Source: Yponomeuta sedellus
Lineage: Eukaryota > Arthropoda > Insecta > Lepidoptera > Yponomeutidae
Length of the DNA stretch: 64,000 nt
Reading direction: 5' to 3'
Assembly: GCA_934045075.1 (NCBI GenBank)
Contig: OW203751.1
Span: forward strand, 389,501 to 453,500
Below are positions 1 through 64,000 of the stretch, in pieces. Below the pieces are notes generated by a model. The model worked only from the letters and a program-made list of their open reading frames with translations, ran no database searches and had not been told where the DNA came from. The translations under genes and the position numbers were made by a program. Each line of letters opens with the position of its first letter. The first letter of the stretch is position 1.

Positions 1-54
1 AGTTGTTAAGATTTCATGTTCACTTTAAGATAAAAAACGTATTATAACATAACA

Positions 55-241
55 TTCACATGCAGGCACATACATTGCTTCTGGCCCCACACTAGGATAC
101 CCTGTGTCGTGGGAACCAGAAACAACAACATCACAAACATGTAAACATCCAAGACCTGGGGTTTTTTTTTTGTTCCCAGCCGGGATTCGAACCCGGGACC
201 TCTTGCATGGTAGGCAGACGCGCTACCGCTACGTCACAGAG
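55..241 (-). repeat. tRNA-headed SINE (family A)
   Basis: On the minus strand a tRNA-like head (about 241 to 178) carries a B box GGTTCGAATCC preceded by a D-arm-like block. It is followed by a T-run and a body running to about 55. The same body recurs on the plus strand at 53092-53245 without its head, which shows a dispersed family. The head suggests Pol III promotion and the family looks LINE-mobilised (inference). Positions 1-54 hold no recognisable feature. Confidence 0.6.
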
Positions 242-267
242 GTCGTCTCTAATTAAGTAGATTTTTT

Positions 268-798
268 AAAAACCTATTTAGAGGCTAAAAATTTCACCCA
301 TGCCGGGATTCGAACCCGCAACCTCTGACTATCCGTACCAGCGCTCTACCAATTGAGCCAATCGGCGACTCACGGCATCAGTGAAATTTCGAACCTCTTT
401 ACACTATTCTCTGTATTACGTACAGGCAGCGACATCTGACTTAAGCAAATTGCATTACTTACAGCCCCGACTACCTACTTTGCAGTTAGGTTTTAACATC
501 GGAACGATATCACTGTACCCACATGATTACACTATTTAAGTAATGTTACTGTAAGTAATGCAATTTGCTTAAGTCAGATGTCGCTGCCTGTACGTAATAC
601 AGAGAATATTGTAAAGAGGTTCGAAATTTCACTGATGCCGTGAGTCGCCCATTGGCTCAATTGGTAGAGCGCTGGTACGGATAGTCAGAGGTTGCGGGTT
701 CGAATCCCGGCATGGGTGAAAAAATTTTTAGCCTCTAAATAGGTTTTTTAAATTTGTTCCTTAGCACGGGTTAGTGCATTAAAAATAAAAATAGTGTA
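268..798. repeat. Inverted dimer of a tRNA-like repeat with 16-bp target duplication
   Basis: Two copies of one repeat face each other. The left copy holds a tRNA-like cloverleaf on minus (295-367) and the right copy one on plus (646-718). The plus cloverleaf is 73 nt with a 7-bp acceptor stem, A box TGGCTCAATTG, B box GGTTCGAATCC and anticodon-loop triplet GGA. The insertion begins AAAAACCTATTTAGAGGCTA and ends in AAAATAGTGTAA. It is flanked by the 16-bp direct repeat attaagtagatttttt (252-267 and 799-814). The variable-length duplication suggests target-primed retroposition (inference). Related copies lie at 11.1, 27.9, 49.4, 51.5 and 60.0 kb. Confidence 0.8.
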
Positions 799-897
799 AT
801 TAAGTAGATTTTTTTTAAATAGAATAAATGCGAAGTTTCTTTGTTGGTTTCGTCTCCACATAAACCGAATACTTTGACGTTCATTAAGTAAACAAAC

Positions 898-1028
898 CGG
901 GGAGTGGATCCCCAACCCGCATGCCCAGCGTGGGGATTATGGGCATTACCCTAAAGATGGCACAAAGTGTTGCGCTCATTAGGGGAGGGCTATGTCCAGC
1001 AGTGGACTAGTACAGCCTGACGACGAAG
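898..1028 (+). repeat. RTE-type LINE 3' tail / derived short element
   Basis: The sequence runs from ggatccccaacccgcatgcc through ggggagggctatgtccagca to a GACGAAG-type tail. The 'ccagcagtgga' block is the usual 3' end of lepidopteran RTE LINEs and of the non-autonomous elements sharing that tail. No coding sequence is left here. Sister copies lie at 5563, 9108, 14911, 55289 and 56117. Confidence 0.7.
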
Positions 1029-1407
1029 TAAACATTTTGTTTTAACAATGAATAACAATAATTGATTTGAATGCCCATCGCGGATTAGAAATTTCAAGCG
1101 CGGAGGTATTTTTAACACCCAGACAATCAGGTTTTAGTAGACCTGTGCCCTGCTGTGGAACGTATACTGGTTACATAAGAAGTTAAAAAAAGGTTTATTT
1201 TTTGGTTATAAATACCTAGAATAATCAGTTTTAAAGCAATCTTAACGATTCTTAGTAGTCGTTTTTACATCCAGAGAAAGTGTACCCGGCACAGAGCACC
1301 TGAAGAAGTGGATGGTTTTGCCAAAAGAGTCGCTCAAACCTATTTTTAACCCAAATTACAATTGCACCTAATAGCGTTTTACATTTCATGCTAAAGACAG
1401 TGAGGGG

Positions 1408-1482
1408 ATCGTGGCAAGTGGCATTGCTCCCTGGTCTCTGCCTACCCCTCTGGGAGACAGGCGTGAAGTTATGTTATGTTAC
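1408..1482 (+). repeat. Dispersed repeat fragment (ggatcgtggcaagtggc family)
   Basis: A 75-bp block starting ggatcgtggcaagtggc and ending in a gttatgttatg-like tail. It recurs at 59252-59330 (plus), 57780-57870 (minus) and, diverged, at about 9300. The tail repeat suggests a LINE or SINE 3' end. The class was not determined. Confidence 0.5.
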
Positions 1483-1786
1483 AAAAGACTTATAAAGAGT
1501 CCAGTGACAATAGCTTTTTTTCGCATGGCAACTGACCAAATGGTTTCCACAATAAGAAGCATTTATTATAAATTTTTAGTGAGCGTAATCCTTATTAATG
1601 GTCAAGGATTAATATATCTACAATACAAAAAAAATATAGCCAATTCTATACAAAATCACTCGAACCCTTTTGGTCTTCTGCAGTTTCGATCAGATCAGAT
1701 CGATCAGACGACGCGTCTTGAGAGAATTAGGTTCGACCGCAATTCTTTGGACAAAACCATCCGCACAAACAACTCTAGGTACTCAC

Positions 1787-2860
1787 CGCTCGAATATCGT
1801 CGTAGTCCTTCGATGAGAGCCTCCTCGAGGTACTGGTTTCAGGACTCGCCTCGTCTTCAGTTGGATCACTCATAGTGCTTTCCGTGCTCGTGTCCATTGG
1901 CTTAACATCCTCCTCTGGATTAGCAACGTCATCCTTAGCGTCCGCACTGCGCCTTTTTAAGTAGTTTTCGTGTTCGAATGTTTGGTTCTCAAACCCAGTG
2001 CCGGTGGGAGATTCGACGTCGTTATCGAGCACCGAACGGTCTTCAGAGTCAATGTATTTGAGTGTCTTTTGAGATTCTTTCATTGGGATTTTCTTATCGC
2101 TCTCGTCTGCCTCCCTTTTGGGCGTGGACGTGCCGGAGACTATCGGCTGCGAGATGGGTATGTAGGAGGCGAAGTTAGAGGTATGTTTCGGCGCTTTGAT
2201 GCCTTGCTTTTCAATGTCATTCTTTAGAGCTTCTTTCTTTGATATCTCTGGACTGTTCTTTATCCTTCTGCGTTCCGCTGGTTCAGCGTCGCCGTTCTCC
2301 ACTTGGATCACAGTGGATTTCTCAAGGATCTTACCGATAGGGTTGTTAGGATCCAGCTGGCTCTTAATACTGGCAAGACGGTCGGGCAGTTTAGCCGTGA
2401 GAGAGACTGAGACGTCGTTATTACCTTCTACGACGGGTTTGGACAGAGTCACAGGCTCGGAGAGAGTTTTGTTAATAGAAATGTCAGAGTTAGAATTGGA
2501 GCGCGAACTAGAAGAACCGATCTCCCATTTACCATTGAGGCCGTTCTTTTCTACGCTCGGCTGATGGATAGGAACTGGCATGTCGTCTTTGGGAATAATC
2601 TTCGTGTACCCGGTAGTACCATTTTCGCAGTTCTTCAGTTGAGTTAAGTACTGATCGACTGCAGTTTTGGAGGAGTATTTCGATTCATTCGCTGGCAGTT
2701 TTGTCACTGTCATCTTTGAATCGAACCTTTTGCGGATTTCGGACACGGAGGGAGGCACTTCGTTGCCATTTGTGTCCTTGGACCCGTTAGTCATAGAGTT
2801 CCTTTTGCTGTAGCTTGGTGTTGGCGACGTATCCTTGTAGGATCTTCGGCCTTCCGGTCT
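1787..2860 (-). CDS. Second coding exon of an unidentified host gene (partial gene)
   Basis: A 1074-nt exon (358 codons) open throughout in one frame. Reading down from 2860 it follows an AG acceptor (minus 'acaccag') and ends at a donor GCG|gtgagt (1787/1786). Both borders are phase 0, matching the donor of the upstream exon at 3678-4304. The protein starts RPEGRRSYKD, contains VSEIRKRFDSKMTVTK near its beginning, and is then rich in Ser, Lys, Asp and Glu with no recognisable fold, so it is probably disordered. It ends ...SSKDYDDIRA, and the gene continues beyond position 1. The acceptor lacks a strong pyrimidine tract. I do not recognise the family; a scaffold or an enzyme with a long disordered N-terminus is possible. 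Confidence 0.7.
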
Positions 2861-3677
2861 CTGGTGTCATCGAAGTTAAGACTTTATTTTAAGACAGACA
2901 ATGATCTTAACAGATTGCGCTTGTGAAAGTGTGTGTTAGTATCAACATTTACGGTTTTACATGCGATCTTATCGACGCGACGTTTGCTCGTTTAACTAAA
3001 GATGTTACTGCTTTACTACGGGCGTGCCGCGTGAAAGATGATTGTCTTTATCTAACAGTCTTTGCGAATGTTACATTAGAAAGGAATGTAGATGCCAGCA
3101 TGAGAAATAATAATTTGAAGAAACAACTTACTACTCAGGACATGAAACTTGTACCAGCCAAACAAAAATTTAGTACAAGAATAGGCAGTATTTTAAATTG
3201 GCAAAGAAGCTATGCAAAAGTTAGAGAGGGACAAGACAATCCTTCGAGCGGCACGGCGGCGTGATTCTACGAATACCGGCGTAAGCTATTGTCTCTGAGA
3301 TGCTCGAGTGCTTGTTAATGTACAGACACACACTCACACGCACGCGCACACGGTACTGTTGTGTGCCTGCGAAACTCTTTGTGCAGTCGGAAAATTCGCG
3401 ACAATGTCAGAAAATAAATGAAATTTTGAAATGCAATTTTATGATAGGAAAATCTAGCCAATTAGTTATTTTTATGAAAATATGACTATTAATCACAAAA
3501 TATAACATCTTATTTTAAATACGCCTTAAGCGTACCCAAGGGCTCTGACTTCGGTCCGCCACTATTTCTATCACCTATAGAAGCCAGAGATTTCGCAGAC
3601 ACCCAACGCGATAGAGTAAAGAAATAAAGGAAATTGCCTATACAACGATAGAAACATCAACAAATGACCAAATTTAC
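2861..3677 (-). other. Intron between the two minus-strand exons
   Basis: An 817-nt interval with gt (3677-3676) and ag (2862-2861) borders and a CTTAAC-like branch site about 20 nt before the acceptor. It contains a short ac/gc-rich stretch near 3325-3350. The open frames inside it on plus are short and show no recognisable protein. Confidence 0.6.
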
Positions 3678-4304
3678 CTCAGATATTGTCGAGCTGGCTG
3701 TAGAGTTGCGCGCCTTTCTCAGCGTTCGCGCATCCGCAGCCGGTGGCCTCCCTATGTCGCTCGAGATCGACTTGGATCGCGCGATCTCTCCGTAGCTGTT
3801 CTGACTCTGCTGCATCTGCAACCTCTGCGTCAACGGAACGTAATTCGCCGGCGAGTATTTGTTGTACATCTCCGCCGTCGACATCCCGAGCGAGGAAGTA
3901 GTGAGCACATTCCTCTTCGGGTTCCGCAGTGTTTCCGTCTTCGAGCTCTCGCTTCTTGTCGTGGAGAGATCTCTGGAACGAGACTCGCTTCTCTCGGAGC
4001 GGTACCTATTAGAGATTCCGCTGTCTGAGTCAGTGACGCTTGGCGCGCGGGAGTTTCTGGAGTAAGTCTCCACCAAGGAGGTCTTCCGCTCCCTCTTTCC
4101 GTCGACATCGCTGAAGCGGCTACGGAACTCTGTAGTGCGATCGCCTAAAGTCGATCGGACAGTAGACGAGCCGTATGTTGAACTGCTGGAGCGGTAGTAC
4201 GATTTGTCTAAGCTCGGAGATGCGGTCAGGGTCGCTCGGTAGGAGCCCGTGACGATGCTAGAGGTAGGAGCAGGGTTGTAGCGCGTTGATGATACCGCGG
4301 GCAT
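3678..4304 (-). CDS. N-terminal coding exon of the same host gene
   Basis: A 627-nt exon (209 codons). The ATG at 4304 sits in a good insect context (CCAACATG) and the exon ends GAG|gtaaat (3678/3677), phase 0. The protein starts MPAVSSTRYNPAPTSS and is very rich in Ser, Arg, Thr and Tyr, with SYYRSSSSTYGSS, TTEFRSRFSDVDGKRERK and a closing TASSTISE. There is no signal peptide, membrane segment or known domain, so it looks like a disordered, possibly phosphorylated, N-terminus. The GC-rich codon use and both splice borders support a real host gene. A resemblance to N-termini of USP2-type deubiquitinases crossed my mind but I cannot support it from sequence alone. Confidence 0.7.
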
Positions 4305-4654
4305 GTTGGCTGTTTTGCACTTCTTTTTTTAAGTAATTTTCTTTTTTCGTCTCTCGCGAAAGAGGTTTAATGCATTATTCGAGAAGGCTCTGTGGTTACG
4401 CTAGCGGAGGGCTAGTCTCTGTTTTTTACGGTTTTGTTGGTCGACGGCGGGCGCTTTCTGAGCATCTTCTGACGGGCTGCTCGGGCTGACACTGGAACAA
4501 GCGAAAGACACAATGTTAGTAACAATAATTTCTCGCCAAACAGGTTCGCCTAGTGAGAAGAACACCAGTAAGCCACTATGTGTATTTAGTGGCAATCTTT
4601 CCCAGACCTACCTACCCACATAAAGTTGATTCTAATCGAGTCACTAGTACGAGC

Positions 4655-4806
4655 GATTCCGGGCATGTACCAATGACTTTGTTTTCTAAGTTATGTACAT
4701 TTGTGAAGTTACAGTAGCAATACCACTAACTGTGAAGGAAAACGTCGTGAGGAAACCTGAGTGTCTGAGGCGTTTTAATACCTCAGCCTAGACATTGAGA
4801 CCATCT
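4655..4806 (+). repeat. SINE family B, head-truncated
   Basis: Matches the body of the tRNA-headed SINE at 8578-8835: catgtaccaa(t/g)gactttg, then the gtgaaggaaaac(g/a)tcgt block typical of lepidopteran SINEs, ending in a cctcag stretch. The tRNA-like head is missing apart from its last bases. Confidence 0.65.
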
Positions 4807-4807
4807 T

Positions 4808-5422
4808 CGTCTTGCAGAAGAGAGCGATCAGATTCATTTATAGGCTGGGTAGTAGAGATTCGTTAAGAGATTTCTTTAAAGAAACTAACATCCTGACAGT
4901 TGCCAGTCAGTATATATATGAAAACAATATGTACGTTAGGAAAAATATCAGTAACTTTAAAACTTTAGGTAGCCAACACAATGTAAATACTAGAAATAAA
5001 CATAAACTTTTGTTCTCACTATTTAGGCTGGCAAAGGTTAATACATCCTTCATGGGGCATTGTATACGCTTCTATAATAAAATCCCTGAAGATATATTAA
5101 GCTTGCCTGAATCGCGGTTCAAAAAATATGTTAAGCACACTTTGTGCCAAAAGGGCTACTATAACATAAAGGATTATTTAGATGACAATGAGGTCTGGAA
5201 TGAAAGCCAGTACCTACAATGTATGAGTTCTATGTTCAAAATAATTATGTAAACTATGTTAATTAAGGACTTTTGAAAAGACTAAGTTAGGAGTTTTTTT
5301 GTCCATTTTTTCTCCTAATTGATCTAGATTTTGAAATGGACACCTAGTTTGAATTGTAACGTTCATTAAGCCGCAGTTTCTGTGCTACTTTGAATAAAAC
5401 CTTTTCATTTCATTTCATTTCA
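4808..5422 (+). pseudogene. 3' end of a non-LTR retrotransposon (RT C-terminus plus 3' UTR)
   Basis: From about 4810 the frame reads LQKRAIRFIYRLGSRDSLRD... and runs about 147 codons to a stop at 5250-5252. 'LQKRAIR' and the following helical segment are the usual C-terminal end of LINE reverse transcriptases; the catalytic part is absent, as expected of a 5'-truncated copy. The 3' UTR ends in gaataaaacc and a (CATTT)n tail. Relatives lie at 13231, 14760, 15590 (minus), 31008, 45483 (minus) and 60228. This copy has the longest clean frame of the set. Confidence 0.75.
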
Positions 5423-5562
5423 GCTCTTGAAAGCGGTGGGCACACCTGGTAATTAAGCTCATAGTCTCTCTCTGACAGAGGGCTGTGCCCTGTCGTGGGA
5501 CGTTTTTATGCTACAAAGAATGAAGCTGTGGAGATGTTGTGAAATGTATGGTTTCCTTTCTT

Positions 5563-5745
5563 CTTCTTCAGGCTATATAATGTAGTCCACTGCTGGACAT
5601 AGCCCTCCCCTAATGAGCGCCATAGCGCCGTCTTCAGCTTGCCGCATCCAGCATCTGCCTGCAGTTTTTCGCAGATCGTCATCCCACCTGGTTGGAGGGC
5701 GTCCTACACTACGTTTCCATTGCCGTGCCCAAATTATTCTTTCTC
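5563..5745 (-). pseudogene. RTE-type LINE, ORF2 C-terminus and tail
   Basis: On minus it reads GRPPTRWDDDLRK..., then ...RGGLCPAVDYII and a stop, followed by an AAG tail. The GRPPxRWxDDL block and the ending GL(C/Y)PAVD are hallmarks of the RTE ORF2 end. It is 5'-truncated, with no polymerase or endonuclease. Confidence 0.75.
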
Positions 5746-6690
5746 TTTTCTTTTTACACTTTTAGTGTCGAAATCCAACGATAAACATATCTGATTCCGC
5801 TTCTATTCATCACAGCAATAATTTTTTGGCACGAGGACCGACAGCGTTTGCCACAAAACGACTGTAATAAACTGAAGCAAAAATCTTTACCAACATGTGT
5901 GTTCACCATCGTACCATCCGAACAGACTGCACCTTTTGATAATGATTAAGATGTGAACTAGACAGGTAAAAAATTCCATGCCTTTGGGAACCTACGAAAT
6001 ACGATATCGATATCAACCCTTGTACAGTACTACACATCGTAAAAGTCCCTTCGGGAATCTACGTTCGCGCAGACTAGGAAGAAGTGTAACGAAAGTAACC
6101 GAAGCTATAAGTACATTCAACATGATCTTTAACCGATACGGTTAAGGTGCAGAATTGATTGCCGCAGTAGTAGACTTGGGCAAAGTGTGTCCTTAGAGGG
6201 AGTTGTTATATCTCATATCTTTGCTCACTGAGACACACTATATCTCTATCATATCTCGCTCAACACTTGTGTACTAGCTCTTACGACGTCCAATCAACTA
6301 ATTGCGTGTGGAAACAAGAGACAAGTGGTGAGTCAGTCTAGTCTACCAATTCCCTACTTTATCCAGATCACACGTTTTTTTGGTGAACTTTCTCTCATCG
6401 CTCGTTGGTTACGACAAGAAATGCGGCCGAATGTAACCGATGTCAGACGATGTTGATCTCGCTCTCGCGCATTGTGTGTGAGCTGTATAAAGTAGCAGGA
6501 GATGACTACCGTACTGAGTTGAGAGTATGTGTGAGGGAGCCAGATATAGTTGACATCTCTGGGATATGAGTGGGACACACTTGACGGCGAGGGAGTTGTG
6601 TGTCCACTCATATCTGGCTCTTGAGTTACCCAAGGCTACGCCAAACTAATAGTCACCTGCATCGATGACGTTGAATCAACCAATAGCAAA
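5746..6690. other. Degenerate repeat-derived sequence
   Basis: No gene was recognised. 5896-6030 matches 6838-6980 in the same orientation (shared ccaacatgtgtgt and atacgatatcgatatcaacc). About 6178-6640 is bounded by cttgggcaa and its complement (ttacccaag), possibly a degraded inverted-repeat element. Confidence 0.45.
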
Positions 6691-6693
6691 GGC

Positions 6694-6734
6694 GCGCGGC
6701 GTGCCATAAAGTGAAACTTTATGGCACGCCGCGC
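6694..6734. repeat. Perfect 18-bp hairpin
   Basis: The arms gcgcggcgtgccataaag (6694-6711) and its exact complement (6717-6734) are separated by the 5-nt loop tgaaa. The arms are GC-rich in an AT-rich setting. It may be the fused ends of a former inverted-repeat element. Confidence 0.7.
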
Positions 6735-6978
6735 CATAAAGAAAAAAAAATCTTATTGGTCGATCAACTTGCCGCACATCCAAAATTTGGTCATCTGCGC
6801 AGGTACATCCGCGAGACTTATTTGTTGTGTAGCACTGTACCAACATGTGTGTACATCATCGTACCATCCGAACAGCCTGCACCTTTTAATAATGATAAAG
6901 TTGTGAACAAGATACGTAAAAAAATCCATGCCTTTGGGAACCTACGAAATACGATATCGATATCAACCCTTGTACTGT

Positions 6979-7172
6979 CTGTTAGCTTTTAGAATATACC
7001 TCCGCTACTATCGGATAAACCGATTATATTGCAATAAGGTAAGGTTTATTTTATATTATTATTTAAAACTTTACATAACTTTTCCAAATAGGGAAAAAAA
7101 GTTTTAAAGAGCAGGAAGTAGCATTAAACTCGTGTGCTTTCAGCGAAAACCGAAGCCAACTCTAGAGCCCGA
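6979..7172 (+). mobile_element. MITE fragment (CTGTTAGCTTTTA family)
   Basis: It starts CTGTTAGCTTTTA, then shows the same interior as the complete copy at 58451-58743 (ggtaaggtttattttatatt; gagcaggaagta; tcgtgtgctttcagcgaaaa). It breaks off where the 5S-headed SINE at 7178 begins. Confidence 0.6.
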
Positions 7173-7177
7173 GGTAT

Positions 7178-7442
7178 ATTGTTATCGTGGAGGGTTGACA
7201 GTCGCGGGCCTTACTGTCAGAAGTTATCGAGCCACCCATAAGGCCAAAGACATGGCGTATGACTGCCATTACATGACAGCCGGCACCAACGGCTTAACGT
7301 GCCTTGCGAAGCACGGAAGCGCTCGGAAAAAATGCCAATAGCGGTAGTCACGGGATGGTCACCCATGAAGCACCTGACCGCTCCTGTTGTTGCTTAACTC
7401 AAGTGATTGAGTCCAATCTCTCGGTTCGACTAGGCCACGAGC
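7178..7442 (-). repeat. 5S-rRNA-headed SINE, 3'-truncated
   Basis: Minus strand: gctcgtggcctag (7442) is followed by a 5S-like stretch ending near 7345, then the conserved SINE body. The stretch contains gagttaagcaacaaca and a diverged form of the ggatgggtgacc block seen in 14020 and 50107. The usual tail (ccccagcagtggggacatac) is missing. It sits directly before a hAT transposase fragment, into which it seems to have inserted. Confidence 0.65.
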
Positions 7443-7447
7443 TATGT

Positions 7448-7655
7448 ATCCCATGCACCACGGCGACCGTAGAACGGTCCTTCAGTACGCTGCGAAGTTA
7501 AAACGTGGCTTAGAAGCACCATGGGTGAAGAAAGGCTTACGGGTTTATGTTTGATGAGCGTACATCGCAATTATTTAAAAGACAACAGTGAGTTTATTGA
7601 AAAGACTGTCATAGACAAATTTTCGGCAAATCCGAGAAGATTACTGTTACTTTAA
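7448..7655 (+). pseudogene. hAT transposase C-terminal (dimerisation) fragment
   Basis: The frame starts IPCTTATVERSFSTLR, the conserved hAT C-terminal dimerisation motif. A frameshift near 7497 moves it to VKTWLRSTMGEERLTGL, then ...CLMSVHRNY, ending in LLLL and a stop at 7655. The motif order is that of hAT proteins resembling P52rIPK/ZMYM. The N-terminal zinc finger and catalytic core are absent. Confidence 0.8.
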
Positions 7656-7667
7656 TATATACATACA

Positions 7668-7760
7668 TAATATACTAGCTGACCCAGCAAACTTCGTACC
7701 GCCTAACAGTTGATTCTTTATATATATTTTTTATTTTTCTCTCCGTAAGAACCATTCTCG
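7668..7760 (+). repeat. Insect 'ctagctgacccagcaaactt' repeat, edge
   Basis: The start of a widespread insect repeat beginning ctagctgacccagcaaactt after an AT-rich tatata track. Its class is not settled here. A related 3' block with 'gtcagtcagtcaggactttg' occurs twice at 36650-37095. Confidence 0.4.
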
Positions 7761-7926
7761 TGGTTCAAGGAATATTCTAAAAAAAGAACTAGCGACATCG
7801 GTTCAGCTGCTCTCGAGATTTGTGCTTACCAACACATTCAGCGATTTATTTTTTTATTTTAGAAGACGATGATGAATATTTCCTTATCCCTCAATCTCGT
7901 TGAGGAACTATTAAGCATGCTTGTTA

Positions 7927-8443
7927 GGGGCCGTTCAAGTATTACGTAAGCACTATGGGGGGGTGGGGGGGGTTTTGTTTTGCTTATTTTGGATGACATG
8001 GGGGTAGGGGAGTCTAGATGATGATTACGTCATCGGTAGTTATTTACTTTTTTACACAAATGGCAACCCTCACATTGTCTATGCTTGAAACCGAAACGCA
8101 TTTTTAAAAATTCCCGCAAATAATGTATACGTTTAGGCACTCGCTTTAGAACCGATTAGGGGAATTACCGCGCGCTATTCACTTTTCTAAATTTTCTGCG
8201 TTAGTGTATTGTTTTGTTTGGATACTATAGCGAGTAGACGTATTGTAAGCAAAGCAAACTTATTTTTAAAATTATAATTATAACATTATAATTACAATAT
8301 AAAAAAAAAATTATAATTTAAAAATGTTTACGTAAGCATGGGAGGAGGGGGTAAGAGCTTTGCTTACTTTTGCTGACAAGGGGGATGGGGGGGGGGGGTA
8401 AATGATTGTAATAAATCTGCTTACGTAATATTTGAACGGCCCC
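7927..8443. mobile_element. MITE with 26-bp TIRs and TTA target duplication (Harbinger-like)
   Basis: The ends are GGGGCCGTTCAAGTATTACG on the left and the complement of GGGGCCGTTCAAATATTACG on the right, with one mismatch in 26 bp. TTA flanks both sides (7924-7926, 8444-8446), as in PIF/Harbinger elements. The 517-bp interior has no coding frame but has runs of 7-11 G just inside both ends. Confidence 0.85.
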
Positions 8444-8456
8444 TTATCTATTCTTT

Positions 8457-8560
8457 TCGCAACGTGCTCACCGCAATTTCAAGTGCTGAGGTATTTAAAC
8501 ACCTCAGACATTCAAGTCTCCTCACAATGTTTTTCTTACCGTTAGCGAGCGACATTGCTG
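8457..8560 (-). repeat. SINE family B fragment, opposite orientation
   Basis: A diverged minus-strand copy of the SINE B body (gctgaggtatttaaacacct, then the complement of the gaaggaaaac block). It lies head-to-head with the complete copy starting at 8578. Confidence 0.5.
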
Positions 8561-8577
8561 CTATAGGTTCTTAGAAA

Positions 8578-8835
8578 AAGCGGTGGTAGCGGAGCGGTGT
8601 AGAACGCCGGCTTCTCAATCGGGAGGTCGTGGGTTCAAACCCCGGCATGTACCAAGGACTTTGTTTTCTAAGTTATGTACATTTGTGAAATTATAGTAGC
8701 ATTACTACTCGCTGACGGTGAAGGAAAACATCGTAAGGAAACCCTAGTGTCCGAGGTGTTAGCGTACCTCAGCGCTTGCTACGTACAATGGCCCAACTAT
8801 GAGGCTAAGTGCGGAAATCTCAGGTCTAACTAACA
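8578..8835 (+). repeat. tRNA-headed SINE family B, near complete
   Basis: The tRNA-like head (about 8578-8655) has a D-arm-like gtagcggagcggtg and a diverged B box GGTTCAAACCC. The body follows: tgtaccaaggactttg, gtgaaggaaaacatcgt, ggcccaactatgaggcta. 54671-54897 (minus) is a second full copy. The 'gaaggaaaacatcgt' block is shared with known lepidopteran SINEs. Confidence 0.75.
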
Positions 8836-8959
8836 AACTGTGCTCACCGCGGTAGGTCAATTTTGTATTTAATGACCTTCCTTGTTTTTATATTAGTGAG
8901 GAAATTCCCCGAACGATGTACTCACTGAGCCCGTTACGTAAGGCGCTCCCTGGGCAACA

Positions 8960-9096
8960 ACCAGCGAGTACCTTATGCTGATTGGGAAATCCTTTCACCA
9001 CGATGGCTTGCTATCGACACGCTAAAGAAGATAAGACATTGGGAATCGAACGCAATTAACCAAGCGCCTTAACGGCTTGACCAACGAGGCAGTCAA
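8960..9096 (-). repeat. Degenerate tRNA-derived SINE
   Basis: On minus, gactgcctcgttggtcaagc is followed by a B box (GTTCGATTCCC) about 40 nt later, then a SINE-like body. The family is distinct from A and B. Confidence 0.5.
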
Positions 9097-9107
9097 ATAT
9101 GTATCTT

Positions 9108-9230
9108 CTTCTTCAGGCTATATTATGTAGTTCACTGCTGGACATAGCCCTCCCCTAATGAGCGCCATAGCGCCCTGTCTTCAGCTTACCGCAACCCCAA
9201 GCCGCATGCCCAGAGTGGGGATTATGGGTA
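9108..9230 (-). repeat. RTE-type LINE 3' tail
   Basis: Minus-strand copy of the ggggagggctatgtccagca block with an AAG tail (cttcttcttcaggctatatt on plus), followed by the ccgcatgcccagagtgggga segment. Confidence 0.65.
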
Positions 9231-9726
9231 TAAATTATTATAATTATCCTACAATACATATTACATTTGTCTATTTTATAAAATGGATATTTGTAAGGCA
9301 AGTAACAAGTGGCGGTCCCTTATCTTCGCCTACCTCTCTGGGATACAGCTGGATCTTTGTAGAATAATTATGAATAAAGAAGTTAAAATTTAATTAAAAT
9401 ATAGATCATTTTGGGGAAAAATTCTTGAAAGCTCTCCTCATCGTCTGTTTATTTCATCTATTACTACGTATTTTCCTTGTATAATCGCCACCAGAGTATT
9501 AGGCTGGGCGCATGCTGAGACGCAGGCGACGCATCACAACGCGTAGGGCAGCGCAGATTTTGTAAAGCATGGAACGTCATCGACGCTACGAGTACGTACG
9601 CTGCGGCGCAGGTACGTGCGTCGTAAACGTAAATGTCTGCCCTGCTCTGCGTCTCGTTGTAGTGCCCCCACAGATTTCTGGGCGACGCGTGCACGTCGAA
9701 GCGTGTTTAGTAACAATTTTGTTGCA

Positions 9727-9843
9727 ATGACAGAACACTTAATTGAATTAGTTCGCTGTGAACCTTGTTTGTATGATACAAATCACCCAGATTATTCAAA
9801 AAAGTTATCATGGGTGAGAATTGCCAAGGAATGGAGCGAATAG
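9727..9843 (+). pseudogene. MADF (Adf-1/Myb-like) domain fragment inside the Harbinger MITE
   Basis: A 38-codon frame beginning MTEHLIELVRCEPCLYDTNH and ending WVRIAKEWSE before a TAG. This is the first half of a MADF DNA-binding domain (LIxLVRxxPxLYD...W..IA). Autonomous PIF/Harbinger elements carry a second gene for a Myb/MADF-type protein beside the transposase, so this is probably the remnant of that gene. The frame is open further upstream to 9616 but without domain similarity. Confidence 0.7.
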
Positions 9844-11100
9844 TTGCGTCGCAGCATGCGGTGGGGGCCTATGTCTGCCTCAACTGCCCTGCCCTGTACT
9901 GAACTGTGCTGCGTCGCCTGCGTCTCAGCTAGAGTTGTGATTCTACCCGGGTATTTACCCGAAATGGGTAGATTCGCGGGAATATTCCCATTGAATCTAC
10001 CCGACGGGTATTTATGAGGGTAAATACGTTTATTGGTGTTTTCGTTCGCTAAAATAGATTGCATTACCGTTAAATCCATTTTTACTCACGAGCCTCAGGA
10101 CTATATTCAATATCTTTCATTCTTTTTTGACGAAAGAACGAAATAAGTATATTTCAAGAAAATAAAATTTTTGTGATGGAATTATTTCATGAATTATTGA
10201 GAGATTGTTAAAGATTCTTACTTAGTAATCATCCGCCTGAGAGTAAATAACCATAAATACCAGTTTCTACTGAGTTTTTAACGAAAACTGACAGTAAATA
10301 TTTTTAATTTGTTTTTTACAGTAAAATCTTTAAGTTAGGGTCTTATTTGATCGGTATTGATGAGATCTTTAATTAAACTTGAGGAGCATGGTCTGATGAT
10401 AGCGCTGGAAGGTGTGTATGGGATCTCCTCAACGAATAGCAGCAGACCATTTGAGTTTGTACTTATTCGATGAGTATTTATGAGATCTTTGTTGAAACTT
10501 GGTGACAAGTTCTTAGATGGCACAGCAAAGTACCCAAATTCTAGTGCCATCATCAGACCCTTCAGACACTAGATCTTCACAACGGATAGTAGGAAACTAT
10601 TCGAGTTTCGCCTTATTAATTCTGTATTATTGAGATATTTAGCAGAACTTTCTGATAAGATCTGATTACGGCAAAGTAAGATGATTATAGTTAGATCTGG
10701 GAAAAAGAACGTGGTTACAGGATCTCCTAAACGGAGAACCTAGAATGATTCATATTCATTTATTTTATGATATTCATTTATTTGATTTCAATAAAATCAA
10801 ATTATTACACACCCGTATCGCGTACGCAGAGATCAGCGTTTGCCACTTGCCATGATCCTGACAGATCTTTTTCGCTTTATCAACATTTGTTACTAAAAAT
10901 CAAATTATTGAAATATTTTTGCAGTATTTCAAAAGTTAGTCTCAAATAATGGAGTCCTAGTAAAGAATAAATATTGAATTATATTTCAATTGGGTCAGAA
11001 ACTTTTTTTAAATTATTGTATTATCACTTGATTTCACTATAAACATGGCAACATTGACAAAGGATAAATAACAAAATTTCTGTTTGCTCAAATAAGTCAT

Positions 11101-11705
11101 TAACTTATGAACCTATTTAGAGGCTAAAAATTTTACCCATGCCGGGATTCGAACCCGCGACTTCTGGCTATCCGTGCCAGCGCTCTTTCCAACTGAGCTA
11201 ATAGGCGACTCACCGGCATCAGTAAATTTCGAACCTCTCTGTACAATATTCTCTGTATTACGTAGAGGGAGCGACATCTGGCAAAGTAATTTGCATCACT
11301 TGCAGCCCTGTGTACCTACTTTGCAATTATTGCAACACATGATTATACTATTTTTATTTTGAATGCACTAAGCCATGCTAAGGACAATTTTAAAAACCTA
11401 TTTAGAGGCTAAAAACGAACCCGTGACTTCTGGCTATCCGTGCCAGCGCTCTTTGCAACTGAGCTAATAATGGGCGACTCACCTAACTGCAAAGTAGGTT
11501 CTACCCGGGGCTGCAAGTGATGCAAATTACTTCAGCCAGATGTCGCTACCTGTACGTAATACAGAGAATAGTGTAAAGAGGTTCGAAATTTCACTGATGC
11601 CGGTGAGTCGCCCATTAGCTCAGTTGGAAAGAGCGCTAGCATGGATAGCCAGAGGTCGCGGGTTCGAATCCCCGCATGGGTGGAATTCTTAGCCTCTAAA
11701 TAGGT
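11101..11705. repeat. Inverted tRNA-like repeats at the centre of the foldback
   Basis: The tRNA-like units are 11134-11207 (minus) and 11609-11682 (plus), plus a third, deleted minus copy at about 11398-11475. They are bordered outside by cctatttagaggc and its complement. They occupy the symmetry centre of the hAT palindrome, so they were either present before the arms were duplicated or drove the duplication. Confidence 0.7.
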
Positions 11706-11807
11706 TCATAAGTTAATGACTTATTTGAACAAACAGAAATTTAGTTATTTATGCTTTGTCAATGTTTATAGTGAAATCAAATGATAATACAATAATTTAA
11801 CATTTTT

Positions 11808-12018
11808 TATGCCACACCTGGCAATAAAGTGGCTTTTTCCGCACGCTGCGCGTACCTTAAAAGCAGCTTTCTGGCCAAGTGTAGACATAAAAAGATGTAG
11901 ACAATACAGGAGGTAATAAAGAAAGCTCTCGATCGCATATTTACGTCCCTCGCTTGCAGCTCGGGTCGCAAACTTCTGCGATCTCGGCCTTTCTTTGTAT
12001 TACCACCCTAGTTGTGTA
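11808..12018 (-). repeat. Hairpin-forming dispersed repeat (ttatgccacacctggcaat)
   Basis: Starts at atgccacacctggcaataaa and ends in an acaact block near 12018. The reverse-orientation twin is at 34663-34877. The middle folds on itself (ggtaataaagaaagctctcg pairs roughly with the cctttctttgtattacc side). It is absent from the left foldback arm, so it inserted after that arm pair formed. Confidence 0.6.
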
Positions 12019-13230
12019 ATGTACTATTTCTGACCCAATTGAAATATAATTCAATATTTATTCTTTACTAGGACTCTATTATTTGAGACTAACTTTTGAA
12101 ATACTGCAAAAATATTTAAATAATTTGATTTTGAGTAACAAATGTTGATAAAGCGAAAAAGATCTGTCAGGATCATGGCAAGTGGCAAACGCTGATCTCT
12201 GCGTACGCGATACGGGTGTGTGAATATGTTACGGTATGTTATGTTTTTTGTTAATTTGATTTTATTGAAATCAAATAAATGAATATCATAAAATGAATAT
12301 GAATCATTCTAGGTTCTCCGTTGAGGAGATTCTGTAACCACGTTCTTTTTCCCAGATCTAACTAACTAATCACCTTACTTTGCCGTAATCAGATCTTATC
12401 AGAAAGTTCTGCTAAAGATCTCAATAATACAGATTAAATATGGCGAAACTTGAATAGTTTCCTACTATCTGTTGTGAAGATCTAGTGTCTGAAGGGTCTG
12501 ATGATGGCACTAGATTTTGGGTACTTTGCTGTGCCATCTAAGAATTTGTCACCATGTTTCAACAAAGATCTCATAAATACTAACTGAATAAGTACAAACT
12601 CAAATGGTCTACTGCTATCCGTTGAGGAGATCCCATACACACCTTCCAGCGCTATCATCAGACCATGCTCCCCAAGTTTAAACAAAGATCTTATCAATAC
12701 CGATCAAATAAGACCCTAACTAAAAGATTTTACTGTAAAAAACCAATTAAAAATATTTAGTGTCAGTTTTCGTTAAATACTCAGTAGAAACTGGTATTTA
12801 TCGTTGTTTACTCTCGGGCGGATAATTAATAAGTAAGAATCTTTAACAATCTCTCAATAATTCATGAAATAAGTCCATCACAAAAAAGTTATTTTCTTGA
12901 GATATACTTATTTCGGTCTTTCGTCAAAAAAGAATGAAAGATATTGAATATAGTCCTGAGGCTCGTGAGTACAAATGAATTTAACGGTAATGCAATCTAT
13001 TTTAGCGAACGAAAACACCAATAAACGTATTTACCCACATAAATACCCATTTCGGGTATTTACCCGGGTATTTACCCGTTTTGGGTATTTACCTGGGAAT
13101 ATACCTTTCGGGTATATTCCCGCGACCCAACTCTAGTCTCAGCATACGCCCAGCCTTACAGTCCGCGTTGTTAGTTTGTGTAGTGAAAATTGTGTCTTTT
13201 TGTAAGGTCGTTAAAGTACGGAGAGTCTGT

Positions 13231-13732
13231 GCCAGCCAGTCAGTTTAACTATGAAAACATGTGCGTCAGGAAAAATATCAGTAACTTTAGGTAGCCAACA
13301 CAGTGTAAATACTAGAAATAAACTTTTGTTCCCAGTATTTAAGCTGGCACAGGTTAATACATCCTTCATGGGGCATTGTATACGCGTATACACAATCAAA
13401 ACCCTGAAGATAAATTAAGCTTGCCTGAAACGCGGTTCAAAAAATATGTTACGCACACTTTGTGACTAAAGGGCTGCTACAACATAAAGGATTATTTAGA
13501 TGACAATGATGTCTGGAATTAAAGCCAGTACATACAATGCATGAGTTCTTTGTTTTATAATAATTATGTTAACTTTGTTAATTAAGGACTTTGAAAAGAC
13601 TAAGTTTGTGGTTATATTGTCCATTTTTCTCCAAAATGATCTAGATTTTGATATGGATACCTAGTTTGAATCGTAACGTTAATTAAGCCGCAGTGTCTGC
13701 GCTACTTTGAATAAATCCTTTCCGTTTCATAT
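13231..13732 (+). pseudogene. Degenerate LINE 3' end
   Basis: Diverged copy of 4895-5422 (gccagccagt..., gtcaggaaaaatatcagtaa, gccgcagtgtctgcgctact) with many frameshifts. No usable frame remains. Confidence 0.7.
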
Positions 13733-14019
13733 TATGTCCCTGGTGTGAGCCAGATGTATTTAAGTACAAAAAAGAACGGGGCTTACAAAGAGTGACGTCA
13801 GGACTACATCATGACTAGAGATAATCAAACACGGACAAGGTCGCCGAGCTAGACTGCCGTAACAGCGATAACTAACATCAGATGCGGTTCACTGACTAGG
13901 CTGCGATACGCAAAAGGCTATTTGAACAAGTTCCTGAAAACGGTATTTCTTTATGTTTCCCGACACTCATACATAGTTACATATTAGACGGGTCTAATCG
14001 CGACTATTTATTAAATCAA

Positions 14020-14337
14020 GCGCTCGTGGCCTAGGCGAACCGAGTGATTGGAATCAATCACTTGAGTTAAGCAACAACAGGCGGGGTCAGGTGCAGGATG
14101 GGTAACCGTCCCGTGACTACCGGCATTTTTCCGAGCGCTTTCGTGCTTCCCAAGGCACGTTAAGCCGTTGGTGGCCTTATGGGCGGGCGGCTTGATAACT
14201 TCTGACAGTGAGACCCGCCACTGTGTTACAATCTTCCACCAACCCGGACTTGGCCCCGTGGTGGAGTATGGCCTAACTTTTCTGCGATGCACAAAGAGAT
14301 CCGTGCCCCAGCAGTGGGGATATACAAGGGTTGATAA
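14020..14337 (+). repeat. 5S-rRNA-headed SINE (SINE3-like), near full length
   Basis: It begins gcgctcgtggcctaggcgaa. 14056-14107 matches the internal promoter part of 5S rRNA: gagttaagcaaca, then (g)gcg(g/c)ggtc and ggatgggtaacc, which equals the A-box plus C-box order of 5S genes (GTTAAGCAAC, GGGCGCGGT, GGATGGGTGACC). The body follows (cgagcgctttcgtgcttc; cacgttaagccgttggtg). The tail is gtgccccagcagtggggata then caagggttgat. A 5S-derived head defines class SINE3 (family knowledge). The coordinates cover all parts present in other copies. Confidence 0.75.
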
Positions 14338-14759
14338 TTAATGGAATGAGAGTCGGTTTTAAAACTTATAATTGATAAAAGGTATAATTATATAATTAAT
14401 TTAAATAAAAATACACTGTCAAATAGCCTATTGTTATACGGACAGCGCTGCCGCTGTTCTGGGTGGCTTTTATATTATTTTATGTCTGTCAATCTGTGTG
14501 AATGCTGCGCTCCAGAACCAAAATTGTCGATGTTAGGTCTGCAACCGCTAGTCCTAGCAGCCAAGGAAAAAAAGCATGATTTGAGTGAAAACTCCAATAT
14601 TACAAAACGTAGGATTTACGCCAGCTGCCATAGGCTTTTTCATCTATATTTATTCAATGGTACAAGTAATTCCCTTTCGATGAAGAAATTAATCATAGGA
14701 ATGTCATGTAATGGCAGTCGTTAAGCCATGACAGAGGCCTTCTGGGCGGCTTGATTTGG

Positions 14760-14896
14760 CTTAGTTTGGAGTAGGTATTTTGTCCATTTTTTCTTCAAAA
14801 TGATCTAGATTTAGAAATGGACACCTAGTTTGACTTATAACGTTCCTTAAGCCGCAGCATCTGCGCTACTTTGAATAAAACCTCTTAATTTCATAG
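14760..14896 (+). repeat. LINE 3' UTR fragment
   Basis: Matches the 3' UTR of the LINE at 4808-5422: aaaatgatctagattt, aaatggacacctagtttga, gccgcagcatctgcgctact, then gaataaaacc and a (T)CATTT remnant. Confidence 0.65.
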
Positions 14897-14910
14897 ATCA
14901 TAAATCTAAG

Positions 14911-15052
14911 CATCTTCTTCTTTAGGCTATATTAGTCGACTGCTGGACATAGCCCTCCCCTAAAGAGAGCCATACCGCAAGGTTGTGCCATCATTGGGGG
15001 GTAATGCCCATAATCCCAACGCGGGGCATGCGGGTAGGGGATCGCAGTTTGG
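14911..15052 (-). repeat. RTE-type LINE tail
   Basis: Minus-strand copy of the ccccaacccgcatgcc ... ctatgtccagcagt block with an AAG tail, the same family as 898-1028 and 56117-56372. Confidence 0.65.
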
Positions 15053-15589
15053 TGGAATCTAAGCATAAGAGAGAAGATTTCGAAATATAAAATTTTTCGA
15101 AACTCAAAGAGCGTTCATTCAACACAGTTTTAAGTCGAGTCAAGGTCAAATTCCAATAAAAACGGCCTAAGTTACATTTTCAGGTCACATTCCGAGTGTT
15201 GTACTAGCCAACGATGTAGAGTCCTAATCCTATTAAAGATGGCGTTAATTGATGGTTATTTGGAGAAACCGCAACGGAGAGCATGCACGAAAAATGTTGA
15301 TTTTATAGTTGTTCTAATTTAATATGTTTAAGGCTTGCGCAGACGAGGGACTTTGGTCCCCGAGGGACAAGTCCCTGAATCGTGTAAATGATGTTTTCCG
15401 AGTTCTTGTCGTGAACTCAACGCATACGGTGTGCGGTCATTTGTTCCCCGGAAATTGAGTGAAGCGTACGCTATGGAAGCAAATGTTCTGATACCGACGT
15501 TGTGTTTTAATTTATATGAGTTCTTTGTTCAATTTTTCTTATTAAAACAATACAGTCGATTTCCTGCGTCATCGTATCGACGTTCATAC

Positions 15590-15732
15590 GACGACGTTTG
15601 TTTCTAGTATCTACATTGTGTTGGCTACCGAAAGTTGCTAATATTTTTTCTGAAATACATAATATTTTCATAGATATACTGGCTGACAACTGTCAGGATG
15701 TTTGTTTCATTAAAGAAATCTCTGAATGAGAT
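15590..15732 (-). pseudogene. LINE RT C-terminal fragment
   Basis: On minus it matches the ORF part of the 4808 LINE from the 'TRDSLRDFFKETNILTV' region through 'NTRN'. Diverged and truncated at both ends. Confidence 0.6.
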
Positions 15733-15734
15733 AT

Positions 15735-16205
15735 CTCTGAAGAAAAATGAATGAGAGGTAGGCTAAAAAGAGTAAAAACTAATCAAGTAAGATAATCAGG
15801 ATTCAAATCAATAATGTCAAATCAATATAGGGCTTACGAAAGTTTTATTACCTTAGTTAATACTATTAATTAAGTAAGTGCTTACAAACAAACGATTTTT
15901 ATTAAACACTACTACTGCTGCTTTTTAAATTGTGTTTGATGTGTGTTTTAGAGGAATACTGTTTTTATAAAATAACACCTCAGGATTTTGTTTTTTGGCG
16001 GACTTATACCACTTATTAAACGTTGCTTAAGTGGCCGTTTAAATGAAATGTATGAAGAACTTTATGGCCACTTGCGGCACACTCTTTGCTATTGGCAGTG
16101 TATCATTGGCTTTTATAATAACTTACATGCAACCAACTGTCCTGATCCGAAACAGGTAGCCAGGCAAAGACGTCACAAACATGGCAATACAGCCAGACTG
16201 GGGCC
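15735..16205. other. AT-rich non-coding stretch
   Basis: No gene, domain or tandem repeat recognised. Open frames here are short and show no family features. Confidence 0.4.
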
Positions 16206-16212
16206 ATTTACG

Positions 16213-16310
16213 TACTAACTCAAGTATGACATCTCCCAGTGGGAATCAAACACACAACCTCAGCTTTGGGAGTCACACAATGTTACCACTTGAGCAATGA
16301 GACAGTCTTA
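16213..16310 (-). repeat. tRNA-like SINE remnant
   Basis: Minus strand: an A-box-like attgctcaagtgg and, about 45 nt later, a B-box-like gtttgattccc with a short stem around it. Too diverged to assign a family. Confidence 0.4.
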
Positions 16311-16616
16311 CGACCATAAGATAAGAATATTCTTTATTGTATACCAGAAAAATAGTTACAGAAAACCGTTGTTTCTACAAAAGATAAGATAAACTATCAC
16401 AATGCTACCATGTCTACCATCGGTGACGTCAAGTGTTTCCCTATAAGGTTTTCCTCCACAGTAGAGAGTAAACTAAAATTTTATTCAAGTACATCTTAGA
16501 CTTCGTATATTATATAGAAGGTGTCTACTTATAAGTATTAAAATACCTGTACTGTAGCAGGAAATACTGCTCTTCTACGTCATATGAACACATTGACAAT
16601 ATGAAACTCATAAAAA

Positions 16617-16970
16617 ATTATACACGGATTTTACTCATTTATTTTACATTTTTGTAAAAATATAAAATGGTCTCGGAAGACTGCGCTGACAGGCGTCTTT
16701 TTGAAAGCATTAACTGTTAGTTTACTACCCGTGGCGAAATTTACAAAAGTTAATTATGAAGTTACGTTCCAAAATAGGCAAACCAATTATTTAGTATAAA
16801 GTCAAAAATATTGATTATTAGTACCTAATTGAAGTTAAAATTAAATCTATAAACCAATTATTTTACATGAACTCAAAAATATTGATTATTAATTAATTGA
16901 AACGTCGGAAAATTGTAAAAATGTAAAATAAACAAGTGAAATCCGTGTAAAAACAGTTTTTATTATGTCT
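16617..16970. mobile_element. Inverted-repeat element, copy 1
   Basis: Ends tacacggattttactcattt (left) and the complement near 16950 (gaaatccgtgtaaaaacag). Inside are a ggtctcggaagac block, acaggcgtctttttg and an aacgtcggaaaattgtaa block. The compact relative is 40975-41146. The middle of this copy holds extra AT-rich sequence. Confidence 0.6.
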
Positions 16971-18290
16971 AGTGCTCAGGTAGTCTAAGGTTAACACGAG
17001 CATGTTTAACAAGATTAGCGTAGCAGTCTTTCTTTATTTATTTAGTAATTCTCTTAATTAGTGCATTAATTTGTAAATTGAAAAAAAAGAAAAGAAAAAC
17101 TATATACCTACATAAAGAAAACACAAATTAATAAATGTATGTAACCAAAATAACAAGTCAACAGTAGATATTTCCAGAATAGGAAACAAGTCCTCTTGAA
17201 TGGGAGGCTTGATTAATGTATCAATGGACGGCCACAGGTGCAAATAAACTTGTCAGTCCCAAAATATAATTAATATAAGGTTAATGTAGGAATAAAAAAA
17301 AATGTTAATGTAACGCTAACATTGAAAATACAAAATTCAAAAATAAATGTGATAAAATTAATAATAGCAATAACACCAGCAATTGTATAACATTACTTAG
17401 ATGTAAGAAATCATGATAGTAATTCTTTTTTGTAAGTTGTGCAATCATGTGTTCTCTATCGCTCTATCTAAACCACTGGTTCTTAATTGGTGGTCAGCAG
17501 ACCCTAGAGGTGGTCCTTGGAGACATTGCAAGAGAAATAATAATAAAAGATGTGTTAGCCATACAACTATGTATGTTTTATTTATGGATAGATCAACAAT
17601 CCTTTCGATAACAACCCTTGTATGTCCCCACTCTCAATATTCTATCTATCTATTTATCGACACCTGTTTAAGTATTTTGTTTCTGTATCTTAATTTTTGT
17701 GCAATAAAACATAGGAAACAAGCAAACTCTTGTATGTCCCCTCTGCTGGGGCACGGGTCTCTTCTTGCATTGCAGGAAGGTTAGGCCACTCCACCACAGG
17801 GGTCTTACAGACAGTACTGTCTCTAACAATCAAGGGCAAACAATCCTTTATTTATTTAATTTAACCCAACTTTACCCAGCAACCTAAGTATTATATCTTA
17901 GTAATAAACCAGCTGGATATAATTTTGTCATTTTCTTGTCAGGGAATAAGACAGATATTTGGTAAAATGGTCCCTCTCGATGAAGAAATTACATCTTCAA
18001 AATAAGACTGACAATCTTTTAGTCAGTAATTTAAAGAGTCACTATGTTTTAGAGAAATTTATTTGTTAAGGCAGGGTTCTGGATATCCTTAAAAGAATCT
18101 GTGAATTAACAATCTGTGAGTGATTTAACTAACAATACAAGAATATAGAGTTTGGTAAAGATTAGTCGAAATTACTGTAAATATCACAATAAATCTTTGT
18201 TATTTTTTCTTACTTTATCTTTGTTATTTGATGTTGATGAAAAAAAATGTCATTTCGTTTAAAAAAATACCTATTATTTTATTTAGATAA
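16971..18290. other. AT-rich non-coding stretch with repeat tails
   Basis: Mostly low-complexity A/T sequence. 17640-17725 resembles 34890-34975 (atcttaatttttgtgcaata, aaacaagcaaactcttgtat). 17727-17815 is the tail of a 5S-headed SINE on minus (tctgctggggcacgggtctc). No gene recognised. Confidence 0.5.
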
Positions 18291-18626
18291 AGTAGGGTCA
18301 TTACGCTGGATCGCGGCCCTGCGTTGTTTCGCGGCCTTTTAGAGGACCAATCGCATAAACATTGCAATAATAAGAATTCTATCTCGCCCTTCCTAACGTG
18401 ATGTGGCTCTTTAAAAAGTAGGATAGTTGCATAAGGTCATGCCTATTCAAATAGGGCGGTTTACCTAGACATTGTGCCGGAAATAAATCGTCCATTTTGT
18501 CAGCCGCGCTGCCAGCGCACGTACGCACGGTGGTACCGTAGTAGGTCATAGGACTCGGATGGCAATGACTGAGCTAAGCCATGATATCTGGCTCAGTTAC
18601 CCACTAATTGTCATACTACCTGAGGG

Positions 18627-18635
18627 TATAAAAGG
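18627..18635 (+). promoter_or_regulatory. TATA box of the Transib transposase gene
   Basis: TATAAAAGG lies about 160 bp upstream of the ATG at 18789, and an insect initiator-like window follows about 30 bp downstream (ttcccaacatt). It is the only strong TATA motif between the left end and the start codon. Confidence 0.6.
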
Positions 18636-18788
18636 TTTCGCAATCTATTGTTCCCAACATTCCTTTTTCGGCATCCGAAGTGAACACAAGTAATTAGTCA
18701 TCAACCTGTTATCACCAAGTGCTTTAATTAGCCCAAGACGCGACGCGTGTGTTTAAGTTCCAACTTGTCTGTGACCTGCTATTTTACA

Positions 18789-21099
18789 ATGGAATTTGAA
18801 GTCACAGGTATGTATTATTAATTTACTTTACTATTTTGCCTTTTCCTTCTACATTTTTTTTTTAAATAGAGTGCTACGCCAACGTGGCATTTTTTATGTA
18901 TTTATGTCTGTATATTTTTTACGTTGAAGCTTTTACTTATGTTTGTACCTACTTGTACCATTCAATTTGGTATAGAAATATGGGTTACAATGTCTACTAC
19001 TAGGCCTCTCCAAATTTAGCTGCGTCATGCTGCGTCTGTAAGGTGCAGCCAGGTGCTACGCCGCGCGCCTGAACGCGTAGCAGGCGCGTAGCACTTGCTA
19101 CGAAACATGTATCTATTTTGATCCGCTTTTAACGTATTTTTATTTTGTTTTAGGTACTAGTATTAAGTGTTCTTTCAAAAGAATGCTTGTACTAGATACT
19201 TGGCTGTCTATTAAAGACAGCAAATCTGAACTGGAGCGTTGGCATCGAGTTTTTCGAGACCTAATACAATTGCTGCCTGATGTTGAGAATTACATTGCTG
19301 ATGACTTGGAAAAAAGAGTTACTAAAGTTTGTACAAGATTGGTAGCAATTTGGAAGCAAGTCACGCGCAACCATTCTCGCATGGTCTCTAAGTACGGAGA
19401 CTGGCTGAACGAAATTGAAGTTTGCGTTCTGCCAACTTGTGCAACAGTAGGGAGCCACAACACCCAACGGCCAGCAGCAGAAGCTTCGACAAGCACCCAA
19501 CAGCACCAGCACAGGAAGGACTTTGAGGAATGTAGCAAGAGATCAAAACGCCGCAGGCTTGCAGAGTTAAGTAAAGTAGACAGTTCTGCGATAAATTCTT
19601 TGTTGGACGATTCTAGTCTATCTAACGCCGCTGCATCTTTAAATTTCAGCACTGACGAAGTCTTGTCTCTTATAAATGAGACAAAACTGACTAAACATCA
19701 GTATCTTTTGGTGAAAGACTTCGTTAATGCAAAATCACCTAATGCATTACCATCTTATCAAAAAGTGTTAGAAGCTAAGAAGCGGTGCTATCCATCGCAA
19801 GAGTTTATCACGGAATCATCTGCTGAAGTAGAATTACAATCATTGTTAGATCATACTGCTTGCCGGATACTAGAATCCCAAAAACCCGTTTTGAATAATA
19901 TTGACCCTAATAAAGAATTTGTTTTGATTGGAAAATGGGGTTTCGATGGGAGTACGGGGCACAGCGAATATAAACAGATTTTTGGAGATTCTGGTATCGA
20001 TGATGATGGCAGTATGTTTGTTACTTCATATTGTCCTCTTCAATTGGTTTGTAAGTCCAATACCTCCGACCCAGATCAAATAGTTTGGAAAAATCCGCGC
20101 CCTTCTTCCACCAGGTATTGTAGGCCTATTCGATTCCAATTTGCCAAAGAATCCAAAGACCTTTCTGTGCAAGAAGAAGCTTATTTCAAGACTAAAATTG
20201 ATAGTTTACAACCGACTTCTTTCACTCACGGTGAATATGAAATAAAAGTGCAGCATTCTTTACAATTAACCATGGTTGATGGTAAAGTGTGCAGTGCTCT
20301 GAGCGATACATCTTGTAGTAGATGTTATATTTGTGGTTCAACTCCAAAAGAGATGAATGACATTGATAAATCGCTGAGCAAAACTGCAGATAGTGGTACC
20401 TATCAATTTGGACTATCTCCTCTTCACTCGTATATCCGATTCTTCGAATATTTAATTCACGTTTCTTATAGATTAGACATAAAGAAATGGCAGGTACGTT
20501 CTTCAGACGAAAAAGCTCTTCTTGCACAAAAAAAACAACATGTGCAGCAACAGTTTAGGCAGAAACTTGGTCTAATAGTCGACAAACCGCGAAGTGGAGG
20601 AAGTGGCACATCTAACGACGGAAACACTGCCAGAAAGTTTTTTTCTAACTCAGCGGTTTCAGCGGAAATTACTGGATTAGATAAAATCCTTATTGACAGA
20701 TGTCATAATCTGCTGCAGTGTCTTTCGTCGGGATACAAAATTAATAACGCCACTTTTAAAGAGTATTCTCTAGAAACAGCACGTAAACTTGTTGCTACCT
20801 ATCCATGGTACAACTTGCCATCGTCTGTACATAAGGTCCTCATTCATGGGTCGGAAGTAATTGAACACGCATTATTGTCAATAGGTGAGCTTTCGGAAGA
20901 GGCCGCCGAATCTTGCAATAAATTAATCAAACTCTTCAGGCGTGACAACACGAGGAAAATGTCTCGGGTTGTCACAAACACCGACTTGATACATAGACTT
21001 CTCCTTAATTCGGATCCTTATATTTCTAGTTTAAGAAGGTTACCACAGAAGAAGAAGTCTATTCTATCAAAAGAAGTATTAAATTTGTTGTCGGTTTAG
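18789..21099 (+). CDS. Transib transposase (RAG1-like), two exons, intact
   Basis: Exon 1 is 18789-18807 (ATG, then MEFEVT) with donor G|gtatgt. The intron is 18808-19153 with acceptor ttttgttttag. Exon 2 is 19154-21099, and joining keeps the frame, giving 654 residues, a normal Transib length. The core resembles RAG1/Transib: WGFDGSTGHSEY holds the first catalytic Asp (D271), TMVDGKVCSA the second (D382). The SEEAAESCNK block (about 587-596) holds the catalytic Glu. Zinc ligands match the RAG1 pattern: CYIC (C397, C400) and HKVLIH (H566, H571, spacing five). GLSPLHSYIRFFEYL and PWYNLPSSVHKVLIHG are further family blocks. The enzyme cuts at the CAC ends and gives 5-bp duplications. No stop or frameshift was seen. 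Starting at 19183 would give 638 residues and skip exon 1. Confidence 0.93.
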
Positions 21100-21288
21100 G
21101 AAAAAATGTAAAAAATAAGATAGGTATTTATGTTATTTTTTACATAACTCCTATTATGTAAATATAATATTTTTTGTCCAATTGTGTGTTTGTACTTAGA
21201 TGTTAGTTAAGTATTTACTTTATTTGTAATATAAAATGTAAATAGTAAGGTTTAATAGTTATTAAGTTGCAAACCTTCTTTTAAGTGT

Positions 21289-21316
21289 AATAAAAATGCA
21301 TAATTTTGTAAATAAA
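21289..21316 (+). terminator. Polyadenylation signals of the Transib gene
   Basis: Two AATAAA hexamers (21289-21294, 21311-21316) lie about 190-217 bp after the stop and before the right end, followed by a T-run. They fit a compact 3' UTR within the element. Confidence 0.6.
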
Positions 21317-21644
21317 ATAAGCTTTTTAAGATTATTTTGTTTTTTTTTTATTGTGTTATGGCTTAAAGTATTACAAAACACCATAATAATAATAATCAGC
21401 TATGACAACGACAGTCATTATTATCGCGAAACCCTATGACCGCTACTCTTAGGGCGTGGAACCAGTGTGGTACGCACGCAAAGCTGCAGAAAAAATAGCG
21501 AACCGGTCCCGCTTCCAATGTAAGTATTTCAAGTTTACGATTAGTTATTACTTTTGTGATTGTTTTTATGTGCTTATAGTTGTTTGATTAACTTCATTTT
21601 GCATTTATTTTGGGAGTAAATTGCTTTAATACCAGTTTTATTAG

Positions 21645-21985
21645 GTGGCCGCCAACCAACACATTAAATTTTTAGTAACGTTGGTATACGGCCGGGTGGC
21701 CGCGGCACTAACTCACTGAATGAAATAAGTTTGCTTCCTTTCCTATTATTAACGTAAATAAAGTTTCGTTTTCTGCAACATTTTTATGCTGTCGGGGTTG
21801 GTTTAAATGCTGTGGTTAGTTCACGGCCACTAAAATATAATTTTATACGGATTTATAGCTATAAAGTGGCCGCAAATTAACACATGCTAACAAAACAAAT
21901 CTGGTTCGCGGCCGTCTGAAAATCATATGAAAAATGAACGGCCGTTAGCTGACTATTGAAAATAGAGGTGTCAGTTTACGGCCAC
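21645..21985 (+). promoter_or_regulatory. Cluster of GGCCG motifs in the pogo-like element (left side)
   Basis: About seven or eight sites centred on GGCCG occur in 340 bp (near 21647, 21690, 21698, 21824, 21868, 21907, 21939, 21979), in both orientations. Aligned, they read roughly (A/G)(G/C)TGGCCGYNAAC. More sites occur at 18313 and 18331 and on the right at 25701, 25745 and 25937. The surroundings are AT-rich, so this is non-random. They are candidate transposase-binding subterminal repeats. The promoter of the transposase gene should also lie here. Confidence 0.6.
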
Positions 21986-22038
21986 TTCTTTCAAATAGAC
22001 TATTTGGTTGGTGTTTAGATAATTTTTGTTTTTACAGA

Positions 22039-24780
22039 ATGTCTACCAAAAAACCGAAAAAAAAATCTGTAACTTACACTCCTGAAGCCCTACAGCAGGC
22101 ACTAAAGGAAATCCGCGACGACCAAATCACAATCAGGGAAGCATCTCGTAAATTTGGGATTCCGAGATGTACAATTCAAGATCGATTAAGTGGCAGAAGG
22201 ACCGAAGAACTAAAAAAACATGGCCCCGAGCCAGTGCTGGGAGAACAAGGTGAAAAAAAAGTTGTAGAGTGGCTTATAACTATAGCAAAATGTGGTTTTC
22301 CAGTCAAGAAACAAGAACTGTTAGACACTGTGCAAAAAATTTTTAAAGATTTAAAAAAGCCGAACCCTTTTAAAGATGATCGTCCTGGTCAGACATGGTA
22401 CCTAAACTTTCTAAAGAGACACCCTGAAATATCAGTTAGATCTGCAGAAGGCATCAACAAGGCTCGCGCGAGGGTGACTGAAGAATCTATACGGCTGTGG
22501 TTCCGCGAACTGGATATATATTTAGCGCAAGAGGGACACTTGGACATACTTAAAGAACCCAAAAGAATATTTAATGGCGATGAAAGTGGCTTTTCACTTT
22601 GCCCAAAAACAGGAAAAGTTCTTGGCCCCAAAGGTTATCGCAATTTGTATCAAATTAAAGCTGGCAACGAAAAAGATAACCTGACAGTACTAGTGACATT
22701 TAACGCTAGTGGTGAGATGTGCCCGCCATTGGTAGTTTTCCCATACATCAGACCACCAAAAAGTGTAACCGACAGCATACCACAAGACTGGAGTCTTGGA
22801 AGAAGTGAATCAGGCTGGATGAATGGTGATGTATTCTTCGAATACATCACTAATGATTTTAATAATTGGATCACAGAAAAAAAAATTAAAAAGCCCGTTC
22901 TACTGCTAGTCGACGGACATAAGTCACATATGTCTTTAATGCTGAGCTCTATCTGTGAAGAGCTTGGTATTATTCTATATGCTCTTCCCCCAAACACTAC
23001 GCACATGTTGCAGCCTGCCGATGTCAGCGTGTTTGCTCCATTAAAAGCCCAATGGAAGAGCCACGTCAGACAATTTCTTGCAAAGCCAGAAAATTCGAAC
23101 AAAACTGTAACAAAAACCAATTTCTGTCTCCTTTTTAAAGACATAATCGAAAATCCACAAATGAAAATTAATATCGTTAGTGGATTTAGGCGATGTGGTC
23201 TTTTCCCGTATGATCCAGACGCAGTCGACTACACGAAATGTGTCCAAAACACATTGGAACAATTTAGTCGACCGACTGGTTTGCGTGAGAACTCGGGAAT
23301 AACGAATGGAGACCTCATCGCTGCCCGCAAAGTGATTCGTCATTTGAGACCAGTCTTAAAGCAGAAGAAGATTGACACAAAATTTATCCTAAAGGAAATC
23401 AAAAAACTGAGGAGGTCAGAACCCAGAGAACCTCAATATATTACCGGATCTGAAGACAATACAAACTCAACACTTGAAGTGTCGAGCGTTCCCAACCTTT
23501 TGTCAATTGTTTCGGCTCATACATCTGCGAATGCTTCTAATCTCGCCCCGCAGCCGCATGTTTCCGATACAAACCCGCCGCATGTTTCCGATGTGACCCC
23601 TCCAAATGTTACCGATCTCGCTCCGTCGCATATTCATGATCCTGTCCCACTGAATCTTGTGATTGCTGCTGACGTTCCCGATCATGCCTCTAAGAGTGTT
23701 CCGAATTATAGCTTGTCGAATTTAGTAACAACTGATTTTAGCGGTCTTGAGCTGGGAACAGTGGTTTCACTGGACGATATTATGGTCATACCGTTCCAAA
23801 CCAGTACACCCAAGAACCGAAACGTAAGCCCCAAATCTCCAGTTCCTAATGAAATCTCTTCATCTTCAAAACCAGACTCAAATGACGTCCCTCTATGCAT
23901 GAAACAGATATACCAAATTAAGATTACAGATGAACCTGGAAGTTTGGAAAATGGCAACGAACTAGTTCCACATAGTAGCCTAAAGAAGCAAGTGGGATCT
24001 GATAATCGTGACACCGACTCAGTAGCATTATCTCAAGTGCCAACTTCAAAAGACAACTTGCCATTATGTACCGTTACTACCTCAGAAAATTTATCGGAAG
24101 GCGAAACTAAAAGTTTGACATTTGGCGTCACTCGCAAGCAACCAGAAGGAAGGTCTCTTTTATCACTGGATGATGTTACAGTTATTCCAACTATATCAGA
24201 ACATTCAGATTCCAATCCTATTCTGTCAAAGCAAGGAACAACTTCCACAATTACGTCCGCATCCGCCAAAAAGAAAATTTCAATAGATCCAGACACAGTA
24301 TTCGGGCAACATCTGTTTATACCCCAACCTCTAGAAAAGTCCAAACAAAACGCATCTAAAGCTCGTATTCCGTCGGCGATATCAGGGAAAAAATGGCGAG
24401 AGTACCATTTACTAAAAGAAAAAGCTAAACAAGAAAAGAATGAGGAGAAAGAAAAAGCTAAAGTAGCTAGAAAGCAAGCCATGAAGCGTAAGCAAGAGGA
24501 AGCGAAGAAAAAGAAAGAAATATACAAAGCTAAGAAACTAAAAAAAGGAACACTTTTAAAGACTAAAGAGTTAGGATCAAAACAAAACATTAAACAAAAT
24601 TGTGGCCAATGCACAAATATCTTAAACAGTGACACTGAGGACGATGAAAACAAAAATGTTGGCTGTGATTTTTGTACTAAATGGTTTCATTTGAAATGCA
24701 CTGATTTTAAAGGACTGACTTATGATGATGTAAAAGATAAACCATTCAAGTGTAACATGTGCCTTATTAATAAGGAATAG
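22039..24780 (+). CDS. pogo/Tigger-like DDE transposase with C-terminal PHD finger
   Basis: A 913-residue protein. The ATG lies just after a splice-acceptor-like tttttacag, implying an upstream non-coding exon. Domains: a basic start; a Psq-type helix-turn-helix (about 12-53, ITIREASRKFGIPRCTIQDR); a CENP-B-type helix-turn-helix (about 68-140, WYLNFLKRHPEIS); and a DDE_1 core (about 170-400) with FNGDESGF (D181), LLLVDGHKSH (D292) and MLQPADVSVF (D328), so the triad is DDD with 35 residues between the last two. A long Ser/Pro-rich linker and a Lys-rich coiled segment (about 800-850) follow. The last 60 residues hold a C4HC3 PHD finger (CGQC, CDFC, WFHLKC, CNMC). It cuts and pastes the element at TA. 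The PHD finger may target chromatin (inference). No disruption was seen. Confidence 0.9.
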   Translation: MSTKKPKKKSVTYTPEALQQALKEIRDDQITIREASRKFGIPRCTIQDRLSGRRTEELKKHGPEPVLGEQGEKKVVEWLITIAKCGFPVKKQELLDTVQKIFKDLKKPNPFKDDRPGQTWYLNFLKRHPEISVRSAEGINKARARVTEESIRLWFRELDIYLAQEGHLDILKEPKRIFNGDESGFSLCPKTGKVLGPKGYRNLYQIKAGNEKDNLTVLVTFNASGEMCPPLVVFPYIRPPKSVTDSIPQDWSLGRSESGWMNGDVFFEYITNDFNNWITEKKIKKPVLLLVDGHKSHMSLMLSSICEELGIILYALPPNTTHMLQPADVSVFAPLKAQWKSHVRQFLAKPENSNKTVTKTNFCLLFKDIIENPQMKINIVSGFRRCGLFPYDPDAVDYTKCVQNTLEQFSRPTGLRENSGITNGDLIAARKVIRHLRPVLKQKKIDTKFILKEIKKLRRSEPREPQYITGSEDNTNSTLEVSSVPNLLSIVSAHTSANASNLAPQPHVSDTNPPHVSDVTPPNVTDLAPSHIHDPVPLNLVIAADVPDHASKSVPNYSLSNLVTTDFSGLELGTVVSLDDIMVIPFQTSTPKNRNVSPKSPVPNEISSSSKPDSNDVPLCMKQIYQIKITDEPGSLENGNELVPHSSLKKQVGSDNRDTDSVALSQVPTSKDNLPLCTVTTSENLSEGETKSLTFGVTRKQPEGRSLLSLDDVTVIPTISEHSDSNPILSKQGTTSTITSASAKKKISIDPDTVFGQHLFIPQPLEKSKQNASKARIPSAISGKKWREYHLLKEKAKQEKNEEKEKAKVARKQAMKRKQEEAKKKKEIYKAKKLKKGTLLKTKELGSKQNIKQNCGQCTNILNSDTEDDENKNVGCDFCTKWFHLKCTDFKGLTYDDVKDKPFKCNMCLINKE

Positions 24781-25960
24781 TTTTTTAGCCTTATAACTCC
24801 TAGTTTTAGTTGATTATTTTGATCTCATACCAATTGGGTACTTAATTAAAGACTGTTTTATACTTTATATATTTTTTATAATAAGTATACAATATTATAG
24901 GTAGACACCTAGTAGTTAGGCACTTGATTACATTAGACACTATTTACTCGATAAAGAAATTGTTGAAGTCTGGTTGACTATTAGTTATTGCTAGAAGTTG
25001 AAGGCTGTTTTACTATTAATAATTCAGTAATAATAGTTACTGTTAACAAGTTAATTAATAATAATATGAAGAAAATGTTAACTATTTAAAATACTTGTCT
25101 ATTACACTCAAGTCTGTTAGTATTATGTTAAGTATATTAAGAAGAAAATGTTATGTTAACCAAACTTGATTTGTTGCAAATTATTTTGATTAAAAACTAT
25201 TGGACCTATGTAGTGTTTTATTTCCTTTTTTGCAGAAATAGTAATGTGATGTGTTTAAGAACGAGAGAAAAACAACTGCACCTATAGATGAGTAGTATGT
25301 AGAAGAAGAATAAATTCATTAGAGGTTAAGCGTTTCGAGTAAGGAAAAAAAGGAAAATAAAGTAGAGGAAGGAAAGAAGAAAGGACAGAGGGAAGAATTG
25401 TTGCAGAAATTAAAGACGAAGGTGAGTTGGGATAAGGTAAAATGCCCCAGATTAGAAGAAGAAATGCTGTGAAAATATAAGATCTTAGAATAGTGTAAGG
25501 TTAGGTTAGATTACAAGGAAAGGACGAATATTGAGGAGAAATGTGCTTTTTAAGAGTGAAGACGTGCGAGTGACAATCGCGGTCATATGCCAAATGATGT
25601 GGTTTATATTATACCATACATTACATGGTGAAAAGTGTACGAAAACGTAAAAAAAGTAGTGTGTAATACCTGCTCGTAAGTCAATATTGTATGTAAAACT
25701 GGCGGCCGCGAACTGACTCTAGGGTGGGCGTGAACCGAAAAAAGTGGCCGTCATCCGGCATCCTGAGTAATTTTTAGGTAACTATTTATTTTAAAAAAAA
25801 CTGTTAGAATATTCCTTCAATACTTATTTTGAAAAATAACTTGATTATATCTGCTACTCCTACAGAAACAATCAGAACTTGCATTATGGACATATCATAT
25901 TAATTTCAAGGAGCAAAGTTGCGAAGGCGACTAAAAGGCCGCCAACCGGCACAATGACCC
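24781..25960 (+). other. 3' non-coding part of the pogo-like element
   Basis: An AT-rich 3' UTR, then GGCCG motifs at 25701 (ggcggccgcgaactgac), 25745 and 25937 before the right end. There is no second gene. A purine-rich stretch at 25260-25480 (gaagaaag-type) has no recognised role. Confidence 0.6.
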
Positions 25961-25962
25961 TA

Positions 25963-27860
25963 ATAAGAAATTATCATAAAAAAGTTTCAATTGCAGTTAA
26001 TTTTTTTTCTGGGTCTAACATCTTCCAATGTGCAGGTACCTATATTATTATTATACAAAACAAATTATGTATTCCCCGAAAACAACACACAAATGAGTGG
26101 AAAACGATTTCTGGGATTACCAAAGAAATGCCTACATTTTTTTGCTTCAAGGTCACTCGAATCACCACTTAACTTTGAAAACGAAAAATGGAAACCGGAA
26201 ATAGGTCTAGCGGAAAAATAGTGAAAATTGCATTGGTAGCGGAAACAGCTGTTATTTTTTTTTCTAGTAACATGACACCGAGAAAAAAATGTCTCGCACT
26301 TCAAGGCCATGCGATTTAGACACGATTTTTCGTAAGCTCTAGTGAAATTACCACTTTCACGCCACTCACCCGGACTCGCATACGCAAAATCACTAAATTT
26401 CATCTAAAAATACGCTGCCGAATGTATTTTTAGGGGGAAGATAGCATGACACACAATTCCGCAGCTCGCAACACTAATAGGCGCTAATTCAATTTTTCTC
26501 CATCACGTGTAGCTAATATCATCGTAATTCTAATAATTTGACCACCGCTGGCTGCTAAGAGACCAAAACTTAAGTCGATACTCACAAATTCAAGATTTCT
26601 CAGCCAGGAAACGAAATATAGCACCAAAGTATGCCAGTTTTTCTTGTAGCACTGCACTAGATTCGAAATGGGTAACACACGCGTTAAGCCAACGAACGTC
26701 GCTTCCGAGCGATAATTTGCGAAAACTGAAGAGTTGTTTTTAGGTAAAATTGAATTTCCTTCACGTCTAGTAATTTTAGAAGGCTACGACCATTCGTTTT
26801 TTCTTTCCGTCGCGATTTGAGTATGACGTCACGCGAAATTGTTGGCAATCCTATTTTTATGCTACTTTCGTCACGAACAATATAATTTGGGCCAGGATAG
26901 TAGTCCTTGGTGGCTTGTAATAAAGTTTATATTTAATTTTATACATCGGACAATAAAGTACTGCTGGTTGTGGACTGTCAGAGAGCTAGTGTTGCCATTA
27001 AACTTTTTTTGAAAGCGTGTTCCATGTTCTCTCACAAAAAAAACTTTTAAAAATTTATAAAAACGGATTTTCAAGAACTCTGAATTTGTTATTAATTACC
27101 CCAGTGTCTATAACGGGGTAAGGAGTGAAACTGGTGGGCGAATGATTTTTTCAAATCCCGTCCCTTTTTATTTCTAATTCCTCTCGAATTTGTTCCAGTT
27201 CCAGTAGTTTCTTAGAGCAGAGCTATCTAGTGATGAATAGTAGAACTATGTTAACGTTAGTTATGTAATGTGATAGTGCACATAAAACTATTTACCTATT
27301 TTTCGCTAGATGGCGCTATAAAATTATTTCTACTTAACACTAGATGGCGTTAACTATATTAATGCTTAAGTCCATAATAGAGATGGCGTGACGATCTAAT
27401 TTGAGAGAATACTGCTTCACTAGTAGCTTACGAATTACCGTTTCTTATATTGTAGAGTCTTTTCATAATTTGTAAGTATGCTGTTTTCCGATGGGAGATA
27501 GCAAGTTTGTATTCTACTTAGAATGGTCTTCGCAAATTTGTCCAATTAGATTTTAAACAGCATTTTTTCTCAAACTCCAAACAGAGTCTTGGCGAAGCGT
27601 TCTAAGTCCCTCGGCCCTGGCAGAACAGTTTGTTTCAAATAAAATAATGAGTAAGTGTATTTAGTTAAAGTAGTATAGGGTAAAAAAATAAGATAAAACT
27701 GTTCTTACCTGCCGGTTTTTATTTCCTAGTATCTGCCATAAGGAATTTTAATTACATTACATGTACCTGTGAATTTTAATTTTGCTAGGTGTAGCTAGCT
27801 AATTCAATTTTATTTATATATACTTACTATCAAAGTCATAAAATTTACTAGGCATAAGGG
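25963..27860. other. Non-coding stretch, no gene recognised
   Basis: Open frames on both strands are short and compositionally random. 26830 (tgacgtcacgcgaa) recurs near 44230. 27310-27390 has a tagatggcg motif three times. No tandem array or clear inverted-repeat element was seen. Confidence 0.45.
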
Positions 27861-27896
27861 TGTAACAGTGCAAAGCTCTTTACACCATTTTTATTT

Positions 27897-28118
27897 AAAA
27901 ACCTATTTAGAGGCTAAAAATTTCACCCATGCCGGGATTCGAACCCGCAACCTCTGGCTATCCGTACCAGCGCTCTACCAATTGAGCCAATGGGCGACTC
28001 ACGGCATCAGTGAAATTTCGAACCTCTTTACACTATTCTCTGTATTACGTACAGGCAGCGACATCTGACTTAAGCAAAATTTGCTTAAGTCAGATGTCGC
28101 TGAGCACTGGCACGGATA
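27897..28118. repeat. tRNA-like repeat, minus copy and snap-back junction
   Basis: Starts AAAAACCTATTTAGAGGCTA after ccatttttattt. A full minus cloverleaf lies at 27924-27996. At 28078-28082 the sequence turns back on itself (gacttaagcaaaatttgctt) and continues on plus for about 20 bp. It then jumps by deletion into the 3' half of the cloverleaf (agcactggcacggatagcc), where the satellite begins. Confidence 0.75.
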
Positions 28119-30386
28119 GCCAGAGGTTGCGGGTTCGAATCCCGGCATGGGTGAAATTTTTAGCCTCTAAATAGGTTTTCAAATTTGTTCCTTAGCACGG
28201 GTTAGTGCATTAAAAATAAAAATAGTGTAATCATGTGGGTACAGTGATATCGTTCCGATGTTAAACCTAACTGCCAGAGGTTGCGGGTTCGAATCCCGGC
28301 ATGGGTGAAATTTTTAGCCTCTAAATAGGTTTTTAAATTTGTTCCTTAGCACGGGTTAGTGCATTAAAAATAAAAATAGTGTAATCATGTGGGTACAGTG
28401 ATATCGTTCCGATGTTAAGCCTAACTGCCAGAGGTTGCGGGTTCGAATCCCGGCATGGGTGAAATTTTTAGCCTCTAAATAGGTTTTTAAATTTGTTCCT
28501 TAGCACGGGTTAGTGCATTAAAAATAAAAATAGTGTAATCATGTGGGTACAGTGATATCGTTCCGATGTTAAACCTAACTGCCATATGTTGCGGGTTCGA
28601 ATCCCGGCATGGGTGAAATTTTTAGCCTCTAAATAGGTTTTTAAATTTGTTCCTTAGCACGGGTTAGTGCATTAAAAATAAAAATAGTGTAATCATGTGG
28701 GTACAGTGATATCGTTCCGATGTTAAACCTAACTGCCAGAGGTTGCGGGTTCGAATCCCGGCATGGGTGAAATTTTTAGCCTCTAAATAGGTTTTTAAAT
28801 TTGTTCCTTAGCACGGGTTAGTGCATTAAAAATAAAAATAGTGTAATCATGTGGGTACAGTGATATCGTTCCGATGTTAAACCTAACTGCCAGAGGTTGC
28901 GGGTTCGAATCCCGGCATGGGTGAAATTTTTAGCCTCTAAATAGGTTTTTAAATTTGTTCCTTAGCACGGGTTAGTGCATTAAAAATAAAAATAGTGTAA
29001 TCATGTGGGTACAGTGATATCGTTCCGATGTTAAACCTAACTGCCAGAGGTTGCGGGTTCGAATCCCGGCATGGGTGAAATTTTTAGCCTCTAAATAGGT
29101 TTTTAAATTTGTTCCTTAGCACGGGTTAGTGCATTAAAAATAAAAATAGTGTAATCATGTGGGTACAGTGATATCGTTCCGATGTTAAACCTAACTGCCA
29201 GAGGTTGCGGGTTCGAATCCCGGCATGGGTGAAATTTTTAGCCTCTAAATAGGTTTTTAAATTTGTTCCTTAGCACGGGTTAGTGCATTAAAAATAAAAA
29301 TAGTGTAATCATGTGGGTACAGTGATATCGTTCCGATGTTAAACCTAACTGCCAGAGGTTGCGGGTTCGAATCCCGGCATGGGTGAAATTTTTAGCCTCT
29401 AAATAGGTTTTTAAATTTGTTCCTTAGCACGGGTTAGTGCATTAAAAATAAAAATAGTGTAATCATGTGGGTACAGTGATATCGTTCCGATGTTAAACCT
29501 AACTGCCAGAGGTTGCGGGTTCGAATCCCGGCATGGGTGAAATTTTTAGCCTCTAAATAGGTTTTTAAATTTGTTCCTTAGCACGGGTTAGTGCATTAAA
29601 AATAAAAATAGTGTAATCATGTGGGTACAGTGATATCGTTCCGATGTTAAACCTAACTGCCAGAGGTTGCGGGTTCGAATCCCGGCATGGGTGAAATTTT
29701 TAGCCTCTAAATAGGTTTTTAAATTTGTTCCTTAGCACGGGTTAGTGCATTAAAAATAAAAATAGTGTAATCATGTGGGTACAGTGATATCGTTCCGATG
29801 TTAAACCTAACTGCCAGAGGTTGCGGGTTCGAATCCCGGCATGGGTGAAATTTTTAGCCTCTAAATAGGTTTTTAAATTTGTTCCTTAGCACGGGTTAGT
29901 GCATTAAAAATAAAAATAGTGTAATCATGTGGGTACAGTGATATCGTTCCGATGTTAAACCTAACTGCCAGAGGTTGCGGGTTCGAATCCCGGCATGGGT
30001 GAAATTTTTAGCCTCTAAATAGGTTTTTAAATTTGTTCCTTAACACGGGTTAGTGCATTAAAAATAAAAATAGTGTAATCATGTGGGTACAGTGATATCG
30101 TTCCGATGTTAAACCTAACTGCCAGAGGTTGCGGGTTCGAATCCCGGCATGGGTGAAATTTTTAGCCTCTAAATAGGTTTTTAAATTTGTTCCTTAGCAC
30201 GGGTTAGTGCATTAAAAATAAAAATAGTGTAATCATGTGGGTACAGTGATATCGTTCCGATGTTAAACCTAACTGCCAGAGGTTGCGGGTTCGAATCCCG
30301 GCATGGGTGAAATTTTTAGCCTCTAAATAGGTTTTTAAATTTGTTCCTTAGCACGGGTTAGTGCATTAAAAATAAAAATAGTGTAA
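28119..30386 (+). repeat. 154-bp satellite (about 15 units) derived from the tRNA-like repeat
   Basis: Unit starts are spaced exactly 154 bp (28119, then 28273, 28427 ... 30275). Each holds gccagaggttgcgggttcga (T-arm with B box GGTTCGAATCC), the acceptor half, the AT-rich tail gcctctaaataggtttttaa, and a gtgatatcgttccgatg block. The units lack the D-arm and A box. Copies are nearly identical; I saw only scattered changes (about 28419, 28583, 30043). The full dispersed monomer measures 308 bp at 49434-49741, exactly twice 154, so the unit arose by deleting half of it between ctaactgc and gccag. Both sides of the whole insertion carry ccatttttattt (27885-27896, 30387-30398). Confidence 0.9.
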
Positions 30387-30560
30387 CCATTTTTATTTCT
30401 TTTTCTATCTAGCATTTTCAAATATTTAAATTACGTCACATATTTTTCGATTTCATTCACTTTTCATCACTACTACTTTACCCTTCGACCAGATCTGACT
30501 ATATTACTTGCTTATCCGCTTATATCCAGTTTTTCTGTTTTATTATAAAATATATATGCT
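30387..30560 (+). repeat. Host repeat interrupted by the satellite
   Basis: ccatttttatttctttttct, then cgaccagatctgactatatt and ttatccagtttttctgtttt. Its 5' part (gtgtaacagtgcaaagctct) lies left of the insertion at 27861-27896. Other copies are 35190-35350 and 51150-51320, with 5' parts at 36605 and 50853. The class is unknown. Confidence 0.6.
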
Positions 30561-30586
30561 ACTAATCTACGAATTAATCTACGAAG

Positions 30587-30690
30587 CTGTGTGGTGTCGG
30601 CCTAGAGAATAGCACCAACCCAAATTCTTTCCGCGGGTGTCGTAAAAGGCGACTAAGGGACACAAACCGGGGGGTGGGCAGCAGCGCCCC
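30587..30690 (+). repeat. 5' part of the 'gtcggcctagagaatagcac' short element
   Basis: gtcggcctagagaatagcac, then ccgcgggtgtcgtaaaaggc and aaaccggggggtgggcagca. This is the conserved 5' block of a widespread lepidopteran element, seen in full at 56117-56372. It is cut by a LINE 3' UTR fragment on minus (about 30690-30760). Confidence 0.65.
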
Positions 30691-31007
30691 CTAAAATCTA
30701 GATCATTTCGGAGAAAATATGGACAAAATACCTTCTCCAAATTAAGCCTTTTCAAAGTATGTATATGGTCGTAGTTTAGTCAGACATGAAGGTACCTATT
30801 AATAAGTGTGTCAATATATTTATTTAATTTTTATTTGGGTAGAGTGTAAAAATGTTTTCGAAAAAATATTACAGTGTCCATGAATGAATGAAGATTCTTT
30901 ATTGCACTAAAAACATAATTTGTGCAAAGGCGAGCTTAATACTATTTAGTAATTTCTTCCAGCTAACCCACGATGATGCGTACAAAGGTGCAATTATCTT
31001 GATTTTG

Positions 31008-31095
31008 AAATGGACACCTAGTTTGAATTGTAACGTTCATTATGCCGCAGCTTCTGCGCTACTTTGAATAAAACCTTTTCATTTCATTTCAAGGA
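31008..31095 (+). repeat. LINE 3' UTR with CATTT tail
   Basis: aaatggacacctagtttgaa, gccgcagcttctgcgctact, gaataaaacc and a (CATTT)n tail, the family of 4808-5422. Confidence 0.7.
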
Positions 31096-31216
31096 AGGGG
31101 TAGTGTCAGTAAACAATATAATACATAAACCTATGGCTGAAGACATAATTCGAGATCTATCTCTAGATCTATCTGTATACGTACCTAGGTATCATATTAA
31201 GGGATAATAAAATTGT

Positions 31217-31440
31217 TATATCGATATCAAACCTTGTAAGTCCCCACTGCTGGGGCACTGGTCTGTACCTGCATCGCAGGAAGGTTAGGCCATACTCCAC
31301 CACGGGGGCCAAGTCCGGGTTGGTGGAGGATTGTAAGACAGTGGCGGGCCTTACTGTCAGAAGTTATCAAGCCGCTCATAAGGCCTCTGACATGGCTTAA
31401 CGACTGCCATTGCAAGGCGGCACCAACGGCTTAACGTGTT
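31217..31440 (-). repeat. 5S-headed SINE family, body and tail only
   Basis: Minus-strand copy from the tail (aaccttgtaagtccccactg on plus) to the cgttaagccgttggtgcc region near 31440. The 5S-like head is missing. Confidence 0.7.
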
Positions 31441-33045
31441 CTTTTGCTACGAGTTCTTTTGCTTTATTATATTTTGTTTAAATAGTATATCAATATATCG
31501 AACTAAACCTGGTGTTAGCATTAATTTTTATTGTTAATGTCTAGCGCAAAAAATAATAATAGTACGAAGCGAATAAGGTATAACTTTTTTATTTTTGGAT
31601 TCTCATCCATAATTTTCTGTTTGAATATCGTCTTATTCTAAAAGGATGTAACCGCCAAATGACGTCACACATACGGCCTAATAATACTAACACCCTTGCC
31701 GCCTTTTTAAAAACCATTATAACTAAGGAAAGGAAAAGTAATTTATAACATATTTGCTCGTAAAGTGGTTGTAATTACACCAATTTCAATATCGTAATGT
31801 ATCTCATTACGTACTTGTGCGATAATGTAATGTAAAAGGCGCGTGTTTTTTTTAATAAAGTTTTAAGATACTCCGTCTAAAAATGAACGATACTTTTAAA
31901 AATCTTAGCAAAGAGGTTTTATGTCAAGAAAGTGGTCAATATTTTATGAATAAAATTAACTTTGGGAAATAAAATATAACAAATAAACATTTAATTCTTT
32001 AATTTAATTAATTTTGACAGTAAATTACAAACATTTATCTGTAACAAAAACACAAAAATATTAATTCAATTCAATTCAACCATTTATTGCCATAAATTAC
32101 AGTAGGTACATTATGATGTTACATGGATAAAAATGTAGTGCTAATGTAATTTTACCGATATTGGCATAGCAATTTTAAAATTATTGAAATTTTAAATTAA
32201 TATTTAGAATGCTTAAATAAGTACACTAATATTAATTTACTTTATTAGTAATACCTTTGCCTAAAAAAAAAGATTATGCGCGCGCATAGCTTATTTGTGA
32301 ACAAGTAAAAATAAATCCGCGCGCTTTTTCTTTTCGATGTATTGTTTTTATTTGAAAATGTCGTCAAGTAGTGATGATAACAAAGTCAGAGTTTTATAAA
32401 TTTTCTCGTAAATATGTTATAAAACGTCGTATGACATACGTGTGCTTTGAAAATTACAGCCTCTGCTTCCTTATAGCCCTCGCCGATGGCTCGGGCTAGT
32501 AATATCGCCTCGGCTGTAATTTTCAACTTACCGCACTTATATCATAACATAATTCATAATGTACTATTAATTGACCAAAAAGACCTGTAGTTCTTTGTTA
32601 ATGTTTTTCAGTGTATTTACTTTTTAATGTGTGATCAAGTGTTACTTTATATATGGATTTTAATTTATCTAAAATAAATAACTATTTGACTTGATAATAT
32701 TTTTTATTATTTAAAAAAATCTCTCTAGAGTTGGCGTGAAGTGAAAGAGGCCTATACCCAGCAGTGGGCTTCATTCATGGGCTGGATAGATAGATAGAAA
32801 AAAATCTATAGTGGTTTGTTAATGTTTTTCAGAGTATTTACTTTTTGATATGTTTTATACACCAATCAAAAAGATAATTTTAAGAATAAATGTGTTAAAT
32901 ATATTAAGAAAAATCTAATACAATTTACATTTTTTTGTTATATGCAGATGTGTGTTTGAAATAGAAAAAAAATAATGTTTTAATCCACTCCATAGGTTTC
33001 AAAGTTTCATCATTGATGCTAGAAATGTACGGAAGTGGCTAACAC
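31441..33045. other. AT-rich non-coding stretch with one palindromic element
   Basis: 32413-32551 folds back on itself (aaaattacagcctctgc against the complement near 32525, with tatgttat at both outer edges). 32730-32790 holds a LINE-type tail (aggcctatacccagcagtgg, then gatagatagat). The rest is A/T-rich with no gene recognised. Confidence 0.45.
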
Positions 33046-33051
33046 CAAACA

Positions 33052-33670
33052 GGACATCGGTCACTTTGCAAACTGCAGTCCCCATCTATCTGGCTATTTT
33101 TTCATGTGCGAAGCTAATAAGACCTCGGTCACTTTGCAAACTGCAGTCCCCATCTATCTGGCTATTTTTTCATGTGCGAAGCTAATAAGACCTCGGTCAC
33201 TTTGCAAACTGCAGTCCCCATCTATCTGGCTATTTTTTCATGTGCGAAGCTAATAAGACCTCGGTCACTTTGCAAACTGCAGTCCCCATCTATCTGGCTA
33301 TTTTTTCATGTGCGAAGCTAATAAGACCTCGGTCACTTTGCAAACTGCAGTCCCCATCTATCTGGCTATTTTTTCATGTGCGAAGCTAATAAGACCTCGG
33401 TCACTTTGCAAACTGCAGTCCCCATCTATCTGGCTATTTTTTCATGTGCGAAGCTAATAAGACCTCGGTCACTTTGCAAACTGCAGTCCCCATCTATCTG
33501 GCTATTTTTTCATGTGCGAAGCTAATAAGACCTCGGTCACTTTGCAAACTGCAGTCCCCATCTATCTGGCTATTTTTTCATGTGCGAAGCTAATAAGACC
33601 TCGGTCACTTTGCAAACTGCAGTCCCCATCTATCTGGCTATTTTTTCATGTGCGAAGCTAATAAGACAGC
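33052..33670 (+). repeat. 68-bp minisatellite, nine units
   Basis: 'cggtcactttgcaaactgca' recurs every 68 bp (33058, 33126, 33194 ... 33602). Units contain ccccatctatctggctattt and catgtgcgaagctaataaga. All copies but the slightly different first appear identical. Because 68 is not a multiple of 3, any frame repeats only every 204 bp. Confidence 0.92.
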
Positions 33671-34660
33671 TAAGAAAAGCCGGGTTTTTTGTAACTACAG
33701 TTCATAGTTATTTATTTATTAATTTTATTTATTAGACACACACAACAGTATTACGGACATAAATTACAAATATGAAATGACAAAAACACTCAATTCAATC
33801 CATAACACCAACACGTGCATACAGCATGATAAATTAGATCTTTTATAATAAAATTACGAATTAAGGTTTGATTATTATTATTATTATATACGTTTAATTC
33901 AGATAAACAAATCCATAGAGTTGTTAGTACGAACTTAGTCTATGTTAGTAAGATACAATTAGATAACGCTCTGATAAATTAATGTAAATGCACCTTGGAG
34001 TGGTGCTTCAAAAACGGGCTATCCGCCCTATCATTTAACAAAAAAAAAATTAAAAAAAAAATATTAAATTATATCGGTGGCAAGGATATTTGCCATTTTA
34101 CCAATGCTGTGAGTGTATCAACTCTATCGAATACTAGCTCACTCTGCAAACGTCCTATGTCCCTATATAACCCTTCTATTATACTATCATTCCACTCTAC
34201 CGAGTTAAGCATTCCTCCAACGACGACTCCAAAGTGTCAAAATATGTACGCATGTGACAGCTGAAGTAGCTTAAAAATCAACGTCTCCCAACTCAGTGGA
34301 TAAGTTCACACTTAGTTCAAAGTCTTCACAAAGAAATCAAAATTAGTAAACATAAAAAAAAAATATTGCTCATTTCGTGTCAAGACTTGACTTTGGCAGA
34401 ATTTGTCGACATCGGCTGGTTGCCATATCAATAATAAATAAATAAATAAACTCAGTGGATACTTGCATAATAAACCCAAATCTTATGGCAATGGGCTTAT
34501 TCAAAGAAAAACTGATAACTATCAACCCTTTCATCTTTTATTTCTTTTTTTTTCTTTTAAAATGAGTCCGCCTTTGTAGGTAGGTACATCAACATTGTAC
34601 AATTGTACTATATTTTTAAATAAATTCTGTTACTGTCATTTCTGTGTACAATAATAGTAC
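33671..34660. other. AT-rich non-coding stretch
   Basis: A/T-rich with A-runs (34040-34060, 34350) and short microsatellite-like ttattatta. No gene recognised; frames are short. Confidence 0.4.
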
Positions 34661-34662
34661 AT

Positions 34663-34877
34663 TACACAACTCGGGTGGTAATACAAAGAAAGGCCGAGAT
34701 CGCATAAGTTTGCGGCCCGAGCTGCAAGCGAGGGACGTAAATATGCGATCGAGAGCTTTCTTTATTACCTCCCGTGTTGTGCACATCTTTTTATGTCTTC
34801 ACTTGGCCAGAAAGCGTCTTTTTCCGTACGCGCAGCGTGCGGAGAAAGCCACTGTATTGCCAGGTGTGGCATAAAGA
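34663..34877 (+). repeat. Hairpin-forming dispersed repeat, second copy
   Basis: Reverse complement of 11808-12018: starts acaactcgggtggtaataca and ends in the complement of ttatgccacacctggcaat. The interior inverted pair (gaaaggccgagatcgcataa against the agctttctttattacc side) predicts a long imperfect hairpin. Confidence 0.6.
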
Positions 34878-34974
34878 ATATTCTATCTATCTATCAACAC
34901 TTACTTACCTGTTTAAGTGAGTATTTTGTTTCTGTATCTTAATATTTGTGCAATAAAACGTAGTAAACAAGCAA

Positions 34975-35050
34975 ACTCTTGTATGTCCCCACTGCTGGGG
35001 CACGGGTCCCTTCCTGCATCGCAGGAAGGTTAGGCCACACTCCACCACCC
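34975..35050 (-). repeat. 5S-headed SINE family, tail fragment
   Basis: tatgtccccactgctggggc, then ttcctgcatcgcaggaaggt and aggccacactccaccac. Only the 3' tail is present. Confidence 0.65.
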
Positions 35051-35984
35051 AAAATTTTGAAATGAAATGAAAAAGGGTTATTGAGCAGAATAAAACATAC
35101 CTACCTAAGCTACTCTGTACCCCAAACTAAATTAAAGTTCTTCATTCGGAATGAACTTAACTGTATTAAGTTTGTGACGGTGCAAACCTCTTCACACCAT
35201 TTTTATTTCTTTTTCTATCTATCATTTTCAAATATATAAATTACGTCACAAATTTTTCGATTTCCCTCATTTTTCATCATTACTACTTTACCATTGGACC
35301 AGATCTGACTATTTTACCTGCTTATCCGTTTTTATCCAGTTTTCTGTTTTATTATTAATAATACAAATCTACAAATAAATTCACAATTAAAATCGTTCCA
35401 GTATTTATAATGAACATACATCGATGTATATTCTTTACTATATTTGAAAAGAATATACCTACATCGTTCCAAGTTCACTTCGAATGAAGAACGAGATTTA
35501 AAATTAACAAAAATAATTATAGCAAACAAGAAAAAATCTAATAAACCTAAGAAAGATGTGTAAAAATCTCGTGTCACAGTGATTGTCATGGTAGGTACCC
35601 ACCGAAACGATTTCACCGATTTTCCTGTTTTTTCTTGTGTATTATATATGGTACTAAATTTAACAAAAACTCAATTTAAATAATAAGTAATTGTAGTAAA
35701 TAAAACACAAATTGATCATAATAATATATACCAAATTCTTTTTTAGATTTCGAATTGTTTGTGAATAAATTAACATTTTAACACTAAATGGATGTAACAT
35801 TAATTGTATAAATGAAATAAAATCAATTTCTATATAAAATTAGTCATTTAACGAATTTTTTATTGATGTATTAATATTATGTTTTACTAAGAAATGATTC
35901 TTTTTTGTACAAAAACAGACAGCATGTACTTAAACAATGTAATTAATTTTTGGGAATAAACGGCTTATTATAATTATTATTTCT

Positions 35985-36250
35985 ATATTTGGTAGGTGTA
36001 TTTAAACCACCTGGTGGGCCACGGTAGCAAAGAAATTGGAGCGAGCCCAGTTGAGCGAGCGGACAACCCAGGACAGAAAATCCTGGAGCAAAAGAACGAG
36101 GAGAGCCGACCCCAAATAATGGGAAGAGGCAAAGACAAAGAAGAAGAAGAGATTTGGTAGGTGTATGGATGCGGATGGCAAGGTACCGTGAGAGAGATGG
36201 CATTTGGGGGAAAAGGTCTAGACCCAGCAGTGGACGGTGGTGGACTGATG
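35985..36250 (+). pseudogene. Degenerate LINE 3' end
   Basis: Plus-strand remnants of a LINE C-terminal region (a gtagcaaagaaattggagcg stretch resembling the usual 'akkLerA' segment, then cccagcagtggacggtggtg) and a gatgatgat tail. Many stops. Confidence 0.45.
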
Positions 36251-36604
36251 ATGATTATCGAGAATAGGTCGTAGACTAATAAATTCATATGGCAAAACCC
36301 CGTTATCGTACTTGTAGGTACATATTGTATTATATTGATTTTGATTTATGCTGTAAATATAACAGATAATATATCACTGACCCATTTTTGCCACGCCTAA
36401 CCGGTAAAATGAGTTACAATGCATTGTAACTCATTGTATTATAAGGACACCACTGTACACACATGTAATTTATGGCAATAAATACCTATATTGATTGATT
36501 GAACGTTTGTGGGGTCAATTTGTAGTTCTTATTAAACTTAGAGTCCTAACTGTCCATTTCCAATTGTAGAAAGGCACATAGATACACAAGAAAAGACAAT
36601 ATTG

Positions 36605-37205
36605 TAACGGTGCAAACCTCTTTACACAAGTTTGCTATATTTCTTTAATTCTGTCTTCTTGCCTCTTATTCCTTGCCTACATTATATACAGACCCTCTGT
36701 GCAAAATTTCAGCTTCCTGGGTCTAACGGCTTGGGCTGGGCATTGATGAGTTTGTCAGTCAGTCAGGACTTTGAATTTAATATTTTGCAACCCCGTTTAC
36801 TCCCTAAAGGGTTAAATTTAGAAAAAACGGTGAAACACGTGTTCAATCAATTGTGTTGAAGAGTATGTATTTCAAGTTTAAAAAAAAATAAGACAACATT
36901 TTTTATACCTCCCATACAAATTTTGGCAACCCTTTTCGCCCTCTTAGGGGTTGAATTTCAAAAAATCCTTTCTAATTCCTTGCCTACATTATATATAGAC
37001 CCCCTGTGCAAAATTTCAGCTTCGTAGGTCCAACGGCTTGGGCTGGGCGTTGATGAGTGAGTCAGTCAGTCAGGACTTTGAATTTTATATAGATAGATAG
37101 ATTTTGAGATTTCCTTATTTTTTTAGCTCTACTACCTACTTCACATTTCGACTAGGCCTGACTATGTTTACCTGCTTATTCGATTTTTATCCAGTTTTCT
37201 GTTTA
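36605..37205 (+). repeat. Two tandem-like copies of an insect repeat ('gtcagtcagtcaggactttg')
   Basis: The block from ttgcctacattatatacaga through gcaaaatttcagcttc to agtcagtcagtcaggacttt occurs at about 36670-36790 and again at about 36978-37085, the latter ending in tatatagatagatagat. 37105-37205 then resembles the host repeat at 30387. Confidence 0.55.
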
Positions 37206-37209
37206 TATT

Positions 37210-39350
37210 ACAAATAAAAGAAACAAACACATTTAAATAAAGCACGATGTTGAAGTCGTCGTCCAGTTTTATTATTTATTAAGCATTATAGTATTGCTGT
37301 AGCATATGTCGATTGATGCGCCCCCTCTTTGTAACATATTCAGGCACTTCAAGACACAACTAACACATAGAACCTACTTATTTTTATCTATTTCTCTTTT
37401 GTACGCCGACCTCAAATGTTGCCTCTCCTGTGCCTCCTGCGGGTTGACTGGTAGAAAATGTTATTAGCACGAAGTCCACCTTTTGTGCATTATCTTTTGG
37501 GCCTTGTTTGACAAAAGGAGAAATATGACTCACAAATAATTCTTACAAATGATAAATAATTCCTTGGGATGTCACAATATTCTTTTTTGTATCAGTGTGT
37601 ATCTCTGAATAATTTCTCAAGCCACGTGTTTTAATTTTGGCAATGCAAAATTGTAATGCTTTTTTTTTTTTATAGAAATAAACTTATTATATATTATTAT
37701 TACATAAAGTTCCAGATTCGGGACACATAAGTATAAATCCGGTTCCAAAAATTGTAATAAATTTCCATTTAAAATAACAACAATTTAGTGCTTACTTTCC
37801 TAAAAGTGAAAAAAAAACTGCTTTATGCAAAGTTAAAAAGTTCGTTCAAGAATTCGCTGCAAAGAAAAAAAACATATTTTTATTAATATCAAAACCTCTT
37901 TAAGTAGTTATTTCAAACCAATCGCTGATTGCATCTGGCTTATCATAGTGATCATACGTGGTAGTCTTCTGGAACAGATCACTTTTAGTGATAATGCCGT
38001 ACAATTTTATGTACAATAATGGGTTCTCCATCTATCTATCTAAGCATTTTTATTTTTACTTAATTCTTTTAAATTGCGCTGACGTTATATGTTGTGGTAA
38101 TCACTACCTATGATAAGTGTACATAGGTACCTAAATTACGTTTAAATTATATTAAACGTAATTTAGATTAATTTTTATATTTAAATGAATTTAATATAAT
38201 TTAAATGTAATTTAATATAATTTAAACGTAAATTACGTTTAAATTATATTAAACGTAGGTACCTAATTTAGATATGTTTTAAAATTTATTTACATTAAAA
38301 ACTATTTAAGATTTATTCCTATGGTAGGTATTCGTGTGTCCCTTATAAATGGTTACCATATTCCAGGGTATCCTAGTTTGTGATCACGGCCAGGTATTTT
38401 GTGTTCTGTGGAAGTTATTGTATTTGTTTATGTTTATTTAATATATCTTATATTTTTTTAATTATTTTCTACACGAGTCCTTCCCTACATACTCACTCAG
38501 GTTTTAATTTAGTATAATAAATTAGATAATTTAAAAGTATAACTTTTATAACAAATTTTACATCATCTAGGTATTTACTAATGTTTCATATATTCTTAGA
38601 ATACTCTTTTATAGGATTTTTTCTAATGTTTATAATAAACTAACTTCTGTCTTATTTTTGGCAAAAGACACATTTTAATACAGTTCACATAACAACTAGA
38701 CCATGGTAGATAGGTACTGTGCAGGAGTGTTACCAATCACTTTTTCCACAATCGAGCTCTGGAATTTTTATAAGTAGCCAGAGCATTTGTTGCTCTGGCT
38801 ACTTAAAATAATTGATTTATTTTCTAAATAAATACTAGCGTAAAAATTACTAAGTTGCGTTTATATTTTTTAAATGCTTAGCCGGATTTAGGTACTTACT
38901 GGTAATAATGTCAAATCCGAATAAATTTATTTTATACATTTTCATTTATAATTTAGACGAGTGTTAACAATATTTTTTATAAAATGTATCTATATGTAAT
39001 TAATAAGGAAACATATTACATAATACTTGTTGTTTGTTTCATCTGACTTTTGCTCTATTATTTATTTTTTACAATTTTCATATCGTTTTGTCAGTTTACT
39101 TCAGTGTTTAGCCTTTAATTTTTACAGTTACAAGAGAAATTACCTTCTCAGGTTAAGGCTCTCCGCTTCTCTAGGAGAAAAATAAGGTTACTATTCACAA
39201 ATATATATATTTTGAAATAAAACATTAAAAATTCTTTCTGAACACCGCGTTTTATTTTGTATATTTTCAAAGATACTGTCACCAATTTCCAGCCCGCTCC
39301 TTTCAGATGGGCCGTGCCTAGAATTTCCCAGATTTTAGGTATCAGGTAGA
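37210..39350. other. AT-rich non-coding stretch with palindromes
   Basis: 38146-38270 is a cluster of palindromic (t)acgtttaaattatattaaacgt-type segments. 38771-38805 is a perfect 15-bp stem (taagtagccagagca and its complement) with a 5-nt loop tttgt. No coding sequence recognised. Confidence 0.5.
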
Positions 39351-39389
39351 AATGCGTATACCTATATTGCTAGGGGCGACGATGCCTCA

Positions 39390-40178
39390 TTTAGGCATAA
39401 TACGGAGCGCGAGGTCGCCGGCGCAAGGTTATCCGCCGAACGCATGCGTCGACGCCATTTCAAGACAGCGAGCCGCGCGCGCGCCACCGCCGTCCCGCGC
39501 TCCCTTCGTCCGGGCACCGCACACCCTCGATAACACCCTTTGGCCCTCCCACGCAAACTTCAAGTACTAGCTACGTCCCTGGAGAGAACTCTCCGTCGAG
39601 TGTCGCGTCGAAGCTTTTTCGCGGCCGCGATGCCGTTCTTAGCTCGATTTTTGCGTGTCCACCCTTCCGGTTCCGAATGAGGGGGAGCCTGGGTGGGTTT
39701 AGATTCGTCTGTTGTGTTTTCTGTGTTTTTTTAATTGGAATCCAGTGACTTTTTCTACGGCTCCGGTGACGTGCGCGCGGCTTGAGCGCGGCGCTCGGCG
39801 GAGAAATTGGGTTTTGTCGAATATTTTTAGGTAGATTAGTGCCGTATTGGAAAGCCGGGTCCTTATCAGGGCTTTGTCCTTCATTATCGGTTGTTTTTGT
39901 TTTATCTAACACTCGTACGAGTGGCGGAGGCGTCGGGGAGCGCGCGCGGCCGTTCTCGGCACGCGCTCTAGGCCTAAACGCACGGCAACTTTGCAAAAAC
40001 GCGAAATTTTTCGCACTACTCTCGGCGCTCGGAAACCAATAAGATTCCTATAGGCCTATTTGAAAAACGGTTGATTTACACTTGTAAGACCTCGGAAAAA
40101 GTATATGAATAGGTTTTTGGACAGATTTTACACGAATTGTGATTTTTTTGACCATTTTGTGATGTGACAGTGAGGCCG
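39390..40178 (+). promoter_or_regulatory. GC-rich promoter region and 5' UTR of a host gene
   Basis: A sharp shift to GC- and CpG-rich sequence (cgcgcgcgccaccgccgtcc, gagcgcgcgcggccgttctc) inside AT-rich DNA, ending just before the first coding exon at 40179. No TATA box was found, consistent with a broad CpG-type promoter. The start site cannot be placed exactly. Open frames on both strands here are by-products of GC content. Confidence 0.6.
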
Positions 40179-40250
40179 ATGGAGGCGGATTTGCAAAGAT
40201 TTGTTAAAACTGGACTGGAAGGAAAAACTGAGAAGCTGAGCCTCGATTCG
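40179..40250 (+). CDS. First coding exon of an unidentified host gene (partial)
   Basis: ATG in gaggccgATGG, a good context, opens 24 codons (MEADLQRFVKTGLEGKTEKL...SLDS) ending exactly at a consensus donor TCG|gtgagt (40250/40251), phase 0. It directly follows the GC-rich promoter region. The peptide is mixed hydrophilic and amphipathic with no known domain. No matching downstream exon was identified in the following 24 kb, so the first intron is probably very long. Intron repeats include those from 40975 onward. I do not recognise the family. Confidence 0.6.
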
Positions 40251-40974
40251 GTGAGTAATAGGATTAATTCATGTCATTTAGTTACAATTTTTGTGTAGTT
40301 TTACTATTTTGAACCTTTTTATGGGGTCCAAAAGTGGGCAACTATTGCTCATCTAAAGCGCTATATTTTGCCACTTTCAACTGTTTTAAAGTTGAATACA
40401 TCAATATTAGCAATATTTAATAGTTATTCAACCTTTCATTACACACTTTTATACCATACAAAAAGGTTTTAAGTAAAACTTTGTACTTAAAAGCTTGATA
40501 AGTATCGACGCGCTGGCTTATTCTTTGTAACTCTACCAATGTCTTATAGACATAAAATTCAATCAAAATTTATCAAAAGGTACGTGGTGATACAGTGCAA
40601 ATAAAAGTAAAAAATTTTTTTTTTATAAAAAAAGATTTACGTATAGAGGGTTAAGAAAAAAATTGATTTTACCAATGGTACAAATGTAGGCCGATTTGGG
40701 GATCTAGGTACCAAGACAAAAGATCTGTCTTCTAGACATAAAGGCCTAAATGCACGGAGCTCTGACTTGAACTATCGCAGCGTTTTTTTGTGATCTACTT
40801 TAAAGCAGTAGATAATCTACTAAAACATTGTCATCGTGCGAAAAACATTGAATTTAATACCTTTACAGAGTAAAAGTCTAGCTCTAGTAGGAAGAACTAA
40901 TGTAGACCTAAATTTTTGGACTTACACTGAATGGCCAATATTTAGTATTTTCTAAGGTTAACACGAGCACTAGA
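40251..40974. other. Putative intron start, no feature seen
   Basis: AT-rich; only the donor at its left edge is recognisable. Confidence 0.4.
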
Positions 40975-41146
40975 CATAATGAAAACTGTTTTTACACGGA
41001 TTTTACTCGTTTATTTTATAAAAAGACGCCTGTCACCTCAGTTTTCCGAGACCACGGCACTTGAAAAAGTGCCGAAACGTCGGAAAATTGTAAAAATGTA
41101 AAATAAACGAGTACCTAAAATCCGTGTAAAGACAGTTTTCATTATG
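40975..41146. mobile_element. Inverted-repeat element, copy 2 (compact)
   Basis: 172 bp with ends cataatgaaaactgttttta and its near complement. Inside are aaaagacgcctgtcacctca and gtgccgaaacgtcgg. gccaatattt occurs on both sides (40933-40942 and 41147-41156), so a longer insertion with that duplication is possible. Relative of 16617-16970. Confidence 0.65.
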
Positions 41147-43870
41147 GCCAATATTTTTGTATATTCAAGTACAATGTTAATATCGTTACTAATTAACTTA
41201 AAAATCGATAATTTATATTGACACGTTTGTGACTAACTAAAGCGTGTGGTGTTGCAAATTGTCATATAGGTACCTTAGAAAATGCAAACTCAAAAGCTTC
41301 TTAATATAATTTAAAAAATGGTGTCAGATCTTAAAATGAATAATAAGGGTTTAGTAATAATAATAAAAATAAAATTATATAATGTAAAATGGTAAAGTAA
41401 TGGTACAAAAAGGTCTTTTCTCTTTATATTTCTTCGATTTCGCTTCGAAAATCGAAGCAAGATTTATTTTGATAGTCCTCAAAAATATTCCTTAAAACAA
41501 AATAATAAAAATACGCTTATCCCCAATTAGTGCAGCAAAGGAGAGTATTTTTTTGGTAATTTTGATGATGGTAATTTGGATAACAATGTACCTAGTCATT
41601 CAGACTAGGTACCCACCAAAATAAAGTTTATTTGAAGGCTTCGTTGGGGTATCTCTTTGAACCTAATAAATTTATTCAGCACTATTTAATGACATTAACA
41701 AAAATAAAAAAAACTTACAATACTTTGTTGTAGAGTAAGTCCCTAAGTGTGTAAGTAAATCATTTATTTCCAAGAAGACGATACAAATTAAAGTAACTTA
41801 TTAATAAAAAAAAATTGTAATACCCTCCTTACAAAAATTGTTTTATCCAACTAATAAACTTTACATTAGTAAATTACTTATTTTATTAAAAATCCCCAAA
41901 CTAGGCTAGCCCTGTATCTTGGGGGCTTTATTAGTAAACTTTATTTAAAGTTAAGTATATCCTTCAAAACTTTACAAATGATTAACTTATTCATCCTTAT
42001 TAAATGCATCTTCCTTCCTTCTTCCGTTATAATTATAGTGTACGGCAGATATCTTGAACAAAAGCAGATATCTTGAACAGAGCCTTTTTTTAATAGTTGT
42101 TAATTTGACTTAACTAATGTCCGATGAATTTTCAATTGTAACAGTGTCTCCCGCCACTAAGACCCGAAATTTATCTGCATGAAAAGTGAAAATCCGGTAT
42201 TAACCGATCATGATTAATAATAAAGCTATGAATCGCAAGTCCATTAATAATTTCAGTTTTAAATAAAGTGTAGTTGCCAAATACGACAGTAGACGCGAAA
42301 TTGTTCCGAGTAATTTTATTAAAATCGTATAAAAGCCTAAATAAATTGCTCATGAGCATTTATTCTAAAGTCATGTTGGTACATGATTAGAATATAAAAT
42401 TTAGCTGCATGTATTTCTGTTTGGTGCACGCAACCTGATTTCAATAGATATTAAGATAATAATATTTATAATGTTCTCTGTTTTTGGTGTACCCACCAGT
42501 AGATGATTAGAGACTAAAATAATTACAGAATTTTTCTAACTATTATTATTAATAGTTTACGTCAAGTGAAGTTCAAGTTGTTTGACGGGTATTATACCTA
42601 TCATGATTAATATACTAAAGCTATGTAGGGAAAATCCATTTAAGCTTCAGTTTTAAATAAACTTAAGTACTAAATATGTAAATTTTTCTGAGTATATTCC
42701 TAAAATGTTATAAAAAAGTATAAATAGGTTACATTCATTTATTTATAAACCATTTAGGTACATACCTAAATAGGATATTCTTTATTGTAGGTATGTCAGG
42801 AATTTAAGTCTTGAGAAAATATGAGACGAACAAGTAACAGAACAATTGGCGACCTTATTAGTAAAAGTAATTTATTGGAGACAACCACTGACAACAAACC
42901 TTATAGACTACGTTATTGTAGAAGTTATTATATTAAGTAAATTAAATTATTTAGGTATTTCCAAAAGTTTGAGACAATAATTTTACATATTTTTGTAAAT
43001 TTTTTTTGTTATTGTACATGTTAAGTAGGTACCAACTGTTTGGATGTATTTTGTAGGATTGTTTATGGTGGAATAGATTTGGATGAAATTTGGCAGGGCC
43101 ACAGGTCAAGGCACAATTTTTACCTGAATATCTTGCATACGAAATAGTGACTAGAGCTTGTATTTGTTAAATATACCTATACATTTAAGTCACAGATAAT
43201 TTTTGAGGTGAGAGATACCTTCGTACATAATTATATGGTGGTTACTTAATAATTAAGTATGTTATGCAAATGTATAAGGGAAATCCCGGAACCATTACAT
43301 ATTTACGTAAAAAATATGAACACTTTTTTGAATAACAACCTATATGTTATTGAGAACTTTTTGGGTTAGTTTTTTAAAAATTACTAATAGTCAACTGCTT
43401 CTTCTTTTCCGTACCTAAGGTTTGCTGGAAGAAATCTCCTACAGAGATAAGCTCGCCTTCGTTCATATGTTATTTCTTATTAAAGCCTTGTATTTGTTTT
43501 GTGTCCAATAAAGTACCTATAGAAAATAATAGATAAACTCAAGTACAATATCAAGACTTTGGAAATATATTCTGAGCGTCAAATATATTTTTGAAATTTA
43601 ATATTCAGTACATGGGTGAATTGCCGGAGCAAAAAAAACAGACGGCGGACCTGAGAATCGTAGTGCAAAATGCTGTTTTATGATGTTGTATAATTTTTCT
43701 TACCTACTTCTCTATATTAGCAAAAAAAAAATTGAGGACACATATATTTTAATTTGCAATTTAATATTCAGTACATAATAAAGGGATTTTCTAAGAAAAA
43801 AAAAACCTGAATAATACTTTGTTTAGGATTGAATTAAATTATTTTTCTGTGGCACCCTTAGGATTTGGCA
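41147..43870. other. AT-rich non-coding stretch
   Basis: Low-complexity A/T sequence with long A and T runs and no gene, tandem array or clear element. 42160-42720 has a loosely duplicated segment (atcatgattaata, aagctatg, cagttttaaataaa) in two diverged copies about 410 bp apart. Confidence 0.4.
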
Positions 43871-43875
43871 GAAGG

Positions 43876-43943
43876 AAAAAACTTGTCGTCTCCACAAACC
43901 TGACATTGGCAGATGTCAGGTTTGTGGAGACGACAAGTTTTTT
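43876..43943. repeat. Perfect 31-bp hairpin
   Basis: The left arm (43876-43906, core acttgtcgtctccacaaacc) and its exact complement (43913-43943) are separated by the 6-nt loop tggcag. All 31 pairs match. It lies at the left edge of a dispersed repeat (43950-44165, related to 46195-46400). It could be fused ends of a deleted element or a small-RNA precursor. Confidence 0.85.
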
Positions 43944-43949
43944 TACTCC

Positions 43950-44165
43950 CCAAGAATATTAATAAGCATGACGATAGATTTTTAAATCCTGTTCCATAAT
44001 GTGGGGGCACATTTATTATTTACAAAAAAACTTATATTTCAGTAAGAAACAAAAGTTTAACGAAGTTTAAAGTCATTTTTCTAAAATTATTTTAAATCTG
44101 TGGGAAAACAGCTCGCAGTGTCATGGCGTCGACTCTGACGTCACGCCCAGTTAAACAAACATCAT
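43950..44165 (+). repeat. Dispersed repeat, copy 1 (twin at 46195-46400)
   Basis: Shared blocks: gtttaacgaagtttaaagtc, atttttctaaaattatttta, aaaacagctcgcag, gtcatggcgtcga, then tctgacgtcacgcc. The two copies lie in the same orientation 2.2 kb apart. Class unknown. Confidence 0.6.
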
Positions 44166-44441
44166 AATCACTATTATAGTAGTTACAACAAACCGCGGGC
44201 GAAGTTCCAATGTTAACCTAAGCGTGACGTCACGCGAAGTGACGTGTGTTTCAGTCAAAATGGCAGTATTATAAAAACCTTTTATTTTATTGAAAATATT
44301 GCTAATCTGATTTTATTTATAAGTCAATATAGGTGGATCTATAATAAAAACATAAACTGAAATAAATGAATAATAAACCAATACTAAATTAAGATTAATG
44401 AATAAACTAAAATCTAATTCTTAATATAAAGTAATAAAAAT

Positions 44442-44573
44442 AAGGCCCGCCACTGTCTTACAATCCTCCACCGACCCGGACTTGGCCCCCGTGGTGAAGT
44501 ATGGCCTAACCTTCCTGGGATGCAAGAAGAGACCCGTGCCTCAGCAGTGGGGACATAAGGGGTTGATAACGAA
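44442..44573 (+). repeat. 5S-headed SINE family, tail
   Basis: aaggcccgccactgtcttac through gacccgtgcctcagcagtgg to ggggttgataacga. The head and most of the body are missing. Confidence 0.7.
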
Positions 44574-46930
44574 TAAAAATAAATCCCTACAATTGGTAAA
44601 ATCTTTTTTTTTATAAAACTAATTCAGTGTTTTAATTCCTTTTAATATTTACCGCCCCCTAATATCGTTCAATCTTTGATAATGTGATACTGTCGTCACG
44701 CCTATTTCCAATGCCGTCAAGGCAATTGACAAGATAAGATGTTAATTTTTTTTATTTTAATATTTTATTAGACTAGCCCTTTTCGGTTTATAGTCAATGT
44801 TCAGCAGTCGGGTTTTTGTAGTTTTTTTAATTAAAGTTTCTTATAAAGTTAAGTAAAGGCGCCCATCAGTTTGTTATAGTTTTCTCACATAATTTATCAC
44901 GAGTACAAAATTTGTAATTACAGGCTAGGCCTAGTGTGGGAATCGCCGTAATCTTTGCTTCAAAATCGAGTACCTAACTTTGCAGTGAGGTATACTGCAC
45001 AGTTTTTCGCATCGTCACGCGTCATCCCACTTGGTCGGAGGGCATCCTACACTGTGTCTATCTGTTTATTTGGGACCAATTCAATTCAATTTCAACGTAA
45101 ACAATTTACATTCTGGAATATACCATCGGACTTACATACATACATACTTGCCAAACACACAAACACGTTTTGGGGTCCGCCTCAGTCGGGTAAAAAAAAC
45201 AACTGTCAATATGGTAGTGTCAGACTGTCAAATAATATGAGCGGCGTCTCATTTAACCAAAAAGTAAAGTAGGAAAATAAAGTATGAATTGTAACTACTT
45301 TAAATTAAATCTTTAGAATAAATTATTATTTAAAATATTTGTGCTGGACTCGTAGTTTCGTATGTAGCCTCACATGCTAAACTATGTGATTCCTGAAACT
45401 GTATATTTTCCAGTAATAATTGGAAATTCAAACGACTTAAAAATACGTTAGCTTTAATTATATGCTAACTGTTAATAATAAAATGAAAAGGTTTAATTCA
45501 AAGTAGCGCAGAAACTGCGGCTTAATGAACGTTACAAGTAAAATGAGTTTACATCATTTTTACAAAACTCATGCATTTTACATACTGTAATTCCAGACAT
45601 AATTGTCATCTACTTATAAATAAATGTAAAAACGAATAAAAATAAATACAACACCATGAAAACCTGGATTTTTTTACACTAGAATTAGTAGGTAGGTACA
45701 CCTACTAAATCTAGGTTAAAAAAACCTAGGTACCTACATTTTTATTACTTGTGGATGAATCATCAATAAAGTTTTAGAAACCATAGTTTCGTAAATATTA
45801 TTTACATATGAAACAGACAGAATAATATCATGAATAAAAGTATTTATATATTAGTAAAAACTTAAGAAAAATGGTACAGAACACTTGATTGCACTCAAAA
45901 AAAAACTTATTTCGTAACCTCTGAGTACAGACGGTGGCTTTATCACTAAAAGTGATCTCGTCCACACAACCTTCGAATGGACTGCAGCAATACATTTGCT
46001 TGGGATGGACGGAAAGGATCACAATGTAACTCCACAGATAAGATTAACCCATAGAATAGTTTACCCTATCAATGCCTAGTAGGAATAAATAGACCAATAG
46101 GAGACGGTTCTAAGGAATAGGTCGACCGTGTCTATAACTCTTATTTACTTAATGATAATATCCCACGACTTATCGTCCTTAGGATCGGGAGGGGCGACAC
46201 CCTACCCTAAAATAGGCTTGACGAAAGATTTTCAAATCCTCATCTTGGGGCACATTTATTACTTTCAAAAAAAAAGCTATATTTCAATAATAAACTAAAG
46301 TTTAACGAAGTTTAAAGTCATTTTTCTAAAATTATTTTAATTCTGGGGGAAAACAGCTCGCAGAGTCATGGCGTCGAATCTGACGTCACGCCTAGCTAAA
46401 GAGAGAGAGAGACATTTATTTGAAGCCACAAAGATACAATACACATAACACAATGTAACATGATATTAAAATAATACAGACAAATAAGAAAAGAATGAAC
46501 AAAGAAAAATATTATATAACAAACATTTACAATTTAGAAGGGCATTGTATCTCCACAGCCTTAAACAGGTAGCTGACTCAGCATTTGCTGGAGGCTAGGC
46601 TTGCAACACTGATTTTCAGTCAGCACCTATTCTTCTAGTTATGAATACATTATAGAATATACCTACATCTTACATAAAAAAATAATATTTATAAAATGAC
46701 GTAGTTTTATAGGACAGAATATGCTGTGAAATATACTTATAGAATATTATCTAAACAAACGTCAAACTTCAAACAAAGCACGGGTGAATTCTAAAAAATA
46801 TAACACACTTTGAAATAAAAATACGATCTATCCATATTTAATATAATAGAAATAACGTATTATTATAAATTACTGTGAGTATGTATACGTCAGTATGTAT
46901 TTGTGTTGAAAATGTGACTGAATGTGATCA
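44574..46930. other. AT-rich non-coding stretch with small repeat fragments
   Basis: 44994-45055: RTE fragment on minus (cgtcatcccacttggtcgga). 45483-45538: LINE 3' UTR on minus. 46195-46400: twin of the repeat at 43950. 46400-46620: a gagagaga-bounded repeat whose tctccagca-type core resembles 51095-51130. No gene recognised. Confidence 0.45.
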
Positions 46931-46973
46931 ATTATGATGAAACGGGGGTGCTTCCCTAACACAAAGTGTTGTA

Positions 46974-47190
46974 ATGGACTATCTCGGCTTAGAGGTTACC
47001 ACGCTCGACTATCGAAACAGAGGTCGTTGGTTCGATTCCCAGGAAGCATCCATTCTTGCCCGCCACTGTCTTACAATCCTCCACCAGCCCGGACTTGGCC
47101 CCCGTGGTGGAGAATGGCCTAACCTTCCTGCGATGCAGGAAGAGACCCGTGCCCCAGCAGTGGGGACATACAAGGGTTGATAACGACGAT
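46974..47190 (+). repeat. SINE with tRNA-like head and the tail of the 5S-headed family
   Basis: The head (46974-47053) has ctcggcttagaggttaccac, a B box GGTTCGATTCC, and a short terminal stem (atgga/tccat). Right after it come cccgccactgtcttacaatc and the same tail used by the 5S-headed SINEs (cagtggggacatacaagggt, then a gataacgacgatg end). So one tail is joined to two different Pol III heads in this window. Confidence 0.75.
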
Positions 47191-47224
47191 GTAACGATCG
47201 TTGTACAAATTGTTTGCTGATAAA

Positions 47225-47650
47225 TTTTAAACTTTCTGCTGACACACAGATTTTCTGTTATTTTGTTAATTTTTTGGGATTTTCTGTTAATTGATCTGAA
47301 TTTTTTGGTAATCAGTTTTCAAATTCTTTTGTTCACTTAAAAATTTTCTGTTGATCAATTTCGAATTTTCTAATAAATTTGGAATTTTATGTTCATCAAT
47401 TATGAATCTCCCAAAAAAAATTAAATTTTCCGTTGATCAATATTTAAAATTATGGAATTTTCTGTTGGGCTATTTAAAATTTTTCTATTGATCAATTTGG
47501 AATTTTCTGTTAATCTATTTAATTTTTTTTGCTGGTCAATTTATTTTTTCCTGTAACAATTTGGAATTACCTGTTGATTCATTTAAAATGTTTGATGATT
47601 AGATCCTTTCAAGACGTATTTTCAAGACTAATTTGGAATTTTCTACATAA
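47225..47650. repeat. Degenerate AT-rich tandem repeat
   Basis: Irregular repeats of roughly 30-35 bp built on ttgatcaatttggaattttc with many indels (for example 47350, 47440, 47500, 47570). No coding capacity. Confidence 0.65.
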
Positions 47651-48836
47651 TTAATACCATTTAAATAAATACTTCAATTCTATTCTTCCGACAGAAAAAA
47701 ATCTGACATCAATATTTTTACCTGATCGTTTGAATTGCACTCTTTTCTTATTATAGTTACTAAAAAATACCTTGAACGTCTAATGTTATGCACCCTAAGA
47801 ATTCTAAACAGGTAAACCAACTTAGCACAATAGCATCCAAAGATTAACCTGTTCTAATATAAATACTAAGTGGGAACTTTTGCAGAGTGTATGGGGCTGA
47901 CCTTCAAGCTGATACACTTGAAAAGATGGGCAGTCAGGACCCTCACATACAGGGTGGTCAAATACTAGAGCCGAGACGAAAACCGTGGAAAAAAAATACG
48001 TACAGACATAGGGGACAAACTTAGAACGTCCCTTTTTTAAGTCGGTTAAAAGTATAGGTCAGGGCAACTTTTGAATCTGAACTTCTCCATAACCATGGAA
48101 TTAAAAAAAATCTACAAAGAATAACGTTTAACACCGTTACAAGGAGCACCTAAGTAGCTACCTATCTATCAGACAGCGCCATAAAAGCAGAAGAAAAGCC
48201 GCAAAAATTAGTGTTGAAAATATGAAAAAAGTAACCAAACGTTAACTGCAATTGAAGTGTTTATTAAATATGTTTGTATTAATACCTAATAAGAATTAAA
48301 AAAAATACTTCCAAACAACATAATCAATTATTATCCTAACCTCAAACTAGGATATCCTTATCCATTTCAATTCCACCAGATTTTCCTACAGTACCCTGAA
48401 TAATTGTCCGAATTACATTAGGGTTAACTTCACTATGATAGACTTAGATAAATATATATGAATCTCATGTTATATATTTGAGTTGGGGAATAACCTTTAG
48501 AATAGACCAATAGAATTTATTCACAATGAGGGTGAGATGGAGATATCTAAGTTATAAGCACATAAATATTGACTATTTGTCTAGGGCAAAACTAGTCTCC
48601 TTATAAATAGTACTTAACACACTCGAATAATTTATTACGGAAACTGGTTTTTTTCTTCATTCAAATGTTCCCTTTGCCGTGAACCAAGGACTTGACTGAT
48701 CTTTGGGGATGTTAAAATTAGCAATTTAAATGTCTATATTTTTGTTCGTAGAGTGACCACAGTTTAATTGTTACTATACAGGATGAACACAAAGTAGGTA
48801 ACTATTGTATTTTAGAAAAGGGTATTTTAATTTCAT
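47651..48836. other. AT-rich non-coding stretch
   Basis: No gene or element recognised. 47930-48080 has the sequence feel of a decayed transposon (acagggtggtcaaatactag), not assignable. Confidence 0.35.
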
Positions 48837-49178
48837 CATCAACCCCGAGGGGCACGAGTCTCCTCCCTGAGATGGGTATAGGCCATACTCCTCCACGGGG
48901 GCCAAGTCCGGATTGATGGAGGATTGCAAGACTAGTGGCTGGTCTTACTGTCGGAAGTTTTCAAGCCGCACTAAGGCCTCTGGCTTGGCTTAGCGACTGC
49001 CATCTATGAACGGCAGCCGACACCAACTGCTTAACGTGCCTTGCGAAGCACGGAACCGCTCGGAAAAATGCCACTACCGTTAATCATAGACGGTCACCCA
49101 TCCATGAACTGGATACGCCCTATGTGGCTTAACCTTTGTGATCGTTTAAGATCACCCAGGCATCCAGGGCTACGAGCA
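48837..49178 (-). repeat. 5S-headed SINE, diverged full-length copy
   Basis: On minus it runs from gctcgtagccctgg (49178) through a decayed 5S-like part to cggacttggcccccgtggag and the tail. Older than the other copies, judging by substitutions. Confidence 0.6.
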
Positions 49179-49433
49179 ATTTTTTTTATTTATTATAATT
49201 AATAAAAAAAATCTTAAATATATTCTCTTTTAAAAGTATACTTTTAAAAGGGAATTTATAACCCGTGCAACTTAACTCGTAGCCTCGAACAAGGTGATCT
49301 TCTTCGCGAGCGATGCCCATTTAATTTGCGCGGGTTATGCCAATGGCATTACATTGTACTTACTGCTATTGCTCAGTTAACTACCAGAGATAGAGACAAA
49401 AAACTGCTACTATTATACTAATAAAAATCTTTT

Positions 49434-49866
49434 AAAAACCTATTTAGAGGCTAAAAATTTCACCCATGCCGGGATTCGAACCCGCAGCCTCTGGCTATCC
49501 GTGCCAGCGCTCTACCAATTGAGCCAATGGGCGACTCACAGCATCAGTGAAATTTCGAACCTCTTTACACTATTCTCTGTATTACGTACAGGCAGCGACA
49601 TCTGGCTGAAGTAGATTGCATCACTTACAGCCCCGACCACCTACTTTGCAGTTAGGTTTAACATCGGAACGATATCACTGTACCCACATGATTACACTAT
49701 TTTTATTTTTAATGCACTAACCCGTGCTAAGGAACAAATTTAAAAACCTATTTAGAGGCTATTTAGCCTCTAAATAGGTTTTTAAATTTGAGGCTATTTA
49801 GCCTCTAAATAGGTTTTTAAATTTGTTCCTTAGCACGGGTTAGTGCATTAAAAATAAAAATAGTGT
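49434..49866. repeat. Full 308-bp tRNA-like monomer plus hairpin stubs
   Basis: The minus cloverleaf is 49461-49533. From AAAAACCTATTTAGAGGCTA at 49434 to its next occurrence at 49742 is exactly 308 bp. Then the 20-mer and its complement alternate (49742-49822), forming short palindromes, before the usual gcattaaaaataaaaatagt end. Flanks taataaaaatct and tattaaaaatct form an approximate target duplication. Confidence 0.75.
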
Positions 49867-50106
49867 AATATTAAAAATCTGTTTAAAAAAACAATTCTTC
49901 CTTTTCTTTAATATTTGTAACAATGTGGTTAAACACTGAAAGCTCATTGTAGGTGGCAACACTGTTGAGTGTTCCGTGAGTGCTCCTAAGACCCGCCATA
50001 TTGCACAAATGTTGTTGTTTGCTCTCGATTTAGAAAATGAAAATGTAGAGGGCACAGCTGTTTTCATCAATAGGTACTATGCGTACAGATTTATCATTGT
50101 ATATGA

Positions 50107-50471
50107 AGCGCTCGTGGCCTAGGCGAACCGAGTGATTGAAATCAATCACTTGGTTAAGCAACAACAGGCGCGGTCTGGTACAGGATGGGTGAGCATCCCG
50201 TGACTACCGCTAGTGGCATTTTTCCGAGCGCTTCCGTGCTTCGCAAGGCACGTTAAGCCGTTGGTGCCGGCTGTCATATAATGGCAGTCGTTAAGCCATG
50301 TCAGAGGCCTCATGGGCGGCTTGATAACTTCTGACAGTAAGGCCCGCCACTGTCTTACAATCCTCCACCAACCCGGACTTGGCCCCCGTGGTGGAGTATG
50401 GCCTAACCTTCCTGCGATGCAGGAAGAGACCCGTGCCCCAGCAGTGGGGACATACAAGGGTTCATAACGAT
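50107..50471 (+). repeat. 5S-headed SINE, full length
   Basis: Starts gcgctcgtggcctaggcgaa. Its 5S-like part reads ttaagcaacaacaggcgcgg, then ggatgggtgagc. The body is intact (tttccgagcgcttccgtgct; cgttaagccgttggtgccgg) and the tail is cagtggggacatacaagggt. It is the longest copy here. It lies directly against a broken THAP gene. Confidence 0.8.
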
Positions 50472-50473
50472 GA

Positions 50474-50647
50474 ATTGCGTCCATGGTAATCTTCAAGTTG
50501 AAAATGGGCAGCACATAGTCTTCACGAAGTGCTAGCCTTCCATTTTTTTCTACGAAGAGCTTCCTCCCGCCGTTTTCTTCTTTTAGGTCCCTTGGGAAAT
50601 AAATGAATTCCCGTATTTCTGCAATGAACGGCTCCACAAAGAGTCAT
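50474..50647 (-). pseudogene. THAP zinc-finger fragment with an in-frame stop
   Basis: On minus, ATG at 50647 opens MTLCGAVHCRNTGIHLFPKG, then ...ALRRKKWKAS. A TGA at codon 42 (50522-50524) follows, and the same frame continues RLCAAHFQLEDYHG. This is a THAP C2CH finger: C4, C9, then C45 and H48 (CxxHF), with FPK and Trp at the expected places and 35 residues between the cysteine pairs. THAP domains bind DNA in host regulators and P-element transposases. The stop and the SINE just downstream (50107-50471) mark it as broken. No further domain was found. Confidence 0.75.
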
Positions 50648-51516
50648 TTTATGATATTATTTACAATACAATTATTTTTTTTACAAAAAATACTAAGAAG
50701 AACAGTCAAATCAATGTACACACAACAGCGGTGACATCTGTAGTGGGTATTAGGAAGTTTTTAAGCCCATTGCTCTAGATAAACAAAATAATCTGACAAA
50801 TGATGCTTAAATAAAGGGTTAGGCTCAAAAACATAACCTAGAAAGTAAGAGGTTGTAACGGTGCAAACCTCTTCACACCATTTTCCAAATTATTATTATC
50901 ATTACAATGACATTCATTTATCCCCAATTCCAATTCAATGTATGTACGTATTTAAATAATAATGCTATCGACAATTATTTATAACCTGACATTTAAAAAT
51001 CTAATTGCTGCCATCTTACTCATTTATTTAGTTTCGTTTTTCCGATTGCTGCACGTCGGCACTCTACTGGGTACTGACGGAAGACCAGCGCTGGAGTAGC
51101 CCGCCTCTCCAGCATATGCTGAGTCAGAGCCCCTTTGCATTTGCCATACCCATTTTTATTTCTTTTTCTATAATATATCATTTTCAAATATTGAAATTAT
51201 GTACGTCACACATTCTTCGATTTCCCTCATTTTTCATCACTACTGCTTTACCCTTTGACCAGATCTGACTATTTTACCTGTTTCTCCGTTTTTTAACCAG
51301 TTTTCTGTTTTAAAATTACTACAAATAAAACAACACCTGAAGTCGTTCCAGTTTTTGTTATTTATAAATTATATACATCGTTCCAAGGTGACATGAATAG
51401 ATAGCTTTGATAAAGATATTGGTTATCATCCGTTATGTCTACTGTGATAATGCAGGATTGAATATTCATTGGATTTATCTTTGTTCCGATTTCATGAATT
51501 AGGTATTATTATTATT
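50648..51516. other. Non-coding stretch
   Basis: 50853-50885 and 51150-51320 belong to the host repeat family of 30387-30560 (gtgcaaacctcttcacacca; gaccagatctgactatttta). Otherwise nothing recognised. Confidence 0.5.
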
Positions 51517-52122
51517 TAAAAACCTATTTAGAGGCTAAAAATTTCACCCATGCCGGGATTCGAACCCGCAACCTCTGGCTATCCGTACCAGCGCTCTACC
51601 AATTGAGCCAATGGGCGACTCACCGGCATCAGTGAAATTTCGAACCTCTTTACACTATTCTCTGTATTACGTACAGGCAGCGACATCTGACTTAAGCAAA
51701 TTGCATTACTTACAGCCCCGACTACCTACTTTACTTTTTTTTTTTAGCCTCTAAATAGGTTTTTAAATTTGTTCCTTAGCACGGGTTAGTGCATTAAAAA
51801 TAAAAATGGTGTAATCATGTGGGTACAGTGATATCGTTCCGATGTTAAAACCTAACTGCAAAGTAGGTAGTCGGGGCTGTAAGTGATGCAATTTGCTTAA
51901 GCCAGATGTCGCTGCCTGTACGTAATACAGAGAATAGTGTAAAGAGGTTCGAAATTTCACTGATGCCGTGAGTCGCCCATTGGCTCAATTGGTAGAGCGC
52001 TGGTACGGATAGCCAGAGGTTGCGGGTTCGAATCCCGGCATGGGTGAAATTTTTAGCCTCTAAATAGGTTTTTAAATTTGTTCCTTAGCACGGGTTAGTG
52101 CATTAAAAATAAAAATGGTGTA
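51517..52122. repeat. tRNA-like repeat: inverted and tandem composite
   Basis: Minus cloverleaf 51545-51617, then a junction near 51735, then a plus-oriented unit with its tail first (tagcctctaaataggttttt) and a full plus cloverleaf at 51974-52046. The latter is the best-preserved: 7-bp acceptor stem with one G-T pair, D arm gctc/gagc, anticodon stem with wobbles, GGA triplet, T arm intact. attattattatt flanks the insertion (51505-51516, 52123-52134). Confidence 0.8.
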
Positions 52123-52663
52123 ATTATTATTATTGTGTATTATTTATCACTATGTATGTATATAGGTATATAATTGTGAGTGTGCTTGTATGCGTGAAAG
52201 TGTGGCTGCATATGAGAGTGTGAGTGCGTGTTTGTTCCGTTTTGATGCTCCGTGAGTCACCAGAAGGCCCTTGCTGAAAATCAGTGTTGTGGGTGCAAAC
52301 CCTCAGCTTATACTGAGCATGAGGCCTTTTTTCCGCTGCATCGACATACTGTGTAGCGTTGGAATTTATGTTCATTTCTTTCATCTGTAGTTCGTCTTTT
52401 CTTCTGCTTTTGTTTTACTCCTGCTCTTCTGTATTTTCCTTTTCTGTCAAATTTTGTATGTCTATGTGGCGTTAAATAAATGTTTTTCTTTCTTCTTTCT
52501 TTCTAGGTAGTTACCTAACAAGACATCGGACGTACAATATTTTGTGAAATGGTGTCGTCTGCAGTTCTGTCTGTCAATAAAATATAGAAGAAAAAATAGT
52601 AGCAAAATGAATCAATTGAGCACCAGAAAATTCCAAAATGATCATTAACAAATTTTGTATTAG

Positions 52664-53005
52664 ACGACGATATCAACCCTTGTATGACCCTACTGCTGGG
52701 GCACGGGTCTCTTCCTGCATCACAGAAAGGTTAGGCCATAATCCACCACGGGGGCCAAGTCCGGGTTGGTGGAGGATTGACGACAGTGGCGAGCCTTACT
52801 GTCAGATGTTATCAAACCGCCCATAAGCCCTCTGACATGGCTTAACGACTGCCATTACATGACAGTCGGCACCAACGTGCCTTGCAAAGCACGGAAGCGC
52901 TCGGAAAAATTACTCTAGCGGTAGTCACAAGACGGTCACCTGACCGCGACTGTTGTTGCTTAACTTAAGTGATTGATTCCAATCACTCGGTTTCGCTAGG
53001 CTAGG
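52664..53005 (-). repeat. 5S-headed SINE
   Basis: Minus strand from about 53005 to the tail at 52664, with small deletions in the body. A second, partial tail (cctaaccttcctgcgacg to catacaagggttgac) follows on plus at about 53008-53080. Confidence 0.65.
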
Positions 53006-53091
53006 AGTACCTAAGGCCTAACCTTCCTGCGACGATAGAAGAGACCCGTACCCCAGCAGTGTCATACAAGGGTTGACATTGATGTATGAAA

Positions 53092-53245
53092 GATCTGACG
53101 GGCATACAATTACTGTCCAAGAGAATAAACCCTTTAGATGTCTTGGATGTTTACATGTTTGTGATGTCGTTGTTTCTGGTTCCCACGACACAGGGTATCC
53201 TAGGGGGGGCCAGAAGCAATGTATGTGCCTGTATGTAAATGTAAA
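53092..53245 (+). repeat. SINE family A, headless copy
   Basis: gtcttggatgtttacatgtt, ttcccacgacacagggtatc, then ccagaagcaatgtatgtgcc; plus-strand match to 55-175. Confidence 0.65.
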
Positions 53246-53755
53246 AGAAAAATATATTAGACATATTTGCAGGCATAGTACTCAGTCCATTTGCACTCTT
53301 CTGGTAGGTACTAGCACAGAGGAAAAAAGTACTAGTTCTGAAAACGATAACAGGCTCATGTTTTGAATAGACCGAGAAAAAGATTTCTTTAAGTTATTAC
53401 GATCAGTAGATATCTCAGTAGCCATCTGTTCAGTTCCAATAATCTGAGTATAACGAGACCTCAATTCAAATGCACAAATTGTAAGAATCAGCCTGCAGGT
53501 CTCGACACGACGTTTTCCTGAGCGGCGAACATATTAGCACTCAAATAATCAAAACCCGTGTCCAATCTAAGTAGACTTTTCGGCGCCCCCCGAACACGTT
53601 TATTATAATCTTATCAACGCAATATTATATATCTGGCCCCAAAACCAAATTATCTGGCGTGATAATAAGTATTTGCAATGCCACATCAGGAACTACGTAG
53701 ATAAATAAGTATGTTAGATCGTACTTTGCATATTACTTTTTCGAGTGGAACTTCT
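53246..53755. other. Non-coding stretch
   Basis: No gene or element recognised. Confidence 0.4.
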
Positions 53756-53759
53756 TTAG

Positions 53760-54545
53760 GCGCGAAATTGAACCGTCACGCTCGGGTCGGTGACACTGAA
53801 TCGGATTTACTCGCCTCCAGTCGGTCGGTGACGTTGAATCGAATATTCGTGCTTCGGTCGGTCAGTGACGTTGAATTGGATATACTCGCCTCCTGTCGAT
53901 CGGTGACGTTGAATCGAATATTCTTGCTTCGGTCGGTTAGTGACGTTAAATTGGATATACTCGCCTCGTGTCGATCGGTGACGTTAAATCGAATATTCGT
54001 GCTTCGGTCGGTCAGTGACGTTAAATTGGATATACTCGGCTCCAGTCGATCGGTGACGTTGAATCGAATATTGCCGCTTCGGTCGGTCAGTGACGTTGAG
54101 TTGGGTATAATCGGCTCCAGTCAGTAGGCGACGCTGAATCGAATAAACTCGATTCCAGCCGGTCGGTAACGTTAAATCGGATATACTCGGCTGCACAGTC
54201 GGTTGTTGACATTGAATGGAATATTATCGCATCCAGTTGGTCAGTGAGGTTGGGAGTGAATGGGATATACTAGTCTCCGGTCAGCCAGTGACGTTGATTC
54301 GAACATACTCAACACTAGAACGTCAGTCACCTTGAATCAGATAGGTACACTCGGCATTATCTAATCTGTGACTCGGCTCCAATCGGTTGGTCACGTTGAA
54401 CCACATATACTCGGCTATAGCCGGTCAGTAACGCTGAATCGAACATACGTTGAATCAGATATACTCGGCTCCAGTCGGTTGGTCACGTTGAATCAGATAT
54501 AGATAGTCGGCTCCAGTATGTCGGTGACGCTGCGTCGCGGATAGG
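53760..54545 (+). repeat. Minisatellite with 75-bp higher-order period
   Basis: cggtgacgttgaatcgaata-type units recur at 53826, 53901, 53976 and 54051, exactly 75 bp apart, each made of a 33-bp and a 42-bp half (gtgacgtt(g/a)aat(c/t)g core). Beyond about 54110 the array decays but the core motif persists to 54545. Since 75 is divisible by 3, long open frames appear here on both strands. Confidence 0.85.
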
Positions 54546-54670
54546 AAATCGTATCAAGGCGCACAGGCCAAGTTCTCGGCCACTGTACATGTATTTACAA
54601 GAACCAATTCGAGTACAATTCCACCCCTTCTATCTATGACACGAGAAAAGTTGCAGGGGATTAAGGTTTT

Positions 54671-54897
54671 AGTTAGTTAGTTAGACCTGAGATTTCCGCA
54701 CTTAGCCTCATAATTGGGCCATTGTACGTAGCAAGCGCTGAGATACGCTAACACCTCAGACACTAGGGTTTCCTTACGATGTTTTCCTTCACGGTCAGCG
54801 AGTAGTATTGCTACTATAATATCACAAATGTACATAACGTAGAAAACAAAGTCATTGGTACATGCCGGGGGTTCGAACCCACGACCTCCCGATTGAG
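54671..54897 (-). repeat. SINE family B, full copy
   Basis: On minus the head has a B box-like GGTTCGAACCC next to catgccgg on plus, then caaagtcattggtac and the gttttccttcacggtc block, ending near acctgagatttccgcactta. Twin of 8578-8835. Confidence 0.75.
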
Positions 54898-54911
54898 AAA
54901 GGATTAAGGTT

Positions 54912-54934
54912 TTAAAAACCTATTTAGAGGCTAA
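54912..54934 (-). repeat. 23-bp stub of the tRNA-like repeat with 9-bp duplication
   Basis: Only the terminal 23-mer (containing AAAAACCTATTTAGAGGCTA) is inserted. It is flanked by attaaggtt on both sides (54903-54911 and 54935-54943). No cloverleaf or other part of the repeat is present. Confidence 0.75.
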
Positions 54935-54943
54935 ATTAAGGTT

Positions 54944-55288
54944 GCCTAATTGAAACATTACTGTTAGCTACCGGTGGACTATATAGGAAAACTGAAGAGA
55001 AAGTAAGGGAAAGGCTAATAATAGGTTTGATAAGTAATGTAGGCGAGAAAATGGTATGAGACAGTGCAGTCGAAAAATATGTGAAAGTTAAAACATAGAA
55101 TAATAAAAAGGAGGTAAAACTATTTGCAACAATTACTTAACATTTCATGAAACCAGCTAGTATATTAGTTTACTAGATGGGTCCGAAATATGTAATGTTC
55201 AGCTTTTGACTCACTCACGGCTGGAGCAGCCCTATTGAGATTCATGCTAGGCAATACGCGTTTTCTTAATTTTAAGTAGCATGTTATG
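54944..55288. other. Non-coding stretch
   Basis: Nothing recognised. Confidence 0.4.
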
Positions 55289-55412
55289 TGTCCCCAACCC
55301 GCATGCCCAGCGTGGGGATTATGCGCATTATCCCGTATGATAGCACAACGTGGCGCTCTTTAGGAGAGGGCTATGTCCAGCAGTGGACTAGCATAGCCTG
55401 ACGATGACGATA
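55289..55412 (+). repeat. RTE-type LINE tail
   Basis: gtccccaacccgcatgccca, then tttaggagagggctatgtcc and agcagtggactagcatagcc with a GACGATGACGAT tail. Confidence 0.65.
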
Positions 55413-55819
55413 TTATGTGTAATAATTTGGGTAAAACGTTCTTGGTAATAATGGATAATTATGGTTAAAAGTGTTTAATCTGTAATTCTGAACCGATAAT
55501 AAATGCATTTTTTTTTCAAAAGTCTTTTTTTTAAGAAGGGTAGTTTCTCTCTTATAAGAAAGAGGAGGGGGAGTTTTTAACGACTAACGTAATTGTTATA
55601 TCATAAGATTGTTCTGGCAGCCGGGGCTACGAGCGATTCGCACTACGTAGACGTCTATGTCATTGTTGTCTCTGGCGGCACACGCTGAGCACACACCTTT
55701 TGTCGCAAACGGTGACAACAACGACAATGACTTCATGTCATAATTTGTTATTTCTCCTTTTATTCTTTTTCTTCTACTGTTGGTTGCAATAAATACATTT
55801 TTACTTTTACTTTACTTTT

Positions 55820-55843
55820 TTAGCCTCTAAATAGGTTTTTAAA
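55820..55843 (+). repeat. 24-bp stub of the tRNA-like repeat in a LINE tail
   Basis: The complement of the same terminal 20-mer, flanked by tttactttt (55811-55819, 55844-55852). The surrounding acttt repeats make the duplication less certain than at 54912. Confidence 0.6.
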
Positions 55844-56116
55844 TTTACTTTTAAAGGCGAAACTTTTGCGTTTTAAAGTTCTACCCAGTATTTTCCGTCT
55901 ACCTCATCCGAAAGTGACCCTGAAAAGCAGCGGCTCGGAACACACAAAGCATCCCCCTCGGAGACCCGTCAAAAATAAATCAAAAGCTCAAAAGTGCACC
56001 GTTCGTCATTGGTGGATGCATTCCGGCCCGAAGGGGGCGCATCGCGGGCACCCACCCTATTTTTAAAACGCAGCTATTCCCTGCACCAGATCACAGTTCC
56101 ACGGAAGTAAATCAAC

Positions 56117-56372
56117 CGGCTTGCTGTGTGGTGTCGGCCTAGAGAATAGCACCCAAATTCTTTCCGCGGGTGTCGTAAAAGGCGACTAAGGGCCACAAAC
56201 CGGGGGTGGGTGGCAGCGCCCCCTGCAGTACAATTCCACCAAACTGCGATCCCCAACCCGCATGCCCAGCGTGGGGATGATGGACATTACCCCCCAATGA
56301 TGGCACAACCTTGCGCTATGGCGCTCATTAGGGGAGGGCTATGTCCAGCAGTGGACTAATATAGCCTGAAGA
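56117..56372 (+). repeat. Complete 'gtcggcctagagaatagcac' short retroelement
   Basis: 5' block gtcggcctagagaatagcac and ccgcgggtgtcgtaaaaggc; middle ccaccaaactgcgatcccca; 3' end ggggagggctatgtccagca with an AAG tail. It joins the 5' block seen alone at 30587 to the RTE tail seen alone elsewhere, so it is probably an internally deleted RTE. No coding frame. Confidence 0.7.
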
Positions 56373-56742
56373 AGAAATCAACCGGCTCGTATTCGACCAA
56401 ATAAAATGTATCCCAGGGGGTGGGGGGTGAGTGTCTTAAATGCATAGTTGTACAATACAGTCAATGGTCGTACCATTCACATTATCGATAGAAACGTGGT
56501 AGGTAATGCAATTTATTACCACACTGGTAACAATGGTATAACCCGTGCTACTTAACTCGGCGCCTCGCGCGATTCTATCTTTTTCGCGAGAGTCGCCTAT
56601 TTGCGGGGGTTATACCCCTGGAATGACATTGAACTGCTATTGTTTTGTAGACTACCAAATTGAGGCAAATAACAACTATTGTCGATTGTTGCGCTTATGT
56701 CATTTTATTGAAAAACAATGTAAGTATTTGACTCTAGGGCCT

Positions 56743-57337
56743 GAGTGCTTAGTGCGAGTTTGACAGATCCAATCGAATAACTTTACTACCGCGTTAATCG
56801 AGCATTGAGTAGTGAGTATCAGTAAATTAACCGTTCGAACTGGCAAAACGCTGTCACAGTACAACTCGCACTCGCGTTTATTCGTGTTTTGGCTGGTAAA
56901 CGTGTTCACTTCTCAACGTAAACCATTACAACTCGCACTCAGCAATTTTAATTTCCATACTTGTCGCTAGGTGGCGCTTCCTCGATGCCATAGAAATACT
57001 TATGAGTTTATGTTAACGCGATCGAGCAGTTAAAAAACTTTTTTAAACGAGTTTTTTAATTAGTTTTTTAACGTAAACTCATATTTCTATGGCATCGAGG
57101 AAGCGCCCCCTAGCGACAAGTATGGAAATTAAAATTGCTGAGTGCGAGTTGTAATGGTTTACGATGAGAAGTGAACACGTTTACCGGCCAAAACATGAAT
57201 AAACGCGAGTGCGAGTTGTACTGTGACAGCGTTTTGCCAGTTCGAACAGTTAACTTACTCATACTCACTACTCAATGCTCGATTAACGCGGTAGTAAAGT
57301 TATTCGATTGGATCTGTCAAACTCGCACTAAGCACTC
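56743..57337. mobile_element. Head-to-head dimer of a MITE (GAGTGCTTAGTGCGAGT ends)
   Basis: Both outer ends are GAGTGCTTAGTGCGAGT and its complement, and the two halves are near-perfect inverted copies of about 280 bp meeting near 57040 in an AT-rich hinge. Each half matches the single element at 58924-59230 minus its other end. The internal motif gagtgcgagttgta is itself repeated. Confidence 0.75.
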
Positions 57338-57440
57338 AGATGGGATAATTGGCTAGGTTAGGCACTTACTTTAAAACTATGTAGGTACCTGTTTTATTGT
57401 AACGGTGTATTAATTTGATAGCTACTGGTTGTCCTAAGAA

Positions 57441-57658
57441 AATAAATAAAATATTAAAACGATGTATGTTTTATATCTTTTTCTCCATTACACTATGGCG
57501 CGAAGGCAGCAGCTTAAATTGACATTCAAAAATTAAACGGAATACATTTTATTTTTTTAAATTTCTGAATGTCAATGTACAATATAAAATGTAAGCCGCT
57601 AGTGTAGTGGAGAAAAGGAAATAAAACATAAGTACATCGTTTTAATGTTTTATTTATT
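57441..57658. mobile_element. Palindromic MITE
   Basis: Left end aataaataaaatattaaaac, complemented near 57658. The arms extend about 60 bp inward (cgatgtatgttttat; tctccattacacta). No coding frame. Confidence 0.6.
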
Positions 57659-57659
57659 A

Positions 57660-57845
57660 ATTTTTATGATTTTGCCACACTGTTTTGTATTTTCGGTCGA
57701 CCACTAATTACTAACTGCTCAAAAGACGTTAATTGGTGATTGAAAGAGTAGGTATATTGCTAGCAAAGACCAAATACATAACATAACCTCACGCCTGTAC
57801 CTATCCCAGAGGGGTAGGCACAGACCAGGGACTGCGACTTGCCTT
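57660..57845 (-). repeat. Dispersed repeat, inverted partner of 59252-59440
   Basis: atgattttgccacactgttt, cggtcgaccactaattacta and taacctcacgcctgtaccta are the complements of blocks at 59252-59440. The pair faces each other 1.4 kb apart. Confidence 0.6.
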
Positions 57846-58163
57846 GCCAATTGAACCTAGTCCTATGTTGGTGGTACTAGGTTCTAGACGGTAGGTTCTA
57901 AAAGAAAAGTTCTCATAGTTGTTAAAACTTGTAATGTTATTTTTTGTATAATAAAACGAGTTCGTACCGCGTAGCGCCTGAACAGTGGATCAAAATATTG
58001 TTACTGTACGTGAAACCCGGGGTTAAGGCAATAATATAGTCAAAACATAATCAAAAGTTCAAAAGTGTACAGTTAGTGATTGCTCCTAATTCGCAATTGC
58101 ACCCGCTACATTCTAAAATGTAACTATTCTCTGTACCAGTTCCAAGTTTCCGTAACGTAAATA

Positions 58164-58420
58164 TCGCACCCTCAGAACGAAAGAGGCCTAAGTAAAAAAA
58201 TAGTGAAATTGAGTTACAATCATAGAATCATAAACAGGTATGCCGTGGACGGAAGATTCGCTATGCTCTTTTTTTACAATAAGTGCCTTTGTTTTACTAT
58301 TCATCGGATAGAGCATACCTTTTTATGTCTCTCTATGATTGTTAGGTACTCAATTTTTTGAGATTTTTTTAGTATTTAAACTATTTTTTGACTTAGGCCT
58401 CTTTCGTTCTGAGGGTGCGA
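58164..58420. mobile_element. TA-flanked MITE (mariner-like), 257 bp
   Basis: Ends TCGCACCCTCAGAACGAAAG and its complement, matching over about 43 bp with one mismatch, with TA on both sides (58162-58163, 58421-58422). No coding frame. Confidence 0.75.
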
Positions 58421-58450
58421 TATATGTAGCTGCTCTTTAAAAAGCACAAA

Positions 58451-58743
58451 CTGTTAGCTTTATACCTCGGCTGCTATCGGAAAAACCGTTTTTTTAGCCC
58501 TATAAAGGGCACCTTCCGGAGGATACGGGGGAGGGAGGTGGTGAATGCTCATATTATATTCCATATTCCAATAAGGCAAGGTTTATTTTGTATTGTCATT
58601 TACCTAACTTTTCAAAATAGCGATGAAAGGTTTTATGCAGAGCAGGAAGTATTATTATACTCGTGTGCTTTCGGCGAAAACCGAAGCCTGCTCTCTATAG
58701 TAGGCTACGGTTTTCGCCCGGAGTGTATTCTAAAAGCTAACAG
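58451..58743. mobile_element. MITE with CTGTTAGCTTT(T)A ends
   Basis: Left CTGTTAGCTTTATACC; right complement CTGTTAGCTTTTAGAATAC. 293 bp. The interior matches 6979-7172. No clear target duplication. Confidence 0.6.
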
Positions 58744-58923
58744 ACTGTATTTTATGATAATAGTTTGTTTACATTTATGGAATATTTACCTAGCACACCG
58801 TGTACAGGCCTACCAACTTAACATAAACAAGATAGCATGAGGTAGTGTTCATGATAAAAGACAAGTACTATGTTTTAAATGGTTATAACTCTAAGTAAGA
58901 ATATGGTTTTTGTTACGACTACC

Positions 58924-59230
58924 GAGTGCTTAGTACGAGTTTTTTAACTACTCGATCGCGTTAACGTAAACTCATATTTCTATGGCATCGAGGAAGCGCC
59001 ACCTAGCGACAAGTATGGAAATTAAAATTGCTGAGTGCGAGTTGTAATGGTTTACGTTGAGAAGTGAACACGTTTACCAGCCAAAACACGAATAAACGCG
59101 AGTGCGAGTTGTACTGTGACAGCGTTTTGCCAGTTCGAACGGTTAACTTACTCATACTCACTACTCAATGCTCGATTAACGCGGTAGTAAAGTTACTCGA
59201 TTGGATCTGTCAGACTCGCACTAAGCACTC
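58924..59230. mobile_element. MITE with GAGTGCTTAGT ends, single copy
   Basis: 307 bp between GAGTGCTTAGTACGAGT and the complement of GAGTGCTTAGTGCGAGT. Same family as the dimer at 56743. gagtgcgagttgtactgtga shows the internal repeat of the end motif. Confidence 0.7.
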
Positions 59231-59251
59231 TGAACGTAGATGAAGCGAAGG

Positions 59252-59440
59252 TGATCTGTCAGGATCGTGGCAAGTGGCAGTCCCTGGTCTCTGCCCACCC
59301 CTCTGGGATACAGGCGTGAGGTTATGTTACGTGTTCGTTTTTTGTTAGCAATATACTCTTTCGATCACCAATAAAGGTCTTTTCAGTTAGTAATAAGTGG
59401 TCGACTGAAAATACGAAACTGTGCAGCAAAATCATAAAAA
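59252..59440 (+). repeat. Dispersed repeat, partner of 57660-57845
   Basis: gtggcaagtggcagtccctg, tctgggatacaggcgtgagg, gtggtcgactgaaaatacga. Also related to 1408-1482. Confidence 0.6.
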
Positions 59441-59448
59441 TAATAATA

Positions 59449-59776
59449 CATATCAACCCTTGTATGTCCCCACTGCTGGGGCGCGGGACTCTTCCTGCAT
59501 CGCAGGAAGGTTAGGCCATACCCCACCACGGGGGCCAAGTCCGGGTTGGTGGAGGATTGTAAGACAGTGGCGGGCCTTACTGTCAGAAGTTATCAAGCAC
59601 CCATAAGGCCTCTGACATGGTTTTACGACTGCCATTACATGACAGCCGGCACCGACTGCTTAAAGTGCCTTGCGAAGCACGGAAGCGCTCGGAAAAATGC
59701 CACTAGCGGTAGTCACGGGGTGGTCACCCATCCTACACCAGACCGCGCCCGTTGTTGCTTAACTCAAGTGATTGAT
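59449..59776 (-). repeat. 5S-headed SINE, missing the first 20 bp
   Basis: Minus strand from gattgatt near 59776: the 5S-like ttgagttaagcaacaacggg lies just inside, and then the intact body and tail (tatcaacccttgtatgtccc on plus). Confidence 0.75.
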
Positions 59777-60019
59777 TGTTTAGTCATTCTCTAATATAAA
59801 TAAAGATTTGTAGTACCTATTGCAGTTCTAAAGTTGTATTAACTTTTTTGGAAAAGAAAAACGTAGAAAATCTGTATACATAGGTAATACAGAGATTATT
59901 TGTAAAAAGTTAAGGGACGTTTATAGGCTACATATTATAAAAAAATATTAACTGTTAATAACTGTTAACAGTATTATTATTATTATTTATTATTATTAAC
60001 CCGAAGTAATTTACCCGGT

Positions 60020-60150
60020 GTAAAGAGGTTCGAAATTTCACTGATGCCGGTAGTCGCCCATTAGCTCAGTTGGGAGAGCGCTGGCACGGATAGCCAGAGG
60101 TCGCGGGCTCGAGTCCCGGCATGGGTGGAATTTTTAGCCTCTAAATAGGT
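60020..60150 (+). repeat. Single tRNA-like repeat, older copy
   Basis: Plus cloverleaf 60055-60127 with A-box ttagctcagttgg, a perfect 5-bp anticodon stem (ctggc/gccag) and B-box-like ggctcgagtcc. Ends at gcctctaaataggttt. It lacks the monomer's long upstream part. Confidence 0.7.
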
Positions 60151-60227
60151 TTAAAAAAAGTAAACTTTTCTCAACAGTCTGGAAACCCGGCGCAATGCGG
60201 ATGCATTATTGTAATAACCTCCAGACA

Positions 60228-60645
60228 ACACAATCCCTTGTCTATAAGCTAGGCAGTAGAGATTCGTTAAGAGAATTCTTTAAAGAAACAAACATCCTGA
60301 CAGTTGCCAGCCAGTATATCTACAGTCTATTTATTCTTACTTGTCCAATTTAGTAAACAAGATTCTACCCTTAAACTGTGACTTTTTAGCTCAAAACTGC
60401 CATATTTCCATAAATGAAGTAACCTGGAACACTCTTTTAGATAACACGCTGCCAATTTTATAAACATAGTTCATGATAGTTCATGAATTTGCGAGAAAAT
60501 GTCTAGTTTAGGCATCTAATCTCAATTTTAAGGTTAGAATCTTGTTTACTAAATTGGACAAGTAAGAATAAATAGACTGTATGAAAATATTATTTATGGC
60601 TGGAAAAATATTAGCAACTTTAAAACTGCAGGTAGTCAAGTATTT
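60228..60645 (+). pseudogene. LINE fragment split by a mariner-like MITE
   Basis: 60228-60322 and 60580-60645 together match 4835-4975 of the LINE at 4808 (ggcagtagagattcgttaag; then gcaactttaaaactgcaggt). The break is exactly the MITE at 60323-60579. The LINE match stops at about 60645, where errantivirus-side sequence begins. Confidence 0.75.
60323..60579. mobile_element. TA-flanked MITE (mariner-like) inside the LINE fragment
   Basis: 257 bp. The ends CAGTCTATTTATTCTTACTT and its complement match perfectly for 45 bp, then 7 of the next 8. TA flanks it (60321-60322, 60580-60581). The uninterrupted LINE at 4808 confirms the empty site. Confidence 0.88.
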
Positions 60646-60798
60646 CGGGAGCCGGAGGACGTTTTAAAAAATACAATTATTTTAATTAATTACATGTATT
60701 GGCTTTACCATGGTTGTATTAAGACTAAAAATCATCAACTTAAACTAACTGCCCTGAGCACCGCAAGTACTCAGGCTTATCTGCATCCGTCTGCCAAC
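60646..60798 (-). other. Sequence downstream of env; possible truncated 3' LTR
   Basis: Only about 150 bp separate the env stop from the LINE fragment. On minus, agttagtttaag (from about 60750 down) resembles the AGTTA start common to errantivirus LTRs. There is too little room for a full LTR, so it seems truncated or replaced. Confidence 0.35.
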
Positions 60799-62517
60799 TC
60801 AGCGTCTGGGCTCTGGGAAAATAGAGCTGACTCCGGGTTTAGAGGCTGGGTCGCCAGGCGTAACTCCTCCCTCCTTAAGATCGAAGTTCTCTTCCTTAGG
60901 AGCAGAACTTCGATTACAGGTCTTCAACAATTCAAGGCGATACTTATAAGCTAACACACACAGAAATACAAATAACGCTATATAGAGAACAATCGTCCAG
61001 ACACTAATTTCTTTCACTGTAATGATTGCTTTTTCACTTTCACTGTCACTTTTCTTCAGGGCGTATGACAGGAATTTGATGTCGGTCAAGTCAATGCCCT
61101 CCAGGTTTACCGGTTTCGATGGTACTGTTTTTACAGGAGATTTCACTACAGGTAAGTTTACTACGGGCATCGCAGGGTACTCGATATCCTCGATGTCGGT
61201 AGGGTGCATTTTCAGAAGGACCTCTCCAATACGTACTTCACACGGGTCGTCTAAAGTAAGTATGTAGGTGCCGTGGACCTTCTGGCGGAATATTTCATTG
61301 GTGCAGGTTCTGGAGAGCAACTTTTCTTCTCTACTGTAGAGTATCCACCTATTGGGTTGTATTATCTGGACCTTTACTGGTTCTATGGAGACTTGAACTT
61401 GAGTGCATGACGTCACGTTTTCAGTATAAGTCATCAGCTGGTTGACGCAAGAATCTTGAATGTAGTGGGAAGTGTCGTCATCGATGCAGAGAAAGCTGGA
61501 CTCTTCGACTTCTTGGCATGGGTAAGTTAACAGTCTGATCTTCGACCCTTTCACTAGGGTGTAGGGATACTTGGGTATGATGATTACGGTGTGGTCATGG
61601 GATAGCACGGGTAATGGCAGGAGTTTATAATAGATATAGGTGTCTCTAGATACAAGCGGTATCTCCAACAGGTATGTTATTTGGTTTCCTTTAAAATAAG
61701 CTTTGAGCGTCATGGTTTGCTCTATCTTAACTAAATTTTCTAAGCTAGGTGCGTATACTAACGTTTCCACTCTACTAATCCTTTCGAGAAGGTTAAGCAA
61801 CTTAGAAGACTCTATTATAGACTGATGTAATACTCCTAATCTACTTATCGATAAGGTAGTTTCAATCTCATTCAATTTAATGTGGATTGTTTGGAAGTTA
61901 TGAATCAGCAAATTGTAGGTATTAATAATTTGGGTTTCCACGTGATTTAGATATACATTTCTTTGTATATCATTGAGTTTTTCTGATAGTTTCCGGATTT
62001 CTTCATTAATTTGTATGAGATTGTCATTTAACTTAAATGTCGAGTTGGCCAGGGAATGCACCATTTCAGTGATCAGTGTTAATTTTTGTCTATTGCTATT
62101 CTGATTTAATTTAACTTCATCAATAAGTTTCTCATATCGAATGGCATCGTCGTTATCCAGATTTCCTGTAATTACTTTAATTAATGATCCAAGGGGGTTA
62201 ATTAGGCCACGTTTTACACGGATAGAAGGTGCTACTTGCTGGAACTTCTCTACTGTCAGATTTTTGACGTATTCTGTCTGTATCCTTATAACTATAAAAT
62301 TATATGTAAAATTCTTATCAAATGTCTTAACTAACTTATCTAATGCGGATGCTAGCTTGCTGTTAGTCTTCAAATCGTCAACGATGGGTTTGAAGTCAAG
62401 CATCTTAGCAATGATCCACTTGTCCTTGCTAAGGACAGCGACGCCTTGCTTCACGGGAAGGATACCAGGATTACTACTTAGGTCCTGAATTTGAAGGGCC
62501 TGGAGTTGGGTCACCAT
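60799..62517 (-). CDS. env: Errantivirus envelope glycoprotein (baculovirus F-like)
   Basis: 572 residues from the ATG at 62517, uninterrupted. A furin-type site RVKR (100-103) is followed by a fusion-peptide-like GLINPLGSLIKVITGNLD (from 104). A helical, Asn/Leu-rich heptad region (about 130-260) and a Cys-containing ectodomain follow. A membrane anchor lies at about 503-524 (TIVLYIALFVFLCVLAY), with a 48-residue tail. This is the layout of insect errantivirus Env, related to baculovirus F proteins, which mediates fusion. No signal peptide lies after the ATG. The frame stays open upstream (RRRLLILAATM), and an acceptor-like ttcgcag sits there, which fits the spliced env message of this group. 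It overlaps pol by 44 nt. An old or recent insertion is possible; I saw no disabling change. Confidence 0.88.
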   Translation of the reverse strand: MVTQLQALQIQDLSSNPGILPVKQGVAVLSKDKWIIAKMLDFKPIVDDLKTNSKLASALDKLVKTFDKNFTYNFIVIRIQTEYVKNLTVEKFQQVAPSIRVKRGLINPLGSLIKVITGNLDNDDAIRYEKLIDEVKLNQNSNRQKLTLITEMVHSLANSTFKLNDNLIQINEEIRKLSEKLNDIQRNVYLNHVETQIINTYNLLIHNFQTIHIKLNEIETTLSISRLGVLHQSIIESSKLLNLLERISRVETLVYAPSLENLVKIEQTMTLKAYFKGNQITYLLEIPLVSRDTYIYYKLLPLPVLSHDHTVIIIPKYPYTLVKGSKIRLLTYPCQEVEESSFLCIDDDTSHYIQDSCVNQLMTYTENVTSCTQVQVSIEPVKVQIIQPNRWILYSREEKLLSRTCTNEIFRQKVHGTYILTLDDPCEVRIGEVLLKMHPTDIEDIEYPAMPVVNLPVVKSPVKTVPSKPVNLEGIDLTDIKFLSYALKKSDSESEKAIITVKEISVWTIVLYIALFVFLCVLAYKYRLELLKTCNRSSAPKEENFDLKEGGVTPGDPASKPGVSSIFPEPRR

Positions 62518-64000
62518 GGTTGCTGCCAGGATGAGCAGGCGTCTGCGAATGACGTTTAACGTGTTTTACTGGAACCTTAGTGACTCTTTTTCCAATACGT
62601 ATAGGGACTACGTTTCTATTTGTTTCACCTATCACCTCAGCTCGTAAATATCGGGGCTTATCCTTGCTACTTCTTTTGTTAGTGTCTTTTGCAAATATGA
62701 CGTTACCGGGTTCAATCGGAAAACTGCTTTCGCCACCTCTTTTCTGAACTATCTTCTTCTTCTTTTTGATGGTCTGCTCTGCTATGTGTTTGTAAAGGTA
62801 CTTTGTACGTTTTGCGTGTTCTTTGACTAACTGCTGGGTGTATTGCTTTTCAAAGTCTGAGTCAAATGTGTGTCTTGAGTCAGTATGTCCTAGCAACACT
62901 TCAAAAGGGGTCATACCAGTAGTGCTATGTATGCTATGGTTGTATGCCATTACGGAATAAGTCATTATTGAAGCAGCATCTGTATACTTTTGTTCGTATT
63001 TTGCCAATCTGTATATCTCTATTATTGTAGAGTGGAACCTCTCAATGAGTCCCATTGAATTTGGGTTGTTTGGGTTACCAATATGAAGGTCTACTTTGTA
63101 GAGAGAGAGAAGCTCTTTCATCAAAACGTTATTAAATTCAGAACCAGAGTCTGCGCTTATTTTTAGGGGTACGCCATAAAAAGAAAAGTATTTTATCAGG
63201 GCTCGAACTACCTCAGGGGTAGAACGGTTTGGAATTTCGAAGGCCTGTCCAAGTTTGCTGAAGGCATCGATTATTGTCAGGTAGTAACGACCTTCTATGG
63301 AAAATAGGTCGATAAAAATTTCCTGTAACGGTTTAGTTTGGGTCTGGGTTAGTTGTAATTCAGGTTTTAGAGGATTTCTGTCGTATTTGGCCTTTTGGCA
63401 GAGTTCGCAAGAGTTTATTATACTTGATATAATTGGTCCCATGTTATGCCAAAAATATGTGCGTTTTATGTGAGCTAATGTTTCCCTAATACCTCTATGA
63501 CACGTTTTGCCAATGTGGTACTTTTTGACAATGCTCTGTTGTTCTGTTTCATCGTCTACAAAAATGACTCTTTGGGTACACTCGTAAAATTTTACAAGTT
63601 CCTTTTTAAACAGGAATATCACTGCTTCTGTGAATTGTCGGCGGTGTTTGTCATCTTCAAAGTAGATAAAGTACTTTGCCTTGTTCTTGATATACTCTTT
63701 GAGAAACTGCTTAACAAGATCAGGTCGATTCGTAGGTAAATGTACTTCTAGAATACGCTGCTTCTCTCTAGACAAGTCTTTAACTGAAAGTTTATCAATG
63801 AACCAGGTGAAGACCAAAATTTGGTTGGGCTTTGTGTCAATTGCTTCCTGTAAAATGGGAATACCTTCGGATTCAGTGTCTAATGCTGAATGAGCTGTTG
63901 CAGTACCTGAAGATTTTTCTGATGCTGTCATAGTGTCACTAGAAGGGCTGGGGATAGAGTATGGAGATCTACGTCCTAATCGCATCGTTACGTCAGAGTC
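62474..64000 (-). CDS. pol: Errantivirus pol, integrase part (cut by window edge)
   Basis: Open from the right edge to a stop at 62474. Numbering from the Met at 63985, the integrase has the H2C2 zinc finger H157, H163, C193, C196 (KTCHRG...CELCQ). The DDE core is IFIDLF (D226), ISADSGSEF (D279) and GLIERFH (E315), with 35 residues between the last two. A basic C-terminal region ends in TPGPSNSGPK. Protease, reverse transcriptase and RNase H would lie beyond 64000. The frame is open upstream of 63985, so that Met is not the true start. Gene order pol-env on minus matches Ty3/gypsy errantiviruses such as TED. It inserts viral cDNA into host DNA. Confidence 0.9.
   Translation of the reverse strand, partial: DSDVTMRLGRRSPYSIPSPSSDTMTASEKSSGTATAHSALDTESEGIPILQEAIDTKPNQILVFTWFIDKLSVKDLSREKQRILEVHLPTNRPDLVKQFLKEYIKNKAKYFIYFEDDKHRRQFTEAVIFLFKKELVKFYECTQRVIFVDDETEQQSIVKKYHIGKTCHRGIRETLAHIKRTYFWHNMGPIISSIINSCELCQKAKYDRNPLKPELQLTQTQTKPLQEIFIDLFSIEGRYYLTIIDAFSKLGQAFEIPNRSTPEVVRALIKYFSFYGVPLKISADSGSEFNNVLMKELLSLYKVDLHIGNPNNPNSMGLIERFHSTIIEIYRLAKYEQKYTDAASIMTYSVMAYNHSIHSTTGMTPFEVLLGHTDSRHTFDSDFEKQYTQQLVKEHAKRTKYLYKHIAEQTIKKKKKIVQKRGGESSFPIEPGNVIFAKDTNKRSSKDKPRYLRAEVIGETNRNVVPIRIGKRVTKVPVKHVKRHSQTPAHPGSNHGDPTPGPSNSGPK

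Follow-up and report, generated by a model that had tools for sequence, protein, structure and literature searches.

The 64-kb window, that is, the whole stretch of DNA analysed here, belongs to an assembly of 657.5 Mb in 57 contigs and contains an intact Transib DNA transposon related to RAG1. The element measures 2,944 bp and is bounded on both sides by exact copies of GTACG, as the first-pass annotation had claimed (Table 1). Its left terminus reads CACGGTGGTACC and its right terminus, read inward, CACACTGGTTCC; both begin with CAC and resemble the RSS heptamer (CACGGTG and CACACTG), as is typical of the Transib superfamily. A literature search of titles and abstract openings, with most subscription journals outside its coverage, returned no report of this element.

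Table 1. Positions in the window of the Transib element, its ends and its transposase.
Feature	Position	Strand	Basis
Target-site duplication GTACG, left	18521..18525	.	Sequence comparison of copies
Complete Transib, 2,944 bp	18526..21469	+	40 scored copies (best 40 of 336 candidates) identical over the same span, with differing flanks; empty sites
Heptamer-like left end CACGGTG	18526..18532	+	Sequence
Left spacer, 11 bp	18533..18543	+	Sequence
Left inner 9-mer GGTCATAGG	18544..18552	+	Sequence; window count
AATGACTG, second motif common to both ends, left copy (ATGAC is GTCAT inverted)	18564..18571	+	
Exon 1, coding part	18789..18807	+	Splice sites inferred from sequence
Predicted GT...AG intron, 346 bp	18808..19153	+	Inferred from sequence
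Exon 2 including stop, most of the 654-aa transposase	19154..21099	+	Reading frame
Putative catalytic Asp 1 (KWGFDG), aligned to HzTransib D126	19945..19947	+	Alignment and inferred numbering offset
Putative catalytic Asp 2 (MVDGK), aligned to HzTransib D225	20278..20280	+	Alignment
Zinc Cys pair C-Y-I-C	20323..20334	+	Alignment; ligand role presumed
Zinc His pair H-K-V-L-I-H	20830..20847	+	Alignment; ligand role presumed
Putative catalytic Glu (final E of SEEAAE), aligned to HzTransib E436	20908..20910	+	Alignment
AATGACTG, right copy	21412..21419	-	Sequence
Right inner 9-mer GGTCATAGG	21433..21441	-	Sequence; window count
Right spacer, 21 bp	21442..21462	-	Sequence
Heptamer-like right end CACACTG	21463..21469	-	Sequence
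Target-site duplication GTACG, right	21470..21474	.	Sequence comparison of copies

The two exons, joined at a splice junction (18807/19154) that is predicted from the GT...AG borders and the reading frame, encode a transposase of 654 residues followed by a stop. The closest solved structure is the transposase of HzTransib from Helicoverpa zea (PDB 6pqn; 399 bits, E 3.3e-118), the runner-up, RAG1L 6b40, reaching 27 bits, and the homology runs from residue 160 to residue 647 of the exon-2 query (648 aa); the Pfam RAG1 match, at 23 bits, falls slightly under the cut-off of 25. HzTransib was the one published Transib used for sequence comparison, and its active site is given as D126, D225 and E436 (PMC6941560). 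If the published numbers differ from those of the 6pqn chain by a fixed 17, as we infer, these residues correspond to the aspartates of KWGFDG and MVDGK and to the final glutamate of SEEAAE, and their positions, together with the HzTransib match, place the protein among RAG1-core-like DDE transposases nearest Transib. The Cys pair of CYIC and the His pair of HKVLIH are likewise conserved with HzTransib (6pqn and related entries), and the alignment thereby recovers everything that had been listed for an unbroken RAG1-like transposase of this length: both Asp blocks, the SEEAAE block and the zinc Cys and His residues. The two pairs presumably act as zinc ligands, as we understand them to do in RAG1 and HzTransib, and we take the DDE core and the zinc layout to be common to this transposase and vertebrate RAG1.

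Differences from HzTransib concern size and the N-terminus. According to PMC1852546, HzTransib is 3,518 bp long and its deduced transposase has 489 aa (497 residues in the 6pqn chain), whereas the element described here is shorter by comparison and its protein longer, with about 160 extra N-terminal residues and the predicted intron. These residues (the first ~160 codons of 19153-21096) lack an equivalent in the 6pqn chain, and a Pfam search loosened to E 10 assigned them to no family; an AlphaFold model built on a two-sequence alignment (mean pLDDT 39.1) renders them mostly helical at very low confidence, and they are a candidate for an extra end-binding domain. No known domain able to bind the inner part of the ends was recognised in the protein. 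The N-terminal non-core region of RAG1 is described as missing in Transib in PMC7204232. No second open frame of at least 170 aa is present within the element, and less than 1 kb lies outside the transposase coding sequence; at this frame size the element has a single gene and no RAG2-like gene, as is usual for Transib, and, judged by open frames alone, it does not carry the convergent RAG1L and RAG2L genes of RAGL/ProtoRAG elements.

Aligned with each other, the two ends constitute one TIR broken by an 11-bp gap, in which a terminal block of 12 bp (nine positions identical) is followed by the gap and by an inner block containing GGTCATAGG and then AATGACTG, in the same order at both ends. The alignment scores 31.3, and the best of 3,000 shuffles reached 29.6. 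From the heptamer to the 9-mer the distance is 11 bp at the left end and 21 bp at the right end, read inward, and the right end appears from its sequence to be the same TIR plus about one additional helical turn. The window holds two exact matches to the 9-mer, one per end, where 0.28 are expected (1 of 100 shuffles also gave two). The shared 9-mer is by itself weak evidence, being just moderately improbable: a 9-mer common to two 53-nt ends arose in 139 of 20,000 shuffles and in 330 of 20,000 random window pairs. An enrichment of GTCAT at the ends is suggestive only; counted on both strands, this 5-mer is present in six copies across the outermost 100 bp of the two ends combined and in 11 over the whole element, ATTAT likewise occurs six times in the outer ends, and some 5-mer reached at least six in 18 of 2,000 shuffles.

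The parallel with the 12/23 asymmetry of V(D)J signals that was drawn on the first pass survives in part. The 10-bp difference in spacing stands. The inner 9-mer does not resemble the RSS nonamer, with GGTCATAGG matching ACAAAAACC at two of nine letters, and asymmetric Transib ends had already been published. An RSS nonamer at canonical spacing was rejected, the best match to ACAAAAACC being four of nine letters at spacings of 11-13 and 20-24 and five of nine at any spacing tried. With spacers of 11 and 21 bp and the A-rich nonamer ACAAAAACC absent, the ends do not form a 12/23-type RSS pair. Compared with the vertebrate 12RSS and 23RSS, each heptamer differs from CACAGTG at one place and the spacing offset is likewise about one turn; unlike the vertebrate RAG1/RSS system, the element has 11/21 instead of 12/23, no RSS nonamer and no RAG2, and it is mobile.

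Among Transibs, asymmetric 12/23-like ends are described for Transib5 of Drosophila and Transib2/N1-N3 of Anopheles, and symmetric spacers of 20-22 bp for others, in PMC8355894. Transib5 and Transib2/N1-N3 combine, as here, a heptamer with an inner 9-mer at unlike spacings; by their description there, they keep 12/23 within 1 bp and some have RSS-like nonamers, whereas the present element has 11/21 and an unrelated 9-mer. Most Transibs are characterized in PMC8289069 as symmetric, HzTransib included, with little or no likeness to the nonamer, in contrast to the asymmetric ends found here. HzTransib likewise has 5-bp duplications and TIRs (PMC1852546). ProtoRAG of amphioxus, as portrayed in PMC8289069, also has bipartite, asymmetric ends starting with CAC and GC-biased 5-bp duplications, but it differs in carrying RAG1L and RAG2L genes, against one gene here, and in a 27/31 spacing, against 11/21. 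The asymmetry is a known Transib variation, and the 11/21 ends with their private 9-mer add one more case. It may be a historical accident, in which an indel of ~10 bp struck one end, kept helical phase by chance and is merely tolerated. This reading is a serious possibility, given that one 11-bp gap accounts for nearly all of the difference between the ends and that spacings of both kinds, symmetric and asymmetric, are on record for Transibs (PMC8355894); against it, the difference is close to one turn and not of arbitrary length, which in one family may itself be chance.

Exact matches to the 49-nt left end number 314 in the genome (148 forward, 166 reverse); those to the 49-nt right end number 307 (163 forward, 144 reverse), and the reversed-pattern control gave none for either. 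A search confined to left-with-right pairs, applied to 100 listed left ends of the 314, found for 95 a correctly oriented, exact right end no more than 8 kb away; five left ends had no exact right end nearby, and two right ends no exact left end. Seventy of these 95 pairs enclose exactly 2,944 bp and 85 lie within 2,934-2,969 bp, the shorter elements comprising eight of 2,181 bp, one of 1,796 bp and one of 711 bp. At 85 near full-length elements per 100 listed left ends, roughly 265 of the 314 would be near full-length. The 2,181-bp form, an internal deletion with a single junction at element positions about 1671/2432, was met in 3 of 39 sampled copies (L053, L064, L079), at three places and with exact duplications, and we read such copies as non-autonomous derivatives mobilised by intact ones. 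Two further copies (L051 and L058) have 2,934 bp with one 10-bp deletion each and possibly represent one sub-lineage of the burst.

The fairest sample of the family consists of 23 consecutive left-end matches, from C1 to C3:4.1 Mb. Its copies diverge by 18 substitutions in 64,442 aligned bp (2.8e-4, or 0.028%), and six are letter-identical over all 2,944 bp. The frame is full-length in 15 of the 23 (nine proteins identical), seven being scored as broken and one (L054) not assessable owing to a substitution in the splice anchor; among the broken, the score of L044 may reflect the end of the fetched DNA, as ~1.5 kb of foreign DNA lies inside the stretch. Scaled to 314, this proportion suggests that roughly two hundred copies have an open frame. 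The 40 scored copies (best 40 of 336 candidates) are letter-identical, which is a top-of-list figure and not a frequency because the query included the window's GTACG flanks and favoured like-flanked copies; among 39 further usable copies, 11 are identical. One copy of which 147 bases were fetched (L078) is excluded from all copy counts. Older relatives are almost absent, since allowing up to three mismatches in the outer 27 nt raises the 314 exact 49-mers only to 322.

These figures describe a very recent burst of ~300 near-identical copies from one founder sequence. Butterflies mutate at a rate near 3e-9 per site and generation, which makes the burst at most about 100,000 generations old, and younger if some of the differences are assembly errors. 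Its scale and freshness, with ~265 near full-length copies and two thirds of the consecutive sample in frame, are the remarkable part; they contrast with the remark in PMC4411706 that the copy number of autonomous Transibs is typically one or, at most, a few. The burst shows a transposon wave at an early stage, and its sequences suggest that the element was recently, and possibly still is, active. Instead of a new arrival, a long-resident family might have had its copies made uniform by gene conversion, or might have been revived from one old master. Other Transib families do reside in the same genome, and the revival of one old copy would leave much the same picture as arrival; this alternative is nevertheless rather unlikely, in that just about eight extra left ends appear at three mismatches in 27 nt and gene conversion over some 300 dispersed sites would be unusual.

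The reading we prefer, with a probability of roughly 0.85, is that of an autonomous Transib which expanded very recently from one founder to ~300 copies and whose bipartite ends carry a spacing offset that is more likely tolerated, or an aid to pairing, than a strict rule. By analogy with HzTransib and RAG biochemistry, from which the mode of movement is taken, the spliced 654-aa DDE transposase would bind both ends and cut at the CAC heptamers, probably with the hairpin-on-flank chemistry of HzTransib, and the excised element would be reinserted at GC-rich sites with 5-bp duplications in a cut-and-paste manner. Each end would be bipartite, with a terminal block of ~12 bp where the cut is made and, farther in, a block (the 9-mer and inverted GTCAT motifs) that may serve as a second transposase contact. 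At the right end these blocks would lie about one helical turn farther apart, with both contacts staying on the same face of the helix, and this phase-preserving offset is most likely tolerated, or helps the pairing of unlike ends, rather than reflecting a strict rule of the 12/23 type. Horizontal transfer would be the likeliest source of the founder, and the burst perhaps followed such an arrival. The exact left end has no match in viral contigs, and three stretches matched the pattern in a protein search for relatives in viral contigs, none of which was confirmed.

A stricter version holds that the asymmetry is enforced, the transposase pairing two ends only when one has the 11-bp and the other the 21-bp spacer, as a counterpart of 12/23 with another nonamer. 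The 10-bp difference in spacing, with its conserved 9-mer and flanking homology, fits this version, as do the 2,181-, 1,796- and 711-bp deletion derivatives, all of which retain one end of each kind. No two left ends adjoin within 8 kb among the 100 listed of 314, and hence no element there has two left ends; near the two unpaired right ends, no left end was found among the same 100. ProtoRAG, moreover, prefers its own asymmetric 27/31 ends, according to PMC8289069. However, one end of each kind is what descent from a very recent single founder would produce in any case, and the same paper calls most Transibs, HzTransib among them, symmetric, which makes enforcement improbable. The alignment of ends across copies that had been proposed at the outset revealed ends that hardly vary, and copies so recent and near-invariant cannot decide whether the spacing is enforced. 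An offset of one turn keeps the two binding sites on one helix face, and tolerance, preference and a strict requirement therefore all fit. An exploding Transib with an obligate one-turn 11/21 asymmetry, read through a non-RSS nonamer and perhaps through the extra ~160 N-terminal residues, would amount to a 12/23-like rule without RAG2, a quite improbable combination. How the 12/23 rule arose is one of the unsolved questions about the beginnings of adaptive immunity, and an intact transposase, asymmetric ends and many open-frame copies together would provide a natural system for direct tests of end pairing.

The insertion sites count in favour of the preferred account. Exact 5-bp duplications flank 19 of the 21 consecutive copies that have an exact right end and 72 of 77 overall (of 79 usable copies, two without an exact right end, L043 and L044, being excluded from these counts); the 5-bp flanks are unlike each other in the remaining five (L045, L058, L063, L065, L067). 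At the left 5-mers of the 23 consecutive copies, positions 1, 2, 4 and 5 are C in 16, purine in 17, pyrimidine in 16 and G in 15, and the GC content of these 5-mers is 65% against 37.7% for the window, in keeping with the GC-rich 5-bp duplications of the superfamily. A consensus drawn from the 40 best-scoring copies was discarded, as the GTACG flanks of the query favoured like-flanked copies, and the 23 consecutive copies were used. For one insertion (L003), the joined flanks were used to look for empty sites. Of 4,241 candidate places 40 were scored; 38 of these continue across the junction without a break, at 90-92% identity, and the other two are the halves of L003 itself. These uninterrupted repeat copies fix the borders of the element and its 5-bp duplication. 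An assembly artefact or one duplicated block behind the many near-identical copies, one of the top 40 of which (L011) lies on a small 157-kb contig, is very improbable, since the 40 top copies occupy 40 distinct 25-bp insertion sites, duplications vary among copies and paralogous empty sites exist at the one site tested.

At least two further Transib families are present in the genome, with three matches 68-69% and many 51-59% identical to the HzTransib segment among 89 scored of 857 candidates. For one of them, F2, the right end inferred from a single copy (L081) begins with CACGGTG, with CGGAG as a candidate duplication. Two F2 copies (L081:2916-2960 and L082:2840-2884) read SEEASK instead of SEEASE, with Lys at the position of the HzTransib catalytic Glu, and reach an in-frame TAA nine codons farther on; most F2 matches in the genome also contain one TAA, among the 89 scored of 857. 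With dozens of copies and an apparently defective transposase, F2 was presumably moved by the enzyme of another Transib.

The young family has itself received a later insertion, L044 being broken at about element position 124-133, where ~1.5 kb of unrelated sequence is bordered by a repeat of roughly 10 bp. In the window, a 943-codon open frame (21949-24780, forward strand) starts 480 bp downstream of the Transib element and contains DDE_1 and Psq domains, in addition to two matches that fall just under curated cut-offs, to a DNA-binding domain of the Tc5 type and, C-terminally, to a PHD finger; on its domain content it is probably a transposase of the pogo kind or a gene that descends from such a transposase. 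A 588-codon open frame on the reverse strand (60799-62565) matches the baculovirus F protein family, as do envelope-like genes of insect retroelements.
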